From NCBI RefSeq assembly GCF_005780165.1, contig NZ_VAUV01000002.1:310001-374000 (forward strand): a DNA stretch of 64,000 nt, given 5' to 3'. The translations under genes were made by a program, and so were the position numbers. Positions 1 to 64,000 of this stretch are shown here, piece by piece (position 1 is the stretch's first letter; every line of letters starts with the position of its first letter). The notes under the pieces are model-generated. The model ran no database searches. It saw only the letters and a program-made list of their open reading frames with translations, and was not told where the DNA came from. Origin of the DNA: Phragmitibacter flavus. Its GTDB lineage: Bacteria > Verrucomicrobiota > Verrucomicrobiia > Verrucomicrobiales > Verrucomicrobiaceae.

Positions 1-111
1 GACGGCGATGGCACGGTGAAGAAGGGGGAGTTCAGTGGTCCTGCCGGACTTTTTCAGCGGCTGGATGCGAATGGCGACGGAGTGCTGACGCGGGAGGAAG
101 TCGAGCGGTGA
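1..111 (+). CDS. EF-hand domain protein, C-terminal fragment
   Basis: The reading frame enters from the left edge and stops with TGA at 109-111, leaving 36 residues. Two calcium-binding loops are visible: DGDGTVKKGEF at the start, and DANGDGVLTREE about 20 residues later, with Asp/Asn at loop positions 1, 3 and 5 and Glu at position 12. This is a typical EF-hand pair of a calcium-binding protein. The rest of the protein lies outside the window, so its location and role cannot be judged. It converges on the CLC gene with only 2 bases between the two stop codons. Confidence 0.8.
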   Translation, partial: DGDGTVKKGEFSGPAGLFQRLDANGDGVLTREEVER

Positions 112-113
112 AT

Positions 114-1388
114 TCAGCTTCTATTTTTGGGAACGGCGAGGCGTTGGGCATGGTAGATGCCGGTGGGGCCGCTGGAGTGGTAGGCGATGAAACAGGCGAG
201 GCCAAAGGAGACGCCGTAGTGGGAGCCGAAGAGTTCGATGCCCATGAGGGTGCAGGCGAGGGGGGTGTTGGCGGCACCGGCAAAGACGGCGATGAATCCG
301 AGGGAGGCAAAGAGGGCGACGGGTTCCTGAAGAAGGAGGCCGAGGCTGTGACCAAGGGTGGCACCAATGTAAAACAGGGGGGTAACTTCGCCGCCTTTGA
401 ATCCGCTGCCCAGGGTGACGGCGGTGAAGAGGGTTTTCCAAAGCCAAGACCATGTGTGGGCACCGTCGGGTTGGAACGATGAGGTGATCGAGACGGCGTT
501 TGGGTCGGGGTTGTCGACGCCGAGTCCGAGGTAGTCGCGGGTGCCAAGCAGGTAGACCATGGCAATGACGAGGAGTCCGCCGATGACGGGTCGGAGGGGA
601 GGATAGGCGATGCGTCGGGCGAAAAGCGATTGGGTGGCGTGGGTGAGGGTGGTGAAAAGTCGGGCGGCGAGTCCGAAAAGGATGGCGGCAAGGGCGACTT
701 TGGCGAGGAGAAGGGGATGGAAGGCGGCGCGAAGTCCGGCATCGGGGGCGACTTCGAGGTGATAGACCGTGTGGTGGATGCCCCAGGCGGTGCAGGTGGC
801 GTCGCCGATGATGCTGGCGATGAGGACGGGGATGAGGGCATCGTATTGGATGCGGCCGATGAACAGGACTTCCATGGCGAACACGGCTCCCGTGAGGGGG
901 GTGCCGAAGACGGCGCCGAATCCTGCGGCGATGCCTCCCATGAGCATGAGTCTGCGCGTGTCGGGTCCAACGCGGAACATGCGGCTGAGGAGTCCGGCGA
1001 GGCTTCCGCCCATTTGCACGGCGGTGCCTTCGCGTCCGGCGGAGCCTCCGAAGAGGTGGGTGATGAGGGTGGCAATGAGGACGAGGGGAGCCATCCGGGC
1101 GGGGACACCGCCGCCGGGTTGATGGATTTCGTCGATGAGCAGGTTGTTTCCTCGATCGGAATTTTTGCCGAGATGATGGTAGAGGAGTCCAACGAGGCCA
1201 CCGGCGATGGGAAGGGCGAACAGGAGGTGGGGGTGGGTCCAATGAATATGGGTGACCCGGTCAAGGGACCAGAGGAAGAGGGCGCTGGCGGAGCCGGTGA
1301 GAACGGCGACGGGCAGGATGAGCAGGCTCCACCACAGCAGTTGGGCAAGGTTGTTGAGTGGTTGGAGAAGGTTAGGCCAGCGCTTCAT
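114..1388 (-). CDS. CLC-family anion/proton antiporter, resembling the fluoride-specific CLC-F branch
   Basis: This 424-residue polytopic membrane protein has CLC landmarks. The selectivity loop GSAGREGTAVQMG carries the gating glutamate at residue 120, and a second pore loop reads GSGFKGGEVTPLF near residue 310. The chloride-type GSGIP loop is replaced by GGGVPARMAP (residues 92-101), so the usual chloride-coordinating serine is absent. The preceding GNNLLIDEIH and the C-terminal SSGPTGIY resemble what I recall of CLC-F fluoride/proton antiporters. A role in fluoride export is therefore inferred. No fluoride riboswitch was recognised in the roughly 140 bases upstream. It is divergent from the Verru_Chthon gene. 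An ordinary chloride/proton exchanger is the alternative. Confidence 0.85.
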   Translation of the reverse strand: MKRWPNLLQPLNNLAQLLWWSLLILPVAVLTGSASALFLWSLDRVTHIHWTHPHLLFALPIAGGLVGLLYHHLGKNSDRGNNLLIDEIHQPGGGVPARMAPLVLIATLITHLFGGSAGREGTAVQMGGSLAGLLSRMFRVGPDTRRLMLMGGIAAGFGAVFGTPLTGAVFAMEVLFIGRIQYDALIPVLIASIIGDATCTAWGIHHTVYHLEVAPDAGLRAAFHPLLLAKVALAAILFGLAARLFTTLTHATQSLFARRIAYPPLRPVIGGLLVIAMVYLLGTRDYLGLGVDNPDPNAVSITSSFQPDGAHTWSWLWKTLFTAVTLGSGFKGGEVTPLFYIGATLGHSLGLLLQEPVALFASLGFIAVFAGAANTPLACTLMGIELFGSHYGVSFGLACFIAYHSSGPTGIYHAQRLAVPKNRS

Positions 1389-1532
1389 CGGGACCGGGAT
1401 GGACGGCGGGTGACGTTAGCGTGGGTCGCTTCCGGGTGCGAATCTTTGTTTCGATGTGGCGGGGTTGATCTTGGCGGGGTAGTGTGCTGGAATGTCGCCG
1501 ACTCGATGAATTTAATTCTATTGCCCAAAACC

Positions 1533-4500
1533 ATGAACCGACGACGACGCAAGGGTGTGGCGCTGGTGCTGGTGATTACTGTGCTTTTGCTGGTGATGTT
1601 TTTGGTGCTGGGTTTTTTCCTCAATGTGACCAATGAAAAAAGGGCTTCGCGGAACACGAGTCATATCCTGTCGTTGAGTTTGCTGGAAGACAGTGTGGTG
1701 GGGTTGGTGATGGCACAGGTGAGGTCGGCAACCACTCAGGGGCCGGAGGTGGGCTGGGCTTCGCAACCGGGAATGATCCGGACTTTTGGAGCGAAGGATA
1801 GTTTGGTGAAGCTCTATTCGGCACGGGAGATGACGAAGGAAGTGAATGAGGTGCCTTTTGATGTGCTGGCGGAGGTGCCGTCGGATTGGATGAATTACCC
1901 GGGATTGTATCGCGATCTGAATCTGCCGATGGCGGATTTGGAAGGGGAGTTGCGGTATCCGATCTTCGATCCAAGGGTTGAGGTTGAAGGTTTGCAGGTG
2001 GTGGGTGCCCCGGTGAGTCCTCAGAATGAAGCTCCGATGCCGGTGCGATGGTTGTATCTTCTGAAAAATGGACAGGTGATGAGTCCGCTGCCGGGAAGCG
2101 CAGAGGAGTCGGGAGACGAGGATGAGGGTGCTGCTGCTGCGGCGGCCAATGAGGTTTTGCTGGAAGGACCGCCGGGGGTGGCTTCCAAGGATAATCCGAT
2201 TGTGGGTCGGGTGGCGTTCTGGACGGATGATGACACGTGCAAGATCAACGTCAATACTGCGGCGGGGGATGAGTGGGAGCGGGGGAATGCACCGGGTTCG
2301 TATCATGACTTGCCGAGGACGGAGTCGAGTTTTGATCGTGCGGTGCTGGCGAGCTTTCCTCCGGCACCGGATGAATTTCAGCGTTATCCCGGGCACCCGG
2401 CGACGACGAGCATGGGGGCGGTTTTTCCAGAGCTGAGCAGGGAGGAGATTGGAGGCATTGTTCCGAGAATTGAGGCGGGTGGATCAGAAGGCGGGACGGT
2501 CTGGGAGACGGAACGACTGGCTGGGGATGCGGACCGGTTGTATGGCTCGGTGGATGAGTTGGTGTTTGATCAGAATCGTGATGTTCAAGCTGGTTTAACG
2601 GCGGGAGAGATTGCGGGTCGGGGATTTTTGTTGAGCACGAACAGCCGGGGTTCGGAGCTGAATGTGTTCGGATGGCCGCGCGTGGCGATTTGGCCGCTGG
2701 CAGAGGAGGAGACCGATGAGTTTCGGAGTGTGTATGATCGATTGGTGGCGTTTTGTTCGAGCATGGGGGAGACGGGAGCGGAGGCGCGGTTTCATTTCAC
2801 CAGGAAGAATTCGAATCATCCCACGGCGGATTTTTTGGAGTCGTTGCGCAATCAGGAGCTGGTCGCGTATTTGCAGAAGTTAACTTCTCGTGAGGTGCCG
2901 GGTCGGTTGGGGACATTTGCGGGCAAGTATGTGGCGGACCGTGATCAGATTTTGGCCCAGATGGTGGATCATATCCGGTCGACCAATATTTATGATGGTC
3001 TGCTTCCTGGAGGTCAGTTTACCAGCGAGCGGGTGTCTGAATCCGAGGTTGAGCCAGGGCATGGACAGGTAGTGCCGTTGAAAATTGGGGACGGAATGGG
3101 GTTGGGCCGGTTTTACACGTTGTCGGAGATCGGGCTGCAGTTTATCGCCACGGCAACCGGAGATCCGGCGGATGCGGAGAGCAACATTTTCGCCAACATT
3201 CCGATTTTGAAGAATCAAACATTGGAAAAGCGATTGGTTCCCGGAGAACGACGCATTGAGGCATTGCTGTTGATGGAGTTGTTTTCGCCTTCGATGGGGT
3301 GGCCCGTATTGAGGCCGGACATGCAGATCCGCATCACCGGATTGGAACAATTTAAGGTGAATGGTCAGTCGTTGGGTTTTCCGGCGGATGCGTCCATGCG
3401 GCACACGCTGGCGGCGGGTGAGGTGGCGCATGGACGGTCATGGGGCGGGGCAGGGGGATTTCAAGCTTTGCTGAAGGGGCGCAAGCTGCCTGCGCGTGGA
3501 GTGATGCCGGCAGATCGGGGATTGACGGTGGACAACGTGTATCCGTTTGTCAGTGTGCCGATCACGGTGGTGGAAGCGCCGGGCACTACCGACAAGGATC
3601 TGGCGACCATGGAGTTTGAAGGTGGCGAGATTGAGGTGTCACTTTATGCAGGGGCGGAGTCGTCATTGGAAGGAGATGAATTCCTCGTTCAAAAGATCAA
3701 GGTGCCGTTTGAGAATGGGACGTTTTTGATGCCAAGATTGGTGGAGGGGGGGACAACGGGAGAGGAGACCGAGGAAGGAATTGCTACTGCGACAGTGGCG
3801 CGGACGTGGTGGACGTTTTCGGCGGATGGTGGTGCCAGACGTGCGAATGGCACCCCCGCCCCCCAATTTTTGGGTCGGTTGAATTTTGCCGGGCAGTTGG
3901 CCAGCAACGCAGCGCCGACGCTGGATGAGTTTGAGTTTTACGCGGGTGGCATGTTTCGTAAGCCGGATGTGGTGCGCACGATGGTGCCGCGTCACGGGGA
4001 CTACCGCTTGATCGCGGCGCAGGCGGAGGTGGGGGCGGACCCGCTTGAGCCCAGTCGGGGGCAGTTTGTGCCGCATCGGTTTTATCATGACCAGAGCAAG
4101 AGGTTTGCGCATTCATTGGGGACTTCGACGGGGCAGCATCACATTTTTGCTTCTGACGTGGACGGGCGACTGGTGCCAGGAATTACGCAGCAGAGGAGAG
4201 TAATTCCCGATGTTCCTGTGGGAGTATCGGAGCCGGCGCTGACGGGCGACTGGGACACCGGGCTGGGGGCGGAGATGGATGGGGCTTACATCAACAAACC
4301 GGATGAAGGCAACGGACTTCGCGCATCTGAAGGCGACATTCCGTTTTTTGCCACTGGAGAGAATGCGGATCTGGCAGCACCTGGGTTGTTTTCGCCGAAC
4401 CGTCAGGTGTCTTCGCCGGTGATGTTTGGTTCGTTGCCGACCGGGGTGAAAGCGGGCAAACCGTGGCAGACGTTATTGTTTCGACCTGCGGGGACGGGAG

Positions 4501-5393
4501 AACCGGTGCATGTGGGGGCGCAGTCGCCGCCGGATCATTTGTTGCTCGATCTGTTCTGGATGCCGGTGTTGGAGCCTTATGCGATCAGTGAGCCTTTTTC
4601 GACGGCGGGAAAGGTGAATTTGAATCATCAGATCATGCCGTTCACTTACATCGAGCGCACCACGGCGTTGCGGGCATTGTTGCATAGCGAGCGGGTAATG
4701 GCCATTCCGGTTGAGGCTTCAGAGGTTTACAAAGGGGCGGGGGAAGTGGAGGCCAACTATCGTTTTGCCATTGATGCGAACGAGACCTTGATTCAGTGGC
4801 AGAGACGCTTTGATGAAGGGCAGTATTTCCGCACGGCGAGTGAGATCTGCGAAATGCATCTGGTGCCGGAGGGGCGGCTGTTGTCTGAATTCACGCCGGA
4901 GGAAGTTCCTGATGAGTCGGAACCGACGCCGCCGAGCGATGGCGAGGGCGGTGGTGCATCGACTTTTTGGGCGGAACATGCGTTGACGGGGGACAATGTT
5001 CGCGAGCGCCCGTATGCCGGGCTTTATTCACGTCTGACGACGAAATCCAACACTTACACCGTGCATTATTGTGTGCAGGTGCTCGAGCCGTTGAAGAGGC
5101 AGCGGGGAGACGACCCGGCAGATTGGGCGAAGTGGGTCGAGAAAAAGGACGCGGTGGTGGCGGAGAGTCGTGGGAGTGTGACGTTTGAGCGTTACCTTGA
5201 TCCGCATGATCCCGAGTTGCCCGATTTCGCTCTTGTCGCAGCGGAAGTCCCGGAGGAATCAGGATCGGAGTCGGGAGATGAAGGCGGTGGTGGCGAGGAA
5301 CAAGAGGAGCCGGTAGAGGAAGGGGAGCAGGAGGGCAATCTGGAGTCATTCTACCGTTTTCGGATCTTGAGCAGCAAGAAGTTCATTCCCTAA
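1533..5393 (+). CDS. Verru_Chthon cassette protein A-like, GspK/PilX-type pseudopilin
   Basis: The open frame extends upstream to 630, but that part is the complement of the CLC gene. The likely start is ATG 1533 (MNRRRRKG), giving 1,286 residues; ATG 1506 in the same frame is possible. The N-terminus is a short Arg/Lys stretch followed by GVALVLVITVLLLVMFLVLG. That is a prepilin-like methylated segment without Glu at +5, as in GspK/PilX minor pilins. A KINVNTA motif near residue 237 recalls the GspK fold. Size and N-terminus match the Verru_Chthon cassette protein A family (TIGR02600), whose function is unknown. The usual B, C and D pilin-like partners are not adjacent. The C-terminus contains Glu/Gly-rich low-complexity stretches. 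Confidence 0.85.
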   Translation: MNRRRRKGVALVLVITVLLLVMFLVLGFFLNVTNEKRASRNTSHILSLSLLEDSVVGLVMAQVRSATTQGPEVGWASQPGMIRTFGAKDSLVKLYSAREMTKEVNEVPFDVLAEVPSDWMNYPGLYRDLNLPMADLEGELRYPIFDPRVEVEGLQVVGAPVSPQNEAPMPVRWLYLLKNGQVMSPLPGSAEESGDEDEGAAAAAANEVLLEGPPGVASKDNPIVGRVAFWTDDDTCKINVNTAAGDEWERGNAPGSYHDLPRTESSFDRAVLASFPPAPDEFQRYPGHPATTSMGAVFPELSREEIGGIVPRIEAGGSEGGTVWETERLAGDADRLYGSVDELVFDQNRDVQAGLTAGEIAGRGFLLSTNSRGSELNVFGWPRVAIWPLAEEETDEFRSVYDRLVAFCSSMGETGAEARFHFTRKNSNHPTADFLESLRNQELVAYLQKLTSREVPGRLGTFAGKYVADRDQILAQMVDHIRSTNIYDGLLPGGQFTSERVSESEVEPGHGQVVPLKIGDGMGLGRFYTLSEIGLQFIATATGDPADAESNIFANIPILKNQTLEKRLVPGERRIEALLLMELFSPSMGWPVLRPDMQIRITGLEQFKVNGQSLGFPADASMRHTLAAGEVAHGRSWGGAGGFQALLKGRKLPARGVMPADRGLTVDNVYPFVSVPITVVEAPGTTDKDLATMEFEGGEIEVSLYAGAESSLEGDEFLVQKIKVPFENGTFLMPRLVEGGTTGEETEEGIATATVARTWWTFSADGGARRANGTPAPQFLGRLNFAGQLASNAAPTLDEFEFYAGGMFRKPDVVRTMVPRHGDYRLIAAQAEVGADPLEPSRGQFVPHRFYHDQSKRFAHSLGTSTGQHHIFASDVDGRLVPGITQQRRVIPDVPVGVSEPALTGDWDTGLGAEMDGAYINKPDEGNGLRASEGDIPFFATGENADLAAPGLFSPNRQVSSPVMFGSLPTGVKAGKPWQTLLFRPAGTGEPVHVGAQSPPDHLLLDLFWMPVLEPYAISEPFSTAGKVNLNHQIMPFTYIERTTALRALLHSERVMAIPVEASEVYKGAGEVEANYRFAIDANETLIQWQRRFDEGQYFRTASEICEMHLVPEGRLLSEFTPEEVPDESEPTPPSDGEGGGASTFWAEHALTGDNVRERPYAGLYSRLTTKSNTYTVHYCVQVLEPLKRQRGDDPADWAKWVEKKDAVVAESRGSVTFERYLDPHDPELPDFALVAAEVPEESGSESGDEGGGGEEQEEPVEEGEQEGNLESFYRFRILSSKKFIP

Positions 5394-5456
5394 AAGAGGA
5401 GTTGAGACAACGTTTGTTCGAAGATTATCCATGGCAGAAGGCGAAAAGTTATTTCG

Positions 5457-6221
5457 ATGAAGACGTTGATTCCGCTGTTGCAACCGCTGGGAGTGATTTG
5501 GGTTTTGCTCGGAAGTTGGTTGCTGTGGCGACTGTGGCGGCATCGCTGGCAGGATTTGTGGCTGCCGGGATTGGCCTGGGTGATTTTTTCGGTGATGACC
5601 TGCACACCGTTGGCGTCGTTGTTGATGGCGAGATTGGAGGGAGTTCCCAAGATGCCGGACAAGGAGTGGCCGGTGGTGGATGCGATTGTGTGTTTGGGAG
5701 GCGGGGCGGAGCCTTCTTTTGTGGAGCCGACGGGGTTTCATTTGAATCCTTCGGCGGATCGACTGAGCACGGCGTTGATGTTGCATGCGCAGAAAAAGGC
5801 ACCGGTGCTGGTGCTTGGAGGGGGTGGATACAAGGAATCGGGGGTGATGCACTCGGAGGCGGATCGGGTTTTGAAGGGCCTTGAGCTGATGGGCCTGGAA
5901 ACGAGTGGAATGGTTTCTCTGGGGGTGTGTGCGAATACACGAGATGAGGCGCTGAAAGTTTCGGCTTTGATGAAAGAGCGGGGGTGGACGAAGATTTTGT
6001 TGGTGACTTCGGCCTTCCACATGCCGAGGGCTGAAGGCACCTTTGTCAAAGCCGGGGTGTCTTTAGGTGGGACGGTGCGCTGCAATTACGTGAGCAGTGT
6101 GAACCATGTCGGGGATTTTCGCTGGCTGCATTTGCCGCATGCCAATGGGTTCAACGTTTATAAATACTGGTTCCATGAGGTGATTGGAACGTGGGTATAT
6201 CAGTGGCGAGGCTGGATGTGA
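5457..6221 (+). CDS. YdcF/ElyC/SanA family membrane protein (DUF218)
   Basis: The protein has 254 residues with two N-terminal hydrophobic segments (about residues 7-24 and 36-55) and a soluble DUF218 domain. Family motifs visible are AIVCLGGG, SADRLSTAL, LVLGGGGY, ANTRDEAL and LVTSAFHMPRA. E. coli members (ElyC, SanA, YdcF) act in cell-envelope maintenance. The enzymatic reaction is unknown, although the fold binds nucleotides. It starts 63 bases after the Verru_Chthon gene on the same strand and may be co-transcribed with it. Identification of the family is secure and the function is not. Confidence 0.9.
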   Translation: MKTLIPLLQPLGVIWVLLGSWLLWRLWRHRWQDLWLPGLAWVIFSVMTCTPLASLLMARLEGVPKMPDKEWPVVDAIVCLGGGAEPSFVEPTGFHLNPSADRLSTALMLHAQKKAPVLVLGGGGYKESGVMHSEADRVLKGLELMGLETSGMVSLGVCANTRDEALKVSALMKERGWTKILLVTSAFHMPRAEGTFVKAGVSLGGTVRCNYVSSVNHVGDFRWLHLPHANGFNVYKYWFHEVIGTWVYQWRGWM

Positions 6222-6310
6222 CGCGATGTGATGGTATTTTCGACGTTGTGGCTTCGGCCTGAACGATCCTTGGTAACAAAACGAAAGAGTGACTTTTGTC
6301 TCGATGGAAC

Positions 6311-6589
6311 TCAGGCAAGGCGTTTTCCGTGCGCTGTGAGAAGTTCGGTGACGAGAATGCCATCAATGCGCATGCCTTCGTAATTGGCGTCTTGAATGGT
6401 GACGTTGGTGAGGTCGATGTTCTTGAAAACCGTGCCGGAAAGATTGATGTCTTCGAAATTCGCGGCGGATAGGTTGACGTTGATAAATCGGGCGTTGGCG
6501 AGATTGATATCGTCGAACTTGGCGGCGCTGAGGTTGCTGTTGGTGAATTCGGCACCACCAAGGTCTTGGTCTTCGAATGTAGTGCTCAT
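6311..6589 (-). CDS. Pentapeptide-repeat protein
   Basis: The start is taken as ATG 6589 (MSTTFEDQD), giving 92 residues; a longer frame to 6643 lacks repeat character. The whole protein is built of A(D/N)LxX-like pentapeptides (AEFTN, SNLSA, AKFDD, INLAN, ARFIN, VNLSA, ANFED, INLSG), which predicts a right-handed quadrilateral beta-helix. Such proteins can mimic DNA (Qnr, MfpA) or act as scaffolds, and nothing in the sequence decides between these. It lies downstream of recA on the same strand but beyond a strong terminator, so it is probably transcribed separately. No Shine-Dalgarno sequence is visible. Confidence 0.85.
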   Translation of the reverse strand: MSTTFEDQDLGGAEFTNSNLSAAKFDDINLANARFINVNLSAANFEDINLSGTVFKNIDLTNVTIQDANYEGMRIDGILVTELLTAHGKRLA

Positions 6590-6630
6590 CAGGGGGTGTG
6601 TTTGAGTTGAATGAGGGAGGGTTGATGCAC

Positions 6631-6671
6631 AAAAAAATATCATCCGCCTGCGCGGGTGGCAAGCGGATGAT
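6631..6671 (-). terminator. Rho-independent terminator of recA
   Basis: On the minus strand a perfect 9-bp stem (ATCATCCGC with GCGGATGAT, at 6671-6663 and 6647-6639) encloses a 15-nt loop. It is followed by a run of seven T (the A-run 6631-6637 on the given strand). It starts about 58 bases past the recA stop codon. Confidence 0.85.
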
Positions 6672-6729
6672 GGGAGGTCTAAAAATCCTGAGATCGCCGG
6701 GAGACGATCTTTGAGAAATCGATTTTCGT

Positions 6730-7851
6730 TTATTCGTCTTCGCCGGAAGCAAGGGCGGCGCTGGCGGCGGCTGCTGCTTTGCCAGCTTTGCTACCCTTGG
6801 CGGCTTTTTTGTCAACGAGGTAAGTTTTGACCGCGACTTCGATTTCGTTGTATAGCGTTTGGTCGGCTTTGAGCGCGTCTTTGCACGCGTCGCGACCTTG
6901 GGCAAGCTGGGTGCCTTTGTAGCTGATCCAGGAACCGCGTTTTTGCAGGATGTCAGCTTCGAGGGCGAGGTCGAGGAGGGATCCGACGCCGCTGATGCCT
7001 TCGTTATACATGATGTCGAACTCGGCTTCGGTGTAGGGAGGCGCGAGTTTATTTTTGACGATTTTGACCTTGGTGCGGTTGCCGGTGGTGGTGCCATCGC
7101 TGGATTTGATGGCTCCGATGCGGCGGATGTCGATGCGCATGCTGGAGTAGAATTTCAGTGCCTTGCCGCCGGGGGTGGTTTCGGGGTTGCCGAACATGAC
7201 GCCGACTTTTTCGCGGATCTGGTTGGTGAAGATGCAGCAGGTGCGGGCTTTGCTGATGATGGAGGTGAGCTTTCTGAGGGCGGCGCTCATCAGACGGGCC
7301 TGGGCACCGACGGTGGCGTCGCCGATTTCGCCGTCGAGTTCTTGACGGGTGACGAGGGCGGCAACGGAGTCGATGACAATGACGTCGAGGGCATTGGAGC
7401 GGACGAGGGTTTCACAGATGCGCAGGGCCTCTTCACCACTACTGGGCTGGGAGACGAGGAGTTCCTCCATTTTGACGCCGAGAGTCTGGGCGTAGGTGGG
7501 GTCAAGGGCGTGTTCGACGTCGATGAAGGCGGCGAGGCCACCGGCTTTTTGAGCTTGGGCGATGACGGTCAATGTCATCGTGGTTTTACCGGAGGATTCG
7601 GGACCGTAGACCTCGACGATACGACCGCGGGGAAAACCTCCAATGCCGAGGGCCTGATCGATAAGCAAGTTGCCGGTGGGGATGATGCTGACATCGACGC
7701 GGGAGCTTTCGTCCATGCGCAGGATGGAGCCTTCGCCGAAGTCCTTTTGGATCTGTTGGATGGCGGCGTCGAGGTTGCGGGAACGCGCGTCGGCGATCTT
7801 GGAGGTGGCGGTGTCGGTGGTCGTAGTGGGTTCTTTAGGAGCGCGTGCCAT
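6730..7851 (-). CDS. recA: Recombinase RecA
   Basis: The 373-residue protein is the ATP-dependent strand-exchange protein and LexA co-protease. Walker A GPESSGKT is at residues 83-90 and Walker B VIVID at 157-161. Other RecA signatures are [34 protein letters not shown] and the C-terminal region with [10 protein letters not shown]. The tail is Ala/Lys-rich and ends in acidic residues (SGEDE), the usual regulatory tail. Length is normal for the family. A perfect verrucomicrobial-type SOS box lies 50 bases upstream and a strong terminator follows, so the gene appears to be monocistronic and LexA-controlled. Confidence 0.98.
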
Positions 7852-7900
7852 GATTCGTGTGGGGTAGTCGGTGAGTAATTAAGTTAAGTTAGGCTCAATG

Positions 7901-7914
7901 TGTTCCAGTGAACA
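7901..7914 (-). promoter_or_regulatory. LexA/SOS box upstream of recA
   Basis: The sequence TGTTCCAGTGAACA has perfect inverted arms and fits TGTTC-N4-GAACA, the LexA motif I recall from Verrucomicrobia. It is centred about 57 bases upstream of the recA start. On the coding strand a TTGCAA 17 bases from a weak CACATT could be the -35/-10 pair, which would put the operator between the two promoter elements. Confidence 0.85.
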
Positions 7915-7970
7915 GTGAATTGCAATAAGGTTTTTCGAATGTTTGAAAATGTCGGGTCAGCAATGGCACA

Positions 7971-8969
7971 TCAGTAGGCGTTGAGCAATTCATTGATGGC
8001 GCTGCCCTCGCCATAAAGTCCCTGGAAGATGCCGATGATGCGGCTGGCGATGTAGAGGACGACGATGACGTAGAAGATGCGCGGCAGCCACTCGGCGGCC
8101 CGGTCCTGCGAGCGGGCGGCGAGGTCGCCTTCGATCTGTGCCCAGCGGCCCATTTCAGTGTCGAGGGTGCCGGTGGTTTCGGCGGTGTTCACGGCGTTGA
8201 GGAAGGAGCGGGGGAAGGCGTTGCCAGATTTGAGGGCCTCGGTAAGGGGTTTTCCAGCGACGACTTCCTTGGCGGCTTTGGTGGCACCTTGGTTGAGGAG
8301 GGCGCTTTGAGAGGCGGCTCCCGCAAGCTTGAGGGTTTCGCTGATGTTGAGCGCGGCGAGGAGTCCGGTGTGGAAGACCTGGCAGAAGCGGGCGAGGGCC
8401 CAGTGGCGGTTGATGGAGCCGATGAGGGGAATCATGCCAATGAGGCTGTCGGCGCTGGTGGAGTTGGTGGCGGCCTTGGCTCCTTGTTCCCAGAGGATTG
8501 CGATGGCGGCGAGGAAGCCCCAGAGAATGATGAGGCGGACGATAAGGTGGGGGACGATTTGCTGAATGGGAGTGCCGGAGAAGTAGGTGATGAAGTCGGG
8601 AAGAATTAGGCCGAGGTGGAGGAGAATGATTGGGTAGATGAGGGCACCGAGGACTTTGTCGATGCTTTTTTGGCGGAGTTCGAAGTAGCGGGCGAGGTGT
8701 TCGCAGGCGTTTTCGAGGCGGCCGCCATGTTCGCCGGCCGAGAGCAGGCTGGTCTCGAGTTTGCTGACGGTGGAGGCGTTGTATTTGGCGATGGATTCGG
8801 TAAATCCAAGGTGTTGTTCGAGGCCTTTTTGGATGCCGCGGAGGAATTTCTTGACGGGGGCGGCAGGACGTTGTTCGAGGAGGAGGTCAATGCTGCGGTC
8901 GGCGTGAAGGCCGGCGGCGAGAAGCTTGGCGAACTCGTGGTAGAGGGTCGCGCGTTGTTGATTGGTCAT
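7971..8969 (-). CDS. Type II secretion / type IV pilus inner-membrane protein, GspF/PilC family
   Basis: The start is taken as ATG 8969 (MTNQQRATLYHEFAKLLAAGL), giving 332 residues; the frame extends further but without family similarity. Two GspF-like repeats are visible. Each begins with an F/L-x-AGL helix bundle (first FAKLLAAGLHADRSIDLL, second FCQVFHTGLLAALNISETL), and hydrophobic segments lie near residues 120-180 and at the C-terminus. TAETTGTLD and SAGEHGGRLE match the family's conserved acidic/glycine turns. It would be the membrane platform of a pseudopilus machine. No ATPase or secretin gene is nearby, so the apparatus must be encoded elsewhere. Confidence 0.85.
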   Translation of the reverse strand: MTNQQRATLYHEFAKLLAAGLHADRSIDLLLEQRPAAPVKKFLRGIQKGLEQHLGFTESIAKYNASTVSKLETSLLSAGEHGGRLENACEHLARYFELRQKSIDKVLGALIYPIILLHLGLILPDFITYFSGTPIQQIVPHLIVRLIILWGFLAAIAILWEQGAKAATNSTSADSLIGMIPLIGSINRHWALARFCQVFHTGLLAALNISETLKLAGAASQSALLNQGATKAAKEVVAGKPLTEALKSGNAFPRSFLNAVNTAETTGTLDTEMGRWAQIEGDLAARSQDRAAEWLPRIFYVIVVLYIASRIIGIFQGLYGEGSAINELLNAY

Positions 8970-9143
8970 CGGGGGATGAAGGTGATGGGTCGGAGGGGAG
9001 GGGTCAAGGAAAATGCGGCATGGCAGTTGGATGGGTTGGTGCCATGCACGATTGAATGGTCCCACCAAGGATTGGTTGGTGGGCCAAGTGTCTGGCGAAA
9101 TTGGATTGGTGAGTTTGGTGGCCGGAAGTGCTCCTTGGAAGAT

Positions 9144-10295
9144 TTAGAGCGGATTGATGCTTACCCATTTGCGGTCGGCCCAGGATTGGAGACCGGCCTC
9201 GGCCAGCTGGACGCCTTTGGCACCTTCGCGCAGGGTGTAGGGGAAGGGGGCGTCGGTGGCGACGTGTTTGAGGAACATCTCCCACTGGATTTTGAAGGCG
9301 TTGTCGTAGGTGGGGAGGGCATCGGGGACTTCCTGCCAGCCGGTGAAGAAGTTGATGGGTTGTTCGATGTCGGGGTTCCAGGTGGGGCGGGGGGTGCTGC
9401 CGAGACTTTGGACCCAGCACTTGCGCAGGCTGACGACGGCGGAGCCGTGGGTGCCGTCGACATGCATGGTGAAGAGGTCGTCGCGACGAACGCGGGTGGT
9501 CCAGGATGAGTTGAACTGGCAGATGACGCCGGTATCGGTTTCAAAAGTGGCGTAGCAGGCGTCGTCGGAGGTGGCGGGGTAGGTTTCGCCGGATTCGTCG
9601 CGACGTTGGGGGATGTGGGTGGCACCGAGGCAACTGACGGCGGTGACGTTGCCGAAGAGGTTGTCGATGACGTAGCGCCAGTGGCAGAGCATGTCGATGA
9701 TGATGCCGCCGCCGTCTTCAGTGCGGTAGTTCCAGGAGGGGCGTTGGGCGGGTTGGTCTTCGTGCTCGCCGCTGAAGACCCAGTAGCCGAATTCCCCGCG
9801 CACGGAGAGAATTTTGCCGAAGAAGCCCTGGTCGCGCAGGACGCGGAATTTGCGGATGCCGGGGAGCCAGAGTTTGTCCTGGACGACGCCGTTTTTGACA
9901 CCGGCGTCTTCGCAGACTTGGGCGAGGCGGAGGGCTTCCGCAGTTTCGACGGCGGTGGGTTTTTCGCAGTAGATGGCTTTGCCGGCGGCGGCGGCTTGTT
10001 CAACGAAGCCAGCGCGTTGCAGGGTTCCAGAGGCGTCGAAGAAGATTGAGTATTGCGGGTCAGCGAGGGTGGCGGGGAGGTCGGTGGACCATTTGGAGAC
10101 GCCGGTGCGTTTGGCAAGGGCGGCGAGTTTTTCAGGGTTGCGCCCGGTGAGGATCGGGTCGGGCATGATGGTGAGATCATTGCTGACCTTGACGCCGCCT
10201 TGCTCGATGATGGCGAGGATGGAGCGGATGAGGTGCTGGTTGGTGCCCATGCGTCCGGTGACGCCGTTGAGGATGATGCCGATGGTTTGGGTCAT
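9144..10295 (-). CDS. Gfo/Idh/MocA family NAD(P)-dependent oxidoreductase
   Basis: The start is ATG 10295 (MTQTIGIILNGVTGRMG), giving 383 residues; the open frame continues upstream to 10982 only as the complement of other sequence. The N-terminal Rossmann motif GVTGRMG and the YCEKPTA motif at the end of the NAD domain identify the family. The C-terminal domain carries GGGIIIDMLCHW, with the conserved Asp-x-x-x-His. Such enzymes oxidise or reduce sugars, inositols and their derivatives. It lies downstream of a sugar-phosphate isomerase on the same strand, with a divergent AraC regulator beyond, which suggests a small carbohydrate catabolic unit. Substrate unknown. A 7-bp tandem repeat occupies the leader. 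Confidence 0.92.
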   Translation of the reverse strand: MTQTIGIILNGVTGRMGTNQHLIRSILAIIEQGGVKVSNDLTIMPDPILTGRNPEKLAALAKRTGVSKWSTDLPATLADPQYSIFFDASGTLQRAGFVEQAAAAGKAIYCEKPTAVETAEALRLAQVCEDAGVKNGVVQDKLWLPGIRKFRVLRDQGFFGKILSVRGEFGYWVFSGEHEDQPAQRPSWNYRTEDGGGIIIDMLCHWRYVIDNLFGNVTAVSCLGATHIPQRRDESGETYPATSDDACYATFETDTGVICQFNSSWTTRVRRDDLFTMHVDGTHGSAVVSLRKCWVQSLGSTPRPTWNPDIEQPINFFTGWQEVPDALPTYDNAFKIQWEMFLKHVATDAPFPYTLREGAKGVQLAEAGLQSWADRKWVSINPL

Positions 10296-10303
10296 GGTGA
10301 GAT

Positions 10304-10342
<39 letters not shown>

Positions 10343-10406
10343 GGCTGGTAGTTGCTGGGGAGGACGGGGAAGTGGTTGGATACCTAATTGACTTGGAGAC
10401 GCTCGG

Positions 10407-10447
10407 GTTCTTCGCAGGATGCGAAGAACGACACGCAAGATGCGTGT
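10407..10447. repeat. Two tandem perfect hairpins with 3-nt loops
   Basis: The first hairpin has arms GTTCTTCGCA (10407-10416) and TGCGAAGAAC (10420-10429) around GGA. The second, one base later, has arms ACACGCA (10431-10437) and TGCGTGT (10441-10447) around AGA. They lie between the isomerase stop (10465) and the oxidoreductase. No T-run follows on either strand. They look more like a dispersed intergenic element or mRNA-stability structure than a classical terminator. Confidence 0.8.
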
Positions 10448-10464
10448 GCTCCCCAGCTTCTGAA

Positions 10465-11277
10465 TCACATGGTGGTAAGTTGCTGGTAGGATTGGGTGAT
10501 CTTTTTGAGGTAGTCGTGCTGGTCGATGGACCAGTAATGGGTGGAGAAGATTTCGACCTCGTCGGGGCCCGTGAAGCCGGTTTGGTTGACCCAGGTTTTG
10601 ATTTGCATGATGGGGATGCAGCCTTCGCCCATGAGGCCGCGGTCGTTGAGGAGATCGAGGGTGGGGGTCTTCCAGTCGCAAATGTGGAAGGCGTAGAGGC
10701 GGTCGTGTTTTGCGGTGAGCTCGATTTGCGATTGGAGGGTTTCGTCCCACCAGACGTGGTAGACGTCGAGGGCGATACCGAGGTTTTTTGGGGAGTGGAG
10801 TTGGTCGATGACGGCGTTGGCCTGGGCCAGGGTGTTGATGGCGGAGCGGTCGCCGGCATACATGGGATGGAGGGGTTCGATGGCGAGTTTGATACCGGCT
10901 TGTTGGGCGACGGGGAGGATGGCGGCGATGCCGTCGGCGATTTGTTGCCGGGCTTCGGGGAGGGGGACGCCGGGATGGGCACCGCAGACGAGGACGATCA
11001 TGGGGGTGCCGAGTCCATGGGCTTGTTCGATGGCGAGGAGGTTATCGTCGATGGCAAGCTGGCGTTCGGCGGCGGTGGGCGCGGGGAAGAAACCGCCGCG
11101 ACAGAGGCTGATGATGTCGAGTCCGGCGTCGCGTAGCCGGTCGCCTGCGTGTTGGGGGATGTGCCCTTCAAGGTGCTGACGCCAGACGGTGATGCCTTGC
11201 ACTCCGGCGGGCGGGTAGTGCCTGGCGCAGTCGTCGAGCGTCCAGGGTTTGGTGGTCATGGTGTGGAGGGCGAGCAT
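10465..11277 (-). CDS. Sugar phosphate isomerase/epimerase (xylose isomerase-like TIM barrel)
   Basis: The 270-residue protein has the AP-endonuclease-2/xylose isomerase-like TIM-barrel fold. Likely metal ligands are the Glu in AIEPLHP, the Asp and His in ALDVYHVWWD, the His in AFHICDW and the Glu in DEVEIFS. The family interconverts keto-sugars or their derivatives. Together with the downstream Gfo/Idh/MocA oxidoreductase it probably handles a modified sugar or inositol. The gap between the two genes is about 170 bases and holds hairpins and a repeat, so co-transcription is likely but not certain. Start choice: ATG 11277, eight bases from a heptamer array; ATG 11259 is an alternative. Confidence 0.9.
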   Translation of the reverse strand: MLALHTMTTKPWTLDDCARHYPPAGVQGITVWRQHLEGHIPQHAGDRLRDAGLDIISLCRGGFFPAPTAAERQLAIDDNLLAIEQAHGLGTPMIVLVCGAHPGVPLPEARQQIADGIAAILPVAQQAGIKLAIEPLHPMYAGDRSAINTLAQANAVIDQLHSPKNLGIALDVYHVWWDETLQSQIELTAKHDRLYAFHICDWKTPTLDLLNDRGLMGEGCIPIMQIKTWVNQTGFTGPDEVEIFSTHYWSIDQHDYLKKITQSYQQLTTM

Positions 11278-11284
11278 GATGTCG

Positions 11285-11319
11285 AAAGGATGAAGGCTAA
11301 AGGATAAAGACTAAGAATG
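11285..11319. repeat. Degenerate heptanucleotide repeat (AAAGGAT/AAAGGCT type)
   Basis: Five consecutive 7-mers read AAAGGAT, GAAGGCT, AAAGGAT, AAAGACT and AAGAATG. The array begins 8 bases upstream of the isomerase start codon and is CU-rich in that gene's mRNA. Confidence 0.85.
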
Positions 11320-11332
11320 ACGGTGATTTAGA

Positions 11333-11338
11333 TATAAT
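11333..11338 (+). promoter_or_regulatory. Candidate -10 box of the AraC-family gene
   Basis: A perfect TATAAT stands 70 bases before the AraC start in otherwise GC-rich DNA. No good -35 hexamer is at the expected distance, as would fit an activator-dependent promoter. Prediction only. Confidence 0.4.
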
Positions 11339-11407
11339 GGGTGACGGTTAGAAGATTGGGGTTGCGGGTAGCACTTTATCGACTTTGTGTCGGGGAGTGG
11401 GACTGTT

Positions 11408-12241
11408 ATGAAAAATTATCGTCCGTTGTTGATTCAGGATTTGCAGTTGTCGCTGCCGAATTTGCAGGTGTTGCGGCTGCGCATGAACCGGCATGTGCCG
11501 GAGGCGAGATGGACGTCGCATGCGCATGAGCATGACCAGATTCTGGTGTATTTAATGGGCAAAGGTCAACAACGCGTGGATGGGGCGCTGTATCCGGCGC
11601 GGCCCGGGACGGTGATTCATGTGGCGAAAGGGGTGGAGCATGCATTCGAGCAGTCGCGAGGCAGGCCGCCGTTGTGTCTGGTGATGGATGTGGTGATGGA
11701 GGGAGGACGGGGGACCTCGCATGTGTGTGATCAGTTGACGGCGGAGCAGCTGGCGGAGACGAAGGCGCGGATGAGCACGCTGTTCCGGCATCCGCAGATT
11801 GAGAAGCGCGAGATGAGTTTGCGGGTGGGGGCGGTGGTGCTGGATGTCTTGGACATGGCGCTGAAGTCGATTGGATGGCTGACGGCGGTGAACCGGTTTG
11901 GGGCGGCGAAACATTTCTCTTTGAGCAAACGAGTGGAGCGGTTGCTGGAGACGAAGGACGGTCCGGAAGTCGATTTGAAGGAGATCGCGGAGATGACGGG
12001 GTATCAGCAGGATCATTTAAACCGGCTTCTGCGCACGGAGTGTGGACTGACGTTGGGGCAGTTGCGCTCGCGGGTGCGATTGAAGCGTGCGGTGGCGATG
12101 TTGGAGGACAAACGCCCGGTGCAGGAGGTGGGGGCGAAGGTGGGGATTCTGGATGCGAATTATTTCGCGAGGTGGTTCAAGCAGCAGACGGGGGTGAGTC
12201 CGTCGGTGTGGCGGCGCAGGCCGGGGGGACTGAGGTTTTAG
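11408..12241 (+). CDS. AraC-family transcriptional regulator with cupin sensor domain
   Basis: The start is ATG 11408 (MKNYRPLL) with GGGGAG about 9 bases upstream; a longer frame begins at 11387. The protein has 277 residues. An N-terminal AraC-type cupin (HAHEHDQILVYLMGKG, HVAKGVEHAFEQ) precedes two C-terminal helix-turn-helix motifs (DLKEIAEMTGYQQDHLNRLLRTECGLT and PVQEVGAKVGILDANYFARWFKQQTGVSPS). It is divergent from the sugar isomerase/oxidoreductase pair and probably activates it in response to a sugar ligand. A heptamer array starts inside its stop codon. Confidence 0.92.
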   Translation: MKNYRPLLIQDLQLSLPNLQVLRLRMNRHVPEARWTSHAHEHDQILVYLMGKGQQRVDGALYPARPGTVIHVAKGVEHAFEQSRGRPPLCLVMDVVMEGGRGTSHVCDQLTAEQLAETKARMSTLFRHPQIEKREMSLRVGAVVLDVLDMALKSIGWLTAVNRFGAAKHFSLSKRVERLLETKDGPEVDLKEIAEMTGYQQDHLNRLLRTECGLTLGQLRSRVRLKRAVAMLEDKRPVQEVGAKVGILDANYFARWFKQQTGVSPSVWRRRPGGLRF

Positions 12242-12270
12242 CTAAAGGCTAAAGGCTAAAGGCTAAAGGC
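12241..12270. repeat. Heptanucleotide tandem repeat (GCTAAAG)4
   Basis: Four perfect GCTAAAG copies plus GC begin at the last base of the AraC stop codon. They lie between convergent genes. This is the only array not close upstream of a gene start. Confidence 0.95.
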
Positions 12271-12325
12271 GGAATCCTGATAGGATGGTTGGGGCGCTCT
12301 TTTTCCAAGGGCGAATTGTCTTCAT

Positions 12326-14188
12326 TCATCTGCGCCAGAGGAAGGGGTGGCTTTGGGTGATGGCGATGATGAGGGGTTCGATGTGATGGTTGCTGTCGCG
12401 CAAGGTTTTTTCGAGGCGCAGGAGGGCGGGCTGATCGCTGACTTCGAGGCCTCGGTCGAGGGCATATCCGAGCAGTCGGGTGGTTAGGCTGCGGATGAAG
12501 AGATCCTTGTCCTGCATGAGAATTTGACGGAATTCGGCGGGGGTGGTGAAGGGACGGTTGCCGGGCATGGTGCCGGTGGTGTCGAGGGGTTTGCCGTTTT
12601 CATTTTCGCGCCATTGGCCGGTGGGGCTGAAGTTTTCAAGAGCGAAGCCGGGGGGATCAAGCCGGACGTGACAGCCGATGCAGGCGGGTTTGGATCGGTG
12701 GGCTTCAAGCCGCTGGCGGAGGGTGCCGTTTTTGAGTTTACGATCGTCTTCGGGGAGGCCGCCGACGTCGGGTGGAGGCGGGGGTGGGGAGGTGCCCATG
12801 AGTTGTTCGAGGACCCATTTGCCACGAAGCACGGGGCTGGTGCGCTGGGGGTAGGAGTTGACGGCGAGGAAGCCGCCCATGGTGGTGAGTCCGCCGCGTT
12901 TGGTGTCGGTGAATTTCACCTGACGGAATTCTTCGCCTTGAACGTTGGGGATGCCGTAGTGGCTGGCGAGGGTTTGGTTGAGGTAGGTGTAGTTGCTGTC
13001 GAGGAGGTCGAGGACGTTGCCGTTTTTGAGGAGGATGTTTTCGGTGTAGTGGAAGATTTCGTCGTAGAGGGCCTGGCGGATTTTGCGATTGAACTCGGGG
13101 AATTTGCGTCGGTCGGGATTGGCCTTGTCGTGGATGTCCTCGAAGCGGAGCCATTGACCGGCGAAGTTTTTGACGAAGGCTTTGGCGTTGGGATGGGCGA
13201 GGAGTCGTCGGGTTTGGGCGGTGAGGATGGCCGGGTCGTGGAGTTTTTGCGTGATGGCGAGGCTGAGAAGTTCGTCGTCGGGGGTGGTGGACCAGAGGAA
13301 GTAGGAGAGGCGGGTGGCGATTTCGAAGTGGTTGAGCTGGCGGGGTTGGTTATTGTCTTTGGGGGCGGGGGCTTCTTCGAGGAAGAGGAAACGAGGGGAG
13401 ATGAGGACGGATTTGAACATGGCCTGCATGGCTTCGTCCCAATTGGCTCCTCGGTTGAGGGCGGCACGCAGGATGTTGAGGTGTTTTTGGACGGTGTCTT
13501 CGCTGGGGATTTGGCGAAGGGCTCGGAGAAGGAAGGGGCGTAGGGCAAGGTCGGCACCGAGGTCGCCGGGGAGTTTGTCGCTGTAAACGGGGGCGAGGAG
13601 ACGGCTGCGAAGTGGGGGATCGGACCAGACTTCGTCGATGATTTCTCCGGCAGCGAGGAAGTGTTTTTCGACGAGGAGAGGGGAGATGCTGAGGGTGTCG
13701 GCGTTGTTGTTGAATCCTTCGCCGCCGGAGCCGTCGGTGGGGAACTGGTCGCCGGGCCGGCTCTTGATGCCGAAGAGGTCACGCATGGTGTTGCTGTATT
13801 CCTCGCGGTTGAGGCGGCGGGTGCGCGCGGGTCCGGGACTGCCGATGGGGGCGTTGAGCAGGGCTTGTTCGTTCTGCTTGATCCAGGAGAGGACGGCTGT
13901 TTTGTCGGATTCGGGAATAGGGGGCTTGCTGGCGGGTGGCATGGTGCCGGCACGGAGTTGTTCGCGGACTTTCAGCCAGAAGCGGATGTCGAGCCGGTCT
14001 TTGCCGGGGGTGAAGAGTTTTTCGAGGTCGATGTCACCTTTGGCGAGGTCGGCGTCGTGGCAGTCGATGCAGGTTTTTTCGAGCAGGGGGATGATGGAAT
14101 CGGTGAGGGAGTGCTGCACCGCGTCGACGGTGGAGGCGGCATGCATGGCCAGAGGAAGGAGGAATGAGATGGCAAGAGGCCGGAGCAT
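12326..14188 (-). CDS. DUF1592/DUF1588/DUF1585 protein with N-terminal cytochrome-like domain
   Basis: This 620-residue exported protein has a signal peptide (residues 1-17). A heme-binding type motif, CIDCHD, lies near residue 40 in a planctomycete-cytochrome domain. DUF1587 (TRRLNREEYSNTMRDLFG), DUF1592, DUF1588 (GGFLAVNSYPQRTSPVLRGKWVLEQL, with CIGCH) and DUF1585 (TTRLLGYALDRGLEVSD) follow. The order matches a family common in Planctomycetes and Verrucomicrobia. These are usually next to a DUF1552 partner, which is not seen here. The biochemical role is unknown; redox or polysaccharide-linked functions have been proposed. It is divergent from the phosphofructokinase. Confidence 0.9.
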   Translation of the reverse strand: MLRPLAISFLLPLAMHAASTVDAVQHSLTDSIIPLLEKTCIDCHDADLAKGDIDLEKLFTPGKDRLDIRFWLKVREQLRAGTMPPASKPPIPESDKTAVLSWIKQNEQALLNAPIGSPGPARTRRLNREEYSNTMRDLFGIKSRPGDQFPTDGSGGEGFNNNADTLSISPLLVEKHFLAAGEIIDEVWSDPPLRSRLLAPVYSDKLPGDLGADLALRPFLLRALRQIPSEDTVQKHLNILRAALNRGANWDEAMQAMFKSVLISPRFLFLEEAPAPKDNNQPRQLNHFEIATRLSYFLWSTTPDDELLSLAITQKLHDPAILTAQTRRLLAHPNAKAFVKNFAGQWLRFEDIHDKANPDRRKFPEFNRKIRQALYDEIFHYTENILLKNGNVLDLLDSNYTYLNQTLASHYGIPNVQGEEFRQVKFTDTKRGGLTTMGGFLAVNSYPQRTSPVLRGKWVLEQLMGTSPPPPPPDVGGLPEDDRKLKNGTLRQRLEAHRSKPACIGCHVRLDPPGFALENFSPTGQWRENENGKPLDTTGTMPGNRPFTTPAEFRQILMQDKDLFIRSLTTRLLGYALDRGLEVSDQPALLRLEKTLRDSNHHIEPLIIAITQSHPFLWRR

Positions 14189-14347
14189 GATGGGGCGGGA
14201 CGAAAGGGGAAGAGGGAGGGGGCGAGTGATGGTTACGTTGCGAAGTGTCGATTTTTATGGTCGAGAGCAGAGATATTGGCTGGCACTGGTTGTGCTTTGA
14301 TGGAAGGTGCGTTGCTCGCTTAGATTTTCAATACCCTCAACTTTCTT

Positions 14348-15646
14348 GTGGATACTCACATTCAATCCTTAGGTCCGTGTCTTTTCCCCACACCGTTGCA
14401 TCATATTGGCTCGGTTGAGGCGCCTTTCAAAGATGATGAAGACCGGATTCTGTTTAGGCATGAGACTTCGACATCGCAGCTGGAGGAAGAGGAGGAGTCG
14501 AGTCCGGTAAGTTTTGAGGTGGCAGGGCCGCGGGAGAGGCTGTATTTTGATCCTTCGCGGACAACGGTGGGGATTGTGACTTGTGGCGGGTTGTGTCCTG
14601 GATTGAACGACATCATCCGGGGGATTGTGAACCAGTGTCATAATCAATATGGCATCAACAAGGTGTATGGTTTTCGTTATGGATACGAGGGGATGGTGCA
14701 GCGCTATGGGCACACGCCGTTTGTGTTGAGGCCGGCTTCGGTGGCACAGGCACATCATTTTGGCGGGACGTTTTTGGGAAGTTCGCGTGGTCAGCAAGAT
14801 GTCGGGGACATGGTGGACACGCTGGAGGACATGGGGGTGGACATATTGTTTGTGATCGGTGGGGATGGTTCCTTGCGGGGAGCTTCGCAGATCACCAAGG
14901 AGATCGAACGCAGAGGGCTGAAGAAGGCGGTGGTGGGGATTCCCAAGACGATTGACAACGACATCATGTTTTTGGACAAGAGCTTTGGGTTTGAGACGGC
15001 TTTTGCTGCGGCGGTGCAGGCGGTGACTTGTGCTTATGTGGAATCGACGGGGGCGGTGAACGGGGTGGGCTTGGTGAAGTTGATGGGGCGGGATTCGGGA
15101 TTCATTGCGTGTTATGCGGCGCTGGCGGGGAGCAATGTGGACTTTGTGTTGATCCCGGAGGTGCCGTTTGATCTTGAGGGCCCACGTGGATTTTTGGAGG
15201 CGTTGCGTTATCGACTGGTGCGTCGGGGCAGTGTGGTGGTGGTGGTCGCTGAGGGGGCGGGTCAGGAATTGATGGGCGGTGGCATGGGCGTTGATGCGAG
15301 TGGCAATCCGCGATACGGGGATGTCGGATTGTTTCTAAAGGACCGCATCAATGGCTTTTTCAAGGAGCGCCGGATGGAGGTGAATGTGAAGTATATTGAT
15401 CCGAGTTACATCGTGCGCAGTGTGCCAGCGAATGCTCAGGACAATGTGTATTGCTCACGACTGGCGCAGTCGGCAGTGCATGCGGCGGTGGCGGGCAAGA
15501 CGGGGATGCTGGTGGGACGCTGGCATGGATCGTTTGTGCATCTGCCGCTGGACATGGTGACCCATGGGCGACGGAAGGTGGATCCGAAGAAGGAGCTATG
15601 GCATTCCGTGTTGGAGTCGACGGGGCAGCCGCCGAATTTGCGGTAG
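14348..15646 (+). CDS. 6-phosphofructokinase, probably ATP-dependent (Gly/Lys type)
   Basis: This 432-residue enzyme would phosphorylate fructose 6-phosphate in glycolysis. Signatures are GIVTCGGLCPGLND (residues 75-88), GGDGS (171-175), PKTIDND (199-205) and MGRDSGFIA. The two residues that separate ATP from PPi donors are Gly in GGDGS and Lys in PKTIDND. This mixed pattern belongs to the plant/trypanosome-like ATP-PFK group, so ATP is inferred as donor, and PPi use is not strictly excluded. About 70 residues precede the catalytic core, as in that group. The only upstream start is GTG 14348, and no Shine-Dalgarno sequence is visible. Confidence 0.92.
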   Translation: MDTHIQSLGPCLFPTPLHHIGSVEAPFKDDEDRILFRHETSTSQLEEEEESSPVSFEVAGPRERLYFDPSRTTVGIVTCGGLCPGLNDIIRGIVNQCHNQYGINKVYGFRYGYEGMVQRYGHTPFVLRPASVAQAHHFGGTFLGSSRGQQDVGDMVDTLEDMGVDILFVIGGDGSLRGASQITKEIERRGLKKAVVGIPKTIDNDIMFLDKSFGFETAFAAAVQAVTCAYVESTGAVNGVGLVKLMGRDSGFIACYAALAGSNVDFVLIPEVPFDLEGPRGFLEALRYRLVRRGSVVVVVAEGAGQELMGGGMGVDASGNPRYGDVGLFLKDRINGFFKERRMEVNVKYIDPSYIVRSVPANAQDNVYCSRLAQSAVHAAVAGKTGMLVGRWHGSFVHLPLDMVTHGRRKVDPKKELWHSVLESTGQPPNLR

Positions 15647-15702
15647 AATCAATGCGGCGATTTAAAGTTGGTCGCGCCTTGAGGGGGGTGTTTTCCGCCA
15701 GC

Positions 15703-16056
15703 TTATTTTTTCGAACGAATGAGTTTTTGCACCTCGTCGTGATTGCCGATGAAAAAGAACACAAGTTCGGGAGGGGTCGCTATGAAAACGAAAGCGAGGC
15801 GGTCGTCCAGTCCAACGCGGCATTCAAAGATGGTTTTTGTGAGCCGACGAATGCTGATGCCGGAGTGAAGGTGAGGTTTGCCCCATGAATCGCGAACAAC
15901 GTTCATGGCATCGCCAATTTCCTTGCGTTCAGCTTTGGAATGCTGGCGGAGTTGGTTGAGCAGGTCTTCGGTGACTCTAACCTTTAATGAGGGTTTCGAT
16001 GTCTCCGGTGAACTCCCTGAGTTTGTTGGCCCGGCGATCTTTTTTGATTTTGGCAT
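15703..16056 (-). CDS. RelE/ParE-like toxin of a Phd-type toxin-antitoxin pair
   Basis: The conserved part, from SLKVRVTEDLLNQL to the C-terminus (about 95 residues), resembles RelE-superfamily mRNA interferases. It has an N-terminal helix pair, then HSGISIRRL, ECRVGLDDRLAFVFI and a basic end (KLIRSKK). The start is uncertain. The nearest in-frame ATG (16056) lies 80 bases inside the antitoxin, and no ATG, GTG or TTG occurs nearer the domain boundary. Translation may be coupled to the antitoxin, whose stop codon falls within this frame at 15977-15979. Family-level identification is moderate. Confidence 0.65.
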   Translation of the reverse strand: MPKSKKIAGPTNSGSSPETSKPSLKVRVTEDLLNQLRQHSKAERKEIGDAMNVVRDSWGKPHLHSGISIRRLTKTIFECRVGLDDRLAFVFIATPPELVFFFIGNHDEVQKLIRSKK

Positions 16057-16261
16057 GGACGCTGGTTTCGAAATTGGCAAGCTCGTCTGGAGTGACGTTG
16101 TAGGTGCGTGCGGCGTAGTCGGTGGATTCAACGGTGACGGGTCGAAGGGCGACGATTTTGCCGTTGATGACGATACCGATGTCGTCTCCATTCAGGGCGC
16201 GATGCAGGAGTTGTGACAGATTCACCCGGGCTTGGGTTGGTGTCAGCGTGGTCATGCTCAT
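15977..16261 (-). CDS. Phd/YefM-type antitoxin
   Basis: The 94-residue protein begins MSMTTLTPTQARVNLSQLL, the typical Phd/YefM N-terminal DNA-binding fold (T-x-x-x-A-R-x-N-L). It continues GDDIGIVINGKIVALRPV, a prevent-host-death beta hairpin. The C-terminal half is charged, as expected for the toxin-neutralising tail. It precedes and overlaps the RelE-like toxin, the standard order for autoregulated modules. A second ATG two codons in (16255) is equally possible. Confidence 0.85.
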   Translation of the reverse strand: MSMTTLTPTQARVNLSQLLHRALNGDDIGIVINGKIVALRPVTVESTDYAARTYNVTPDELANFETSVHAKIKKDRRANKLREFTGDIETLIKG

Positions 16262-16302
16262 GATGCAGTATGACGCGAACGCGACTTAAATGCGAGCAGA
16301 AT

Positions 16303-17535
16303 TTAGGCGTCAGGGTTGAGGGCGGTCCCCAGGCGTGTGGCAAAGGTGGGATCGGCGGCGGTGATTTCAGCGTAACTGGGGAGGGCGTGCAGGGAGGGCG
16401 GGTGTTTGTGGATCTGCAGGACGAGCTGCTTGAGCATGCGGCTGAAGACGGTGACGGCTTGCTGCTCTTCTTTCATGACGTGCTCGAGGCCGTTGAAGAG
16501 GGCTTCGTGGGCGTAACGTTGAAGGAGGATCTGGGCGGTCTCCTCGTAGGCGTCGGCGAGTCGGTCGAGCTTGCGGGTTTCGGCGGCGAAGCCGAGGTCG
16601 GTCCACAAATGAGTGAGGAGGGTGAGGCTGACTTCGCGAGCCATGCGCATGAGGCCGCTGCGGGCATCGGGTTCGCCGGTATCGGGGTGATACTGGAGAT
16701 GCTGATGTTTGTGCTCGTAATTGCTGCCGAGATCGACCTGGCAGACAGTTTGGGGCGGAGCGTGGCGGAAGACGTCGCAGAGCATGCCGATTTCGAGTCC
16801 CCAATCCGGAGCAACGGCGAGGCTGCTGAGGAAGCGGGAGTCGGCGGCAAACTCACCGGAAAGCGGATAGCGAAACATGGCGAGGCAGCGGAGCAGGGGG
16901 GTGCTGCCGAAGATTTCGCGGAGGGCCTGGATGAGGGGGAAGACGAGGAGCCGGGTGACGCGTCCGTAGATGCGTTCGCGCACGCGGCCGTAGTAGCTTT
17001 TGGCGAAGAGGTAGTTCATGTCGGGATGAACCACGGGCATGCAGAGCCGCCAGAGCATCTCGCGATGATAGTTGAGGATGTCGGCGTCGTGACAGGCGAT
17101 GACGCCATGATGACCGCTGGCATTGAGGGCGGCGATGGCCATCCAGACGTTGGAGCCTTTGCCGTGCTGGTGATTGACGGGGTGATGTCGCTGGATTTCC
17201 TGATGAAGCGGGTCGAGCTCGGGACCGTCGTTCCAGAGGATTTGATGGGGAATCTGGCGGAGTCGGCGGGCGAAGAATTTTTTGGCGAGATGATGGCGCT
17301 CTTCGTCCATGCCGTTCATGGAAAAAACGACGCGGCTTAGGTAGGGGACTTTGGAGAGCTGGCGGAGGATGTGGGGGAGGGCTTCGCGCTCGAGTTCGTT
17401 ATAGAGGACGGGGATGACGAGGGCGATCGGACGTTTGGCGCTGACACGGAGGAGAAGGGCTTCGCGTTCTTCGAGCGGGGGCTCGGCGAGGTGATGCAGG
17501 GTCGGCAGCAGGATCGGCTGATGAAAGTCGGGCAT
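16303..17535 (-). CDS. GT81-like glycosyltransferase (glucosyl-3-phosphoglycerate synthase-like)
   Basis: The 410-residue soluble GT-A fold enzyme has an N-terminal nucleotide-sugar domain (ALVIPVLYNELE, residues 38-49). HGKGSNVW is at 124-131 and the metal-binding DAD is at 150-152. Downstream, GRVTRLLVFPLI, YPLSGEFAADSRFL, DWGLEIGMLCDV and VDLGSNYEHKHQ follow the GpgS/GT81 pattern. GpgS transfers glucose to 3-phosphoglycerate on the way to glucosylglycerate, an osmolyte. No partner phosphatase gene is adjacent, so the product is inferred only. It lies just upstream of pssA's 3' end on the same strand, 42 bases apart. Confidence 0.75.
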   Translation of the reverse strand: MPDFHQPILLPTLHHLAEPPLEEREALLLRVSAKRPIALVIPVLYNELEREALPHILRQLSKVPYLSRVVFSMNGMDEERHHLAKKFFARRLRQIPHQILWNDGPELDPLHQEIQRHHPVNHQHGKGSNVWMAIAALNASGHHGVIACHDADILNYHREMLWRLCMPVVHPDMNYLFAKSYYGRVRERIYGRVTRLLVFPLIQALREIFGSTPLLRCLAMFRYPLSGEFAADSRFLSSLAVAPDWGLEIGMLCDVFRHAPPQTVCQVDLGSNYEHKHQHLQYHPDTGEPDARSGLMRMAREVSLTLLTHLWTDLGFAAETRKLDRLADAYEETAQILLQRYAHEALFNGLEHVMKEEQQAVTVFSRMLKQLVLQIHKHPPSLHALPSYAEITAADPTFATRLGTALNPDA

Positions 17536-17577
17536 GGAGGCGCTGGCGCTGGGCTTGGCTGGGCGTTGATGCGTGGG

Positions 17578-18498
17578 TTAGATCAACGCAGCGGGATCGT
17601 TTTTGGAGTCGTCGGTGGGTTTTTTTGGTGACGATTTGCGAGTGCCGCTCTTGATGGCGTCATCGTGATCATCGTCTTCTTCGTCCAAGGCGTCGTCGGG
17701 TTCGGATGTTTCCGCTTCTGATTCGATTTCAGCCCGCCAGCGGCGTGAGATCCAGGGTCTGACAAGGCCATAGAGGAGGTAGGAAACAAACAGGACGGTG
17801 GGCATCCACTGCCAATTGGGAATGGTGAAGGCCACGACGATGATGGTGATCAGCACCCAGTGAAAGGAGCGTCGGGTGCGCCAGTTGATGGCTTTGAAGC
17901 TCGGGTATTGGATGCTGCTGACCATGAGGTAGGAAAGCAGCAGCATGAGGGCGGGCAGGACGTATTTCCAACGGCCGATGGTCTGGTTGTTGTTCTCCAG
18001 CCAGAGGAGCGTCATGGTGAGGGAAACGATGACGCCAGCGGCGGCGGGGATGGGGCAACCGCGGAATGAGGTGCTGGATTTGTCATTGGCGCGGGCGGCG
18101 AGGCAGTTGAAGCGGGCGAGTCGCATGGCACCACAGACGAGGTAGATGCAGGAGATGAGGTAGCCGCTGCCGCCAACAGTGAATTCGAAATTGGCGAGGA
18201 CGATGTCATGCACGAGCAGGGCGGGGGCGATGCCGAAACTGACGATGTCGGCGATGGAGTCGAACTCGCGTCCGAAATCGGAGGACTGGCCGCTCATGCG
18301 GGCGAATCGTCCGTCGAGGGCATCGAAGACGCAGGCGAGCAGGATGAGGCCGATGGCCCAGAAGTAACGGTGATTGCCCTCCTCGGGTTGGAAGCGTCCG
18401 ACGATGTGAAGAATGGCGATGAAGCCGCACAGCAGGTTGCCTGCGGTCATGAGGTTGGGCATCACGTAGATGCGGGGTTCGTCGTCTTGGTCGGCCAT
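17578..18498 (-). CDS. pssA: CDP-diacylglycerol--serine O-phosphatidyltransferase
   Basis: The start is ATG 18498 (MADQDDEPRIYVMPN), giving 306 residues; a 25-residue upstream extension is unlikely. The CDP-alcohol phosphotransferase motif D-G-x2-A-R-x8-G-x3-D-x3-D is complete at residues 62-84 (LDGRFARM to DSIAD). About seven hydrophobic segments follow, as in membrane-bound type II PssA. The enzyme makes phosphatidylserine, the precursor of phosphatidylethanolamine. The C-terminus is an unusual tail of about 55 residues, first very acidic (Glu/Asp runs) and then basic. No decarboxylase gene is in the window. Confidence 0.92.
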   Translation of the reverse strand: MADQDDEPRIYVMPNLMTAGNLLCGFIAILHIVGRFQPEEGNHRYFWAIGLILLACVFDALDGRFARMSGQSSDFGREFDSIADIVSFGIAPALLVHDIVLANFEFTVGGSGYLISCIYLVCGAMRLARFNCLAARANDKSSTSFRGCPIPAAAGVIVSLTMTLLWLENNNQTIGRWKYVLPALMLLLSYLMVSSIQYPSFKAINWRTRRSFHWVLITIIVVAFTIPNWQWMPTVLFVSYLLYGLVRPWISRRWRAEIESEAETSEPDDALDEEDDDHDDAIKSGTRKSSPKKPTDDSKNDPAALI

Positions 18499-18614
18499 TG
18501 GGAGGATTCTAGCGCGATTTGCGCGTTTGTGCGGGTTTTTTTCTGATTTGGGAACGGGTTGCAGAGATGGCATCCGCTGTTTGACCGTGGGTCAGGTCGG
18601 AGTAAGGTGGAGGC

Positions 18615-19199
18615 ATGCCAGTTGTTGAGGATTCTGTTGCCACCCTGCCGCTACCGCCGTTGTCGGCTGATACGACGATGGGTGAGTTGTTGAGGTTGTA
18701 TCCCGGGGCGCAGCGGGCGTTGTTTGCAAAATTTCATGTGGGGGGATGCCGTAGTTGTGGATTTTCGCCGTCGGAAACGCTGGGGCAGGTTTGCGCGCGG
18801 AATGAGGACATGGCGCTGGATGAAGCGATTGTCTGTATTCAATCGGCTTACGAGGCGGATGCGAGTTTGCAGATTTCACCGCAGGCGCTGGTTGAGCTGC
18901 GGGAAACGAGGCCGGAGGTGAAGCTTTTGGATGTGCGGACGCGGGAGGAGCATGAGGCGGTGGCCATTGCGGGATCGCAATTGATGACGCAGGAGTTGAT
19001 GCAGGAAGTGTTCATTTCGTGGGACAAGCAGGTGCCGGTGGTGATTTATGATCATCAGGGCGACAAGGCCATGGATGCGGCGGCTTATTTCCTCGGGCAT
19101 GGATTTTCCGAAACGAAGTGCCTGGCGGGAGGAATTGATGCGTATAGTCTTGAGGTGGACCAGACATTGCCAAGATACCGGCTGGAGATGGAAGAGTAG
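18615..19199 (+). CDS. DUF1858 plus cysteine-less rhodanese-like protein
   Basis: The 194-residue protein begins with a DUF1858/ScdA-N-like domain (MGELLRLYPGAQRALFAKFHVGGCRSCGF) that has a CxxC pair at Cys45 and Cys48. A rhodanese fold follows (LLDVRTREEHEAVAI, then GGIDAYSLEVDQTLPRY). At the rhodanese catalytic position Cys is replaced by Asp146 (VIYDHQGDKA), so sulfurtransfer by this domain is not expected. It is the first gene of a run with an IscU-like scaffold and SufT, with 20 bases to the next start. A binding or redox-sensing role in Fe-S assembly is therefore likely. No terminal electron carrier is evident. Confidence 0.85.
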   Translation: MPVVEDSVATLPLPPLSADTTMGELLRLYPGAQRALFAKFHVGGCRSCGFSPSETLGQVCARNEDMALDEAIVCIQSAYEADASLQISPQALVELRETRPEVKLLDVRTREEHEAVAIAGSQLMTQELMQEVFISWDKQVPVVIYDHQGDKAMDAAAYFLGHGFSETKCLAGGIDAYSLEVDQTLPRYRLEMEE

Positions 19200-19219
19200 T
19201 GGGCTTGAACAATACAATT

Positions 19220-19714
19220 ATGGACGAAACGCTTTTTCAAGATGCCGTGAGCAATCCGCAGAATCTCGGTGAGATGGCGGATGCGGATGCGGTGGGCACG
19301 GTGGGAAGTCCGGATTGTGGCGACATGGTGCGCATGTGGTTGAAGTATAAAGAGGAGGATGGTCGCAAGGTGATCGACAAGGCGACTTTTCAGAGTTTTG
19401 GCTGCCAGACTGCCATCGCAGTGGCGAGCATGGCGACGCAGATGATACTTGGCAAGACGCGGGAAGAAGCGGCGGATTTGAGTGCAGAACAGATGAGTGC
19501 ACCCTTGGGACCGTTGCCGCCGATGAAGATTCATTGCGGTCAGATGGTGGAAGGGGCTTTGAAAGCGGCGCTGGAGGCGGAGTCGCAGTCAGGAGTGCCT
19601 TCGCCAAAGGCAAAGGTGGAGGCGGCGGCTCCGATGGTGATGGCTCCCACGCTGCATGATGCGCTGGGTGCGGCGGACAAAAAGATTGGCAAGATCAAGA
19701 TTGTGCCGATTTGA
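19220..19714 (+). CDS. IscU/NifU N-terminal-type Fe-S cluster scaffold
   Basis: The start is taken as ATG 19220 (MDETLFQDAV); GTG 19199, overlapping the previous stop codon, is also in frame. The protein has 164 residues. The three scaffold cysteines are present: Cys33 in GSPDCGDM (with the following Asp), Cys62 in SFGCQTAIA and Cys106 in LPPMKIHC. The last is next to a variant of the LPPVK chaperone-recognition motif. A tail of about 45 residues, rich in Ala, Pro and Lys, is longer than usual. No cysteine desulfurase (iscS/sufS) is adjacent. It is followed 24 bases later by sufT. Confidence 0.92.
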   Translation: MDETLFQDAVSNPQNLGEMADADAVGTVGSPDCGDMVRMWLKYKEEDGRKVIDKATFQSFGCQTAIAVASMATQMILGKTREEAADLSAEQMSAPLGPLPPMKIHCGQMVEGALKAALEAESQSGVPSPKAKVEAAAPMVMAPTLHDALGAADKKIGKIKIVPI

Positions 19715-19738
19715 GCACGGAATTTTTTATATATCGAT

Positions 19739-20293
19739 ATGCATACTGACATTACCCTTACACGCGACGTTGAAGCCATTCAGATCCCCAGTGGAGATGC
19801 GGTGCAGTTGCCGCTTGGCACACGCGTGATCATCACCCAGGCTTTGGGTGGCACCTACACGGTGGCGACGGATCATGGTCTGGCACGCATTTCTGCAAAA
19901 GACGTGGACGCCTTGGGCATTGATCCAAACGCGGAAACGGCTGGCGAGCCGGATTCTTCGACCAATATTCCCGCGGATGCGACCCCGCTCGAGTTGCAGG
20001 TGTGGGAGCAGTTGAAGAACGTGTATGATCCGGAAATCCCGGTGAACATCGTGGATCTTGGACTGGTTTATGGCTGTCGTGTGGTGGAAGAGGAAGGTGG
20101 CAAAAAGGCGCAGATTTCCATGACGTTGACGGCACCCGGGTGTGGCATGGGACCGACGATTGCCGCCGATGCGCAGTCGCGGATCATGACCATCGAAGAG
20201 ATCGACGATGCAGCCGTGGACCTGGTTTGGGAACCGGCGTGGAATCAGGGGATGATCTCCGAAGAAGGCAAGATGAAGCTGGGGATGGTGTGA
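19739..20293 (+). CDS. sufT: Fe-S cluster assembly protein SufT
   Basis: The 184-residue protein combines an N-terminal SufT-specific domain (ITLTRDVEAIQIPSGDAVQLPLGTRVIITQALGGTYTV) with a C-terminal MIP18/PaaD-like DUF59 domain. The latter shows VYDPEIPVNIVDLGLVY, TLTAPGCGMGP and WEPAWNQGMIS. The conserved Cys in PGCGMGP is present. SufT assists maturation of Fe-S proteins, probably in cluster transfer. Its place directly after the scaffold gene supports this. A degenerate heptamer array starts 5 bases after its stop codon. Confidence 0.93.
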   Translation: MHTDITLTRDVEAIQIPSGDAVQLPLGTRVIITQALGGTYTVATDHGLARISAKDVDALGIDPNAETAGEPDSSTNIPADATPLELQVWEQLKNVYDPEIPVNIVDLGLVYGCRVVEEEGGKKAQISMTLTAPGCGMGPTIAADAQSRIMTIEEIDDAAVDLVWEPAWNQGMISEEGKMKLGMV

Positions 20294-20297
20294 TCGG

Positions 20298-20353
20298 GAA
20301 AGGCGAAAGGCGAAAGGCGAAAGGATAAAGGCGAAGGGCTAAAGGATGAGGGT
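20298..20353. repeat. Degenerate heptanucleotide repeat (GAAAGGC/TAAAGGA type), 8 units
   Basis: Eight successive 7-mers run from GAAAGGC (three perfect copies) through GAAAGGA, TAAAGGC, GAAGGGC and TAAAGGA to TGAGGGT. They fill most of the gap between sufT and purT. The array ends about 41 bases before the purT start. Confidence 0.9.
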
Positions 20354-20394
20354 TGAGGCTTGCCTTGGGTGGGGAGTCAGATAAAGGTGGCGGG

Positions 20395-21603
20395 ATGTCC
20401 TCAGCCTCCTCTTTTTCTCCTTCGATTGGCACTCCTTTTTCTCCTTCCGCGACCAAGGTTTTGATGCTGGGGTCGGGGGAGTTGGGCAAGGAGGTGGTGA
20501 TTGAGCTGCAACGCCTTGGCTGCGAGGTGATCGCGGTGGATTCGTATGCCAACGCCCCGGCGATGCAGGTGGCGGACCGGGCTCATGTGCTGTCAATGCT
20601 GGACGCGGACGCGTTGCGGCGGGTGTTGCTTTTGGAAAAGCCGGATTTGATCGTTCCGGAGGTGGAGGCGATTGCGACTGAGGTGTTGGTGGAGCTGGAA
20701 GCGGACGGATTCAAGGTCGTGCCGACGGCGCTCGCGGCGAAGCTGACCATGAATCGCGAGGGGATTCGAAGGCTGGCGGCGGAGGAGTTGGGGTTGCGCT
20801 GCTCAAGTTATGTTTTCGCGGCTACGGAGGAGGAGTTTCAGACGGCGGTGATGCAGATTGGCATTCCTTGTGTGGTAAAGCCGATCATGAGCAGCTCGGG
20901 AAAAGGTCAAAGTGTGATTCGCAAGGAGGAGGACATTGCTCCCGCCTGGCAGTATGCCCAAGAAGGCGGACGCGCGGGACGCGGAAAAGTGATCGTCGAG
21001 GGGATGGTGGATTTTGATTATGAGATCACCATGTTGACCGTGAGGCATTCGGGCGGCACGTCGTTTTGTGCGCCGATCGGACATTTGCAGAAGGAGGGCG
21101 ATTATCGCGAGAGCTGGCAGCCCCAGCCGATGAGTGAAGCCGCCTTGAAAGAGAGCGAGCGGATCGCGGGCGCGGTGACGGAGGCTTTGGGTGGATGGGG
21201 GCTTTTTGGGGTGGAACTGTTTGTGAAGGGGGATTTGGTCTGGTTCAGCGAAGTTTCACCGCGACCGCATGACACGGGTTTGGTGACGATCATTTCACAG
21301 GACTTGAGTGAATTTGCTTTGCACGCCCGGGCAATTCTTGGGCTGCCAATTCCGAACATCGTTCAGCATGGGCCGAGTGCCTCGGCGGTCATTTTGGTGG
21401 AGGGGAGTTCGAGCAACATCGTTTATGGCAATCTGGGCGCAGCTCTGGCAGAGCCGGATTCTGCTTTGCGATTGTTTGGAAAACCGACCGTAAAGGGCAA
21501 ACGTCGCATGGGCGTGGTTGCAGTGCGGGCGATGACGATTGATGCAGCGAGGGAGAAGGCCCGGCGTGCTGCTGCTGCGGTGACGGTTGAATTCGTTGAC
21601 TAG
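20395..21603 (+). CDS. purT: Formate-dependent phosphoribosylglycinamide formyltransferase
   Basis: The start is ATG 20395 (MSSASSF) with AAAGGTGG 5-12 bases upstream; the frame opens at 20353. The enzyme has 402 residues. It uses formate and ATP to formylate GAR in purine synthesis, the folate-independent route. ATP-grasp features include [65 protein letters not shown] and LPIPNI. Length and motif order are normal for PurT. A short Ser/Pro-rich stretch (residues 2-17) precedes the domain. Confidence 0.95.
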
Positions 21604-21994
21604 CTCAGTCAAAACCAACGTTGACAGGGGACATTTGCCAGCCGGGCGAGCTGGCGAAGCACATGGCGAATGCATGTCTTGGTGAACAGGCATTTCGACC
21701 CATAAATCTGGGCGGACTGCTTCGGTTGCAATGCTTTCCGAGCGAGGGCGAAGTGGACAGTCTCGAGTTACGTGCGTTCAACTGGACAATCATCTTTCGA
21801 GAAAAAATGTTTATTTCTCGGACGAATAAAAATAGTAGAAAGTTATTTTGGTTTAAGCTAAAAACGTTCAAAATATTTTTTTTGAACATCAGAAATTTAA
21901 TCTTCAAGGCACCAACTGCAGTTTTTCTCACAGGTCGACAGCCTGTTTTGGAGACTTGTGATTGCACTGAATTTTGTTTCGTCTCTTCCTCTTT
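21604..21994. promoter_or_regulatory. AT-rich spacer and probable regulatory region of the giant gene
   Basis: These 391 bases hold no convincing gene and are markedly AT-rich from about 21780, unlike the surroundings. Three inverted repeats are visible: GCCAGC/GCTGGC (21637-21642, 21650-21655), CGAGAAA/TTTCTCG (21798-21804, 21814-21820) and GTTCAAAA/TTTTGAAC (21866-21873, 21880-21887). The last two resemble operators. No clear -35/-10 pair could be chosen. Confidence 0.5.
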
Positions 21995-24900
21995 ATGAAA
22001 GCACTGCGTCCGTTCTTCCCCCGAATCATCAAACGCGCTTTGTTCGCTGCGTCACTTGGCGCAGTGCCCATGGTTCCAGCGGCGGATTTTAACTGGAATG
22101 TCTTCTACCACGAGGGGACGTTTGACTGGCAGAATCACAGTCACTGGAATCCTGATTCTTTATCGCCGGTGAACGTCGGGGTGTTGCCAAATGCAGTGGG
22201 TGATGTGGCCAATTTCAACGTTTATCCTTTTCAGCGCATGTTGGTGAATCTCAACGGCGGCGTGACGTTGGGGGCCTTGAATTTGGACTCGTGGGCGTTT
22301 AGAAACGGCGGTCTGACGCTTGCTGCCGGTATTGGAGGGTCGCTGACGATGAACAATGGAGGATTGGGAGCGGTGATTCAAAAAGCCGGGAACGCAGGCG
22401 ACTTGATTTCGACCAACATGGTGCTTGCCGAGGCATTGACGGTGGAAGTCGATGGTGCCCCGTTGACGATGTCTGGAGTGATGACCGGTGCGGGCAATCT
22501 GATCAAAACCGGGGAGGGTTTGCTGATCTTGCGTGGAGACAGCGTCAACTGGGCGGGAAATGTTTTAATCAATGAAGGGAACTTGATGATGGCGCCCTTG
22601 GGCAATGATGGCAGGGTCCTCGGCAACGCTACCGGCACAACGACAGTGGCTGCTGGGGCAACCTTGTCTTACGCGCCCGATGCCTTGGGAGCTGGAGGTA
22701 TTGGCAATCCAGCTGAGATAATTTCTATTCAAGGCGATGGATTTAGGGGACAAGGGGTCTTACGAAAAGTTTTTGGGGCTTCGGAGGCTGCGATCACTGG
22801 GGCAGTGACCATGACGGGTGAGTCGCGAATTCAGAATGACATCAGCGGCACCTTTACCATTGCTTCTGCCTTCAACGTGAACCATGCCATGGAGGTGGGT
22901 GGCCTGGGGTTTGTATCCTTTTCCGGAGTGGTTTCCGGCAGTGAAGCGATTACGCATTATGGCACCGATGGGTTTCGTCTTTCAAATGCTGCAAACACTT
23001 ATTCAGGGGCGATCAATTCAGTTCTTGGGGAGGTGCGGGTTGAGGCAAATGCGACCAATGCAGGCGCTTACAAGAACGTTTCAGCATTCAATCTGACGAA
23101 CAGCATGTTGAGGATTGTATTCAACAACGCGGCAAACATCAATGTCAACGCGGTGGCGGATGCGACGGCCATCAACTTGAAAAGCGGTCGTATTCGATTG
23201 GAAAACTCGGGGTTTTCGGGAAACCCGGCCTTTAATTTTGAAGAGACGCTGGGCGTCGTGAGCCTTTCTGGCGGTGGCAGTGTGATTGACATGCGTGGAG
23301 TGGCGGCGGCCAACAGTCAGACGCTGACGGTGACGGACTTGTTGCGCAGTTCTCCGGGATCGACATTGTTTCTTAATGTCGAAGGCGCGCCTTCCGGTGC
23401 GGCACAATTGGGAGCGAGCACCTACGCGAGGGTGATGAACGCCAATTCGGCGGCGATTGTTCCTGACGACGGCATCGTCAACGGATGGATGGTCACGCGG
23501 TTGCATAACGGGGTGGGTGGTTTTGTGAAGTATGGGGCAAATGGTTACACGGCTCTCGTGGATGCGGACTATGCCCTGAACACGCCGGAGACCGGCTGGT
23601 TGGCCTCGCAAAACGTCAAGACTGACAACAACAGGACCTTGACTGCGGCTCGGACGGTGAACAGTTTGAGCATCACCAGCGACACCAACCGGACCATTGA
23701 CGGGCTTCACGCTCTGACGGTGGATTCGGGCGGGATCATGTTCAGCCGTGGATCGACGGGGGGGCCGACACACACGATTCGCACGTCGACTTTGACTTCA
23801 GGAACCAATGAATTGTTCCTGCACACGGCAAATGCCAATGCATTTATCTTTTCGAACATCATTGATGGGGCAGGCGGTGCGCTTTCCGTGGTCAAGGCAG
23901 GGAGCAACACCGTGCAATTTTTCGCGGCGAATGGTTACACGGGCACTACTTATATCAATGAAGGCACGATCAGGGATGTGGTGGGTTCCAACATTGTCGG
24001 CTTGGGATCCGGAAACCTGGACATCAATGGCAGCTCATTTGGACAGTCGGTTTATGAGTCGGATCGCCATTTCACCCGGGGACTCGGCAGCGGGGTGGGT
24101 GAGGTGCAGCTTTCCGGTGGTCAGGGATCTGGTTTCTCCGCCTATGGGCGGGCCATCGATCTCAACTTCGGCGGTGCGGGTGCCCCGGTGACATGGGGGT
24201 CGACGTTTTTTAATCCCGGCATGTTCACCCTCAACGGCGGCAATGCCACTCACGCAACGACCCTGGTGAATGACTTGGACCTCGCCGGAGAAACACGGTA
24301 TCTGCGTGTGGACGGCAACAGTTCCGGTGGCTTCCGTGGGGCGATTGCCCGAATCGAAGGCGAACTGAGCAACGGAGGAGTCGTCAAGCGTGGTGGTGGC
24401 GTGCTGATCTTTGATCGTGAGCATTCATATGAAAATGGCACGGCAGTGAGCGAAGGGCTTTTGTGGATTCGCGAAGGCGGCAGTGCTGGTGCCAATGTGC
24501 TCGGCAATGACATTTTGGTCGGCAACCTCGGGGCTTTGTATGTGGACTCCCCTAATTTGATCGGTGACAATCAACGCATCGTGCTCAGCAATCTCAGCAA
24601 CGATCACGCAGCAGCCATCGGTTTGGGTGCGGGTTATGGGGATGGCAGCGGAGTGAATTTCCAGAGCTTCTCGGCCAATGGTGGAGTGATGGCATCGGGC
24701 GGGAACAACATCTTCATTTCGGATGACCGGGTCAACGAAAACCGTCCAATTGCCATTCAGCTGAATGGGATCAAGGAAACCTCGGTTGATCTGGTGGGTC
24801 GCGCTCAAGCAGTGACTCCCAACTCGGCAATCTGGTTCGGTGCCAGCACCGCCAACGCCGTTTATACCGGAGATACTCTGACGGCGAGCCGGATTCGGCT

Positions 24901-27900
24901 GAATTCGGTCAATCAAAACACTTATCTTCTTGGCGCTGGTTATGGAACATTGACCATTGCAAATGAAAACGTGCTGACGGGAAATAACAACCTGCTGGTT
25001 GGCTCATACGACCACAACTTCCGTTGGAACATCGGCGGTGCGGTCTACATTCCTGAGGCCCAAAATTTCACTGCGACGACGGGTCTGTTTGGTGGAGTTC
25101 TTGTTGGCAATTCGGGTTTGTTGATTGTTGGACAAAATGGTTCCCTCGGTGCGGCGTCCAATGTGGTGAACCTGCGGGGTGGTGAGTTTCGTCCGAGCAT
25201 GGAATCGGGTGTTTACAGCGGGATGGACAGCCAGTATTCAGGCAGGAATCTCGATGTTCGTGGTGGCAACTCGGTGTTCCGCGTGCAGACCCTGGGTGGT
25301 GCGGGCTTCTCGAAGTTGATGTGGAATGACATCACCCTGGGCGACAACGAACGAGTCCTGACGGTCAGCGGACAGAATGGATCTGATTTGCAGATCAACA
25401 ATTTGGTGATCACCCCTTCCAACAACGGTCGCAACTATCTGGATGTGGAGTCACTGATGACAATCAATGGAACGGTGAGTTCGCCAACGGCGGGGACCAC
25501 CATTTTAAGGAAGCGTTCTGGGGGCACTTTGATTCTTAACGGCGATAACACCCACACGCGCACGGAGCTTACCCGAGGCAATTTGGTGCTCACGCATCTT
25601 GGAGCCAATGGACAGGCCGGTCAGCAATTGATCATGCAGAGCGACGGCGACCAAACCGCCAACCTGCAGCTTCGGCCTGACGCAAGTCAGATTGTTGGGG
25701 GAAATGCCACGTATGACATGAGCGAGATTCGGTTCCAGGGCGGCAACAATGCATCCACCCGCATCGTCACGGTGGGAGCAGTGGCATCCGGATCAGAAAA
25801 TGTGAATGTTCATGTGGCGGCATTGAGCACGGAAACGGTGAGTGGACTGACCAATTTCGATCTGATCTTTGACGGATTTCATGGATACCGTCTGACGGTC
25901 GATGGCGGTTTTACCATGGGACGGGATGCGAACTTCCGCACACGCGGCGCCCTCTTGACGATTCAAGGAGCAATCAACGATGGTGCCAGCACTTTCAATT
26001 TGCTCAAGGCCGAACAGGGCACGTTGTGGCTGAACGGCAACAACACCTACAGTGGCACTACGACCCTGAACAACGGCTATCTGGTGGCAGGTCATGACAA
26101 CGCTTTTGGCGATGGCAGCAGTGCGATTTCCATGGCAGGCGGCAGCTTCAGCCAGTTGTTGCTCAGCGGCACAAGGAACTTGTCCCGCAGTATCACCAAC
26201 AATGGAACGGGATCAACCCAGACCATTGGTGGTTTGGATGCGGGCAGCAAGACCTTTTCGGGCACCATTACTGCGACACGTGGAATCAATATTACCGCTG
26301 AAACGGGTGGTGATGTGACTTTTACCGGTTTGATTACTGGTGCGGGCGGAATTACCAAGGTTGGCAATGGAACCGTTATCATTGACCGTGCGACTGGCAA
26401 TACTTACGCGGGAGCTAATATCATCGCAGATGGCGTTTTGATCGGCAAAGCCCAGGCCGGTGCCGTCAGTCCCTTCGGAACCAACGCCGCATTCACAGTC
26501 ACCAATGGCACGTTGCAGATCGATGGCCTCGCTGGCAACACCAACACCGCGACGACGGCAGCGTTGACGGTCGGAGGTGGCGGTGGTCGGGTGGTGGTGA
26601 ATGATGCTGCGGACAGTTTTACTACGCAATTCACCTTTGGATCATTGGTGGCACCAACTGGAACGGCTGCTGGTGGCACTTTGGTATTCAACAGCACGGT
26701 CGGCAATTTGGGTGGCGAGTCGCAGATTCGCTTCACAACGGCACCTGCGGCGGTCAATGGAATCATTGGTGCATGGGCAGTGGCCAAAAACAACATTCAG
26801 GATGCCACCTACGCCGCCATGAATGGAACGAGCGTGGAAGCCCACAATTTTGGCACCAATACGGGAAACATTGATGCGGTGACAGGAGCGAACCAGGTCT
26901 ATGACGCGTCGGGCGTTGGTGGAACCCTGACGGCCAATCGTTCGGTCTATGCGGTTCGCACCGATACGAGCTTGGATCTCGGCGGCTTTCGTCTCTCCGT
27001 GGGCGATGCGACGGCGACAGGACGAGGCGGTTTGTTGTTGAACGACGGCGCGGACATTTCCAACGGAGACCTGCATTTCGCCAACAATCAATTGAGCGTC
27101 TATGTCGACGATGGTGGGGTCTCGACGATCAGTGCCGCCCTTTCGAACCTGAGGAGCAATGCCAACAACACCTTGTCCGCAAGCAATGTTGCCAGTGCGG
27201 CGGTCTTCACGAAGTTTGGGTTGGGAACGCTTGAATTGAGCGGCGCAAACTCCTTTCAGGGGAACATTCAGGTTAACGAGGGCATCTTGAGTTTGACCGC
27301 TGCTAATGTGATCCCAACTTTCCGTAATCTCAACGCCATGAGCGGATCGATTGTAACCATTCAACCCAACGGTCGGATCAATCTGAACGGCAACAACCAA
27401 GAGTTCGGCAATCTCGCAGGGGCCAATCCGGGCAGCGTCTTTCACACGGGTGGAATCTTGGATCTTGGAACAGCAACGCTCACGGTCGGTCGCGAGGGCA
27501 GCAACCAGACTTTCGCTGGTCAGATCATCGGCGGTGCAGGCTCCAAAATTTCCAAGATCGGAGGAGGCACTCTGTCTTTGACCAACATCAACGGCAATCA
27601 GGCCAACTCATTGGAAACCCTGGAAATCAATCAAGGGGTGGTTCTCACCCGTGCCGATGACAACTCCTGGGCCACACCATCCGGCCTGGCCTTCTCATTG
27701 CCCAGCACCACCAATGTGATCCTGCGTGGCGGCCAGTGGAGTCTCCGCAGTGCCGGCGATAGCACGACCAACGCGCAGCGCATCGCAGTTGGGAACAACC
27801 TCACGGTGACCGGCGGGGATTCTACACTCAGCGTAGACCGGCCCGAGGGCGGCGGTGGCAACAAATTGCTGACCATGGGCAATCTAACCCTGGACGTGCA

Positions 27901-30900
27901 ACGCTTTTTGGTGACGGCAGCGAACACTTATATTCCACGCTTTGATGGCACGACGACTTTGTTGAATCATGCGCGGATTCAAAATGATTCCCAGCTGGTT
28001 CTTGCGGGAGCCATTGTGGGGGATTACACCTTGACCAAAATTGGCGGAAGCGACCTGATGCTTTCAGCAGACAACAGTGCATGGAGTGGTGGAACGGTGG
28101 TGAGCAGCGGCACTTTGTTGTTCGGCAATCGGGGCACGGATGACATTCGCTACGCGGGCACCAATTTTGTTCCCAGTTCCACCTCCAATGCGGGAACCGG
28201 AGACATCATTCTCAACCAAGGCAACTTCCAGAATGGAACGACAGCCGTCAGATTTAACGCCACGTCCAATGTTTTGACCCAGCAGGGGCAGCGGGTTCAG
28301 GTGTTTGGCAGTCAAACGGGGGGCACCGTAAGAGTGGATATTGGTCAGAACGCGGCGCTTGCCGAATACGGATTGCGCTCGACGACCAACGGCAGCATCT
28401 CGTTGGGGATTGGCGACGGCGGCTTGTTCACCAATACGATTGATCAATCGAAGATGGGTAACGGCAGGTGGGGCATTTCAGCGTTTCAAGGTTCGACCTA
28501 TTACACAGCTGACACCTTGGGTGCTGGCGTTGATAACGTCTACCGTTTCACCGGCACCAGTGGCGGTGTGCTTGGCTTGGCCAAAAGCAACCTGTTGACC
28601 GGATCGGCCTCCGTGGAAGTGGGGCGTGGCATGATTGATCTCGGCAGCCTTCCGCATGCGACCACGGCACAAATTCGTATCTACGGCGGAGCGGACTACA
28701 CCGGAACGACCACCATTCATCGTGGTGGGGAGTTCAATGCGATCAATGGAATCCTTATCTTTCATGGCGATCTGAAGACCTCGGAAATCGATGTCTACGG
28801 AAGGCTTGAGGCGCGCGGTGATGGCCGTTTTACCAATGACGATGGCAGCGCCACTGCGACGGTGGTGAATTTGCGTCCCGGCAGCGCATTGCAGCTCAAC
28901 TACGGCATGGACATCAACGACCAGTTCGTCATCTCCAGGCAGGACAACAGCAACTTGGGTCTCGAAACCACAGAGAACAAGTGGGGAGACGATACGGACA
29001 TGATTTTGGATGGAGCTCAGCTGGCACTCGTCAGCCAAAGCGGTCGTGTGAACCAGGAAACGGTGGGTGAGATCACCATCAAAGGGGGAGCGGGCATTTT
29101 GCTTTCGCGCACCGATACCAATGGTCAGATCGTGTTGAACACCAATTATGGCATCAACCGCATTGGTCAATCGGCCCTCAGCATCCGGGAAAATGGCAAC
29201 GAACTCGGTTTGGTGAACCTGCAATCCATGAAGATGTTCATCAATGATGCCACCTGGATCACGAACAATACCACCAACGGAATTCTTCCTGCGTGGATGA
29301 TCAACGCGAGCCGCAACACCTTCCTCAGTTACAACACCAACACGGGCATTACCAATGCTGCTTTCACCAACACCAGCGGTGCCGTTGGAACCGGGGCAAC
29401 GTTCTTCTCGTCACTTACCTCGTCTTCCATTGCCGACTATGCCGGAGTTACCGGCGATGCGACGCTGACGGACACCAGCAATGTGTATGCATTGCGGGTG
29501 AATCATGAGGGCTCTGGAAATGACACGACTTTCACCGGGGGACAGATCAACATTCACGGTGGTGGTTTGATACACGTCGGTCGCGACAACGCGCGGGTGA
29601 ATTTCAACACTACCAATGTGTTTTTTGGAGATGGCACGACGGCCAGAGAAGCCTTCGTTTATACCAATCAACATCAACTCCGATTCGGCGGCAATGTGAC
29701 GGCGGATAACATGACCATCTTCGGCACGGGAGCAGTTCGTTTTGCTTCGCAGAACAATGCGATCACAGGCAATGTGCAACTGAATGGAGGCACTTTGTTC
29801 GTTGAAAAATCCAACGTCGCGCACGACGTCTTGGGAACTGCAACCATCACGTTGCACGGCGATCACCAAAACAACAGCAATGGCGGGACGGAGATCAGAG
29901 GGCAGATGCCGATCTTGGCGTTGGTCACCGACTCCACCAGTCAGGCATATAACAACAAGGTGATCGTTGCCGGGAACGTGCCTTTGGCCCGGATCGATAC
30001 CAACCGGTTCACCGGTTCTGGCAGCGGGACCATTTCGATTGCCGAGTTGGAAATTAAGGGGACGGATAGCCTTGCGGGGACATTGCTTCAGGTGGTCAAC
30101 AACAACGGCTACAACTTTGCAGTCACAGGGAACACCACCATAGGCGGAACCGGCCCCGTCGGCATCAGCGTGAACACGGGAACTGCTACTTTGACGGGTG
30201 CTGTCAACAGTGCGGCGAATATTACCAAGTCTGGCAATGGCACGTTGCGCTTTGACGCTTCCAATACCGGCCTCACAGGTGGTTTCACATTGAACCGCGG
30301 TGAATGGCGCTTGAATGGGGCGGGTCCTAACATCGGGGGCACCGGCGATGTCACGCTGAACTTCGGCACACTTCGTCTGGCCAATAACGGCGGTGGCTCT
30401 CACTTCAACTCTGCCAATCAGGATCTTTTCGTCAATGGGCAGGTGAGCATCATCACTGACCGCAATGGCGGTTCAACCGGTGCTCACGTGACGATTGGAG
30501 CAAACAACGGCACCAATACCATCGTCACCAAGAACAATGCCTCTTTGCGGTTCAATGCCGTAAGCTTTGGTGACGACTTTTATATTGAAAGCAAGATGAT
30601 CGTGAATGACACCCTGACGCTGCTAACGGAATCCTCCGATGTGTTTTTGAGGGATACCATCGAGGGGCAGGGTAAAGTCGTTAAAAATGGGAATTGGTTT
30701 CTTCATTTTGATAACAACGTCTCCAACAGCAACTGGACTGGAGGGCTGGATATTCTCCATGGCTTTGTTCGGGTAACTCCTGCCGCGACCCTTGCGACCT
30801 TGGGAACCGGACAGGTTACCGTCGGACCCACGGGTGCCATTTCTCTGGGTTCCACCACCAATATCGCCGGAGGGGCAATTACCCGATTCCAAAGTGGGAA

Positions 30901-33900
30901 AACCACCAGTTCCGTTCTGGCAGTCAACACGGCTGCAGCGTTGGCTGCCATCGACACCTTGCTCCCCATGGCGAACAACAAGACCCGTGCTGGTCTGGGT
31001 GGCATTCTTGCCTTGGATAGTTTGACGGTTTCCACCGCGTTGAACATGGCAAACATTCAAGACGGAAGCTGGAGCCTCGGTGCCTTGCAAGACCGCAACT
31101 CCACCTACTCGGCCACTTCTCTCGGGGTCGGCGCGGGCAATATCTATCGTATAGGAGGTGGTGGAGGCAACCTTACGCTTCAGCCTGGCGCTGAATCGGA
31201 TGTCTTGAGCGGTGCGGGCGCACAAGTGATGATTGGACGCCCCAATTCCTATTTCTCTGCCGGATACAACTCGACCCATGTCGTCTTTGGGAGCAATTTG
31301 AACAACAGCTACAGCGGCGGCACGACCGTGTCCCGTGCGAGAGATTTTGGTGGTGGCTGGTATCAAACGGGTTTTGAAGTTCAGGGCGGCAATCCTACGG
31401 CTTCAACATTTAGAACGCCTCTTGGAACGGGTCCGGTGGACAACTATGGCTCCATCAGGTTCTCTGGTGCAGCGGGTGGTCTGGTCAATGAAGCAGGAGA
31501 AAATTACACGACGATTGTAATGCATACGGGATCGAGATTGACGTTCGACAACCGCACTGCCTCCAATGACCCCGGTGGTGAAGGTCGATTTGATGATAGT
31601 GGTGTTCTGACCTTGAACGGATCGAATTTGCAGATTCGTGGCACGAGTAACGTCAACACGGCCACGACCAACCGCGAAGACATAGGTGAACTGGTGATTC
31701 AACGTGGGTCCCAGGTGCGCATTGGACGTGAGGGCACGGGATTCGCGGGGTTGGGGATGAATGCGCTGACGCGTGGGCTGCATGGAACTCTTTCGATCAA
31801 CCATACCTCGGGATTGCTGGGTGCGAACACGGCAGACGGCGGGGTGAACAACACCGAGGTTTTCTTCATCACCGGCGGAGGAGCGATTCCCATGACCAAC
31901 AACATGGTGGCTCCATGGATTGTCAGCCGGCAGGCGGACCAGTTCCTGAAGTATGATGCGACCAACGGGTTGCAACTGATCACTCAAGGAGGTGCTCCCG
32001 CCAATTACATCAACCCTGCTGCCGCCACGACTTCATTGAGTGGCGCGTTGGGTGCTGCGGTGACCGATGGAACGGGCATTCTTGACCTCGCTGCGGCGAC
32101 CGGAACCCAGACATTGGCATCAAATCTTGATGTGCACGCCTTGCGTTACTTGAGAGACATCAACACCAGCGCAGACGGCCAGTTCAACCAGATCAAGATT
32201 CGTAGCGGAGGACTGATCCTGGGTGGCAACAACGCCGGGACGATCAATGCGGATCTCTACTTTGGCAGCTCTGGCAACGGTGACGGTGAGGCGCTCATTT
32301 ATGCCGGTGCCAACGTTGCCCAGATCAATGGCAAGATCTATGCGGATCAAGTTACAAAATTCGGTAGAAACGCCCTTTATATTCGGGGTGACCAGTCTCA
32401 GTTCACCGGCAATTGGGTGGTTAACGAAGGTGTCTTGCGGTTCCTGACTCCTGGGTCCAACGGCAGTTCCACTTCCCAAGTCATCCTTAATGGCTCAGCG
32501 ACTGGAGACAATGACGACCGGCGCGATGGAGGCGACTCTCATACCCTCACCGATCTTCAGTATGTTTTTAACAGTGGCTCGGTAGACTTGTTTGACTGGG
32601 GTGGTGGCAAAATTACTGCCTACGATCATAACCGGATCTTTTCCTCCATGGGCGGGGTTGCTGACCGCAATCAGAAGATCGCAGACATCGACCTTCGAAC
32701 CACGGCGACGACCGCTGGTGGTTTGCAGGAGGGTTTGATGAGGTTTCAGGTCGATGGTGCGCGCAACACGCTTTTTACGGGCACGGTGACCTTGTTCGAC
32801 AACTATATGGTTCTTGTTGATGCGGGATCTTACGGCGCTGGATCCACCACCGGAGTGAGTTTCGGTGCTCTGGATAACAATGGTGTCTTTGATCTGATCA
32901 AGACTGGCGATGGGATACTCACCCTTGGTGATAACTCCAGCACTTTTGATGGTAACCGCTTTAGCTTTGTGGACGAAGGCACCGTTCGCGTATTGCACAA
33001 CGGAGCCTTTGGTGCCGCCGGTAACACTGCGGTAATCAATCAAGGCGGGGCGATTGAAATTGCGGTGGCAAACTATCAGTCCACCGCAACATTGGATCAA
33101 CGGTTTGGCTCGATTGAAAGATGGTCCGTGGATGGGGCAAGATCTGGAACCGTGAACTTGGGAGAAGGCGTGCATCTCCAGATCGGTGCCAGTCAAACCG
33201 GAACGCAGACCATCAACCTCAATGGCGGCTCCATCATGGGTTACCAGCCATTGGATTACGATCAAATTGCGATCATTCAGACTTTGGGAAGTGGGGTGAC
33301 GATTAACCTTCTTGCGAATTCGTTCCTGGGACAACCCTATGTAGTGGGCGGTAACGCGGTGTCGTATGACATGGGCAAGCTAAATACTACAACGAACTTA
33401 AATCCCAATGATCCGGGTTTGCGAGGCTCCTACTTGCAGATCGACGGCAACATCACTGGCGACTTTGATCTGACCAAAACCGGCCAGGATATTATCCTTC
33501 TCAACGGCCAGAACAGCTACCGTAATACGATCATCGAAGCGGGCATTCTGCAGATCGGTCGCGTCAATGGCTTGTCGACAACCGGCACGTTGACCACCAG
33601 ATCGAGCGGCATGTTCGACCTCAATGGCTTTGATCAGGAAGTGTCGGCTTTGGCCGGCACGGGTGGATCAGTGAACAACGGCGCGTTCGATTTCAACACT
33701 TTCACCGTCAATCAGGCCGCCGAAACCACCTATGCGGGTTCGGTGGATGGCAATGTGGTTTTGGTGAAACAGGGAGAGGGACGTTTGGAACTCACCGGAA
33801 TCAATGGTTATCGTGGTGGAACCCGGCTCGAAGGCGGCACCCTTGCGGTTTCTAGTGATGCCAATCTGGGGCAGGTTCCATTGTCCGCCAATGGTGACGA

Positions 33901-36427
33901 GTGGATTGAGTTTAACGGTGGTGCATTGGAAACCACGGCCACGTTCACCCTTGCGGCCAATCGCCAGATCGATCTATGGGAAAATGTGGACAACATCATC
34001 CGCACGGCGGCGGCAACGACGCTGACCATTGAAAGCACCATGTTTGGCTCCGGTGGTTTTGCCAAAGAAGGTGATGGCACGCTGGTCATGGCGGGCTTGG
34101 TGGATGGATTCTCTGCCAAATACTATTCTGGAGATACGGTCGTTCGGGCCGGAGTGCTCGAGGGCGGGGCAAACAACACGCTTTCCCTTTACTCAAGGCA
34201 CGTGGTGGATGGTGGCACGTTGAATGTGGCCAACTTCAACCAGCAGGTGGGTTCGCTTCAGTCGGCCCTTGGCGCAGGCACGGTGGCGCTGGGCGACAAG
34301 ACTCTTCAAGTCGGCTGGGACAACACCACCGATGGCAGCTTTGCCGGGCAGATCACTGGATCGGGCCTCTTGCAGAAGATTGGGTTCGGCGATCAAACGG
34401 TGGCAGGCAACAACGCAGGCCAGACTTGGAGCACCTTGATCAGCAACGGACGTTTGTCGGTGGCTTCGGGTGCTTCGTTGGGATCTGGTGCCGTCAATAT
34501 GGCGACCACCTTGGACACTTTTTTCAGCAATGAAACGGCATTGCAGCTGCAAGGGGTGACCACGCTGGCGAACAACATCAATGTGGGAACCGAGAACGCG
34601 GATGGCACGGCGTTCTTGGAGAAAACCGGCGCTGGCACCGCGAGCCTTACCGGGACGGTGACCTTGGGTCGCAAGACCTTCCTGGCGGTGGGCACGGGGG
34701 CCACGCTGGAGTCAAGCGGAGCAGGCACCTTCACGGGTCCGGGTTCTTTGGTGGTCATGGATGGCGGCACGCTTTCGCTCGTCAATGCCAATACTTATGG
34801 TTCCACCGCAGGCACCACCAACAATGCGGCCATTGATGGTGGCACGGTGGTGCGTTCTGGAACGGTGCTGGTCGGCAACAGCGGTTCACTCGGTGCGGGC
34901 ACGGTCGAACTGGGCGATGCCACGACGGTTTTGGCCACGGCGGTGAAGGGCGCGACAACGACCAGTCTGCTTCAAACAGGCACGGCGATTTTTGAACCTG
35001 CTGGCGACACTGGCAAGGGGCAGTTCACCGGCGTGAGCGAATCCATTGATGGCATTACTTATGGGGTTGGTGATCGCATTTTGGTGAAGGACGAGGAGTT
35101 TGATCCTGCATCGAACGGGATTTACACGGTTGCCAGCGTTGCCGGTGGGGTGATGACCCTGGTGCGTGCGGACGACTTCAATGCCAGCGCGCCGAATTTG
35201 TCAGCCTATGGCAATCAGCCGGAGATGAGCTACGGGGTCCAGGTCGATGTGACGGGTGGCACGCATGGCGGGAAGTCGTTCTTCATGACGGCTCCCAATG
35301 TGGCGGTGTTGAACGGATACAATGATCCGGTTCGCTTCCGTGAAGATGTGAAAGCACCGAACATCGCCCTGTTGCAAAACACTGGCGGGTTGGTGACGGC
35401 GAACAAGATTGACGTCAACGCCACCACGACAGGCGGGACCACCAGCGTGGGTGGCTCGACGGCATTCAATTCGGGCAACAGCGAGTTCACCGGCGGCATT
35501 GCGCTGCAGGACCTGGATTCGACCCAAGTGGAAACGAAGACCGTGACTTTGGTATCGCACACCATGGGATCGGGAACCGGCCCTGGGGTGAAGTTCTCAG
35601 GCATCATCGGTGAAGCAGCTCCTGCGCAGGACCGGCTCAAGATCGTGAAAGCGGGAAGCGGCGTGGTGCTGTTGAGCGCGGTGAACGATTATCATGGTGG
35701 CACGGATGTTCTTGAAGGCGTGCTGCAGGTCGGCGAGGCAGGCGTGGGAACCACGGGTCCTGGCGGCACGGTGGTGTTCAGCGGAGCGACTCTGGCGGGG
35801 ACTGGTTTGATCAACGGAGTGGATGTCAACACGCTGCACCTGATCTCAGGAATGCTGAAGCCTGGCGACTCGGCAGGCGAAGGACTGGGATCGCTGGAGG
35901 TGCTGGGCACGCTGACGATGGACACGGGATCGGAGATCGTCTTCCAGCTTGGCAATGGTCAGACCGGAAACTTCGGCTCGATCGGATCGCTGGGTGATCT
36001 GGATACGACTTCGGTGAACTACTCAGCAGCCGTGAACCTGATTGCGACCACATGGAGTTCGACCGCACCTGCGTTGGAAGGGGACTACGACTATCTGAAC
36101 GTGACCGGCACCATCAACCTGAGTGATGAAGGGGTGATTACCGTAACCGGCAACCCGGCTTCCCTGTCATTGGGTGATGTGTTTAACGTGATGGACGCTT
36201 CCATTGCCTACAACGCTGGTGCGTTTAATACCGGCGGTGACATTCGAGGCGGTGGGCTGCTTGGCGATCTTGCACTGCCGACATTGACCGGTTTCCTGAT
36301 GTGGGACACGAGCCGGTTCACGACGGATGGACTGCTTATTGTGGTGACGAACGTTCCTGAGCCAGGCCGTGCGATGTTGATTCTGCTGGGCGTGGCAGCC
36401 CTGTGGATGCGTCGCCGCCGGAAGTGA
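21995..36427 (+). CDS. Giant autotransporter-associated beta-strand repeat protein with PEP-CTERM anchor
   Basis: The start is ATG 21995 (MKALRPFFPRIIKRALFAAS), which gives a classical signal peptide; TTG 21974 is in frame just upstream. The product has about 4,810 residues. It is rich in Asn, Gly and Thr and consists of many PATR-type units (for example GTLWLNGNNTYSGTTTLNNG and GNTYAGANIIADGVLIG), predicting a very long beta-helix. A segment encoded near 35040-35200 (GVGDRILVKDE, SNGIYTV) resembles a motif I associate with phage tail fibres. The C-terminus is a PEP-CTERM sorting signal: VPEPGRAML, a hydrophobic stretch and RRRRK. It is probably exported and processed by an exosortase encoded elsewhere, as a surface adhesin or matrix protein. 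Base composition lacks the G bias of its neighbours. Confidence 0.93.
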   Translation: MKALRPFFPRIIKRALFAASLGAVPMVPAADFNWNVFYHEGTFDWQNHSHWNPDSLSPVNVGVLPNAVGDVANFNVYPFQRMLVNLNGGVTLGALNLDSWAFRNGGLTLAAGIGGSLTMNNGGLGAVIQKAGNAGDLISTNMVLAEALTVEVDGAPLTMSGVMTGAGNLIKTGEGLLILRGDSVNWAGNVLINEGNLMMAPLGNDGRVLGNATGTTTVAAGATLSYAPDALGAGGIGNPAEIISIQGDGFRGQGVLRKVFGASEAAITGAVTMTGESRIQNDISGTFTIASAFNVNHAMEVGGLGFVSFSGVVSGSEAITHYGTDGFRLSNAANTYSGAINSVLGEVRVEANATNAGAYKNVSAFNLTNSMLRIVFNNAANINVNAVADATAINLKSGRIRLENSGFSGNPAFNFEETLGVVSLSGGGSVIDMRGVAAANSQTLTVTDLLRSSPGSTLFLNVEGAPSGAAQLGASTYARVMNANSAAIVPDDGIVNGWMVTRLHNGVGGFVKYGANGYTALVDADYALNTPETGWLASQNVKTDNNRTLTAARTVNSLSITSDTNRTIDGLHALTVDSGGIMFSRGSTGGPTHTIRTSTLTSGTNELFLHTANANAFIFSNIIDGAGGALSVVKAGSNTVQFFAANGYTGTTYINEGTIRDVVGSNIVGLGSGNLDINGSSFGQSVYESDRHFTRGLGSGVGEVQLSGGQGSGFSAYGRAIDLNFGGAGAPVTWGSTFFNPGMFTLNGGNATHATTLVNDLDLAGETRYLRVDGNSSGGFRGAIARIEGELSNGGVVKRGGGVLIFDREHSYENGTAVSEGLLWIREGGSAGANVLGNDILVGNLGALYVDSPNLIGDNQRIVLSNLSNDHAAAIGLGAGYGDGSGVNFQSFSANGGVMASGGNNIFISDDRVNENRPIAIQLNGIKETSVDLVGRAQAVTPNSAIWFGASTANAVYTGDTLTASRIRLNSVNQNTYLLGAGYGTLTIANENVLTGNNNLLVGSYDHNFRWNIGGAVYIPEAQNFTATTGLFGGVLVGNSGLLIVGQNGSLGAASNVVNLRGGEFRPSMESGVYSGMDSQYSGRNLDVRGGNSVFRVQTLGGAGFSKLMWNDITLGDNERVLTVSGQNGSDLQINNLVITPSNNGRNYLDVESLMTINGTVSSPTAGTTILRKRSGGTLILNGDNTHTRTELTRGNLVLTHLGANGQAGQQLIMQSDGDQTANLQLRPDASQIVGGNATYDMSEIRFQGGNNASTRIVTVGAVASGSENVNVHVAALSTETVSGLTNFDLIFDGFHGYRLTVDGGFTMGRDANFRTRGALLTIQGAINDGASTFNLLKAEQGTLWLNGNNTYSGTTTLNNGYLVAGHDNAFGDGSSAISMAGGSFSQLLLSGTRNLSRSITNNGTGSTQTIGGLDAGSKTFSGTITATRGINITAETGGDVTFTGLITGAGGITKVGNGTVIIDRATGNTYAGANIIADGVLIGKAQAGAVSPFGTNAAFTVTNGTLQIDGLAGNTNTATTAALTVGGGGGRVVVNDAADSFTTQFTFGSLVAPTGTAAGGTLVFNSTVGNLGGESQIRFTTAPAAVNGIIGAWAVAKNNIQDATYAAMNGTSVEAHNFGTNTGNIDAVTGANQVYDASGVGGTLTANRSVYAVRTDTSLDLGGFRLSVGDATATGRGGLLLNDGADISNGDLHFANNQLSVYVDDGGVSTISAALSNLRSNANNTLSASNVASAAVFTKFGLGTLELSGANSFQGNIQVNEGILSLTAANVIPTFRNLNAMSGSIVTIQPNGRINLNGNNQEFGNLAGANPGSVFHTGGILDLGTATLTVGREGSNQTFAGQIIGGAGSKISKIGGGTLSLTNINGNQANSLETLEINQGVVLTRADDNSWATPSGLAFSLPSTTNVILRGGQWSLRSAGDSTTNAQRIAVGNNLTVTGGDSTLSVDRPEGGGGNKLLTMGNLTLDVQRFLVTAANTYIPRFDGTTTLLNHARIQNDSQLVLAGAIVGDYTLTKIGGSDLMLSADNSAWSGGTVVSSGTLLFGNRGTDDIRYAGTNFVPSSTSNAGTGDIILNQGNFQNGTTAVRFNATSNVLTQQGQRVQVFGSQTGGTVRVDIGQNAALAEYGLRSTTNGSISLGIGDGGLFTNTIDQSKMGNGRWGISAFQGSTYYTADTLGAGVDNVYRFTGTSGGVLGLAKSNLLTGSASVEVGRGMIDLGSLPHATTAQIRIYGGADYTGTTTIHRGGEFNAINGILIFHGDLKTSEIDVYGRLEARGDGRFTNDDGSATATVVNLRPGSALQLNYGMDINDQFVISRQDNSNLGLETTENKWGDDTDMILDGAQLALVSQSGRVNQETVGEITIKGGAGILLSRTDTNGQIVLNTNYGINRIGQSALSIRENGNELGLVNLQSMKMFINDATWITNNTTNGILPAWMINASRNTFLSYNTNTGITNAAFTNTSGAVGTGATFFSSLTSSSIADYAGVTGDATLTDTSNVYALRVNHEGSGNDTTFTGGQINIHGGGLIHVGRDNARVNFNTTNVFFGDGTTAREAFVYTNQHQLRFGGNVTADNMTIFGTGAVRFASQNNAITGNVQLNGGTLFVEKSNVAHDVLGTATITLHGDHQNNSNGGTEIRGQMPILALVTDSTSQAYNNKVIVAGNVPLARIDTNRFTGSGSGTISIAELEIKGTDSLAGTLLQVVNNNGYNFAVTGNTTIGGTGPVGISVNTGTATLTGAVNSAANITKSGNGTLRFDASNTGLTGGFTLNRGEWRLNGAGPNIGGTGDVTLNFGTLRLANNGGGSHFNSANQDLFVNGQVSIITDRNGGSTGAHVTIGANNGTNTIVTKNNASLRFNAVSFGDDFYIESKMIVNDTLTLLTESSDVFLRDTIEGQGKVVKNGNWFLHFDNNVSNSNWTGGLDILHGFVRVTPAATLATLGTGQVTVGPTGAISLGSTTNIAGGAITRFQSGKTTSSVLAVNTAAALAAIDTLLPMANNKTRAGLGGILALDSLTVSTALNMANIQDGSWSLGALQDRNSTYSATSLGVGAGNIYRIGGGGGNLTLQPGAESDVLSGAGAQVMIGRPNSYFSAGYNSTHVVFGSNLNNSYSGGTTVSRARDFGGGWYQTGFEVQGGNPTASTFRTPLGTGPVDNYGSIRFSGAAGGLVNEAGENYTTIVMHTGSRLTFDNRTASNDPGGEGRFDDSGVLTLNGSNLQIRGTSNVNTATTNREDIGELVIQRGSQVRIGREGTGFAGLGMNALTRGLHGTLSINHTSGLLGANTADGGVNNTEVFFITGGGAIPMTNNMVAPWIVSRQADQFLKYDATNGLQLITQGGAPANYINPAAATTSLSGALGAAVTDGTGILDLAAATGTQTLASNLDVHALRYLRDINTSADGQFNQIKIRSGGLILGGNNAGTINADLYFGSSGNGDGEALIYAGANVAQINGKIYADQVTKFGRNALYIRGDQSQFTGNWVVNEGVLRFLTPGSNGSSTSQVILNGSATGDNDDRRDGGDSHTLTDLQYVFNSGSVDLFDWGGGKITAYDHNRIFSSMGGVADRNQKIADIDLRTTATTAGGLQEGLMRFQVDGARNTLFTGTVTLFDNYMVLVDAGSYGAGSTTGVSFGALDNNGVFDLIKTGDGILTLGDNSSTFDGNRFSFVDEGTVRVLHNGAFGAAGNTAVINQGGAIEIAVANYQSTATLDQRFGSIERWSVDGARSGTVNLGEGVHLQIGASQTGTQTINLNGGSIMGYQPLDYDQIAIIQTLGSGVTINLLANSFLGQPYVVGGNAVSYDMGKLNTTTNLNPNDPGLRGSYLQIDGNITGDFDLTKTGQDIILLNGQNSYRNTIIEAGILQIGRVNGLSTTGTLTTRSSGMFDLNGFDQEVSALAGTGGSVNNGAFDFNTFTVNQAAETTYAGSVDGNVVLVKQGEGRLELTGINGYRGGTRLEGGTLAVSSDANLGQVPLSANGDEWIEFNGGALETTATFTLAANRQIDLWENVDNIIRTAAATTLTIESTMFGSGGFAKEGDGTLVMAGLVDGFSAKYYSGDTVVRAGVLEGGANNTLSLYSRHVVDGGTLNVANFNQQVGSLQSALGAGTVALGDKTLQVGWDNTTDGSFAGQITGSGLLQKIGFGDQTVAGNNAGQTWSTLISNGRLSVASGASLGSGAVNMATTLDTFFSNETALQLQGVTTLANNINVGTENADGTAFLEKTGAGTASLTGTVTLGRKTFLAVGTGATLESSGAGTFTGPGSLVVMDGGTLSLVNANTYGSTAGTTNNAAIDGGTVVRSGTVLVGNSGSLGAGTVELGDATTVLATAVKGATTTSLLQTGTAIFEPAGDTGKGQFTGVSESIDGITYGVGDRILVKDEEFDPASNGIYTVASVAGGVMTLVRADDFNASAPNLSAYGNQPEMSYGVQVDVTGGTHGGKSFFMTAPNVAVLNGYNDPVRFREDVKAPNIALLQNTGGLVTANKIDVNATTTGGTTSVGGSTAFNSGNSEFTGGIALQDLDSTQVETKTVTLVSHTMGSGTGPGVKFSGIIGEAAPAQDRLKIVKAGSGVVLLSAVNDYHGGTDVLEGVLQVGEAGVGTTGPGGTVVFSGATLAGTGLINGVDVNTLHLISGMLKPGDSAGEGLGSLEVLGTLTMDTGSEIVFQLGNGQTGNFGSIGSLGDLDTTSVNYSAAVNLIATTWSSTAPALEGDYDYLNVTGTINLSDEGVITVTGNPASLSLGDVFNVMDASIAYNAGAFNTGGDIRGGGLLGDLALPTLTGFLMWDTSRFTTDGLLIVVTNVPEPGRAMLILLGVAALWMRRRRK

Positions 36428-36452
36428 GTTTAGCTATGGATTTCGTGTGTGG

Positions 36453-36473
36453 GCGGACAGGGTGTCCGCTTTT
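36453..36473 (+). terminator. Rho-independent terminator of the giant gene
   Basis: A perfect 7-bp stem (GCGGACA, loop GGG, TGTCCGC) is followed by TTTT. It stands 26 bases after the giant gene's stop codon. The T-run is short, so efficiency is uncertain. Confidence 0.65.
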
Positions 36474-36521
36474 CAGCAAACGGCAGTGTGATGCGCAATT
36501 TGCCTGCTCGGCGCATTGGTG

Positions 36522-36902
36522 TCAGCCCTTAGAGTAAGGGATGGTGACATTTGGTAACATGCCAAAATGTTTGGCATTTAGAGTGACAAGCTCAAGGTTG
36601 TGGTGCGATGCGGTCGCGGCGATCATGCAATCGGCCAAACCGCAACCTATACTTGAGCGAAAGTCGCGTCGGTAAAGCCCGGCAGTTTGGGCGATTTCTT
36701 CAGTGAGTGGCAGGACGGTGAATGCGGAGAGGGTAGTCGAGAGCCGTGTGCGTTCTTCGCCTTCACGGACTCCCTGAAAAAGCTCAGCGACAGTGACTGA
36801 GGAAATGGAGATGAGATTGACGTTGGTTTCGAGGTAGTGGACGGCATGGGAGTTTCCGCGCAGGTAGTCGATGAGGATGTCAGTGTCGACAAGCATGATC
36901 AA
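36522..36902 (-). CDS. VapC-type PIN-domain ribonuclease toxin
   Basis: The 126-residue PIN protein keeps the expected acidic residues: Asp6 (LVDTDILIDYL), the Glu in VAELFQG and the Asp in GLADCMIAA. The family cleaves tRNA or rRNA when freed from antitoxin. It overlaps the upstream antitoxin gene by 4 bases (ATGA), the standard coupled arrangement. Unlike the second PIN protein of this patch, it appears catalytically intact. ATG 36896 is an alternative start. Confidence 0.9.
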   Translation of the reverse strand: MIMLVDTDILIDYLRGNSHAVHYLETNVNLISISSVTVAELFQGVREGEERTRLSTTLSAFTVLPLTEEIAQTAGLYRRDFRSSIGCGLADCMIAATASHHNLELVTLNAKHFGMLPNVTIPYSKG

Positions 36903-37129
36903 AAGCGGTCAAAGTCTTCACGGATGCTGCGAAGATCGAGTTCTTCGCGGTCTTGCCAGATGCCTTTAGCGGCGCGAAGTCGGCCGAGGCGGTCTTGGGG
37001 GCTCAGCCGACTCAGATACTGATCGATGGCTTCGCGGATGACTTCGCTATTTTTGCGACTTGAAGCGGCGGCGACACGGGCGATTCCTTGGGCTTCAGTT
37101 GCCGTGAGGTAGATTTGGGTGCGCGTCAT
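36899..37129 (-). CDS. Ribbon-helix-helix antitoxin (VapB-type)
   Basis: The 76-residue protein opens with a ribbon-helix-helix fold: beta strand TRTQIYLT, then helices EAQGIARVAAASSRKNSEVIREAIDQYL. The C-terminal half (REELDLRSIREDFDRF) is charged and would wrap the VapC toxin. It is the first gene of the pair. Its promoter region contains the palindrome ATACAT-N4-ATGTAT overlapping the start codon, a likely autoregulatory operator. Confidence 0.88.
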   Translation of the reverse strand: MTRTQIYLTATEAQGIARVAAASSRKNSEVIREAIDQYLSRLSPQDRLGRLRAAKGIWQDREELDLRSIREDFDRF

Positions 37130-37143
37130 ACATCATAATGTAT
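37128..37143 (-). promoter_or_regulatory. Candidate operator/-10 region of the VapBC pair
   Basis: A 16-bp inverted repeat, ATACAT and ATGTAT around CATA, overlaps the antitoxin start codon (37129). On the coding strand it contains TATGAT, a good -10 match only 2 bases before the ATG. Either the mRNA starts further upstream or this is purely an operator. Confidence 0.45.
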
Positions 37144-37239
37144 CCAATTGCCGACAGTATCAAGGTTAAATTTTTTCCGGTCCAACTTTGAATTGGCACA
37201 AGTGATTGCTGTATTTGGAAGCAAAGCTACAATTCAATA

Positions 37240-37881
37240 ATGGAGGACATCACGGAGAGCTTTCCACTAAGTCAAGACGATGGGGCTATAGGCGACATGC
37301 CGCGTGTGAGTATCAAGGATGCAAGGTCAGCGCTATCGGGAATACTGACTCGAAATCCATCCGTTATTCTCCGAGAATCGAACAATCTTGATGTCGGAGT
37401 GGAGGTCGAATCACTCTTTGAGTGGATTCTGCGAAGTTCATCAATTCCTCGACAAGAACTGGAGAGGTTATTGATAAAACCGTTCATGGTGGACTTGCTT
37501 CAGAGGCTCAACTCGAAGTATGAACGGAATGCAGCAATCTGCCTAAAGCGGAGACAGAGAAAACTTGCAAAATCGCAGCGGCTGGAAACAAAGGCAAATA
37601 GCGACAAAGCTGCTGTTGCGCAGCCAGCATCTACTCGTTCAATAGCTCGCAAAGCGCCAAAAAAATTGAGCAGAAAGAAACAGAGAGAGATTGTAGTAGA
37701 AGAAAGTCTCCGTCGGCGAGATATGGAAGGTAAAGATGCGAAGTTTATTTCAGGGTTATGTGGGCTATCAGGGGTGGATTTATCAGAGAGGCCCGGGACA
37801 ACAAAAAAAGGGGGAAAGCCGAAACGCCGGTCTGTTCCAATGGTCTACACAGGTTTTGAATCAAAACGTAGTAAGCACTAA
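37240..37881 (+). CDS. Hypothetical basic protein, no family recognised
   Basis: The 213-residue protein was not recognised. The first 90 residues are mixed and end in a possible helical region (SLFEWILRSSSIPRQELERLLIKPFMVDLLQRLNSKY). The rest is strongly basic, with clusters of Lys/Arg such as KRRQRKLAKSQR and APKKLSRKKQRE, suggesting nucleic-acid binding. There is no signal peptide or membrane segment. The codons are noticeably more AT-rich than in neighbouring genes. With the flanking toxin-antitoxin modules, this suggests recent acquisition. The next gene converges on it. Confidence 0.6.
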   Translation: MEDITESFPLSQDDGAIGDMPRVSIKDARSALSGILTRNPSVILRESNNLDVGVEVESLFEWILRSSSIPRQELERLLIKPFMVDLLQRLNSKYERNAAICLKRRQRKLAKSQRLETKANSDKAAVAQPASTRSIARKAPKKLSRKKQREIVVEESLRRRDMEGKDAKFISGLCGLSGVDLSERPGTTKKGGKPKRRSVPMVYTGFESKRSKH

Positions 37882-37907
37882 TTCCTGGCAGATAATCCAA
37901 TCGCAGT

Positions 37908-38351
37908 TCAGCCCTGGCGCAACGCTCGGCCTTCATCAGCGTCAATGAAGTCGAACATGGTTTGGATGGTGCCGTCTTGGGGGAGGTTGGCTTCTTCGAG
38001 TCGGAATTTTAAACGAGGAGTAGCGGTGTCGCGCCAACCACGTTTGGTCATGAAGCCGTTCCAGATTTCGATCTCTTCATCATTGGATCGATGACCGATG
38101 GTGAAGGCCCATTGGAGAATTTCTTCTTCGGTGCCGCCTTGCAGAGTGCGGGCGGTGAGGGCGTTGTAGGAGATTTGCAAGAACCGGCAGGCGCGCTGGT
38201 CGAAGACGCCGGACTGGTCGCCGATGAAATCGGTGTAGTCGGACGGGAGTTCGCCTTTGGCATGGAGACGGATTTTGTCGAGCATGCGGGCAAAGTAAAC
38301 GATGCCGAGGGTGGTTTCGTAGGGACTGCGGAGGCCGGGGACAGAAGACAT
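37908..38351 (-). CDS. DUF5069 domain protein
   Basis: The start is ATG 38351 (MSSVPGLRSPYETTLGIVYFARMLDKIRLHAKGELP), giving 147 residues. The frame remains open for another 157 codons upstream, but that part has no protein-like composition. The LGIVYFARMLDKIRLHAKG and DFIGDQSGVFDQRACRFLQISY stretches match a DUF5069 family I associate with Verrucomicrobia and Planctomycetes, whose function is unknown. No signal peptide or membrane segment is seen. A heptamer array lies 6 bases upstream of the start and no Shine-Dalgarno sequence is present. Confidence 0.85.
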   Translation of the reverse strand: MSSVPGLRSPYETTLGIVYFARMLDKIRLHAKGELPSDYTDFIGDQSGVFDQRACRFLQISYNALTARTLQGGTEEEILQWAFTIGHRSNDEEIEIWNGFMTKRGWRDTATPRLKFRLEEANLPQDGTIQTMFDFIDADEGRALRQG

Positions 38352-38356
38352 ATTGA

Positions 38357-38391
38357 GAAAGGATAAAGGATGAAGGATAAGGGATAAAGAA
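38357..38391. repeat. Degenerate heptanucleotide repeat (GAAAGGA/TAAAGGA type), 5 units
   Basis: Units read GAAAGGA, TAAAGGA, TGAAGGA, TAAGGGA and TAAAGAA. In the mRNA sense this is a CU-rich tract directly before the DUF5069 start codon. The remaining spacer up to 38646 holds no gene that I can support. Confidence 0.9.
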
Positions 38392-38646
38392 TGAATTTGA
38401 TTGGTGTGGCCGTGGTTGGCGTGGGATTGGGATCGAGTGGAAGTGGGGCTTGATGCACTCAATGGGCAACGATTTTCAGGGAAAGGAGTGGATGGGGATG
38501 TGGTTGGTGGCGTTTTTGTTTTTCGCACAAAATGAAGATGGACAGGAATGTTCATCCCCTGCGAGGCTGGTGGAGTTCTGCGGTGTGATGTCGAGGAACT
38601 GCGGCGACTGGGACTTTGCGAGACGAGGGCCAGCTTCCTACTTTTT

Positions 38647-38871
38647 TTATTTGCTGCCAAAGGCGTGGTCGAGTTTTTCGAGCAATTGAAGGCCGGTGGC
38701 GGGGTTGCCACGTGAAGCTCGCAGTCGGAATCGGGTTTCTGCGTCGAATTCCGCCAAGGTGGCGGTGGAAAGGTCTTCCATGAGTTAGTTGATGCTGATG
38801 CCACGATGCTTGGCCAGTTCACGAAGGCGGGCGTGCTTGTCGTCGGGAATACGGATGGTTAGAGTGGCCAT
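38647..38871 (-). pseudogene. Ribbon-helix-helix antitoxin with premature stop
   Basis: Reading from ATG 38871 gives MATLTIRIPDDKHARLREL, a clear ribbon-helix-helix start. Codon 29 is then TAA (38785-38787). The same frame continues for 45 codons with plausible antitoxin sequence (LMEDLSTATLAEFDAET to LEKLDHAFGSK) before a normal stop. A single base change from a Lys codon (AAA) would explain the TAA. The start overlaps the end of the PIN toxin gene by 13 bases. Residual translation from ATG 38781 would lack the DNA-binding strand. Too short for automatic detection, so easily missed. Confidence 0.8.
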
Positions 38872-39290
38872 GAGATTTGCTCCAAGAATTGTTTGGGGTT
38901 TAAGATTCTGATGCTGGGAAAACCAAGTTCGCCGCTGTTAAAATCACGGAAGTTGTCGGTGACAATTGCTTCTGCACCGCCTGCGACGGCGAGTTCCATA
39001 AGGTGATTGTCGGCTTGGTCTGATAGATTCGGACGCCAGCGGCAATAGATTTTCACCCATTCGGAAACGCCAATGAAACTGTCGAGCATTGCCTGGCGCT
39101 CATCTTCTACCAAGATCGACTTGGCGAAAAGATCGCTTCTTCCAAGAAGGTCTTCGTATTCATTGAACAGAGCGGTTCCAAAGAGAGGTATGGCTTTGCC
39201 AATAAGACATGCGCGCAGAACCTCTCGATTGTTTCCTCGCTGGCTGAGTAGTGCTCCGACAAAAACATTGGTGCCCACAACGAGCCGCAT
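38859..39290 (-). CDS. PIN-domain toxin with substituted catalytic aspartate
   Basis: The 143-residue protein belongs to the COG1569-like PIN family. Its family motif normally reads V-x-D-T-N-V near the N-terminus; here it is VVGTNVFVGALL, with Gly6 (GGC) in place of the metal-binding Asp (GAC). Later features remain: the Glu in NEYEDLL, and the Asp residues in DNHLMELA and VTDNFRDF. Loss of the first acidic residue should abolish nuclease activity. It lies downstream of parE and is preceded by AAGG at a good spacing and by a 24-bp perfect palindrome. The partner antitoxin overlapping its 3' end is broken. Confidence 0.88.
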   Translation of the reverse strand: MRLVVGTNVFVGALLSQRGNNREVLRACLIGKAIPLFGTALFNEYEDLLGRSDLFAKSILVEDERQAMLDSFIGVSEWVKIYCRWRPNLSDQADNHLMELAVAGGAEAIVTDNFRDFNSGELGFPSIRILNPKQFLEQISWPL

Positions 39291-39300
39291 GAGTTACCTT

Positions 39301-39324
39301 CATGATAGCACATGTGCTATCATG
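39301..39324. promoter_or_regulatory. 24-bp perfect palindrome upstream of the PIN toxin, probable operator
   Basis: The 12-base arm CATGATAGCACA is followed directly by its exact complement in reverse, ending 10 bases from the toxin start codon. The position and perfect dyad suit an autoregulatory operator. It could also form a hairpin in the parE 3' region, though no T-run follows. Confidence 0.7.
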
Positions 39325-39349
39325 GACAAGTGAGGATTGCGTCTAAGAT

Positions 39350-41218
39350 TTAGGCGGCTTCGTGGTCGGGTTCTTCGAAGAGGAGGTCTTGTTCGACGCG
39401 GAGGTTTTTGACGATGTAGTCCTGACGCTCGGGGGTGTTTTTGCCCATGTAGAAGGTGAGGAGTTCCTTGACGTTTTTGTGCTCGGGCATGAGGACGGGC
39501 TCAAGGCGCATTTTGGGGCCGATGAAGTGTTTAAATTCGTCGGGGCTGATTTCGCCGAGGCCTTTGAAGCGGGTGATTTCGGGGTTTTTGCCGAGCTTGG
39601 CCATGGCTTTCTGTTTTTCCTCGTCGGAGTAACAGTAGATGGTCTCTTTTTTGTTGCGGACGCGGAAGAGGGGGGTGGTGAGGATGTGGAGGTGGCCGCG
39701 ACGGATGATCTCGGGGAAGAACTGGAGGAAGAAAGTGATCATCAGCAGGCGGATGTGCATGCCGTCAACGTCGGCGTCGGTGGCGAGGATGACGTGGTTG
39801 TAGCGGAGTTCTTCGAGGTCTTCTTCGATGTTGAGGGCGTGCTGGAGGAGGTTGAACTCTTCGTTTTCGTAGCAGATTTTGCGCGAGAGGCCGAAGCAGT
39901 TGAGGGGTTTGCCGCGCAGGCTGAAGACGGCCTGGGTGTTGACGTCGCGGCTCTTGGTGATGCTGCCGGAGGCGCTGTCGCCTTCGGTGATGAACAGGGT
40001 AGAGAGTTCGCGCTGTTTGTCTTTGGTGTCGAAGTGGATGCGGCAGTCGCGGAGTTTTTTGTTGTGAACTTTGGCGCGGCGGGCGCTTTCGCGGGCGAGT
40101 TTTTGGATGCCGCTGATGTCTTTGCGTTCTTTTTCGTTGGCCTGAATTTTTTCGAGCCAGGCTTTGGCGACGTCGGCGTGTTTGTGGAGGTAGTTGTCGA
40201 GCTGCTGGCTGAGGGTGTTGACGATGTGGGTGCGCAGGTTGCGGCCCTGGGGTTCCATCATGTTGGAACCGAGTTTGGTTTTGGTTTGCGATTCGAAGAC
40301 GGGTTCCTGGACTTTGACGCTGATGCTGCCGATGAGGCCGTTGCGGACGTCGGCGGGATCGAATTGTTTGTTAAAGAAGGTGCGGGCGGCGGCAACCACG
40401 GCTTCGCGGAAGGCGGCGAGGTGGGTGCCGCCCTGGGTGGTGTGCTGGCCGTTGACGAAGGAGTAGATTTCGTCGCCGTAGCCGCTGGCGTGGGTGAAAG
40501 CGCATTCGACGTCCTGACCCTGGAGGTGGATGACGGGGTAGAGGGGATCTTCGGTGAGTTTGGCGGCGACGAGGTCGGGGAGGCCGTTTTTGCTGCGGAA
40601 TTTTTCGCCGTTGAGGATGAGGGTGAGGCCGGGGTTGAGCCAGGAGTAGTAGCGAAGCATCTCGCGCACGAAGTCGAGTCGGTAGCTGTAGTCCTGTCCG
40701 AACGATTCTTCGTCGGCATGGAAAATGACACGGGTGCCGCTGGGTTCCATGGACTCAACGGGAGTTTTCATGTCGCGTTTGACGAGTCCGCGGGAGAACT
40801 CGACGGCGCGCATTTTGCCTTCGCGGAAGGCGGCGATGCCGAAGAAGTCGCTGAGGGCGTTGACGGCTTTGATGCCGACGCCATTGAGTCCGACGGAGCG
40901 TTTGAAGGCTTCGCTGTCGTATTTGGCACCGGTGTTGATCTGGGCGGCGCATTCGATGAGTTTGCCCAAGGGGACACCGCGGCCGTAGTCGCGCACGGAG
41001 ACCATGTTGTTTTCGATTTTGATCTCGATTTCCTTGCCGTGGCCCATGACGTGTTCGTCGATGCAGTTGTCGAGAACTTCCTTGAGCAGGACGTAGATGC
41101 CGTCTTCGGGGGCGGTGCCATCGCCGAGTTTGCCAATATACATGCCGGGGCGGAGACGGATGTGCTCACGCCAGTCGAGGGATTTGATGGAGTCTTCGTT
41201 GTAGATGGGTTCGGGCAT
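39350..41218 (-). CDS. parE: DNA topoisomerase IV subunit B (type IIA ATPase subunit)
   Basis: The 622-residue ATPase subunit shows the GHKL domain ([56 protein letters not shown]). The transducer segment QTKTKLGS and the TOPRIM residues EGDSASG and [10 protein letters not shown] are present, with a closing [26 protein letters not shown] resembles ParE of Bacteroidetes-type lineages more than classical GyrB, and the protein is short like ParE. GyrB is the alternative. No parC/gyrA gene is adjacent. A small membrane-protein gene lies 48 bases upstream, and a heptamer array occupies the leader. Confidence 0.9.
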
Positions 41219-41225
41219 GATCAGG

Positions 41226-41253
41226 AAAGGCTAAAGGATAAGGGCTAAAGGCT
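41226..41253. repeat. Degenerate heptanucleotide repeat (AAAGGCT/AAAGGAT type), 4 units
   Basis: Units are AAAGGCT, AAAGGAT, AAGGGCT and AAAGGCT. The array starts 8 bases upstream of the parE start codon. Confidence 0.9.
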
Positions 41254-41265
41254 AAAAAGCTGGGG

Positions 41266-41403
41266 TTAGCGCGGGGCTTCGGGGGTGGGTTTGGTGTTGG
41301 GATCGACGCGCAGGAAGACGACGCCGCGGCCGAGCATCCAGAAGTAGCCGAGGCTGACGACCAGCAGCAGAAGGGTGATCCACCAAGTCCAGGAACGAAA
41401 CAT
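41266..41403 (-). CDS. Small single-span membrane protein
   Basis: From ATG 41403 to TAA 41266-41268 the frame gives 45 residues. It opens MFRSWTWWITLLLLVVSLGY, one hydrophobic span of about 18 residues, and ends in a short charged tail (RVDPNTKPTPEAPR). It was not recognised as a known family. The frame is complete and the composition is protein-like. GGTAAACC before the start offers only a weak ribosome site. It precedes parE on the same strand and could be co-transcribed with it. Reality of the gene rests on composition and position alone. Confidence 0.55.
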   Translation of the reverse strand: MFRSWTWWITLLLLVVSLGYFWMLGRGVVFLRVDPNTKPTPEAPR

Positions 41404-41707
41404 GGTTTACCTTTCGGGTGAGTTGACTAAACCTCAACTGATTTTGAGGGCGTGGAACCTGGAGGGGGAGAAAGTGTTGATTCCGGGGATGCTGGGCGGG
41501 AGTTTTGATGAGGCCCTGTCCGAAGGAGCTGTCGCTTGAATGATAACGACGTCGGGATTCGCGGATTGAAGGGCACGGTGGCGTAAAAGCTTCAGGTTGA
41601 GGAGGTTTTTGGTGGTTGATAATCAACCTGACGGAAACTTCCGCTTGGATGATTCCTAAAACCCGGGGCGCGGCAAAATCTATTTGCCTCGCCTCGTCTT
41701 TGGCAGC
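41404..41707. other. Spacer between divergent small membrane protein and kdsB
   Basis: No gene is supported in these 304 bases. A perfect inverted repeat, GGTTGAT and ATCAACC around one A, lies at 41614-41628. A looser one, GTTGA and TCAAC, is near 41420-41440. Promoters for both flanking genes should be here, but none stands out. Confidence 0.5.
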
Positions 41708-44106
<2,399 letters not shown>

Positions 44107-44139
44107 GGAACGGGGGGAGTTGAGGGGTTTTGCGATGGA

Positions 44140-44162
44140 GTTCTCGGCATTGTGCCGAGAAC
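44140..44162. repeat. Perfect 10-bp hairpin with 3-nt loop after pyrG
   Basis: Arms GTTCTCGGCA and TGCCGAGAAC enclose TTG, 34 bases after the pyrG stop codon. No T-run follows. The geometry (10-bp stem, 3-nt loop, GTTCT start) is the same as in the first hairpin at 10407-10429. Confidence 0.75.
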
Positions 44163-44227
44163 GATGTGCAAGTTGGGAATCTGCCGGGCGATTCGTGTGC
44201 GACCTGCCCGAGGGCTGGTATCCGAAT

Positions 44228-44956
44228 TTAGTTGCCACGCTTGCGACGCAGAAGCGTCAACATGCCGACGATGCCGACCAGGAGGGCGCTGGATGGTTCG
44301 GGGACTGCTGTGACGTTGATCAGACCAATGGCGACTTGAGCGAATTCATTTTGAGGGTCCGTCGTGGAAACGCCGAGAGCCTGGGCTGCGACAAGGGTGG
44401 AGGATATCTCGAGGTTGTCCCAAAAATTAAACATGGAGAAGGTTTCGTCAGTCGCCGTAAAGGTGTAGGAGGCGGTGTTCCAGGTGATGGCCTGGCCTGC
44501 GCCATCCGACCAACCCACGACTCCCACTCCAGCCTCGGGGCCTGCGAGAGTTTGAAATGAAATATCGTAGATGCCACCGACCTCGAAGTCGTAGACAAGT
44601 CCGAGAACGCTTCTTTGGGTGCTGCTGAAGTTGCCCACCAGGTAGTCAACAGTGTAGGTCAGCCCGGCGGTGAGGCCAGAGAAGGTGAGGAAATCGCCGC
44701 CATCGCCATCGCCCAGGTAATATTCACCCGCGAAGAATGATTGGTAGACATTGGAAACGACGAAACCATCTCCTAGTGTGTTGATTCCGTAGCCGAGTGC
44801 GGCAGCTTCCAGATTGGTGTAATATCTTGAGGTGTCTGAGTTGTCTTGTGTTGCGAAATTTTGAAGACCGGAAACGGTGACCGCATGGACGGGGTTGAAG
44901 AGGGGAGCTGCCAGCAAGAGGATGGCGACAACGGCGGGGGATGGGATGGATTTCAT
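44228..44956 (-). CDS. PEP-CTERM sorting-domain protein
   Basis: The 242-residue exported protein has a signal peptide (residues 1-25, ending VHA). The mature domain is rich in Gly, Thr and aromatic residues and was not recognised. It contains GDFLTFSGLTAGLTYTVDYLVG and a single-domain beta-sandwich-like pattern. The C-terminus is VPEPSSALLVGIVGMLTLL followed by RRKRGN, a classical PEP-CTERM signal for exosortase processing. It stands alone between pyrG and an exported hydrolase. About 290 bases upstream of it (44957-45250) contain no other gene. Confidence 0.88.
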   Translation of the reverse strand: MKSIPSPAVVAILLLAAPLFNPVHAVTVSGLQNFATQDNSDTSRYYTNLEAAALGYGINTLGDGFVVSNVYQSFFAGEYYLGDGDGGDFLTFSGLTAGLTYTVDYLVGNFSSTQRSVLGLVYDFEVGGIYDISFQTLAGPEAGVGVVGWSDGAGQAITWNTASYTFTATDETFSMFNFWDNLEISSTLVAAQALGVSTTDPQNEFAQVAIGLINVTAVPEPSSALLVGIVGMLTLLRRKRGN

Positions 44957-45250
44957 GTTAATTGTGTCTGTTCCTTGCTGAAGGTCTCAACTGTCCGCCG
45001 AATGTGGACATAGCTCCAAAGACCTCACTTATGATGGAGACTAATGAGATTTCCTGACCAAGCAATTATTTGTATCCAGAATCGTGCCACCTGCTCTCTT
45101 CAAGTCGTTGAGCAGCACTACTTTAGATGTGAAGAGGTCCTATGCTCATCAAGGGCATAAGTTGCACTAATGATTAAGTCAGAAGGGAAAGGACACAGGC
45201 TAAGGAAATGAAAGGAGAAAAGTCGCATTCTCCATTTTCAGTCACAACTG

Positions 45251-46312
45251 CTACTTGGCGGTTTCGCCGCCGCCGGTTTCGAGTGGGATGAAGTCATTTA
45301 CCTGCCAGACGGCAGGTTGACCTTTGCGCTGTAGGGCGAGCCAGTTGAGGGCGGCTTGATGGATGAGTTCGTGGGCGCCTTCGAAGATGGTGATGCGGGT
45401 GTTTTGATGTTGGCTGACAAACTTGGGTTGCCACGGTCCGTAGACGGGATCAGGAGCCGCAGGTTTCCATGTGGGAGGGAGGGATTGTGTCTCGTAATAG
45501 GAAGCGATGTCGGCTTCCCTTAATTGGGGACCGGACTTGCCGATCACGGCGTTGTAGGCGTTGAGGGAATGGGTGAAGGGGACGCTGCCGAGTCGGCCAT
45601 CGTGGATGCCGTGGGCGATGTCGAGGGGGACAGACTGAGCTTGGTGCAGCCAAGTGATGGGTGAGCGTTTCAGGGCGGCGGATTTGCGGACTTCGTCGGT
45701 GGCTGGTGATCCGCCTAGGGCGGCTTCGATGTCGAGGGCATACTTGCCGGGTTTGCTGCTGCGGGTGTGGAAGCTGTGCCAGGCGTTGATGTCGCTGATG
45801 CCACACCAGGCGCTGACACCGGCCCAGATTTCAGGATGGCGTCCGGCCATGAGCTGGGACATGTGGGCCCCGCCGCTGCCGCCAATGAGGTAGATGCGGT
45901 CGTGGTCGATGCCGGTTTGTTGTTTGGCCCAAGCAACGGCTTCGACGATGTCTTGAACGGCGCGGTCGGAGCCCATGGCTTCGGGGGTGTTGTTGGGACC
46001 ACGGAAGTGGGGATGGATGAAGGCCCAACCTTGGGCGATGCACCATTCGGCAAAGATGGAGTCGCCGCCAGCGGAGGCGTAGGTGCTGCTCCAGGTGTGA
46101 AGGCCCACCAGGAGAGGTTTTTTTGTGGTGGAAGCGGGTGCATACCACATGGCGGGTTGCAGAGTGTTGTCGCTGCTGGGGATTTCGACTTTGCTGATTT
46201 CGGCGGGCCAGGTCCGTTGGGCAAGGTTTCGTTTGATGAGTGGCGATTGCGCGTGGAGATGCTCGCAGGCGACAATTAGCAGGAGGACGAGTGTGATGGA
46301 GCGGCTCAACAT
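45251..46312 (-). CDS. Exported alpha/beta hydrolase (S9 peptidase/esterase-like)
   Basis: The start is ATG 46312 (MLSRSITLVLLLIVACEHLHAQ), which gives a signal peptide; a 31-residue upstream extension hides it and is rejected. The mature protein of about 330 residues has an alpha/beta-hydrolase fold. The nucleophile elbow is GGSGGAHM, and a likely acid is in GIHDGRLGSVP. A likely His is in EGAHELIHQAAL. HTWSSTYASAGGDS and HPHFRGPNN resemble prolyl-oligopeptidase-type esterases. The substrate is unknown, with a peptide or polysaccharide ester plausible. It is divergent from the hydrolase-methyltransferase gene, with 128 bases between. Confidence 0.85.
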   Translation of the reverse strand: MLSRSITLVLLLIVACEHLHAQSPLIKRNLAQRTWPAEISKVEIPSSDNTLQPAMWYAPASTTKKPLLVGLHTWSSTYASAGGDSIFAEWCIAQGWAFIHPHFRGPNNTPEAMGSDRAVQDIVEAVAWAKQQTGIDHDRIYLIGGSGGAHMSQLMAGRHPEIWAGVSAWCGISDINAWHSFHTRSSKPGKYALDIEAALGGSPATDEVRKSAALKRSPITWLHQAQSVPLDIAHGIHDGRLGSVPFTHSLNAYNAVIGKSGPQLREADIASYYETQSLPPTWKPAAPDPVYGPWQPKFVSQHQNTRITIFEGAHELIHQAALNWLALQRKGQPAVWQVNDFIPLETGGGETAK

Positions 46313-46440
46313 GGCGGTAGTTTGGATGGAGGCGGGGGTCGATGTCAACCGATGGAATGCGTTGCGGACTGGAAGAAGTTGACGCAAGATTCGTTCGGTA
46401 GTCACATCGCGAAAGGTTTTTACCTGAATCCCTCACTCCT

Positions 46441-48174
46441 ATGAATCTCGAGATTTCCCGTCAGACTTTCACCGCTGAAGATGGTGAGACCTTGCAATAC
46501 AAAAGCTGGTTGCCGCACAGCGGGTTCAAGCAGTCGATGGTGCTGTTGCATCGGGGGCATGAACATGCGGATCGATGGGATGAAGTGGTGCCGGGATTGG
46601 CATTGGAGGAGACTGCGATTTTCGCGTGGGAGGCTCGGGGGCATGGTCAGTCGCCGGGCAAACGAGGGCATGCAAACGGGTTCATGGCTTATGTGCGGGA
46701 TCTGGAGTCGTTCATGCTGCATTTGCAGACGACGTATGGTGTGGAGCGCGAGCGGGTTGCTTTGATCGCGCACAGTGTGGGCGCAGTGGTGGCGGCGACC
46801 TGGGTGCATGACTACGCGCCACCATTGGCGGCATTGGTTTTGGCGACACCGGCGTTTGAAGTGAATTTGATGGTGCCGGGGGCGCTGACGGGGATTCGAT
46901 TGATGCAGAAGGTGAAGCCGGACAGTGTCATCAAAAGTTATGTGCGCGGACATTGGCTGACTCGTGATTTGGAGCAGCAAAAGATTTATGATGCGGATAC
47001 GTCGATCTCCAAAGATATCTCGGCGCGGGTGTTGGTGGATTTGTTTGATACGGCCAAGCGGGTGGTGGATGACGCGGCGGTGATGGAGACGCCGATGATG
47101 TTGTTGTCGGCGGGGGATGATCAGGTGGTGTTGAATTCGGCATTGAGCCGTTTTCTTTTCAACTATGGAGGGGACTGCACTAAGCACGTGCATTTGCCAG
47201 GGGCACGGCATGCGATTTTTCATGATGTGTGTCGGAATGAGGTGGTGAGTGCGGTGCGGGAATTTGTCGCGGAGAAGTTTGCTGAGGAACGGGTAATGGG
47301 AGTGGCGGTGGAGAACCGGTTCACGAGGAGCGAGTATGAGGAGTTGCAGAAGCCGTTGAAGCCGGTTTCGTTGAAGGCGGCGAACTATGAGTTCCAGAAG
47401 GGCAGCATGCAGACACTTGGCAAGCTGAGCAAGGGAATCAAACTCGGTTGGGAGGTGGGTTTTGATTCGGGGCAATCGCTGGATTATGTTTATGAAAACA
47501 AGGCTCAGGGAGTTGGCCCGATCGGTAAGTTGATCGATCGAGGTTATCTCGATGCGATTGGTTGGAAGGGGATTCGTCAACGTCGGGGCATGATGCGGAA
47601 GGGATTGGATATGGCCTTGGAGAAGACGGCGGAAGCGGGGTTGCCGAGGACGCTGGTGGACATCGCGGGTGGCGGTGGACGTTATCTGATGGATGTGCTG
47701 AAGGAGCGCACGGATGGGTTGCAGGTGTTGTGTCGCGATTGGAGTGAGGGGGCGCTTGAGGTGGGGCGGTCGACGGCGAAGGAGTGGGGATTGGAGGAGC
47801 GGATTCGCTTTGAGAAAGGGGATGCGTTTGATGAGGAGTCGCTGGCGCAGATCCAGCCTGCGCCTGCGGTGGCGGTGGTGTCAGGGTTGTATGAGTTGTT
47901 TCCGAGCAATGAGTTGTTGCAGCGTTCGTTGCGAGGGTTGAATCGGGCGGTGCCGGTGGGGGGATGGCTTGTTTATACGAATCAGCCGTGGCATCCACAG
48001 GTGGAAATGATTGCGCGCGTGTTAGTGAATCGTGATGGCAAACCGTGGATCATGCGTCGTCGTCCGCAGGGGGAGATGGATGCCTTGGTGAGTGATGCGG
48101 GATTTGAAAAGGTCACGCAGTGGACGGATGATTTTGGCATCTTCACGGTGGCGGTGGCGAAGAAGGTGGGGTGA
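46441..48174 (+). CDS. Bifunctional alpha/beta hydrolase - SAM-dependent methyltransferase
   Basis: This 577-residue fusion has an N-terminal monoacylglycerol-lipase-like hydrolase (residues 1-290). It shows LLHRGHEHADRW, WEARGHGQSPGKRG, the nucleophile Ser112 in AHSVGA and a His in GARHAIFHD. A C-terminal class I methyltransferase (residues about 340-577) has the SAM motif VDIAGGGGRY near residue 405, then CRDWSEGAL. This architecture is known from proteobacterial clusters next to a PAP2-phosphatase fusion. The next gene, 10 bases on, is exactly that. A role in making or remodelling a methylated phospholipid is inferred. No SD or signal peptide is evident. Confidence 0.9.
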   Translation: MNLEISRQTFTAEDGETLQYKSWLPHSGFKQSMVLLHRGHEHADRWDEVVPGLALEETAIFAWEARGHGQSPGKRGHANGFMAYVRDLESFMLHLQTTYGVERERVALIAHSVGAVVAATWVHDYAPPLAALVLATPAFEVNLMVPGALTGIRLMQKVKPDSVIKSYVRGHWLTRDLEQQKIYDADTSISKDISARVLVDLFDTAKRVVDDAAVMETPMMLLSAGDDQVVLNSALSRFLFNYGGDCTKHVHLPGARHAIFHDVCRNEVVSAVREFVAEKFAEERVMGVAVENRFTRSEYEELQKPLKPVSLKAANYEFQKGSMQTLGKLSKGIKLGWEVGFDSGQSLDYVYENKAQGVGPIGKLIDRGYLDAIGWKGIRQRRGMMRKGLDMALEKTAEAGLPRTLVDIAGGGGRYLMDVLKERTDGLQVLCRDWSEGALEVGRSTAKEWGLEERIRFEKGDAFDEESLAQIQPAPAVAVVSGLYELFPSNELLQRSLRGLNRAVPVGGWLVYTNQPWHPQVEMIARVLVNRDGKPWIMRRRPQGEMDALVSDAGFEKVTQWTDDFGIFTVAVAKKVG

Positions 48175-48184
48175 TGATATTGAT

Positions 48185-49531
48185 ATGGAAGCGTTGCCGA
48201 AAGAGAAGGGGGTGTTCTGGCGTGCGACGGTGACTTCGGCGTTGCTGGGCGCGTGGTTCTTTCTTGTTTATGGGACCTGCAACTGGATCACGTCGAAGCG
48301 GGAGGATGTGGGAACGTGGTATTTTGAGTGGGAGAAGTTGATCCCGTTTGTTCCGGAGTTTGTGGTGCCTTATTATTCGCTCGACTTGTTTTTTGTCGGG
48401 GCGTTTTTTCTTTGTCGGTCGCGCAGAGAGATGTGGACGTTGTCGAAGCGGGTGTTTGTGGTGATTGTGGCTTCGGGGATTTGTTTTTTGTTGTTTCCTT
48501 TGCAGCTGGGAATGGATCGTCCGATGCCGGATGGAGGATGGACGGTGCCGTTGTTCAAGTTATTGCATGCGCAGGATTTGCCTTATAATTTGGCACCATC
48601 GTTGCATATCAGTTTGCGGTCGATTTTCTGGGTGACTTATGGTCGGCACTTACGGGGTTGGGTGAGGTCGGTAACGAAGATATGGTTCATTTTGATTGGG
48701 GTCTCGACCTTGTTGGTTTGGCAGCATCATTTCATGGATGTGGTGACGGGATTCTTGATGGGTTGGTTGGTGATGGCGCTGATCCCGGATCGGGAGACAC
48801 AGCCGGGTCCGCTGGGTTGGATGGGCAAGGTGACGCCGAGGCATCGTCAACTGGCGGGTCGGTATGGTCTTGCGGGGTTGCTGTTTGGATTGCTGGCGTT
48901 GCCGGGTGGGGCGTTTCTATGGTTTGGGTGGCCAGCGATTGCGTTGGGCGTGGTGGGGTTGAGTTATGCCACGGCGAATCCGCGTTGGATGCAGAAAAGT
49001 TCGGGGACATTGAGTCCGGCGTCGGAGTGGATGTTATTGCCGATGATGTTGGTCACGCAAGGTTGGCAGCGTCGTTGGATGAAGCGTGAGATGGGGTCGG
49101 GGGAGGTGGATGAGAATGTTTGGTTTGGGCGTCGGCCTGACGGCAAAAGGGCGGAGCATTTGTTGAAAGCGGGTTGTGTGGCGGTGCTGGATTTGACGGC
49201 GGAGTTTAATGCGCCGGTGCGGTTGCGGGAGAGGGTGGTGTATCGGAATCTGGGGTGGCTTGATCTGACGCATCCGAGTGTGGAGGATTTAAAAGAGGCG
49301 GTGGCGTTTATTGAGGAGCAGAGGGATCGTGGGATGGTTTATGTGCATTGCCAGTTGGGCTTGATGCGCAGTGCGAGTGTGGCAGCAGCATGGTTGATTC
49401 ACTCGGGTGAAGTGGCCAGTGTGGAGGAGGCGGTGGGGCGGATCAGGGAGTTGGAGCCGATGGCGGTGTTGCATGGGGATGCGCTGGACGCGCTTGAGCA
49501 ACTGCATCGAGAGAAGGCGGACAAAAGCTGA
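48185..49531 (+). CDS. PAP2 phosphatase - dual-specificity phosphatase fusion membrane protein
   Basis: The start is ATG 48185 (MEALPKEKG), 10 bases after the previous gene; upstream extension overlaps it. The 448-residue protein has about eight hydrophobic segments. The PAP2-type lipid phosphatase half shows APSLHISLRS and WQHHFMDVVTGF, the second and third catalytic motifs. The C-terminal cytosolic domain has a cysteine phosphatase loop, HCQLGLMRS, with Cys389. ENVWFGRRPDGKRAEHLL and AVLDLTAEF are typical of dual-specificity phosphatases acting on phospholipids. With the preceding gene it likely dephosphorylates a lipid intermediate such as phosphatidylglycerol phosphate. Confidence 0.9.
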   Translation: MEALPKEKGVFWRATVTSALLGAWFFLVYGTCNWITSKREDVGTWYFEWEKLIPFVPEFVVPYYSLDLFFVGAFFLCRSRREMWTLSKRVFVVIVASGICFLLFPLQLGMDRPMPDGGWTVPLFKLLHAQDLPYNLAPSLHISLRSIFWVTYGRHLRGWVRSVTKIWFILIGVSTLLVWQHHFMDVVTGFLMGWLVMALIPDRETQPGPLGWMGKVTPRHRQLAGRYGLAGLLFGLLALPGGAFLWFGWPAIALGVVGLSYATANPRWMQKSSGTLSPASEWMLLPMMLVTQGWQRRWMKREMGSGEVDENVWFGRRPDGKRAEHLLKAGCVAVLDLTAEFNAPVRLRERVVYRNLGWLDLTHPSVEDLKEAVAFIEEQRDRGMVYVHCQLGLMRSASVAAAWLIHSGEVASVEEAVGRIRELEPMAVLHGDALDALEQLHREKADKS

Positions 49532-49640
49532 GAAACTTTGGGTTTCATCATCTTCTCATCATGTTGGTGTGGGAGGTTGGGGGCGTGATCAATGATGATT
49601 CACGAAAACAAAAACTCTAAAAACTACCAACTTGAAGACC

Positions 49641-50129
49641 ATGAAAACGAAATTCCAATATCCCTTTCTTGCTGTGTCCTTGACCGTGTTGACTGCTGCC
49701 TTTGCGGGCACAGCCTGGGCGGATGATGACGATTTGAAACTGAGCCAAACTCCTGAGGCGGTGCAGGCGACGGTGCGGGACAATCTGCGCGGTGGCAAGG
49801 TGGATGACATTGATCGCGTCCAACTTGAGGGCCGCACGATGTATAAGGTGGAGGTGGATCTTCCTGATCGGAAGGGGGGCGATGACGATGATCTGAAGCT
49901 TTACATTGATGCGGATGGGAAGCTGCTGAAGTCGCGTGAAGACATGGCGTTCAGTGCGTTGCCTGCAGCGGTGCAAACAGCGGCTCGAAACCAGGGTGGC
50001 GAGATCGAAGATGTGGAGCGGGTGTCGGCTAACGGAACCGTGTCCTATGAGGTGGAGTTCGATGATCCTGATTTGACCATCGTGTTCTCGGAGAGCGGCG
50101 AGGTGATGAGCCGCAAGTCGGATGATTGA
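49641..50129 (+). CDS. Periplasmic PepSY-like domain protein
   Basis: The start is ATG 49641 (MKTKFQYPFLAVSL), with an in-frame TTG nine bases earlier. The 162-residue protein has a signal peptide (cleavage after AWA). Two PepSY-like beta-alpha repeats follow: TPEAVQATVRDNLRGGKVDDIDRVQLEGRTMYKVEVDL and LPAAVQTAARNQGGEIEDVERVSANGTVSYEVEF. It is rich in Asp and may bind cations. It precedes a response regulator and sensor kinase on the same strand, a common context in which the periplasmic protein is the target or modulator of the two-component system. Confidence 0.85.
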   Translation: MKTKFQYPFLAVSLTVLTAAFAGTAWADDDDLKLSQTPEAVQATVRDNLRGGKVDDIDRVQLEGRTMYKVEVDLPDRKGGDDDDLKLYIDADGKLLKSREDMAFSALPAAVQTAARNQGGEIEDVERVSANGTVSYEVEFDDPDLTIVFSESGEVMSRKSDD

Positions 50130-50194
50130 GACCACTTAAGGCTTCGAATCCGTATCCGCTAGTCCGTATTCTTAACCTTAACGAGTGACTGATT

Positions 50195-50863
50195 GTGCGA
50201 GTGCTATTGATTGAAGATTCACGTCGAATTCGCACCACCGTGGCCAAGGCGCTTAGTCGTCTTGGCCATGCGGTGGATGAGGCCGCAGATGGAGAGGAAG
50301 GGGAGGAGTTTGCCACGGTGAATGAATATGATGTGGTGGTGCTGGACTTGATGTTGCCAGGTCAGCACGGGCTGATGCTGTTGGAAAAATGGCGCAAGGC
50401 GGGGAATGATACGCCGGTGTTGTTGTTGACGGCGATGGATGGGATTGAGGATCGGGTGCGGGGATTGGAGATGGGGGCGGATGATTATTTGGTGAAGCCT
50501 TTTGCGATTGCGGAGCTGGCGGCGCGGCTGGAGGTCTTGGTGCGTCGGAAGTTTGGGAGGGCGGAATCGGTGGTGAAGATTGGACCGCTGGAGGTCAATT
50601 TTGTGGCGAAGCAGGTGATGCGTGATGGGGAGTCGATTGTATTGACGGCGCGCGAGTTTGCGTTGTTTGAGTGTCTGGCAAAGAGGCCGGGGCAGGTATT
50701 GAGCAGGGAACAGATTGAGGCGCAATTGTATTCGGAATCGGACAGTCCGTTGAGCAATGCGGTGGATGCGGCGGTGTATGCGCTTCGACGGAAGTTGAGT
50801 CCGAATGGAGCGGCGAATTTGATTCACACACGGCGTGGACTGGGGTATGTGCTGGAGCCATGA
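50195..50863 (+). CDS. OmpR/PhoB-family response regulator
   Basis: The start is GTG 50195 (MRVLLIEDSRRIR). The 222-residue protein has a receiver domain with acidic pocket residues Glu7 and Asp8, phosphoacceptor Asp51 (VVVLDLMLPG), Thr79 in LLLTAMD and Lys101 in DDYLVKPF. A winged-helix effector follows (LTAREFALFECLAKRPGQVLSREQIE, then DAAVYALRRKLSPNGAANLIHTRRGLGYVL). It overlaps the kinase gene by 4 bases, so the two are translationally coupled. The target may be the PepSY gene just upstream. Confidence 0.96.
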   Translation: MRVLLIEDSRRIRTTVAKALSRLGHAVDEAADGEEGEEFATVNEYDVVVLDLMLPGQHGLMLLEKWRKAGNDTPVLLLTAMDGIEDRVRGLEMGADDYLVKPFAIAELAARLEVLVRRKFGRAESVVKIGPLEVNFVAKQVMRDGESIVLTAREFALFECLAKRPGQVLSREQIEAQLYSESDSPLSNAVDAAVYALRRKLSPNGAANLIHTRRGLGYVLEP

Positions 50864-52248
50864 AGTCGATTAGAGGTCAGCTGACATTTGCCCTTTGTCT
50901 GCTGGCAGCAGTGTTGCTGCCGTTGGCGGGGCTGGCGATTTATTGGACGGAGCGAGGGTTGTTGCTGGCGCAGTTTGATGAGTCTTTGAAGGCGAGGGCC
51001 GAGGTGTTGATCTCGGGGATTGAGGTGGATGATGGGGAACTGGAAATGGATTCGGAGTTGGAGGAGTTTGTGGGAATTGGATCGGGGGTGGGCAGTGATG
51101 TGTTTGCCGTTTTTGATTCGTCGGGAAGGGTGTTGTTGAGTTCGGGGAGCGGGACGCGCAAAGCGCAGTGGGAGGTGCCGTCGAATGTGGGAGAGGGCGG
51201 AGTTTATCAGTTTTTTAAGCTGGCCGATGGTCGGGAGATGCGGGGCATGTGGCGGACTTTTTTGCCGGAAGATGAGGATGGAGAGATGGGGATGATGGTG
51301 TTGCTGGTGGCGAGTCCGGGCGCGGCATTGGTGGGAACGTTGGGAACACTGGCAACGGTGATGACGGTGAGCGGAGGGGTGGGTTTGCTGGTGGCGGTGC
51401 TGGTGTTGCAGATGGTGTTGAAGCGAGGGTTTCGATCGCTGGAGAGGATGGGGACGAAGGTGCAGCAGATGAAGGTGGGTCAACCGGGACAGCAGTTGGA
51501 TTTGGAGCCGTTGCCAGTGGAGTTGCGGGGAATGGGGGCGAAGGTGAATGAGTTGTTGGAGAGGGTGGAGGTTTCGTTGGCGAGGGAGCGGAGGTTTAGC
51601 AGTCATGCGGCGCATGAGTTGCGGACGCCGCTGGCGGAGTTGCGGGCGATGGGGGAATTGATCGCGACTTGGCCGGAGGAGCGCACGAAGGAGCGAAGTG
51701 AGGAGATGATGGAGGTGGTGCGGGAGATGGAGGTGTTGTTGGACAAGTTGTCGTTGCTGGCGAGGGCGGATGCGGGGGCGCAGTCGGTGAAGATTGAGCG
51801 GGTGAATTTGCGGGAGTTGGTGGAATCGACGGTGGACCGGCATCGTGCGAAGGCGGAGCAGCGAAAGTTGTTGATGAAGATGGAGTGGCAGGACGAGGAG
51901 ATGGAGACGGATGCGGTTTTGTATGGGGCGATCCTTAATAATTTGGTGGGAAATGCGGTGAGCCATGCACCGATGGGTTCGGCGGTGAGCATTGAGGTTT
52001 CGGCGGAGAGGTTGGTGGTGGGCAATCCGGCACCAGCGTTGATGGAAACGGATCTCTCGATGTTGTTTGAGCGGTTTTGGAGGAAGAACACGGCGCGCAC
52101 CGATGGAGCGCATTCGGGGTTGGGGTTGTCGATTGTAAAGGCGTGTGCGGAGTTGTTGGGCGGGAGATGTGAAGCGGTGTTGGAGGAAGGTGGGGATTTG
52201 AAATTGATGGTGAGGTGGAAGAATGGAAATGAAAAAGGCAGGTCTTGA
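50860..52248 (+). CDS. Sensor histidine kinase
   Basis: The 462-residue membrane kinase has two transmembrane segments: residues about 8-27 (LTFALCLLAAVLLPLAGLAIYW) and about 148-186. They frame an acidic periplasmic domain of about 120 residues, followed by a HAMP-like linker. The phosphoacceptor His252 is in SSHAAHELRTPLAE. The ATPase domain has NNLVGNAVSHAP (N box), the F box FERFWRK and the G2 box HSGLGLSIVK. In place of the usual DxGxG G1 box there is VVGNPAPAL, so that box is weak. Its stop codon lies inside a terminator hairpin used by the opposite-strand DoxX gene. Confidence 0.95.
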   Translation: MKSIRGQLTFALCLLAAVLLPLAGLAIYWTERGLLLAQFDESLKARAEVLISGIEVDDGELEMDSELEEFVGIGSGVGSDVFAVFDSSGRVLLSSGSGTRKAQWEVPSNVGEGGVYQFFKLADGREMRGMWRTFLPEDEDGEMGMMVLLVASPGAALVGTLGTLATVMTVSGGVGLLVAVLVLQMVLKRGFRSLERMGTKVQQMKVGQPGQQLDLEPLPVELRGMGAKVNELLERVEVSLARERRFSSHAAHELRTPLAELRAMGELIATWPEERTKERSEEMMEVVREMEVLLDKLSLLARADAGAQSVKIERVNLRELVESTVDRHRAKAEQRKLLMKMEWQDEEMETDAVLYGAILNNLVGNAVSHAPMGSAVSIEVSAERLVVGNPAPALMETDLSMLFERFWRKNTARTDGAHSGLGLSIVKACAELLGGRCEAVLEEGGDLKLMVRWKNGNEKGRS

Positions 52249-52262
52249 GGACAAGACCTGCC
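52232..52262 (-). terminator. Rho-independent terminator of the DoxX gene, overlapping the kinase 3' end
   Basis: A perfect 11-bp stem (GGCAGGTCTTG with CAAGACCTGCC, loop of 4) is followed on the minus strand by TTTTTC. It begins 25 bases after the DoxX stop codon. The hairpin spans the stop codon of the convergent kinase and may also end that transcript, although no T-run follows on the + strand. Confidence 0.8.
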
Positions 52263-52286
52263 CTAGGTGATGGGGTGCTGGACGAG

Positions 52287-52736
52287 TTAGGCGAGTTTTT
52301 TGGCGATGAGGTTGTCGATGGAGGCTTTGCCTGCGCCTTGGATCATGATGATGATGGCGAGGCCGATGGCGAGGAGGTGGTATTCGTAACCTTCGCCCGC
52401 CTGGTTGCCCATCCAGTTCATGAAGAAGCCGTTGGCGGTGTGGCCCATGAACATGGCGACCAGCATGGTGAAGCCGACGCCGAACGCGGCGACGCGGGTG
52501 AGGGCTCCGACGATGAGGCCGAGGGCACCGAAGAATTCAGCGAAGATGGCAAGGAAGGCGAAGACGGCGGGGATGCCCAAGTTACCGGTGAAGTAGCCCA
52601 TGGTGCCGCTAAAGCCGTTGCCGCCCCACCAGCCAAGGAGTTTTTGGGCGCCGTGGGGAAACATGACGACACCAAGGGTGACGCGGGCGATTAGGGGGGC
52701 GATGCTGTTGTTGGTTTTGAAGAGTAGTGAGTTCAT
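52287..52736 (-). CDS. DoxX-family membrane protein
   Basis: The start is ATG 52736 ([22 protein letters not shown]), giving 149 residues. The upstream extension is the translated heptamer repeat and is rejected. Four hydrophobic segments and the motifs [30 protein letters not shown] and [15 protein letters not shown] identify the DoxX/DoxD-like family. Family members associate with quinone or thiol redox enzymes. It is the last gene of the WrbA/pirin/hydroquinone reductase run on this strand. Its leader carries four copies of CCAAGAA. Confidence 0.92.
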
Positions 52737-52743
52737 GGTGAGG

Positions 52744-52771
52744 TTCTTGGTTCTTGGTTCTTGGTTCTTGG
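52744..52771. repeat. Heptanucleotide tandem repeat (TTCTTGG)4
   Basis: Four perfect copies of TTCTTGG begin 8 bases upstream of the DoxX start codon. The mRNA-sense unit is CCAAGAA. Confidence 0.95.
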
Positions 52772-52785
52772 TGGTGGAGTGGCGT

Positions 52786-52828
52786 GATGGCGTTGCCATC
52801 GGGGAGGCGGGCTGGAGACCGCCCCTCC
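52786..52828. repeat. Small hairpin pair upstream of the DoxX array
   Basis: GATGGC and GCCATC flank GTT (52786-52800). An imperfect GC-rich stem, GGAGGCGGG with CCGCCCCTCC around TGGAGA, follows at 52803-52827. No gene fits between DoxX and wrbA. These resemble the other spacer hairpins of the window. Confidence 0.5.
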
Positions 52829-52846
52829 TTGGGGGGATAACCGGAG

Positions 52847-53446
52847 TTAGGCGCTGAGTTTGGAGGCGATGGTGGCGACATGTTTGCCTTGAAATTTTGC
52901 CAATGAGAGTTCCTTGGCGCTGGGTTGGCGGGAGCCGTCGGCTCCGGCGATGGTGCCGGCACCCCAGGGGGAGCCGCCTTTGACTTCGCTGATGTCAGCG
53001 AGTTCTGGGGCGGCGTAGGGAAGTCCGACGTAGACCATGCCGTGGTGCATGAGGGTGGTGACGAAGCTCATGATGGTGCTTTCATTGCCGCCGCCGGTGC
53101 CGGTGCTGACAAAGACGCTGCCGACCTTGCCAACGAGGGCACCTTGCATCCAGAGGCTGCCGGTTTGGTCGAGGAAGTTACGCATTTGGGCGGCCATGTT
53201 GCCGAAGCGGGTGGGGGTGCCGAAGATGATGGCGTCGTATTCGCCGAGTTCTTTCGGAGAGGCCTCGGGGGCGGCTTGGTCGAGCTTGGCTCCGTATTGT
53301 TTGGCGACATCAGGCGGCATGGTTTCGGGAACGCGTTTGATGATGACTTCGGTGCCTTCAACTTCGCGGGCGCCTTCTGCGATGGCGCTGGCGAGGGTTT
53401 CAACGTGGCCGTAGGTGGAGTAGTAGAGGACGAGTATTTTGCTCAT
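52847..53446 (-). CDS. wrbA: NAD(P)H:quinone oxidoreductase type IV
   Basis: The 199-residue flavodoxin-like protein begins [19 protein letters not shown], the FMN phosphate-binding loop. [43 protein letters not shown] and [12 protein letters not shown] are typical of WrbA. It reduces quinones by two electrons, avoiding semiquinone radicals. Length is normal. The gene sits between pirin and DoxX genes on the same strand, and a heptamer array (GATTTAT) lies 15 bases upstream. Confidence 0.95.
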
Positions 53447-53460
53447 GGTAGTGTTGGTTG

Positions 53461-53488
53461 AATTTACGATTTATGATTTATGATTTAT
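53461..53488. repeat. Heptanucleotide tandem repeat (GATTTAT)3 with a degenerate fourth unit
   Basis: Three perfect GATTTAT copies (53468-53488) are preceded by AATTTAC. The array begins 15 bases upstream of the wrbA start codon and fills most of the 51-base gap to the pirin gene. Confidence 0.9.
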
Positions 53489-53497
53489 GGTTTGAAA

Positions 53498-54199
53498 TTA
53501 GGCTAAGTCGAAGAGGAGGATTTGGGAGGGTTGGGTGGACTTGATATGAAGGGTGTGTTGGTAGTCGATGGCGGCGGCGTCGCCTTCGCGGAGGGTGGTG
53601 TGATCGTCCAGGGTTACTTCACCTTCGGCGATGTGGAGCCAGGCGTGGCGATTGGGGTTGATGGTGTGGGTAATGGTTTGTTCGGGGTCGAGTTTGGCGA
53701 ACCAGAGGTCGGCGTCTTGATGGATGGGAATTGAGTTTTCGCGGCCGGTTTTGCTGGCGACGAGATGGAAGGTGCCGGTAGGGGCTTCGGCGAAGGATTT
53801 TTCGGCGTAACGTGGGGTGACGCCGTGTTGGTCGGGAAGGATCCAGATTTGCAGGAGGCGGGTGGCTTCTTCGTGGGAGGGGTTGAATTCGCTGTGGCGC
53901 ACGCCGCTGCCGGCGGACATGTATTGGAACTCACCGGCTTTGATGGTGCGACCGTTGCCCATGGAGTCTTTGTGGGCGAGCTGGCCGCTGAGGATGTAGC
54001 TGATGATTTCCATGTCCTTGTGAGGATGGGTGGCGAAACCGCGGGCGGGCATGACGAGGTCGTCGTTGATAACACGGAGGCTGCGATAGCCCATTTGATG
54101 GGGATTGTGGTATTCGCCGAAGCTGAAGGTGTGATAAGTGTCGAGCCAACCGTGGCTGGCGTGGCCGCGTTCGTTGGAGCGAAGGATTTGTGGTTTCAT
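53498..54199 (-). CDS. Pirin-family protein (YhhW/quercetinase-like)
   Basis: The 233-residue bicupin begins MKPQILRSNERGHASHGWLDTYHTFSFGEY, characteristic of pirins. Metal ligands fit the His residues in FATHPHKDMEIISYI, together with SGVRHSE and a later Glu. The C-terminal cupin (HAWLHIAEGEVTLDDHT) has no metal-ligand set, as usual for YhhW. E. coli YhhW oxidises quercetin in vitro. In bacteria these often accompany quinone reductases, as here. It is followed by wrbA. Confidence 0.94.
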   Translation of the reverse strand: MKPQILRSNERGHASHGWLDTYHTFSFGEYHNPHQMGYRSLRVINDDLVMPARGFATHPHKDMEIISYILSGQLAHKDSMGNGRTIKAGEFQYMSAGSGVRHSEFNPSHEEATRLLQIWILPDQHGVTPRYAEKSFAEAPTGTFHLVASKTGRENSIPIHQDADLWFAKLDPEQTITHTINPNRHAWLHIAEGEVTLDDHTTLREGDAAAIDYQHTLHIKSTQPSQILLFDLA

Positions 54200-54293
54200 G
54201 GTGGGTTAAGATTGGAGCAGGAAGTTTTGTCCGTGAAATATCGAGTTGGTTGGCTGAGGCTAAGTTTTAGGCATGCTTGGGATGGGAGGGATT

Positions 54294-54391
54294 AACCACG
54301 AATGGCACGAATTGACACGAATGTTGAGGGGAGTATGAGAAGTGAAAATTTGGAGAAGTAGATTCGTGTTCATTGGTGTCCATTCGTGGTT
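54294..54391. repeat. MITE-like imperfect inverted repeat with internal CACGAAT words
   Basis: The left arm 54294-54322 begins AACCACGAATGG and carries CACGAAT three times about 10 bases apart. The right arm 54362-54391 ends CCATTCGTGGTT and is its inverted copy, with one gap and two mismatches over about 29 bases. The middle 39 bases show no gene. It fills the spacer between pirin and the hydroquinone reductase. It may be a dispersed, possibly mobile, non-coding element. Confidence 0.8.
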
Positions 54392-54394
54392 TGA

Positions 54395-55354
54395 TTACAA
54401 TCTGCTTGGGCTGCTCAAGCTTTCGCGACCGTGGGGTTGGGTGAAGTCGAGGATGGGGCCGAGGGGGACGACTTGGGTGGGGTTGATGTCGTGGTGGGTG
54501 AAGTAGTAATGGCGCTTGATGTGATCGATGTTGACGGTGTCGGCGATGCCGGGTTGTTGATAGAGATCGAGGAGATAGGCGTTGAGGTTGGGGTAGTCGA
54601 TGATGCGCTTGAGGTTGCATTTGAAGTGGCCGTGATAGACGGCGTCGAAGCGGACGAGGGTGCAGAAGAGACGCCAGTCGGCTTCAACGATGCGGTTGCC
54701 GAAAAGATAACGGCTGGTGGTGAGGCGGGTTTCGAGTTGGTCGAGGGCGTTGAAAAGTTCGCGGACGGGTTTTTCGTAGCTGGATTGCGTGGAGGCGAAG
54801 CCTGCTTTGTAGACGCCGTTGTTGATGTGTTGGTAGATGAAGTCGGCGAGTTCGGTGTGGGCGGGTTCGAGGTCGGAGGGGAAGAGGTCGAGGGGGTTGG
54901 CTCCGACATTGGCGAAGGCGGTGTTGAACATTTGGCAGATGTCGTCTTCGGAATTGTTGAGGATGGTGTTGGCGACTTTGTCCCATAGGACGGGGACAGT
55001 GACGCGGCCGTTGAAATGAGGATCGCTGGCGTGGTAGGCTTCGCTGAGGTATTGGAAGAGATTGATGGGATCGGTGGTGTAACCGTCGCCTTCGCGGAAG
55101 GCCCAGCCACGGTGGTCGCGAATGGGGTCGATGACGGACATGCTGACGATGTCTTGGAGACCTTTGAGGTTGCGGACGATGAGGGCGCGGCTGGCCCAGG
55201 GGCAGGCGAGGGAAACGTAGAGATGATAGCGTCCGGCGACGGCGGGATGGGGGGCGTTGGGGTCGGGGCTGATGAAGTTGCGGAAGGCGTCATCCTGGCG
55301 TTCGAAACTGCCGTCGGTGGATTGTTCTTGAGGGAATTGGGCGATTGGGTTCAT
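54395..55354 (-). CDS. Glutathionyl-hydroquinone reductase (Xi-class glutathione transferase)
   Basis: The 319-residue protein has the Xi-class N-terminal extension and the active-site motif SLACPWASR with Cys51. Further family motifs are LQDIVSMSVIDPIRDHRGWAF, VPVLWDKVANTILNNSEDDICQM, RYLFGNRIVEADWRLF and LVRFDAVYHGHFKCN. The enzyme removes glutathione from glutathionyl-hydroquinones (YqjG, PcpF). It is the first gene of the detoxification run and is divergent from the LysR regulator, 69 bases away. ATP or cofactor domains are absent, as expected. Confidence 0.95.
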   Translation of the reverse strand: MNPIAQFPQEQSTDGSFERQDDAFRNFISPDPNAPHPAVAGRYHLYVSLACPWASRALIVRNLKGLQDIVSMSVIDPIRDHRGWAFREGDGYTTDPINLFQYLSEAYHASDPHFNGRVTVPVLWDKVANTILNNSEDDICQMFNTAFANVGANPLDLFPSDLEPAHTELADFIYQHINNGVYKAGFASTQSSYEKPVRELFNALDQLETRLTTSRYLFGNRIVEADWRLFCTLVRFDAVYHGHFKCNLKRIIDYPNLNAYLLDLYQQPGIADTVNIDHIKRHYYFTHHDINPTQVVPLGPILDFTQPHGRESLSSPSRL

Positions 55355-55423
55355 GGCTAACGTTGGCCCAAGAAGGTGAGGTTGCCCAATATCATGTTCC
55401 TTGCCTTAGTATAACTTGAGGGT

Positions 55424-56344
55424 ATGCTCGGCGGCGTGGAACTGCGTCACCTTCGATATTTTGTTGCTGTTGCTGAGGAAGAGAATGTGTCGCGTGCGGC
55501 GCTGAGGTTGCATTTGTCGCAGCCGGCATTGAGCCGGCAGATTGGAGATATGGAGAAGGAGATGGGGTTTGCGCTTTTGGAGCGTGGGGCGAAGTCGGTG
55601 CGTTTGACGGATGCGGGTCGAGTTTTTCTGAAGGAGGCGTGTGTGGTGTTGAAGCGGTTGGAGGAGGGGGTGGAGAAGGCGCGGGCGGTGGCGACGGGTG
55701 GGAAGGGGGAGTTGCACATTGGCTATGCGCCTTCGTTGACGCCGCAGATTTTGCCGAGGACGATGCGGGCTTATCAGGCGGAGCGTGAGCAGCGGGGGAT
55801 CAAGGTGTTGTTGCATGATTTGTCGACGGAGGAGATGCTGACGAAATTGCGTGATGGGTCGCTGCATCTGGCGATGATGGTGAGGCCGCCGAAGTCGGCG
55901 ATGCGGGGGTTGTGTTATGAGGAGTTGTTGTTGTCGCCGATGTGCATGGCGGTGCATCCAGAGCATGCGCTGGCGAAGAAGAAATCGGTGACGGTGGCGC
56001 AGGTGGTGAAGGAGCCGATCATTGGTTATGACCGGCTGGAGTATCCGGGATATTATGAGGAGTTGGGGGCGATTTTTGCGTCGACGAAGATGAAGCTGAA
56101 TGTGGTGGAAGAGCATGACAGCGCGACGAGTTTGATCGCTGCGGTGGAGGCGGGTGGCGGGGTGGCGGTGGTGCCGGGGACGTTGTCGTGCATTTCGGGA
56201 TCAAGGTTGAAGTTGATTCCGATTGAGCCGGCGCCGGAGCCGTTGAGCATCGGGGCGACCTGGACGAAGGAGGGACTTATACCTTCGGCGAACCGGTTTT
56301 TGCAGTTGGCGATTGAGTTGTCGGTGAATGTGAAACCGGTTTAA
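55424..56344 (+). CDS. LysR-family transcriptional regulator
   Basis: The 306-residue protein has a LysR winged helix at residues 6-65 (ELRHLRYFVAVAEEENVSRAALRLHLSQPALSRQIGDMEKEMG). A periplasmic-binding-like effector domain follows (GELHIGYAPSLTPQILP, DGSLHLAMM, VEAGGGVAVVPGTLSC). It is divergent from the hydroquinone reductase/pirin/wrbA/DoxX genes and probably controls them in response to a quinone or electrophile. TATAAC at 55410-55415 lies only 8 bases before ATG 55424. The mRNA may therefore be nearly leaderless, or the start may be GTG 55436. Confidence 0.94.
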   Translation: MLGGVELRHLRYFVAVAEEENVSRAALRLHLSQPALSRQIGDMEKEMGFALLERGAKSVRLTDAGRVFLKEACVVLKRLEEGVEKARAVATGGKGELHIGYAPSLTPQILPRTMRAYQAEREQRGIKVLLHDLSTEEMLTKLRDGSLHLAMMVRPPKSAMRGLCYEELLLSPMCMAVHPEHALAKKKSVTVAQVVKEPIIGYDRLEYPGYYEELGAIFASTKMKLNVVEEHDSATSLIAAVEAGGGVAVVPGTLSCISGSRLKLIPIEPAPEPLSIGATWTKEGLIPSANRFLQLAIELSVNVKPV

Positions 56345-56348
56345 GACG

Positions 56349-57875
56349 ATGAATGTTGTGAGATGGTCAGGTTTGATGTTGGTGGTGCTGATGGTTGGCT
56401 GTCAGACGCTCGGAGAGCCGGTCGATGGTGATGATGTGGTGAGGGATGCAAAGGTAAGTTATGAGGCTTGGCGCGCGATGCCGAATGATGGGCGGTTGAG
56501 GGAGCGGCATGAGGTGGCGTTGGAGAGGTTGTTGGGGTGGGTTGGGGATGTGCCCGCTGGATCGCGTGTTGCGGTGATGGGTGAGCGAGGGTTGACTTAT
56601 GAGATTGAGAGTAAGGAGGTGTGGGAGGAGTTTGTATTGGCGCGGAAGGTGGATCGGAAGAGGGTTGAGAACTGGCATGGGCGGTCGGGGGTGGGCGTGC
56701 CGGTGGTGGCCTTGCGGAAGAATGAAGGGGTTTGGCCGCTGGATTCGTTGCGACCGCCGGAGGGCATTTCGACTTCGTTGACGGCGGTGTTAACGAGGTT
56801 GGATGATGGGGGGTATTTGCTGAAGATGTTGGATCCGATGGAGCACGCGACGGTGAAGGTGGGGGATGAGATGTTGCCTTTGGCGGCGGATTTTAGTGCG
56901 TCGATCGCGATCTTGTTGAAGGAGGCGGAGGCGTTGAGGAAGTCGGGGAGGAGCGGGATGTTGAAGCCGGGGTTGAGTGCGCGGAAGGAGAAGCTCTATT
57001 TGATGCAGCCTTATGATGCGAAGAAGATTCCGCTGGTGATGGTGCATGGGTTGCAGTCGACCCCAGTGGCGTTTGGAAATTTGACCAATGATGTGCTGGC
57101 GGATCCGCGGTTGTATGAGCGGTATCAGGTTTGGCATTATCATTATCCGACGGGGATGCCGGTGTTGCAGAATGCGGCGGTGTTTCGTCGGGGGCTGGAT
57201 GAGACGTTGAAGTTGATTGATCCGGGGGGGGATGATTTTGCGACAAATCATCTGGTGGTGATCGGGCACAGCATGGGGGGGATTTTAACGCACACGCTGA
57301 CTTGCGATTCGGGGTATGTGATCTGGGACAAGGTGATGCGGTCGAGGCCGGATCGGTTTGTGTGTCAGCCGGCGTTTCGGGAGAGGCTGGAGCCGATCTT
57401 TTTGTTCAAGCGTGACCGGAGGGTGAAGCGGGTGGTGTTTGTGGCGGTGCCGCATCGGGGGAGCGGGTATGCGGACAACTGGATTGGGGATTTAGGGCAG
57501 CGATTGTTCCGCGGGGATGAGGCGTTTCACTCGGTGTTTCATGAGTTGGTGAAACATCATCGCGAGGACGTGCATCCATTTTTGCTGAAGCTGGTGGATG
57601 CGGGGAAGGTGAGTTCGATCAGGACCTTGTCGGGTCGGAGTCCGGCGTTGGTGGCGCTGGCGGGGATCAAGCCGGAAGTGCCGTTTCACAACATCATGGG
57701 GCAGAAGAAGGAGGGGCCGGTGGAGGAGGGGAGCGATGGGATTGTGCCGTATGCGAGCAGTCGGATGGAGGGGGCGGAGTCGGAGTTGATTGTGAGGTCG
57801 GGTCACAATGCGTTCCGTCATCCGGAGGCGGTGAAGGAGATCAAACGGATCTTAAAAATGCACGTGGGTCGTTAG
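56349..57875 (+). CDS. Lipoprotein alpha/beta hydrolase
   Basis: The 508-residue protein has a lipoprotein signal (LMLVVLMVGC, lipid-attached Cys18). About 210 residues without recognised family similarity follow. The alpha/beta-hydrolase domain then begins IPLVMVHGLQSTPVAF, with the nucleophile Ser308 in GHSMGGILTH. Then come VAVPHRGSGYADNW and a Ser/Thr-Asp pair in DGIVPYASSRM, with the final His in GHNAF. It resembles PGAP1/lipase-like hydrolases that act on lipids or esters at the envelope. The start is 5 bases after the LysR stop, so it may be co-transcribed with the regulator. Confidence 0.85.
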   Translation: MNVVRWSGLMLVVLMVGCQTLGEPVDGDDVVRDAKVSYEAWRAMPNDGRLRERHEVALERLLGWVGDVPAGSRVAVMGERGLTYEIESKEVWEEFVLARKVDRKRVENWHGRSGVGVPVVALRKNEGVWPLDSLRPPEGISTSLTAVLTRLDDGGYLLKMLDPMEHATVKVGDEMLPLAADFSASIAILLKEAEALRKSGRSGMLKPGLSARKEKLYLMQPYDAKKIPLVMVHGLQSTPVAFGNLTNDVLADPRLYERYQVWHYHYPTGMPVLQNAAVFRRGLDETLKLIDPGGDDFATNHLVVIGHSMGGILTHTLTCDSGYVIWDKVMRSRPDRFVCQPAFRERLEPIFLFKRDRRVKRVVFVAVPHRGSGYADNWIGDLGQRLFRGDEAFHSVFHELVKHHREDVHPFLLKLVDAGKVSSIRTLSGRSPALVALAGIKPEVPFHNIMGQKKEGPVEEGSDGIVPYASSRMEGAESELIVRSGHNAFRHPEAVKEIKRILKMHVGR

Positions 57876-57888
57876 CCCATTGGGATCG

Positions 57889-60693
57889 TTAAGAGTTGCG
57901 TTTGCGGCGCAACAGGACGAGGGCGAGACCGCTGAGGAGCAGCAGGCTGCGGGAGGGTTCGGGGATCATGAGAACGACGTCGCGTCCGCTGGCTCCGCCG
58001 AAGTAGGAGAGGGTGTAGTTGGAGGTGACGCCGCCGAAGTCGAGGGCGAAGACATGGCCTTCAGCAAAACCGTTGAAGGTGCCGGTGATGGCGTTGGTGC
58101 CCTCGTTGTGGATGAGGGTGAAAGTGTTGAGCGGGCCGACGGAGGAGCCGAAAGTGTTGAGGGCGAGAGTGCCGTCGAGGGAGACATCGCCGAATACGAA
58201 CATGGTGTCGGCTCCCGAGTCGAGGCTGAGGTCGAAGCTCAGGGTGGCGAGGTCGCCCTGAGTATAGTTGCCGTAGACGGTAGTGGTGCCGATGGTCGTG
58301 CCTGCGCCGAGGCCGTGGGCGAGGGTGCCGGTGCCGGTGTTGTTAAGGTTGAAGTTGCGGGTGGTGTCGCCGAATTGGGTGACTTTGAGAAGTCCGCTGT
58401 TGAAGTTGAAGGCGGCGATGCCGGCTCCGCGGGCGATGGATTGGGTGCGCAGTTCGCCGCCGTTCATGTTGATGGTGCCAGTGGTGTTGAGAGGGTTGGT
58501 GCCGGTGGAATTGGCGAGTAGGATGCTGTTCGCGGTGATGAGTCCGGTTCCGAAGGTTAGCAGTCCTTTGCCGCTGCCGCCGCCTCCAGAGTTGTAGTTG
58601 CCGATGATGACCTCATCGAGCGTGGCGTTGATGGTGCCGCCGGTGAGGTTGAGTTCGCTCAAGGTGGGGTTGGTGCCGGTGCTGGGACTGAGGTTGTTGC
58701 CGATGTAAAGGTCGGCGGCGGCGGTGGATTTGCCACCGAGGGTGAGGGTGCCTCCCGCGGCGATGCTGACCATGCCACGGGCTTTGTCTTTGCCGACGAA
58801 GAAGGTGTCGGTGGAGATGGTGTTGTTTTGACCGAGCACCATGGTTCCCAAGGTGGAACCAGTGGTGCCGCCATCCACCTGGCCGAGGCGGACCATGTCG
58901 GCGGTGATGCTGTTGAGTCCGGAGGTGGAGAGGTTGAGGGTTCCCAGGACGGTGGCGTTGGAGGAGCCTGCGGTGACGTGGGCGATGTCGAGGAGGCCGA
59001 CGTTGATGGTGACGCTGCTGGCGTTTTGAAGGTTGAGGGTGCCGGTGGTGTTGGGAGCGTCGACGCGCAGTCCGATTTCGAGGTTGTCGGTGCTGCCACT
59101 GCCGATGCGAACCGCGCCACTTTGAACGGTGGTGGTTGAGGTGAGGCCGTTGTAGCCGACGCGCATTTTGTCGACTGAAACTCCGTTGCTGACGGTGGCG
59201 GTGCCGCCGTCGAGAAGAAGGGTGCTGGTGCCGCCGCCATCGACGATGCCCTGGGCAACGGTGAGAGTGCCGCCGCGCATCTGGATTTGGCCAGTGGTGT
59301 TGAGCGGGTTGACGCCCTCGCTGCGGGCGAGGGTGATGAGGTTGGCGGTCACGGTGCCCGCATCGAAGGTGAGCGAGCCTTTGCCACTTCCAGAGCCGGT
59401 AGGGGCCATGACGGTGCCGCCACGAAGGTAGGCTCCGATGAGGACTTCATCCAGGGTGGCGTTGAAGGTGCCGCCGGTGAGGTTGAGGTGACTCAAGGTG
59501 GGAGCGGTGCTGGTGTTGGCGCTGAGGTTGGTGCCGATGTTGAGGTCGGTGGCGGTGTTGAGGTTGCCCTGAAGGGTCAGGATGCCACCAGGGGTGATGG
59601 TGGCGGTGCCGATGGCCTTGTCGCCGCCGATGGTGAAGGTGTCGACGAAGAAGTTGTTGGTGTTGCCGAGGTTGAGGGTGCCGGTGGTGGCGGGTGAGCT
59701 GATGCTGCCTCCGGTGATGAAGCCGAGTCGAAGGGAGTTGGCGCGAACGGTATTGGTGCCGGAAGTGGAAAGGTTGAGGACGCCAGTGACCGCGTTGGCC
59801 GTGGAAGTGGCGGTGTCGAGCCAGCCGACGTCGAGGGCTCCGACGTTGATGTTGACGCTGCTGGCGGTGGCAAGGTTGAGGGTTCCGCTGGTGGTGGGAG
59901 TGGTGACGGCGGTGTTTTTGTAGCCAATGCGCATGGTGTTGGTGGCTCCGGTGCCAATGTTGACGGGACCGGTGGTGACGGTCGCGGTGGCCGCTTTGCC
60001 ATCGTAGCCAACGCGCAGATTGTTGGTGGTGAAACCATTGGCGGCGGTGATGGTCCCTTCGTCCCAGTTGGTGTTTTGGGTGGTGAGGGTGTTGGCGAGG
60101 GTGAGGGTGCCGGTGCCGGTCTTGTTGACACCCTGGAGGTTGGTGATTTGACCGTCGATCTGCCAGTTGCCGGTGCCTCCGAAGACGACGGTTTGAAGGC
60201 TGATGGCGCCGCGATTAAGGGTGGCGTTGGAGGCGAGGGTGGCGGTATTGGCCGAGTTATTGGTGAAGTTGGAGGTGCCGTCGGCACCACCGAGGTTGAG
60301 AAGCATGGAGGTGGCTCCACCTCCGATGGTGAGCGGGCCTGCGCCTGAGTCGATGAGGATGCCGGAGCCTCCGGCGAGGCGGAACACGGCGTCGTTGACG
60401 GTGGAGTTGATGGTGACGGCGGTGGTTTGGGCGCTGGTGAGGGTGAGGGTGCCGACCCCGCTACCTGCTCCTTCAAAATTGGTGGCGAAGGTGACGTCGT
60501 TGAAGGTGCTTTGGCCGTTGAAGGTAATGGGCTCTGCGTTGCCGGGAACGCCCACCGGACTCCAATTGGCGGGGGTTTGGAGGTTGGCGTCCATGCCCAT
60601 CCACACGGCAGCATGGGCGGTGCTGAGGACTTGGGCGGCAACGATGATGGCCGCCAGAAAGAATCGCGAGAAGGTGACGGAGGGTGCGGTCAT
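57889..60693 (-). CDS. Autotransporter-associated beta-strand repeat protein with PEP-CTERM anchor
   Basis: The 934-residue exported protein has a signal peptide (residues 1-28, ending AHA). Repeated beta-strand units rich in Gly, Thr and Asn follow. A long unit recurs: HLNLTGGTFNATLDEVLIG and ELNLTGGTINATLDEVIIG lie about 250 residues apart, each followed by a GSGKG, TFDAG/TFGTG and NPLNTTG series, so the middle is an internal duplication. The end is IPEPSRSLLLLSGLALVLL plus RRKRNS, a PEP-CTERM signal. It is similar in design to the giant protein at 22-36 kb but five times shorter. It converges with the lipoprotein hydrolase, 13 bases apart. Confidence 0.92.
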   Translation of the reverse strand: MTAPSVTFSRFFLAAIIVAAQVLSTAHAAVWMGMDANLQTPANWSPVGVPGNAEPITFNGQSTFNDVTFATNFEGAGSGVGTLTLTSAQTTAVTINSTVNDAVFRLAGGSGILIDSGAGPLTIGGGATSMLLNLGGADGTSNFTNNSANTATLASNATLNRGAISLQTVVFGGTGNWQIDGQITNLQGVNKTGTGTLTLANTLTTQNTNWDEGTITAANGFTTNNLRVGYDGKAATATVTTGPVNIGTGATNTMRIGYKNTAVTTPTTSGTLNLATASSVNINVGALDVGWLDTATSTANAVTGVLNLSTSGTNTVRANSLRLGFITGGSISSPATTGTLNLGNTNNFFVDTFTIGGDKAIGTATITPGGILTLQGNLNTATDLNIGTNLSANTSTAPTLSHLNLTGGTFNATLDEVLIGAYLRGGTVMAPTGSGSGKGSLTFDAGTVTANLITLARSEGVNPLNTTGQIQMRGGTLTVAQGIVDGGGTSTLLLDGGTATVSNGVSVDKMRVGYNGLTSTTTVQSGAVRIGSGSTDNLEIGLRVDAPNTTGTLNLQNASSVTINVGLLDIAHVTAGSSNATVLGTLNLSTSGLNSITADMVRLGQVDGGTTGSTLGTMVLGQNNTISTDTFFVGKDKARGMVSIAAGGTLTLGGKSTAAADLYIGNNLSPSTGTNPTLSELNLTGGTINATLDEVIIGNYNSGGGGSGKGLLTFGTGLITANSILLANSTGTNPLNTTGTINMNGGELRTQSIARGAGIAAFNFNSGLLKVTQFGDTTRNFNLNNTGTGTLAHGLGAGTTIGTTTVYGNYTQGDLATLSFDLSLDSGADTMFVFGDVSLDGTLALNTFGSSVGPLNTFTLIHNEGTNAITGTFNGFAEGHVFALDFGGVTSNYTLSYFGGASGRDVVLMIPEPSRSLLLLSGLALVLLRRKRNS

Positions 60694-60809
60694 GGTTCAG
60701 GGAGAGCGCCATGTGAAGGCGCGTGAGGTGTTGCTTGGAAAGTTTAACGATCTGGAGATGGGTTGTCCATCATGGAATTGATGGGGGGCGACGGGTTGGG
60801 TTTTGACAA

Positions 60810-61835
60810 GTGGAAGTTAGGCGGGAAGGTGCGCCAAGCTTTTTGGGATTGCGCGAGGTGCCTGTTATTGAATCCAGTTTTGAGGCGGTGTGGTGCTTGC
60901 GGAACGGGCATGTGCAGACGGTTTTGCCGGCGTTGTTACCTGTTGGGACTTCGCTCGGGGTAAAGCGTGAACGGATGGAGTTGATGGACGGGGATTTTGT
61001 GGATTTGGATTGGTTGCGAGGTGGGAAAGGGAGGCTGGTCATTTTATCGCATGGGCTGGAGGGGAGTTCGGAGGCGGTTTATATTCGGAAGGTGGCGAGG
61101 GTGTTGCTCGCGCGCGGGTGGGATGTCATGGCTTGGAGTTATCGGGGATGCGGCGGTGAAGTGAACCGGTTGAAGAGGTCGTATCACAGCGGGGAGTCGG
61201 ACGATTTACGACAGGTGGTGGCGCATGCGGCGGGTGGCTACGATGGAGTTGCGTTGGTGGGGTTTAGCTTGGGGGGAAATATCTCGCTGAAGTATCTTGG
61301 CGAGGCGGAGCCGCATTCAAAGGTGAAGGCGGCGGTGGCGATTTCGGCTCCGGTGGATCTGGCGGCGAGTGCGCGGGTGCTAGATCAACGAAGGGGGAAT
61401 CGGATTTACTTGAAGCGGTTTTTGAAATCGTTGATCGCGAAGATCGAGGCGAAGGCGCTCAAGTTTCCCGGAGAGTTTGATACGCTGGGGTTGCGGGACA
61501 TTCGCAGTTTTCAGGAGTTTGATGATCGGTATACCGCGCCGCTGCATGGGTTTGCGGATGCGGCGGAGTATTGGGCGAAGTCGAGCAGCTTGCAGTTTTT
61601 GCACAAGATCAAGGTGCCGACCTTGCTGGTGAATGCGCGGAATGATCCGTTCTTGTCGGATGAGTCTTTTCCGGTCGAGGTAGCGGAGGGGAGCAGGTGG
61701 CTGCACCTGGAGGCACCGGCTTCAGGAGGGCATGTGGGGTTTGTGGACCGGCGAGTCGGGACGCGCTGGATGGGACAACGCGTGGTGGAGTTTTTTTGGG
61801 CTGCGGACTTCGGTCAGGAGTCTAGCATGGATTGA
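60810..61835 (+). CDS. YheT-family alpha/beta hydrolase
   Basis: The 341-residue protein starts with GTG 60810 (MEVRREGAPSF). YheT/ABHD1-3 features are present: NGHVQTVLPALLP near residue 33, LSHGLEGSSEAVYIRKVA, WSYRGCGGEVNRLKRSYHSGESDDL and the nucleophile Ser in VGFSLGGN. The acid is in NARNDPFL and the final His in SGGHVGFVD. The family hydrolyses esters; physiological substrates in bacteria are unknown. It overlaps the convergent TSUP gene by 14 bases at the 3' end. Confidence 0.92.
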   Translation: MEVRREGAPSFLGLREVPVIESSFEAVWCLRNGHVQTVLPALLPVGTSLGVKRERMELMDGDFVDLDWLRGGKGRLVILSHGLEGSSEAVYIRKVARVLLARGWDVMAWSYRGCGGEVNRLKRSYHSGESDDLRQVVAHAAGGYDGVALVGFSLGGNISLKYLGEAEPHSKVKAAVAISAPVDLAASARVLDQRRGNRIYLKRFLKSLIAKIEAKALKFPGEFDTLGLRDIRSFQEFDDRYTAPLHGFADAAEYWAKSSSLQFLHKIKVPTLLVNARNDPFLSDESFPVEVAEGSRWLHLEAPASGGHVGFVDRRVGTRWMGQRVVEFFWAADFGQESSMD

Positions 61836-62826
61836 GCTCCAAGGCGGATTTTTCGTCGGCGTTTTGTTGCCGGGTTTGTTTGGAGAGTTTGGCCAGGGTG
61901 GTGCGGAAGATCCACCAGAGGACGGCGCTGAAGATGAGCGAGGCGATGATTTTGCCGCTGCTGGGTTTGTTGATGTTGAAGTAGAGGAGCTGGAAGATGT
62001 TGAGAGCAACGATGCCTTTGAGCATCCAGTCGACGTGGATTTTGGCGAGGATGTAGGCGCCGAAAGGGGCCATGAACAAGACGACGGGATAAGCGCAGAG
62101 CCAGGTTTGTATTTGATAGGCGCTGAGGTTTTGGTCGACGAAATGGCGGTAGAGGAAACCGAGGATGCTCATGGAGGCCATGATCATGATGCTGAGATGG
62201 GTGGCGACCTTTTCCTTCATGCGGAAGCGGGTGACGAGAAGGGTGTAGAGGATGATGTCGGCTCCGGTGCCGAACAGGCTGGCGCACATGCCACCGAGGA
62301 TGAGGATGAGGACGAGAAGGGCGCGGTTGGTGGTGCCGGGGGCGTGAAGGAAATCGGTGTGGCCACGATGGTCGCTGCGATAGTAGGCGATGGCGAAAGT
62401 GGTGATGAGGCTCAAGAACAGGGCCTGGATGATGTAGACCGGGAGCTGCTGGAGCGTGAGCATGCCGAGGACAAACCCGCCGAAGCATACGGGGATGAAC
62501 CACAGCATGGGTTTATAGGCGCGGAGGTTGTTGGCCTTGTTGGAGAGGATGTAGATGGAGGCGCTGGTCATGCCGACGCTTTGGATCATCAGGCTGAAGT
62601 CACGGGCGAGGACGCGGTCGATATTGAGGAACACGCTGAGGAAGGGGAAGGCGACCGCTCCGCCGCCTTCGGGGGTGAGTCCGGCAACAAAGGCGCCGAG
62701 GACCATGATGGCGGGGTAATACCAGTTCTCGAAAAGGACCTGCAGGCTGTTGAAGGTGTTGAAGAGGATGATCCAGATGAGGAGCATGCCGATGAACCAG
62801 CCAAGGAAAATTTTGCTTTTGAACAT
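61822..62826 (-). CDS. TSUP-family permease (sulfite exporter TauE/SafE-like)
   Basis: The start is ATG 62826 (MFKSKIFLGWFIGMLLIW); a 14-residue extension lacks support. The 334-residue protein has about nine hydrophobic segments and the two related TSUP halves. Each has a glycine-rich segment: AFVAGLTPEGGGAVAFPFL near residue 60 and ILGGMCASLFGTGADIILYTLL near 185. The family exports or imports sulfur-containing or organic anions, and the substrate is not predictable. It overlaps the 3' end of the convergent YheT gene. Upstream is the Uma2 gene on the other strand. Confidence 0.9.
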   Translation of the reverse strand: MFKSKIFLGWFIGMLLIWIILFNTFNSLQVLFENWYYPAIMVLGAFVAGLTPEGGGAVAFPFLSVFLNIDRVLARDFSLMIQSVGMTSASIYILSNKANNLRAYKPMLWFIPVCFGGFVLGMLTLQQLPVYIIQALFLSLITTFAIAYYRSDHRGHTDFLHAPGTTNRALLVLILILGGMCASLFGTGADIILYTLLVTRFRMKEKVATHLSIMIMASMSILGFLYRHFVDQNLSAYQIQTWLCAYPVVLFMAPFGAYILAKIHVDWMLKGIVALNIFQLLYFNINKPSSGKIIASLIFSAVLWWIFRTTLAKLSKQTRQQNADEKSALELNPC

Positions 62827-62984
62827 GGGTATAGGGAAACAAAATGGATCAGGACGAGGGAGCGGCAAATACCGCTTTTAGCAGGGTTTTATAACAAATG
62901 GGCATAAGTCGGGTGGTATGGTTGAGGGGCAGATCGTGGGGTGACGGCTTTACAGAAGCGGGGGTTTGTGGAAAAGAGTGTGCA

Positions 62985-63647
62985 ATGACTCGTCCAAGTG
63001 ACTTGGTGGCATTGATGCTTGCCTCTCCGATGTTGCCGGAGATGCTGCAGGAGGTAAAGCGTGCCTGGGCGAAGGAACAACGGTTGCGGCAGACATTTTA
63101 TGCGGACATCACGTCGGAGCATAAGTGGGAGTTTATTCAGGGGGAGGTGATCATGCATTCTCCGGCGAAGAACCGGGAGTTGTTGGCAACGCAGAGGTTG
63201 TTTCAATTGATGAATGCATGGTGTGTAGTGAAGCAATTGGGTGAAGTGCGGGTGGAGAAGGCGATGACGAGTTTTCCGCGCAATGATTATGAGCCGGATG
63301 TGGTGTTTTTTGGAGTGGCGAAGGCGCTGGTTATTGAGCCAGTTACGTTGCGGTTTCCGGTTCCTGACTTGATTGTTGAGGTGTTGTCGGAGTCGACGGA
63401 GGCGCGTGACCGCGGGGTGAAGTTTGAGGATTATGCGCGGCACGGCGTGGGTGAGTATTGGATCGTGGACGCGGAGTTGGAGACGGTGGAGGTTTACCGG
63501 TTGGAGGGAGACTGGTATCCGCCGGTGGAGCGGCAGTCGGAGGGGATGGTAGACAGTGAAGTGATCGCAGGTTTCAGCGTGCCGGTGAGGGCGCTGTTTG
63601 GGGAGACGGAGAATCTGGCTGCGTTGCGCGGGTTGCTGGAAGGGTGA
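62985..63647 (+). CDS. Uma2-family endonuclease-like protein (DUF820)
   Basis: The start is ATG 62985 (MTRPSDLVALMLAS); the frame continues upstream to 62898 without family similarity. The 220-residue protein has the PD-(D/E)XK-like Uma2 core: WEFIQGEVIMHSPA, YEPDVVFFGVAK, PDLIVEVLSESTEARDRGVKFEDYARHGVGEYWIVDAELETVEVY. The catalytic Asp, Glu and Lys are present. The family is frequent in bacteria and its target is unknown. The 3' end overlaps the convergent MFS gene by 74 bases. Confidence 0.9.
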   Translation: MTRPSDLVALMLASPMLPEMLQEVKRAWAKEQRLRQTFYADITSEHKWEFIQGEVIMHSPAKNRELLATQRLFQLMNAWCVVKQLGEVRVEKAMTSFPRNDYEPDVVFFGVAKALVIEPVTLRFPVPDLIVEVLSESTEARDRGVKFEDYARHGVGEYWIVDAELETVEVYRLEGDWYPPVERQSEGMVDSEVIAGFSVPVRALFGETENLAALRGLLEG

Positions 63648-64000
63648 GGCAGGCGGTGCCGATGAAGCCGAAGATGAGGCAGGTGATCCACAGCAGGCTG
63701 GGGTTGTGGCCATAGAGTTGCAGTCCGAGCATGGCGCTGCTGCTGCTGCCGACGCACCAAGCGAGGCTCATGAAGCCGCTGTAGCGACCACGCATTTCGG
63801 TGTGGGCGAGGGAGGCGATGTAGGCTTGCTGTCTTGAGAAGGCGAACATTTCTCCAATGGTGAAGATCATCATGACGAGGACGAAAATGCCGAGACTGGT
63901 GCCGTCGAAGAAGAACATGAAGGAACTGCCCATGATGGCATAACCGAGTCCGAGGATGAGTCGGGTCGGCAGATGCCGGGTGATGGTGAGAAGGGCGAGT
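63574..64000 (-). CDS. Major facilitator superfamily transporter, C-terminal part
   Basis: The frame is open at the right edge and ends at 63574-63576, leaving about 141 codons. Four hydrophobic segments are visible, with the loop FSRQQAYIASLAHTEMRGRYSGFMSLAWCVGSSSSAMLGLQLY. That arrangement is typical of the last helices of MFS proteins. The terminal stretch (TRATQPDSPSPQTAPSPAR) is Pro/Ser-rich. Direction and family are clear; the substrate cannot be judged from the visible portion. Confidence 0.85.
   Translation of the reverse strand, partial: LALLTITRHLPTRLILGLGYAIMGSSFMFFFDGTSLGIFVLVMMIFTIGEMFAFSRQQAYIASLAHTEMRGRYSGFMSLAWCVGSSSSAMLGLQLYGHNPSLLWITCLIFGFIGTACLTLPATRATQPDSPSPQTAPSPAR

Follow-up and report, generated by a model that had tools for sequence, protein, structure and literature searches.

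Relatives of Escherichia coli YnbC and YnbD in Phragmitibacter flavus and a candidate head-group phospholipid pathway

The ynbCD pair and its conservation

The window analyzed here is a 64,000-nucleotide stretch of the Phragmitibacter flavus genome (G000:C2:310001-374000), taken from a nearly complete assembly of 5.9 Mb in 44 contigs. Within it, two neighboring genes on the plus strand each encode a fusion protein. The first, a ynbC homologue at 46441..48174, specifies a protein of 577 aa in which Pfam recognizes an alpha/beta hydrolase joined to a SAM methyltransferase. Its monoglyceride-lipase-like Hydrolase_4 domain (PF12146, E 2e-52) occupies residues 30-262 (46528..47226), and conservation points to a putative Ser-Asp-His triad composed of S112 (46774-46776), D227 (47119-47121) and H257 (47209-47211). 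The remainder of the protein is a Methyltransf_20 domain (PF12147, E 7e-115) at residues 272-575 (47254..48165). After a spacer of exactly 10 bases (48175-48184) comes the ynbD homologue (48185..49531), which codes for 448 aa counted from the ATG and combines a PAP2 membrane domain, a transmembrane (TM) hairpin and a dual-specificity phosphatase (DSP). The PAP2 domain (PF01569, residues 10-200, 48212..48784) was delimited from a Pfam match with an E-value of 0.003, from its motifs and from the helices of the AlphaFold model, which also places two further TM helices at residues 218-263 (48836..48973) running into the phosphatase. This last, PTPMT1-like domain (DSPc, PF00782, E 8e-11) covers residues 302-444 (49088..49516), with D360 (49262-49264), C389 (49349-49351) and R395 (49367-49369) marked out by conservation. 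Both AlphaFold models are confident, with a mean pLDDT of 94.3 for the YnbC homologue and 92.7 for the YnbD homologue. An earlier sequence-only reading of this DNA had described a hydrolase-methyltransferase fusion followed 10 bases later by a PAP2 and dual-specificity phosphatase fusion; the Pfam domains and coordinates agree with that description, and its four domains and their lipid-type assignments are borne out. A search for promoters and terminators around the pair gave nothing convincing.

By tblastn the second protein matched E. coli ynbD at 33% identity and 93% coverage (33-35% over all comparisons), and the first shares 41% identity with E. coli YnbC. The annotated E. coli record has the gene order pdxI, ynbA, ynbB, ynbC, ynbD, azoR, and 4242 of 5426 complete E. 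coli genomes carry the operon over 80% or more of its extent. The P. flavus proteins are relatives of YnbC and YnbD of this ynbABCD operon, a known but uncharacterised kind, and the pair is almost certainly a member of the ynb system. Relatives of the YnbC homologue align with it over its full length at 40-60% identity, the closest named ones among the matches listed being those of Brevifollis and Prosthecobacter (60%). The match to the E. coli pair had been overlooked in the earlier reading. Plasmid copies are known from Citrobacter, Burkholderia, Shinella and Rhizobium; a viral or mobile origin was rejected after viral_contigs returned no match. A literature search by domain names found nothing on the operon, and searches with ynbC and ynbD matched mostly abbreviations for yeast media. 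The product had previously been called undefined, and none is described for the ynb system in the literature searched.

We scanned one genome per species across 84,980 species by YnbC alignment, which returned at least 563 relatives, and 80 loci were kept. Among 78 loci with enough flanking sequence, drawn from the scan and from further fetched loci, ynbD was present in 73 (in some as the DSP part only), ynbA in 69, ynbB in 66, an acyltransferase gene in 59 and a small protein gene in 42. With refined start sites, all 72 full-length pairs, which come from several phyla, have ynbD downstream of ynbC in the same orientation; the median gap is 1 base and many pairs overlap by 4 bases. Such spacing and orientation at 72 loci indicate that the adjacency is not due to chance. 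In a sample of 289 genomes of the phylum, full-length YnbC occurs in 10 and full-length YnbD in 7, in each case adjoining YnbC. The co-conservation check that the sequence-only reading had proposed was thus carried out, and both the 72 pairs and the phylum sample show that the two genes travel together. YnbD is missing or lacks its PAP2 domain at the YnbC loci L051, L052, L053, L147, L152, L166 and L217, so any step carried out by PAP2 is not universal. No consistent substitute gene was found at the loci devoid of YnbD; L152 has a second O-methyltransferase gene after ynbC.

Partner genes at a second locus

On replicons of Citrobacter, Rhizobium, Burkholderia and Shinella, genes for four further proteins accompany ynbCD, namely a CDP-alcohol transferase, a cytidylyltransferase resembling CdsA, an acyltransferase and a small membrane protein. 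The first three are the proteobacterial neighbors that had been named in the sequence-only reading, and their reported absence beside the P. flavus pair also holds. In P. flavus these three are located on a contig other than that of ynbCD, in a separate cluster (G000:C5:199699-202113) comprised of ynbA (201343-202113), the acyltransferase gene (200695-201303) and ynbB (199699-200652), all on the minus strand with gaps of 39 and 42 bases. The ynb genes of P. flavus are therefore divided between two contigs instead of forming a single operon. The same split is seen in G255, and in G185, G188 and G197 the acyltransferase gene and ynbB lie together with ynbA apart. G232, a member of another genus of the same family, has the acyltransferase gene, ynbB, ynbA, ynbC and ynbD in one cluster (L045:8446-13685). 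YnbB carries the CdsA signature S-x2-K-R-x4-K-D ... H-G-G-x2-D-R-x-D at 77 of 81 loci, P. flavus included. For the small membrane protein that proteobacterial loci encode downstream of ynbD, Pfam gave no match, and no HMM match to it was found beside the verrucomicrobial loci.

Across the 289 genomes, YnbA-type and YnbB-type proteins each occur in 28, with 27 in common (hypergeometric P 1e-35), and all 10 genomes with YnbC fall within these 27 (P 9e-12), where both P values treat genomes as independent and ignore their relatedness. YnbC was never found in this sample without YnbA and YnbB (0/10). The suggestion that the pair makes up a complete small pathway in two genes was accordingly rejected, since the partners form a second locus on contig C5 and every sampled genome with YnbC also has both YnbA and YnbB. 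The remaining 17 of the 27 genomes have YnbA and YnbB but no YnbC, mostly with the acyltransferase gene adjoining, and no recurrent substitute gene was found in them. We read the ynb system as a three-gene core with an optional ynbCD extension.

Active sites of YnbC, YnbD and YnbA

The hydrolase domain of YnbC is nearest, by sequence as well as by fold, to monoacylglycerol lipases of the PDB (profile E 6e-30; Foldseek 6eic, TMt 0.88), and the triad residues are conserved in 37/37 (S112), 37/37 (D227) and 36/37 (H257) aligned YnbC sequences. In the methyltransferase domain we find the SAM loop D407-x-A-x-G-x-G-R-Y together with D433 and D461-A-F; D407, G411, G413 and D433 are invariant in all 37. 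Regarding the substrate, for which a phospholipid head group or an acylglycerol had been named, the head group is plausible and the acylglycerol has just the hydrolase fold to commend it.

The PAP2 match of P. flavus YnbD is weak and by itself below the cut-off, and the assignment is confirmed by matches to PAP2 in every one of its 44 relatives and by the invariant core residues H141, H181 and D185. The motifs read R112-P113, P138-S-L-H141 and H181-x3-D185. YnbD thus shares the RP, P-S-x-H and H-x3-D core with PgpB-type PAP2 phosphatases but departs from their signature (K-x6-RP, PSGH, SR-x5-H-x3-D), as the motif-1 Lys is Pro105 in 44/44 sequences and the motif-3 Arg (position 175) is replaced by T, V, A or P, leaving neither Lys nor Arg in any of the 44. 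Of the YnbD relatives, 43/44 match PAP2_3 and 18/44 match PAP2_C, with weak E-values, and the PAP2_3 cut-off is exceeded by YnbD in 5 genomes, P. flavus not being one of these. Sphingomyelin synthases and Aur1, which are head-group transferases, also deviate from the phosphatase motifs. These observations support, but do not prove, that the YnbD PAP2 domain is a transferase of the Aur1/sphingomyelin-synthase-like kind. Since the DSP half of YnbD took all of the top Foldseek rows, the type of PAP2 domain is judged from sequence; a PAP2 profile search of the PDB gave weak matches only, to phospholipid phosphatase 1 and YodM/PgpB.

The DSP domain is nearest to Tk-PTP/ShufPTP and PTPMT1 (PTPMT1 3rgo at E 6e-18 by PDB profile search; Tk-PTP and PTPMT1 by Foldseek), and the Cys-x5-Arg motif and general-acid Asp are present, with C389, R395 and D360 conserved in 51/51 sequences. 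PTPMT1 being the mitochondrial PGP phosphatase, YnbD could be taken for a spare PGP phosphatase in phosphatidylglycerol synthesis. We consider this extremely improbable and rejected it on published complementation, in which a plasmid copy of ynbD did not make up for PGP phosphatase in a conditional E. coli strain (PMC7413402, Table 2). The same study found that E. coli YnbD replaces neither PGP phosphatase nor C55-PP phosphatase in vivo and that deletion of ynbD is tolerated, and it ascribes no function to YnbD (PMC7413402).

In the AlphaFold model, eight membrane helices precede the DSP domain. The last two are also found in fusions of DSP to lipid kinases (PRK12361/DAGK_cat fusion, L016), and a match to NF009025 covers residues 245-444. 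The density of Lys plus Arg is 0.136 in loops predicted to lie inside and 0.057 in those predicted outside. By the positive-inside rule the DSP domain would lie in the cytosol and the PAP2 active site on the outer, periplasmic side, which should place the two catalytic centers of YnbD on opposite membrane faces.

These features bear on the possibility that YnbC and YnbD are a turnover or salvage pair, in which the lipase-like domain and two phosphatases dismantle the lipid made by YnbA and YnbB while the methyltransferase caps the released part. The monoacylglycerol lipase fold, the optional nature of ynbCD in genomes with YnbA and YnbB, and the fusion of the DSP module to lipid kinases all favor turnover; however, a hydrolase-fused methyltransferase is more typical of product tailoring, and the PAP2 motifs look transferase-like rather than phosphatase-like. 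On balance we regard a turnover pair as unlikely.

YnbA is nearest to phosphatidylinositol-phosphate (PIP) synthases (PDB 6h53, E 2e-19), and 31/31 YnbA sequences match the NCBIfam models for archaetidylinositol-P and PIP synthase below the model cut-offs. They lack the expected CDP-alcohol phosphotransferase signature D-x2-D-G-x2-A-R-x8-G-x3-D-x3-D. All 31 aligned sequences instead read N..DG..A.........G...N...D, plus an Asp four residues further on, such that Asn takes the place of the first and third Asp in every member whose motif is intact, and this is equally true in the core-only genomes. By contrast, all four Asp are retained in 27/27 ordinary members of the family from these genomes. 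In published PIP-synthase structures the first and third Asp are metal ligands, and with Asn at both positions ordinary CDP-alcohol transfer by YnbA is not assured. A bolder reading, which we think quite doubtful, is that YnbA is a CDP-alcohol transferase of altered chemistry, its two changes fitting another nucleophile, for example the phosphate group of a sugar phosphate or polyol phosphate. It would then serve a new lipid class, for instance a methylated pyrophosphoryl- or phospho-glycolipid, together with a two-sided YnbD. If this were true, the lipid class would span Proteobacteria, Verrucomicrobiota, Planctomycetota and Acidobacteriota, and YnbD would be a single protein with two head-group enzymes on opposite membrane faces.

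A candidate pathway and its known counterparts

We propose that the ynb system is a dedicated pathway for a head-group phospholipid, in a reaction order and with a sidedness and transferase activity that we infer. The acyltransferase would supply phosphatidic acid, which YnbB would convert to a private pool of CDP-diacylglycerol, and YnbA, as a PIP-synthase-type variant, would transfer the phosphatidyl group to a polar head group that bears a phosphate. This phosphate may then be taken off on the cytosolic side by the DSP domain of YnbD, in the manner of PTPMT1 or the Bacteroides PIP phosphatase. On the outward side, the PAP2 domain would transfer or hydrolyze off the phospho-head group and release diacylglycerol, and cytosolic YnbC may trim acyl chains or the released acylglycerol and methylate the lipid or its head group. 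As a full reaction scheme this is tentative, with a chance of being right that we put slightly short of even.

Overproduction of YnbB in E. coli raises the level of MPIase, and for bulk phospholipid synthesis YnbB is no substitute for CdsA (PMC6362211). Together with the published properties of YnbD, this fits a side pathway with a dedicated role better than a part in bulk synthesis. The YnbB results also favor an alternative in which the products are MPIase-like pyrophosphoryl glycolipids, with YnbB (and YnbA) joining a sugar phosphate to CDP-diacylglycerol and YnbC and YnbD trimming, methylating or recycling the product. The title of a later paper, cited in PMC12871917, calls YnbB dedicated to MPIase, and the two Asp to Asn changes of YnbA would presumably lower the negative charge where a phosphate nucleophile is placed. 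On the other hand, knockout of ynbB barely alters MPIase (PMC6362211), phosphoglyceride-linked ECA does not require ynbB (PMC8609368), published work assigns the pyrophosphate step to CdsA/YnbB themselves, which leaves YnbA without a role, and MPIase is not known from Verrucomicrobiota. This alternative therefore seems rather improbable to us.

The PIP-synthase-like YnbA and Aur1-like PAP2 domain would also suit an inositol-lipid pathway, yet myo-inositol-phosphate synthase is absent from the P. flavus genome, from 9 of the 10 YnbC genomes and from the E. coli control, being present in G013. An inositol lipid is on these grounds highly unlikely and was rejected, and the head group of the pathway proposed above is probably not self-made inositol.

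As annotation the pair is ordinary, and its interest to specialists resides in the double substitution of YnbA, the predicted two-sidedness of YnbD and the organization of the system as a core with an extension. Neither YnbC nor YnbD has a known function, although most E. coli genomes carry ynbABCD and ynbC relatives occur in hundreds of other species. The comparison yields a gene set, composed of the core and its add-on, and an ordered, falsifiable pathway whose predictions can be tested in E. coli K-12, for which deletion mutants exist. It also offers a candidate two-sided enzyme and an invariant, unexplained change in a textbook active-site motif. What appears to be new here is the YnbA double substitution, a YnbD PAP2 domain devoid of the phosphatase Lys and Arg, and active sites that should lie on opposite faces.

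Compared with known systems, P. flavus and the E. coli ynbABCD operon have the same two fusion proteins in identical order with near-zero spacing, YnbC being annotated there as 'bifunctional alpha/beta hydrolase/class I SAM-dependent methyltransferase' and YnbD as 'phosphatase PAP2/dual specificity phosphatase'. They differ in that the E. coli operon has no adjoining acyltransferase gene, whereas in P. flavus ynbCD is apart from the ynbA-LPLAT-ynbB cluster. YnbC shares the fold and Ser-Asp-His triad of monoacylglycerol lipases (Rv0183, human MGLL) but has an invariant HRGHEH region, a C-terminal methyltransferase and only ∼22% identity to them. Similarly, YnbD has the DSP fold and catalytic residues of PTPMT1 and Tk-PTP and differs in being fused to eight TM helices and, in E. 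coli, in not replacing PGP phosphatase. The closest parallel in logic is Bacteroides BT1522-1526, where a PIP synthase, a PIP phosphatase and an AUR1-like transferase act in one pathway leading to inositol phosphoceramide (PMC9246714, PMC8791184). That pathway uses a PgpA-type phosphatase rather than a DSP, includes its own inositol-phosphate synthase and has no hydrolase-methyltransferase.

Genes beside the ynbCD pair

Immediately upstream of the pair and divergently transcribed lies a putative gene for a secreted, alpha/beta-hydrolase-like protein (45251-46405, minus strand), which was not found within the conserved neighbourhood of the pair. Directly 3' of the pair (49632-52248, plus strand) are putative genes for a small exported Asp-rich protein followed by a response regulator and sensor kinase. 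Both flanks were assigned by ORF reading only.

YnbA and second YnbA-like genes

A Pfam search with the YnbA of the same genome, encoded on another contig (G000:C5:201343-202113, minus strand; locus L135:9347-10114), matched zero families, which reflects strong sequence divergence. Despite this divergence the protein keeps the N..DG..A...G...N...D signature common to all YnbA. In Lysobacter/Xanthomonas-type loci a second YnbA-like gene stands ahead of the acyltransferase gene and ynbB (L170:14033-14773 and L179:14021-14773, with similar loci L173, L187 and L189), and here the signature is S/N..DG..A..G..N/S..D.

Plasmid-borne clusters

Entire ynb clusters are carried on a Citrobacter IncF plasmid (L004) and on a 19-kb Burkholderia plasmid (L242), where the cluster adjoins bcs cellulose genes. 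The 385-kb "plasmid" record of E. coli KE48 (L003) contains pdxI-ynbABCD-azoR-hrpA-ydcF, genes that are chromosomal in other records; it is possibly a chromosome fragment or a wrongly labelled replicon.

Variants of YnbD and its phosphatase module

Three YnbD-like proteins lack PAP2 and are reduced to a transmembrane hairpin plus dual-specificity phosphatase (L051:7204-7884, L052:9282-10031 and L054:7881-8555); at L051 a sulfotransferase gene separates ynbC from the short gene. A planctomycete locus without ynbD has a second O-methyltransferase gene after ynbC (L152:10695-11672). At L016:559-2193 a YegS-type diacylglycerol/lipid kinase is fused to a dual-specificity phosphatase with a transmembrane hairpin (PRK12361 family), and this fusion holds the phosphatase module of YnbD in a different lipid context.
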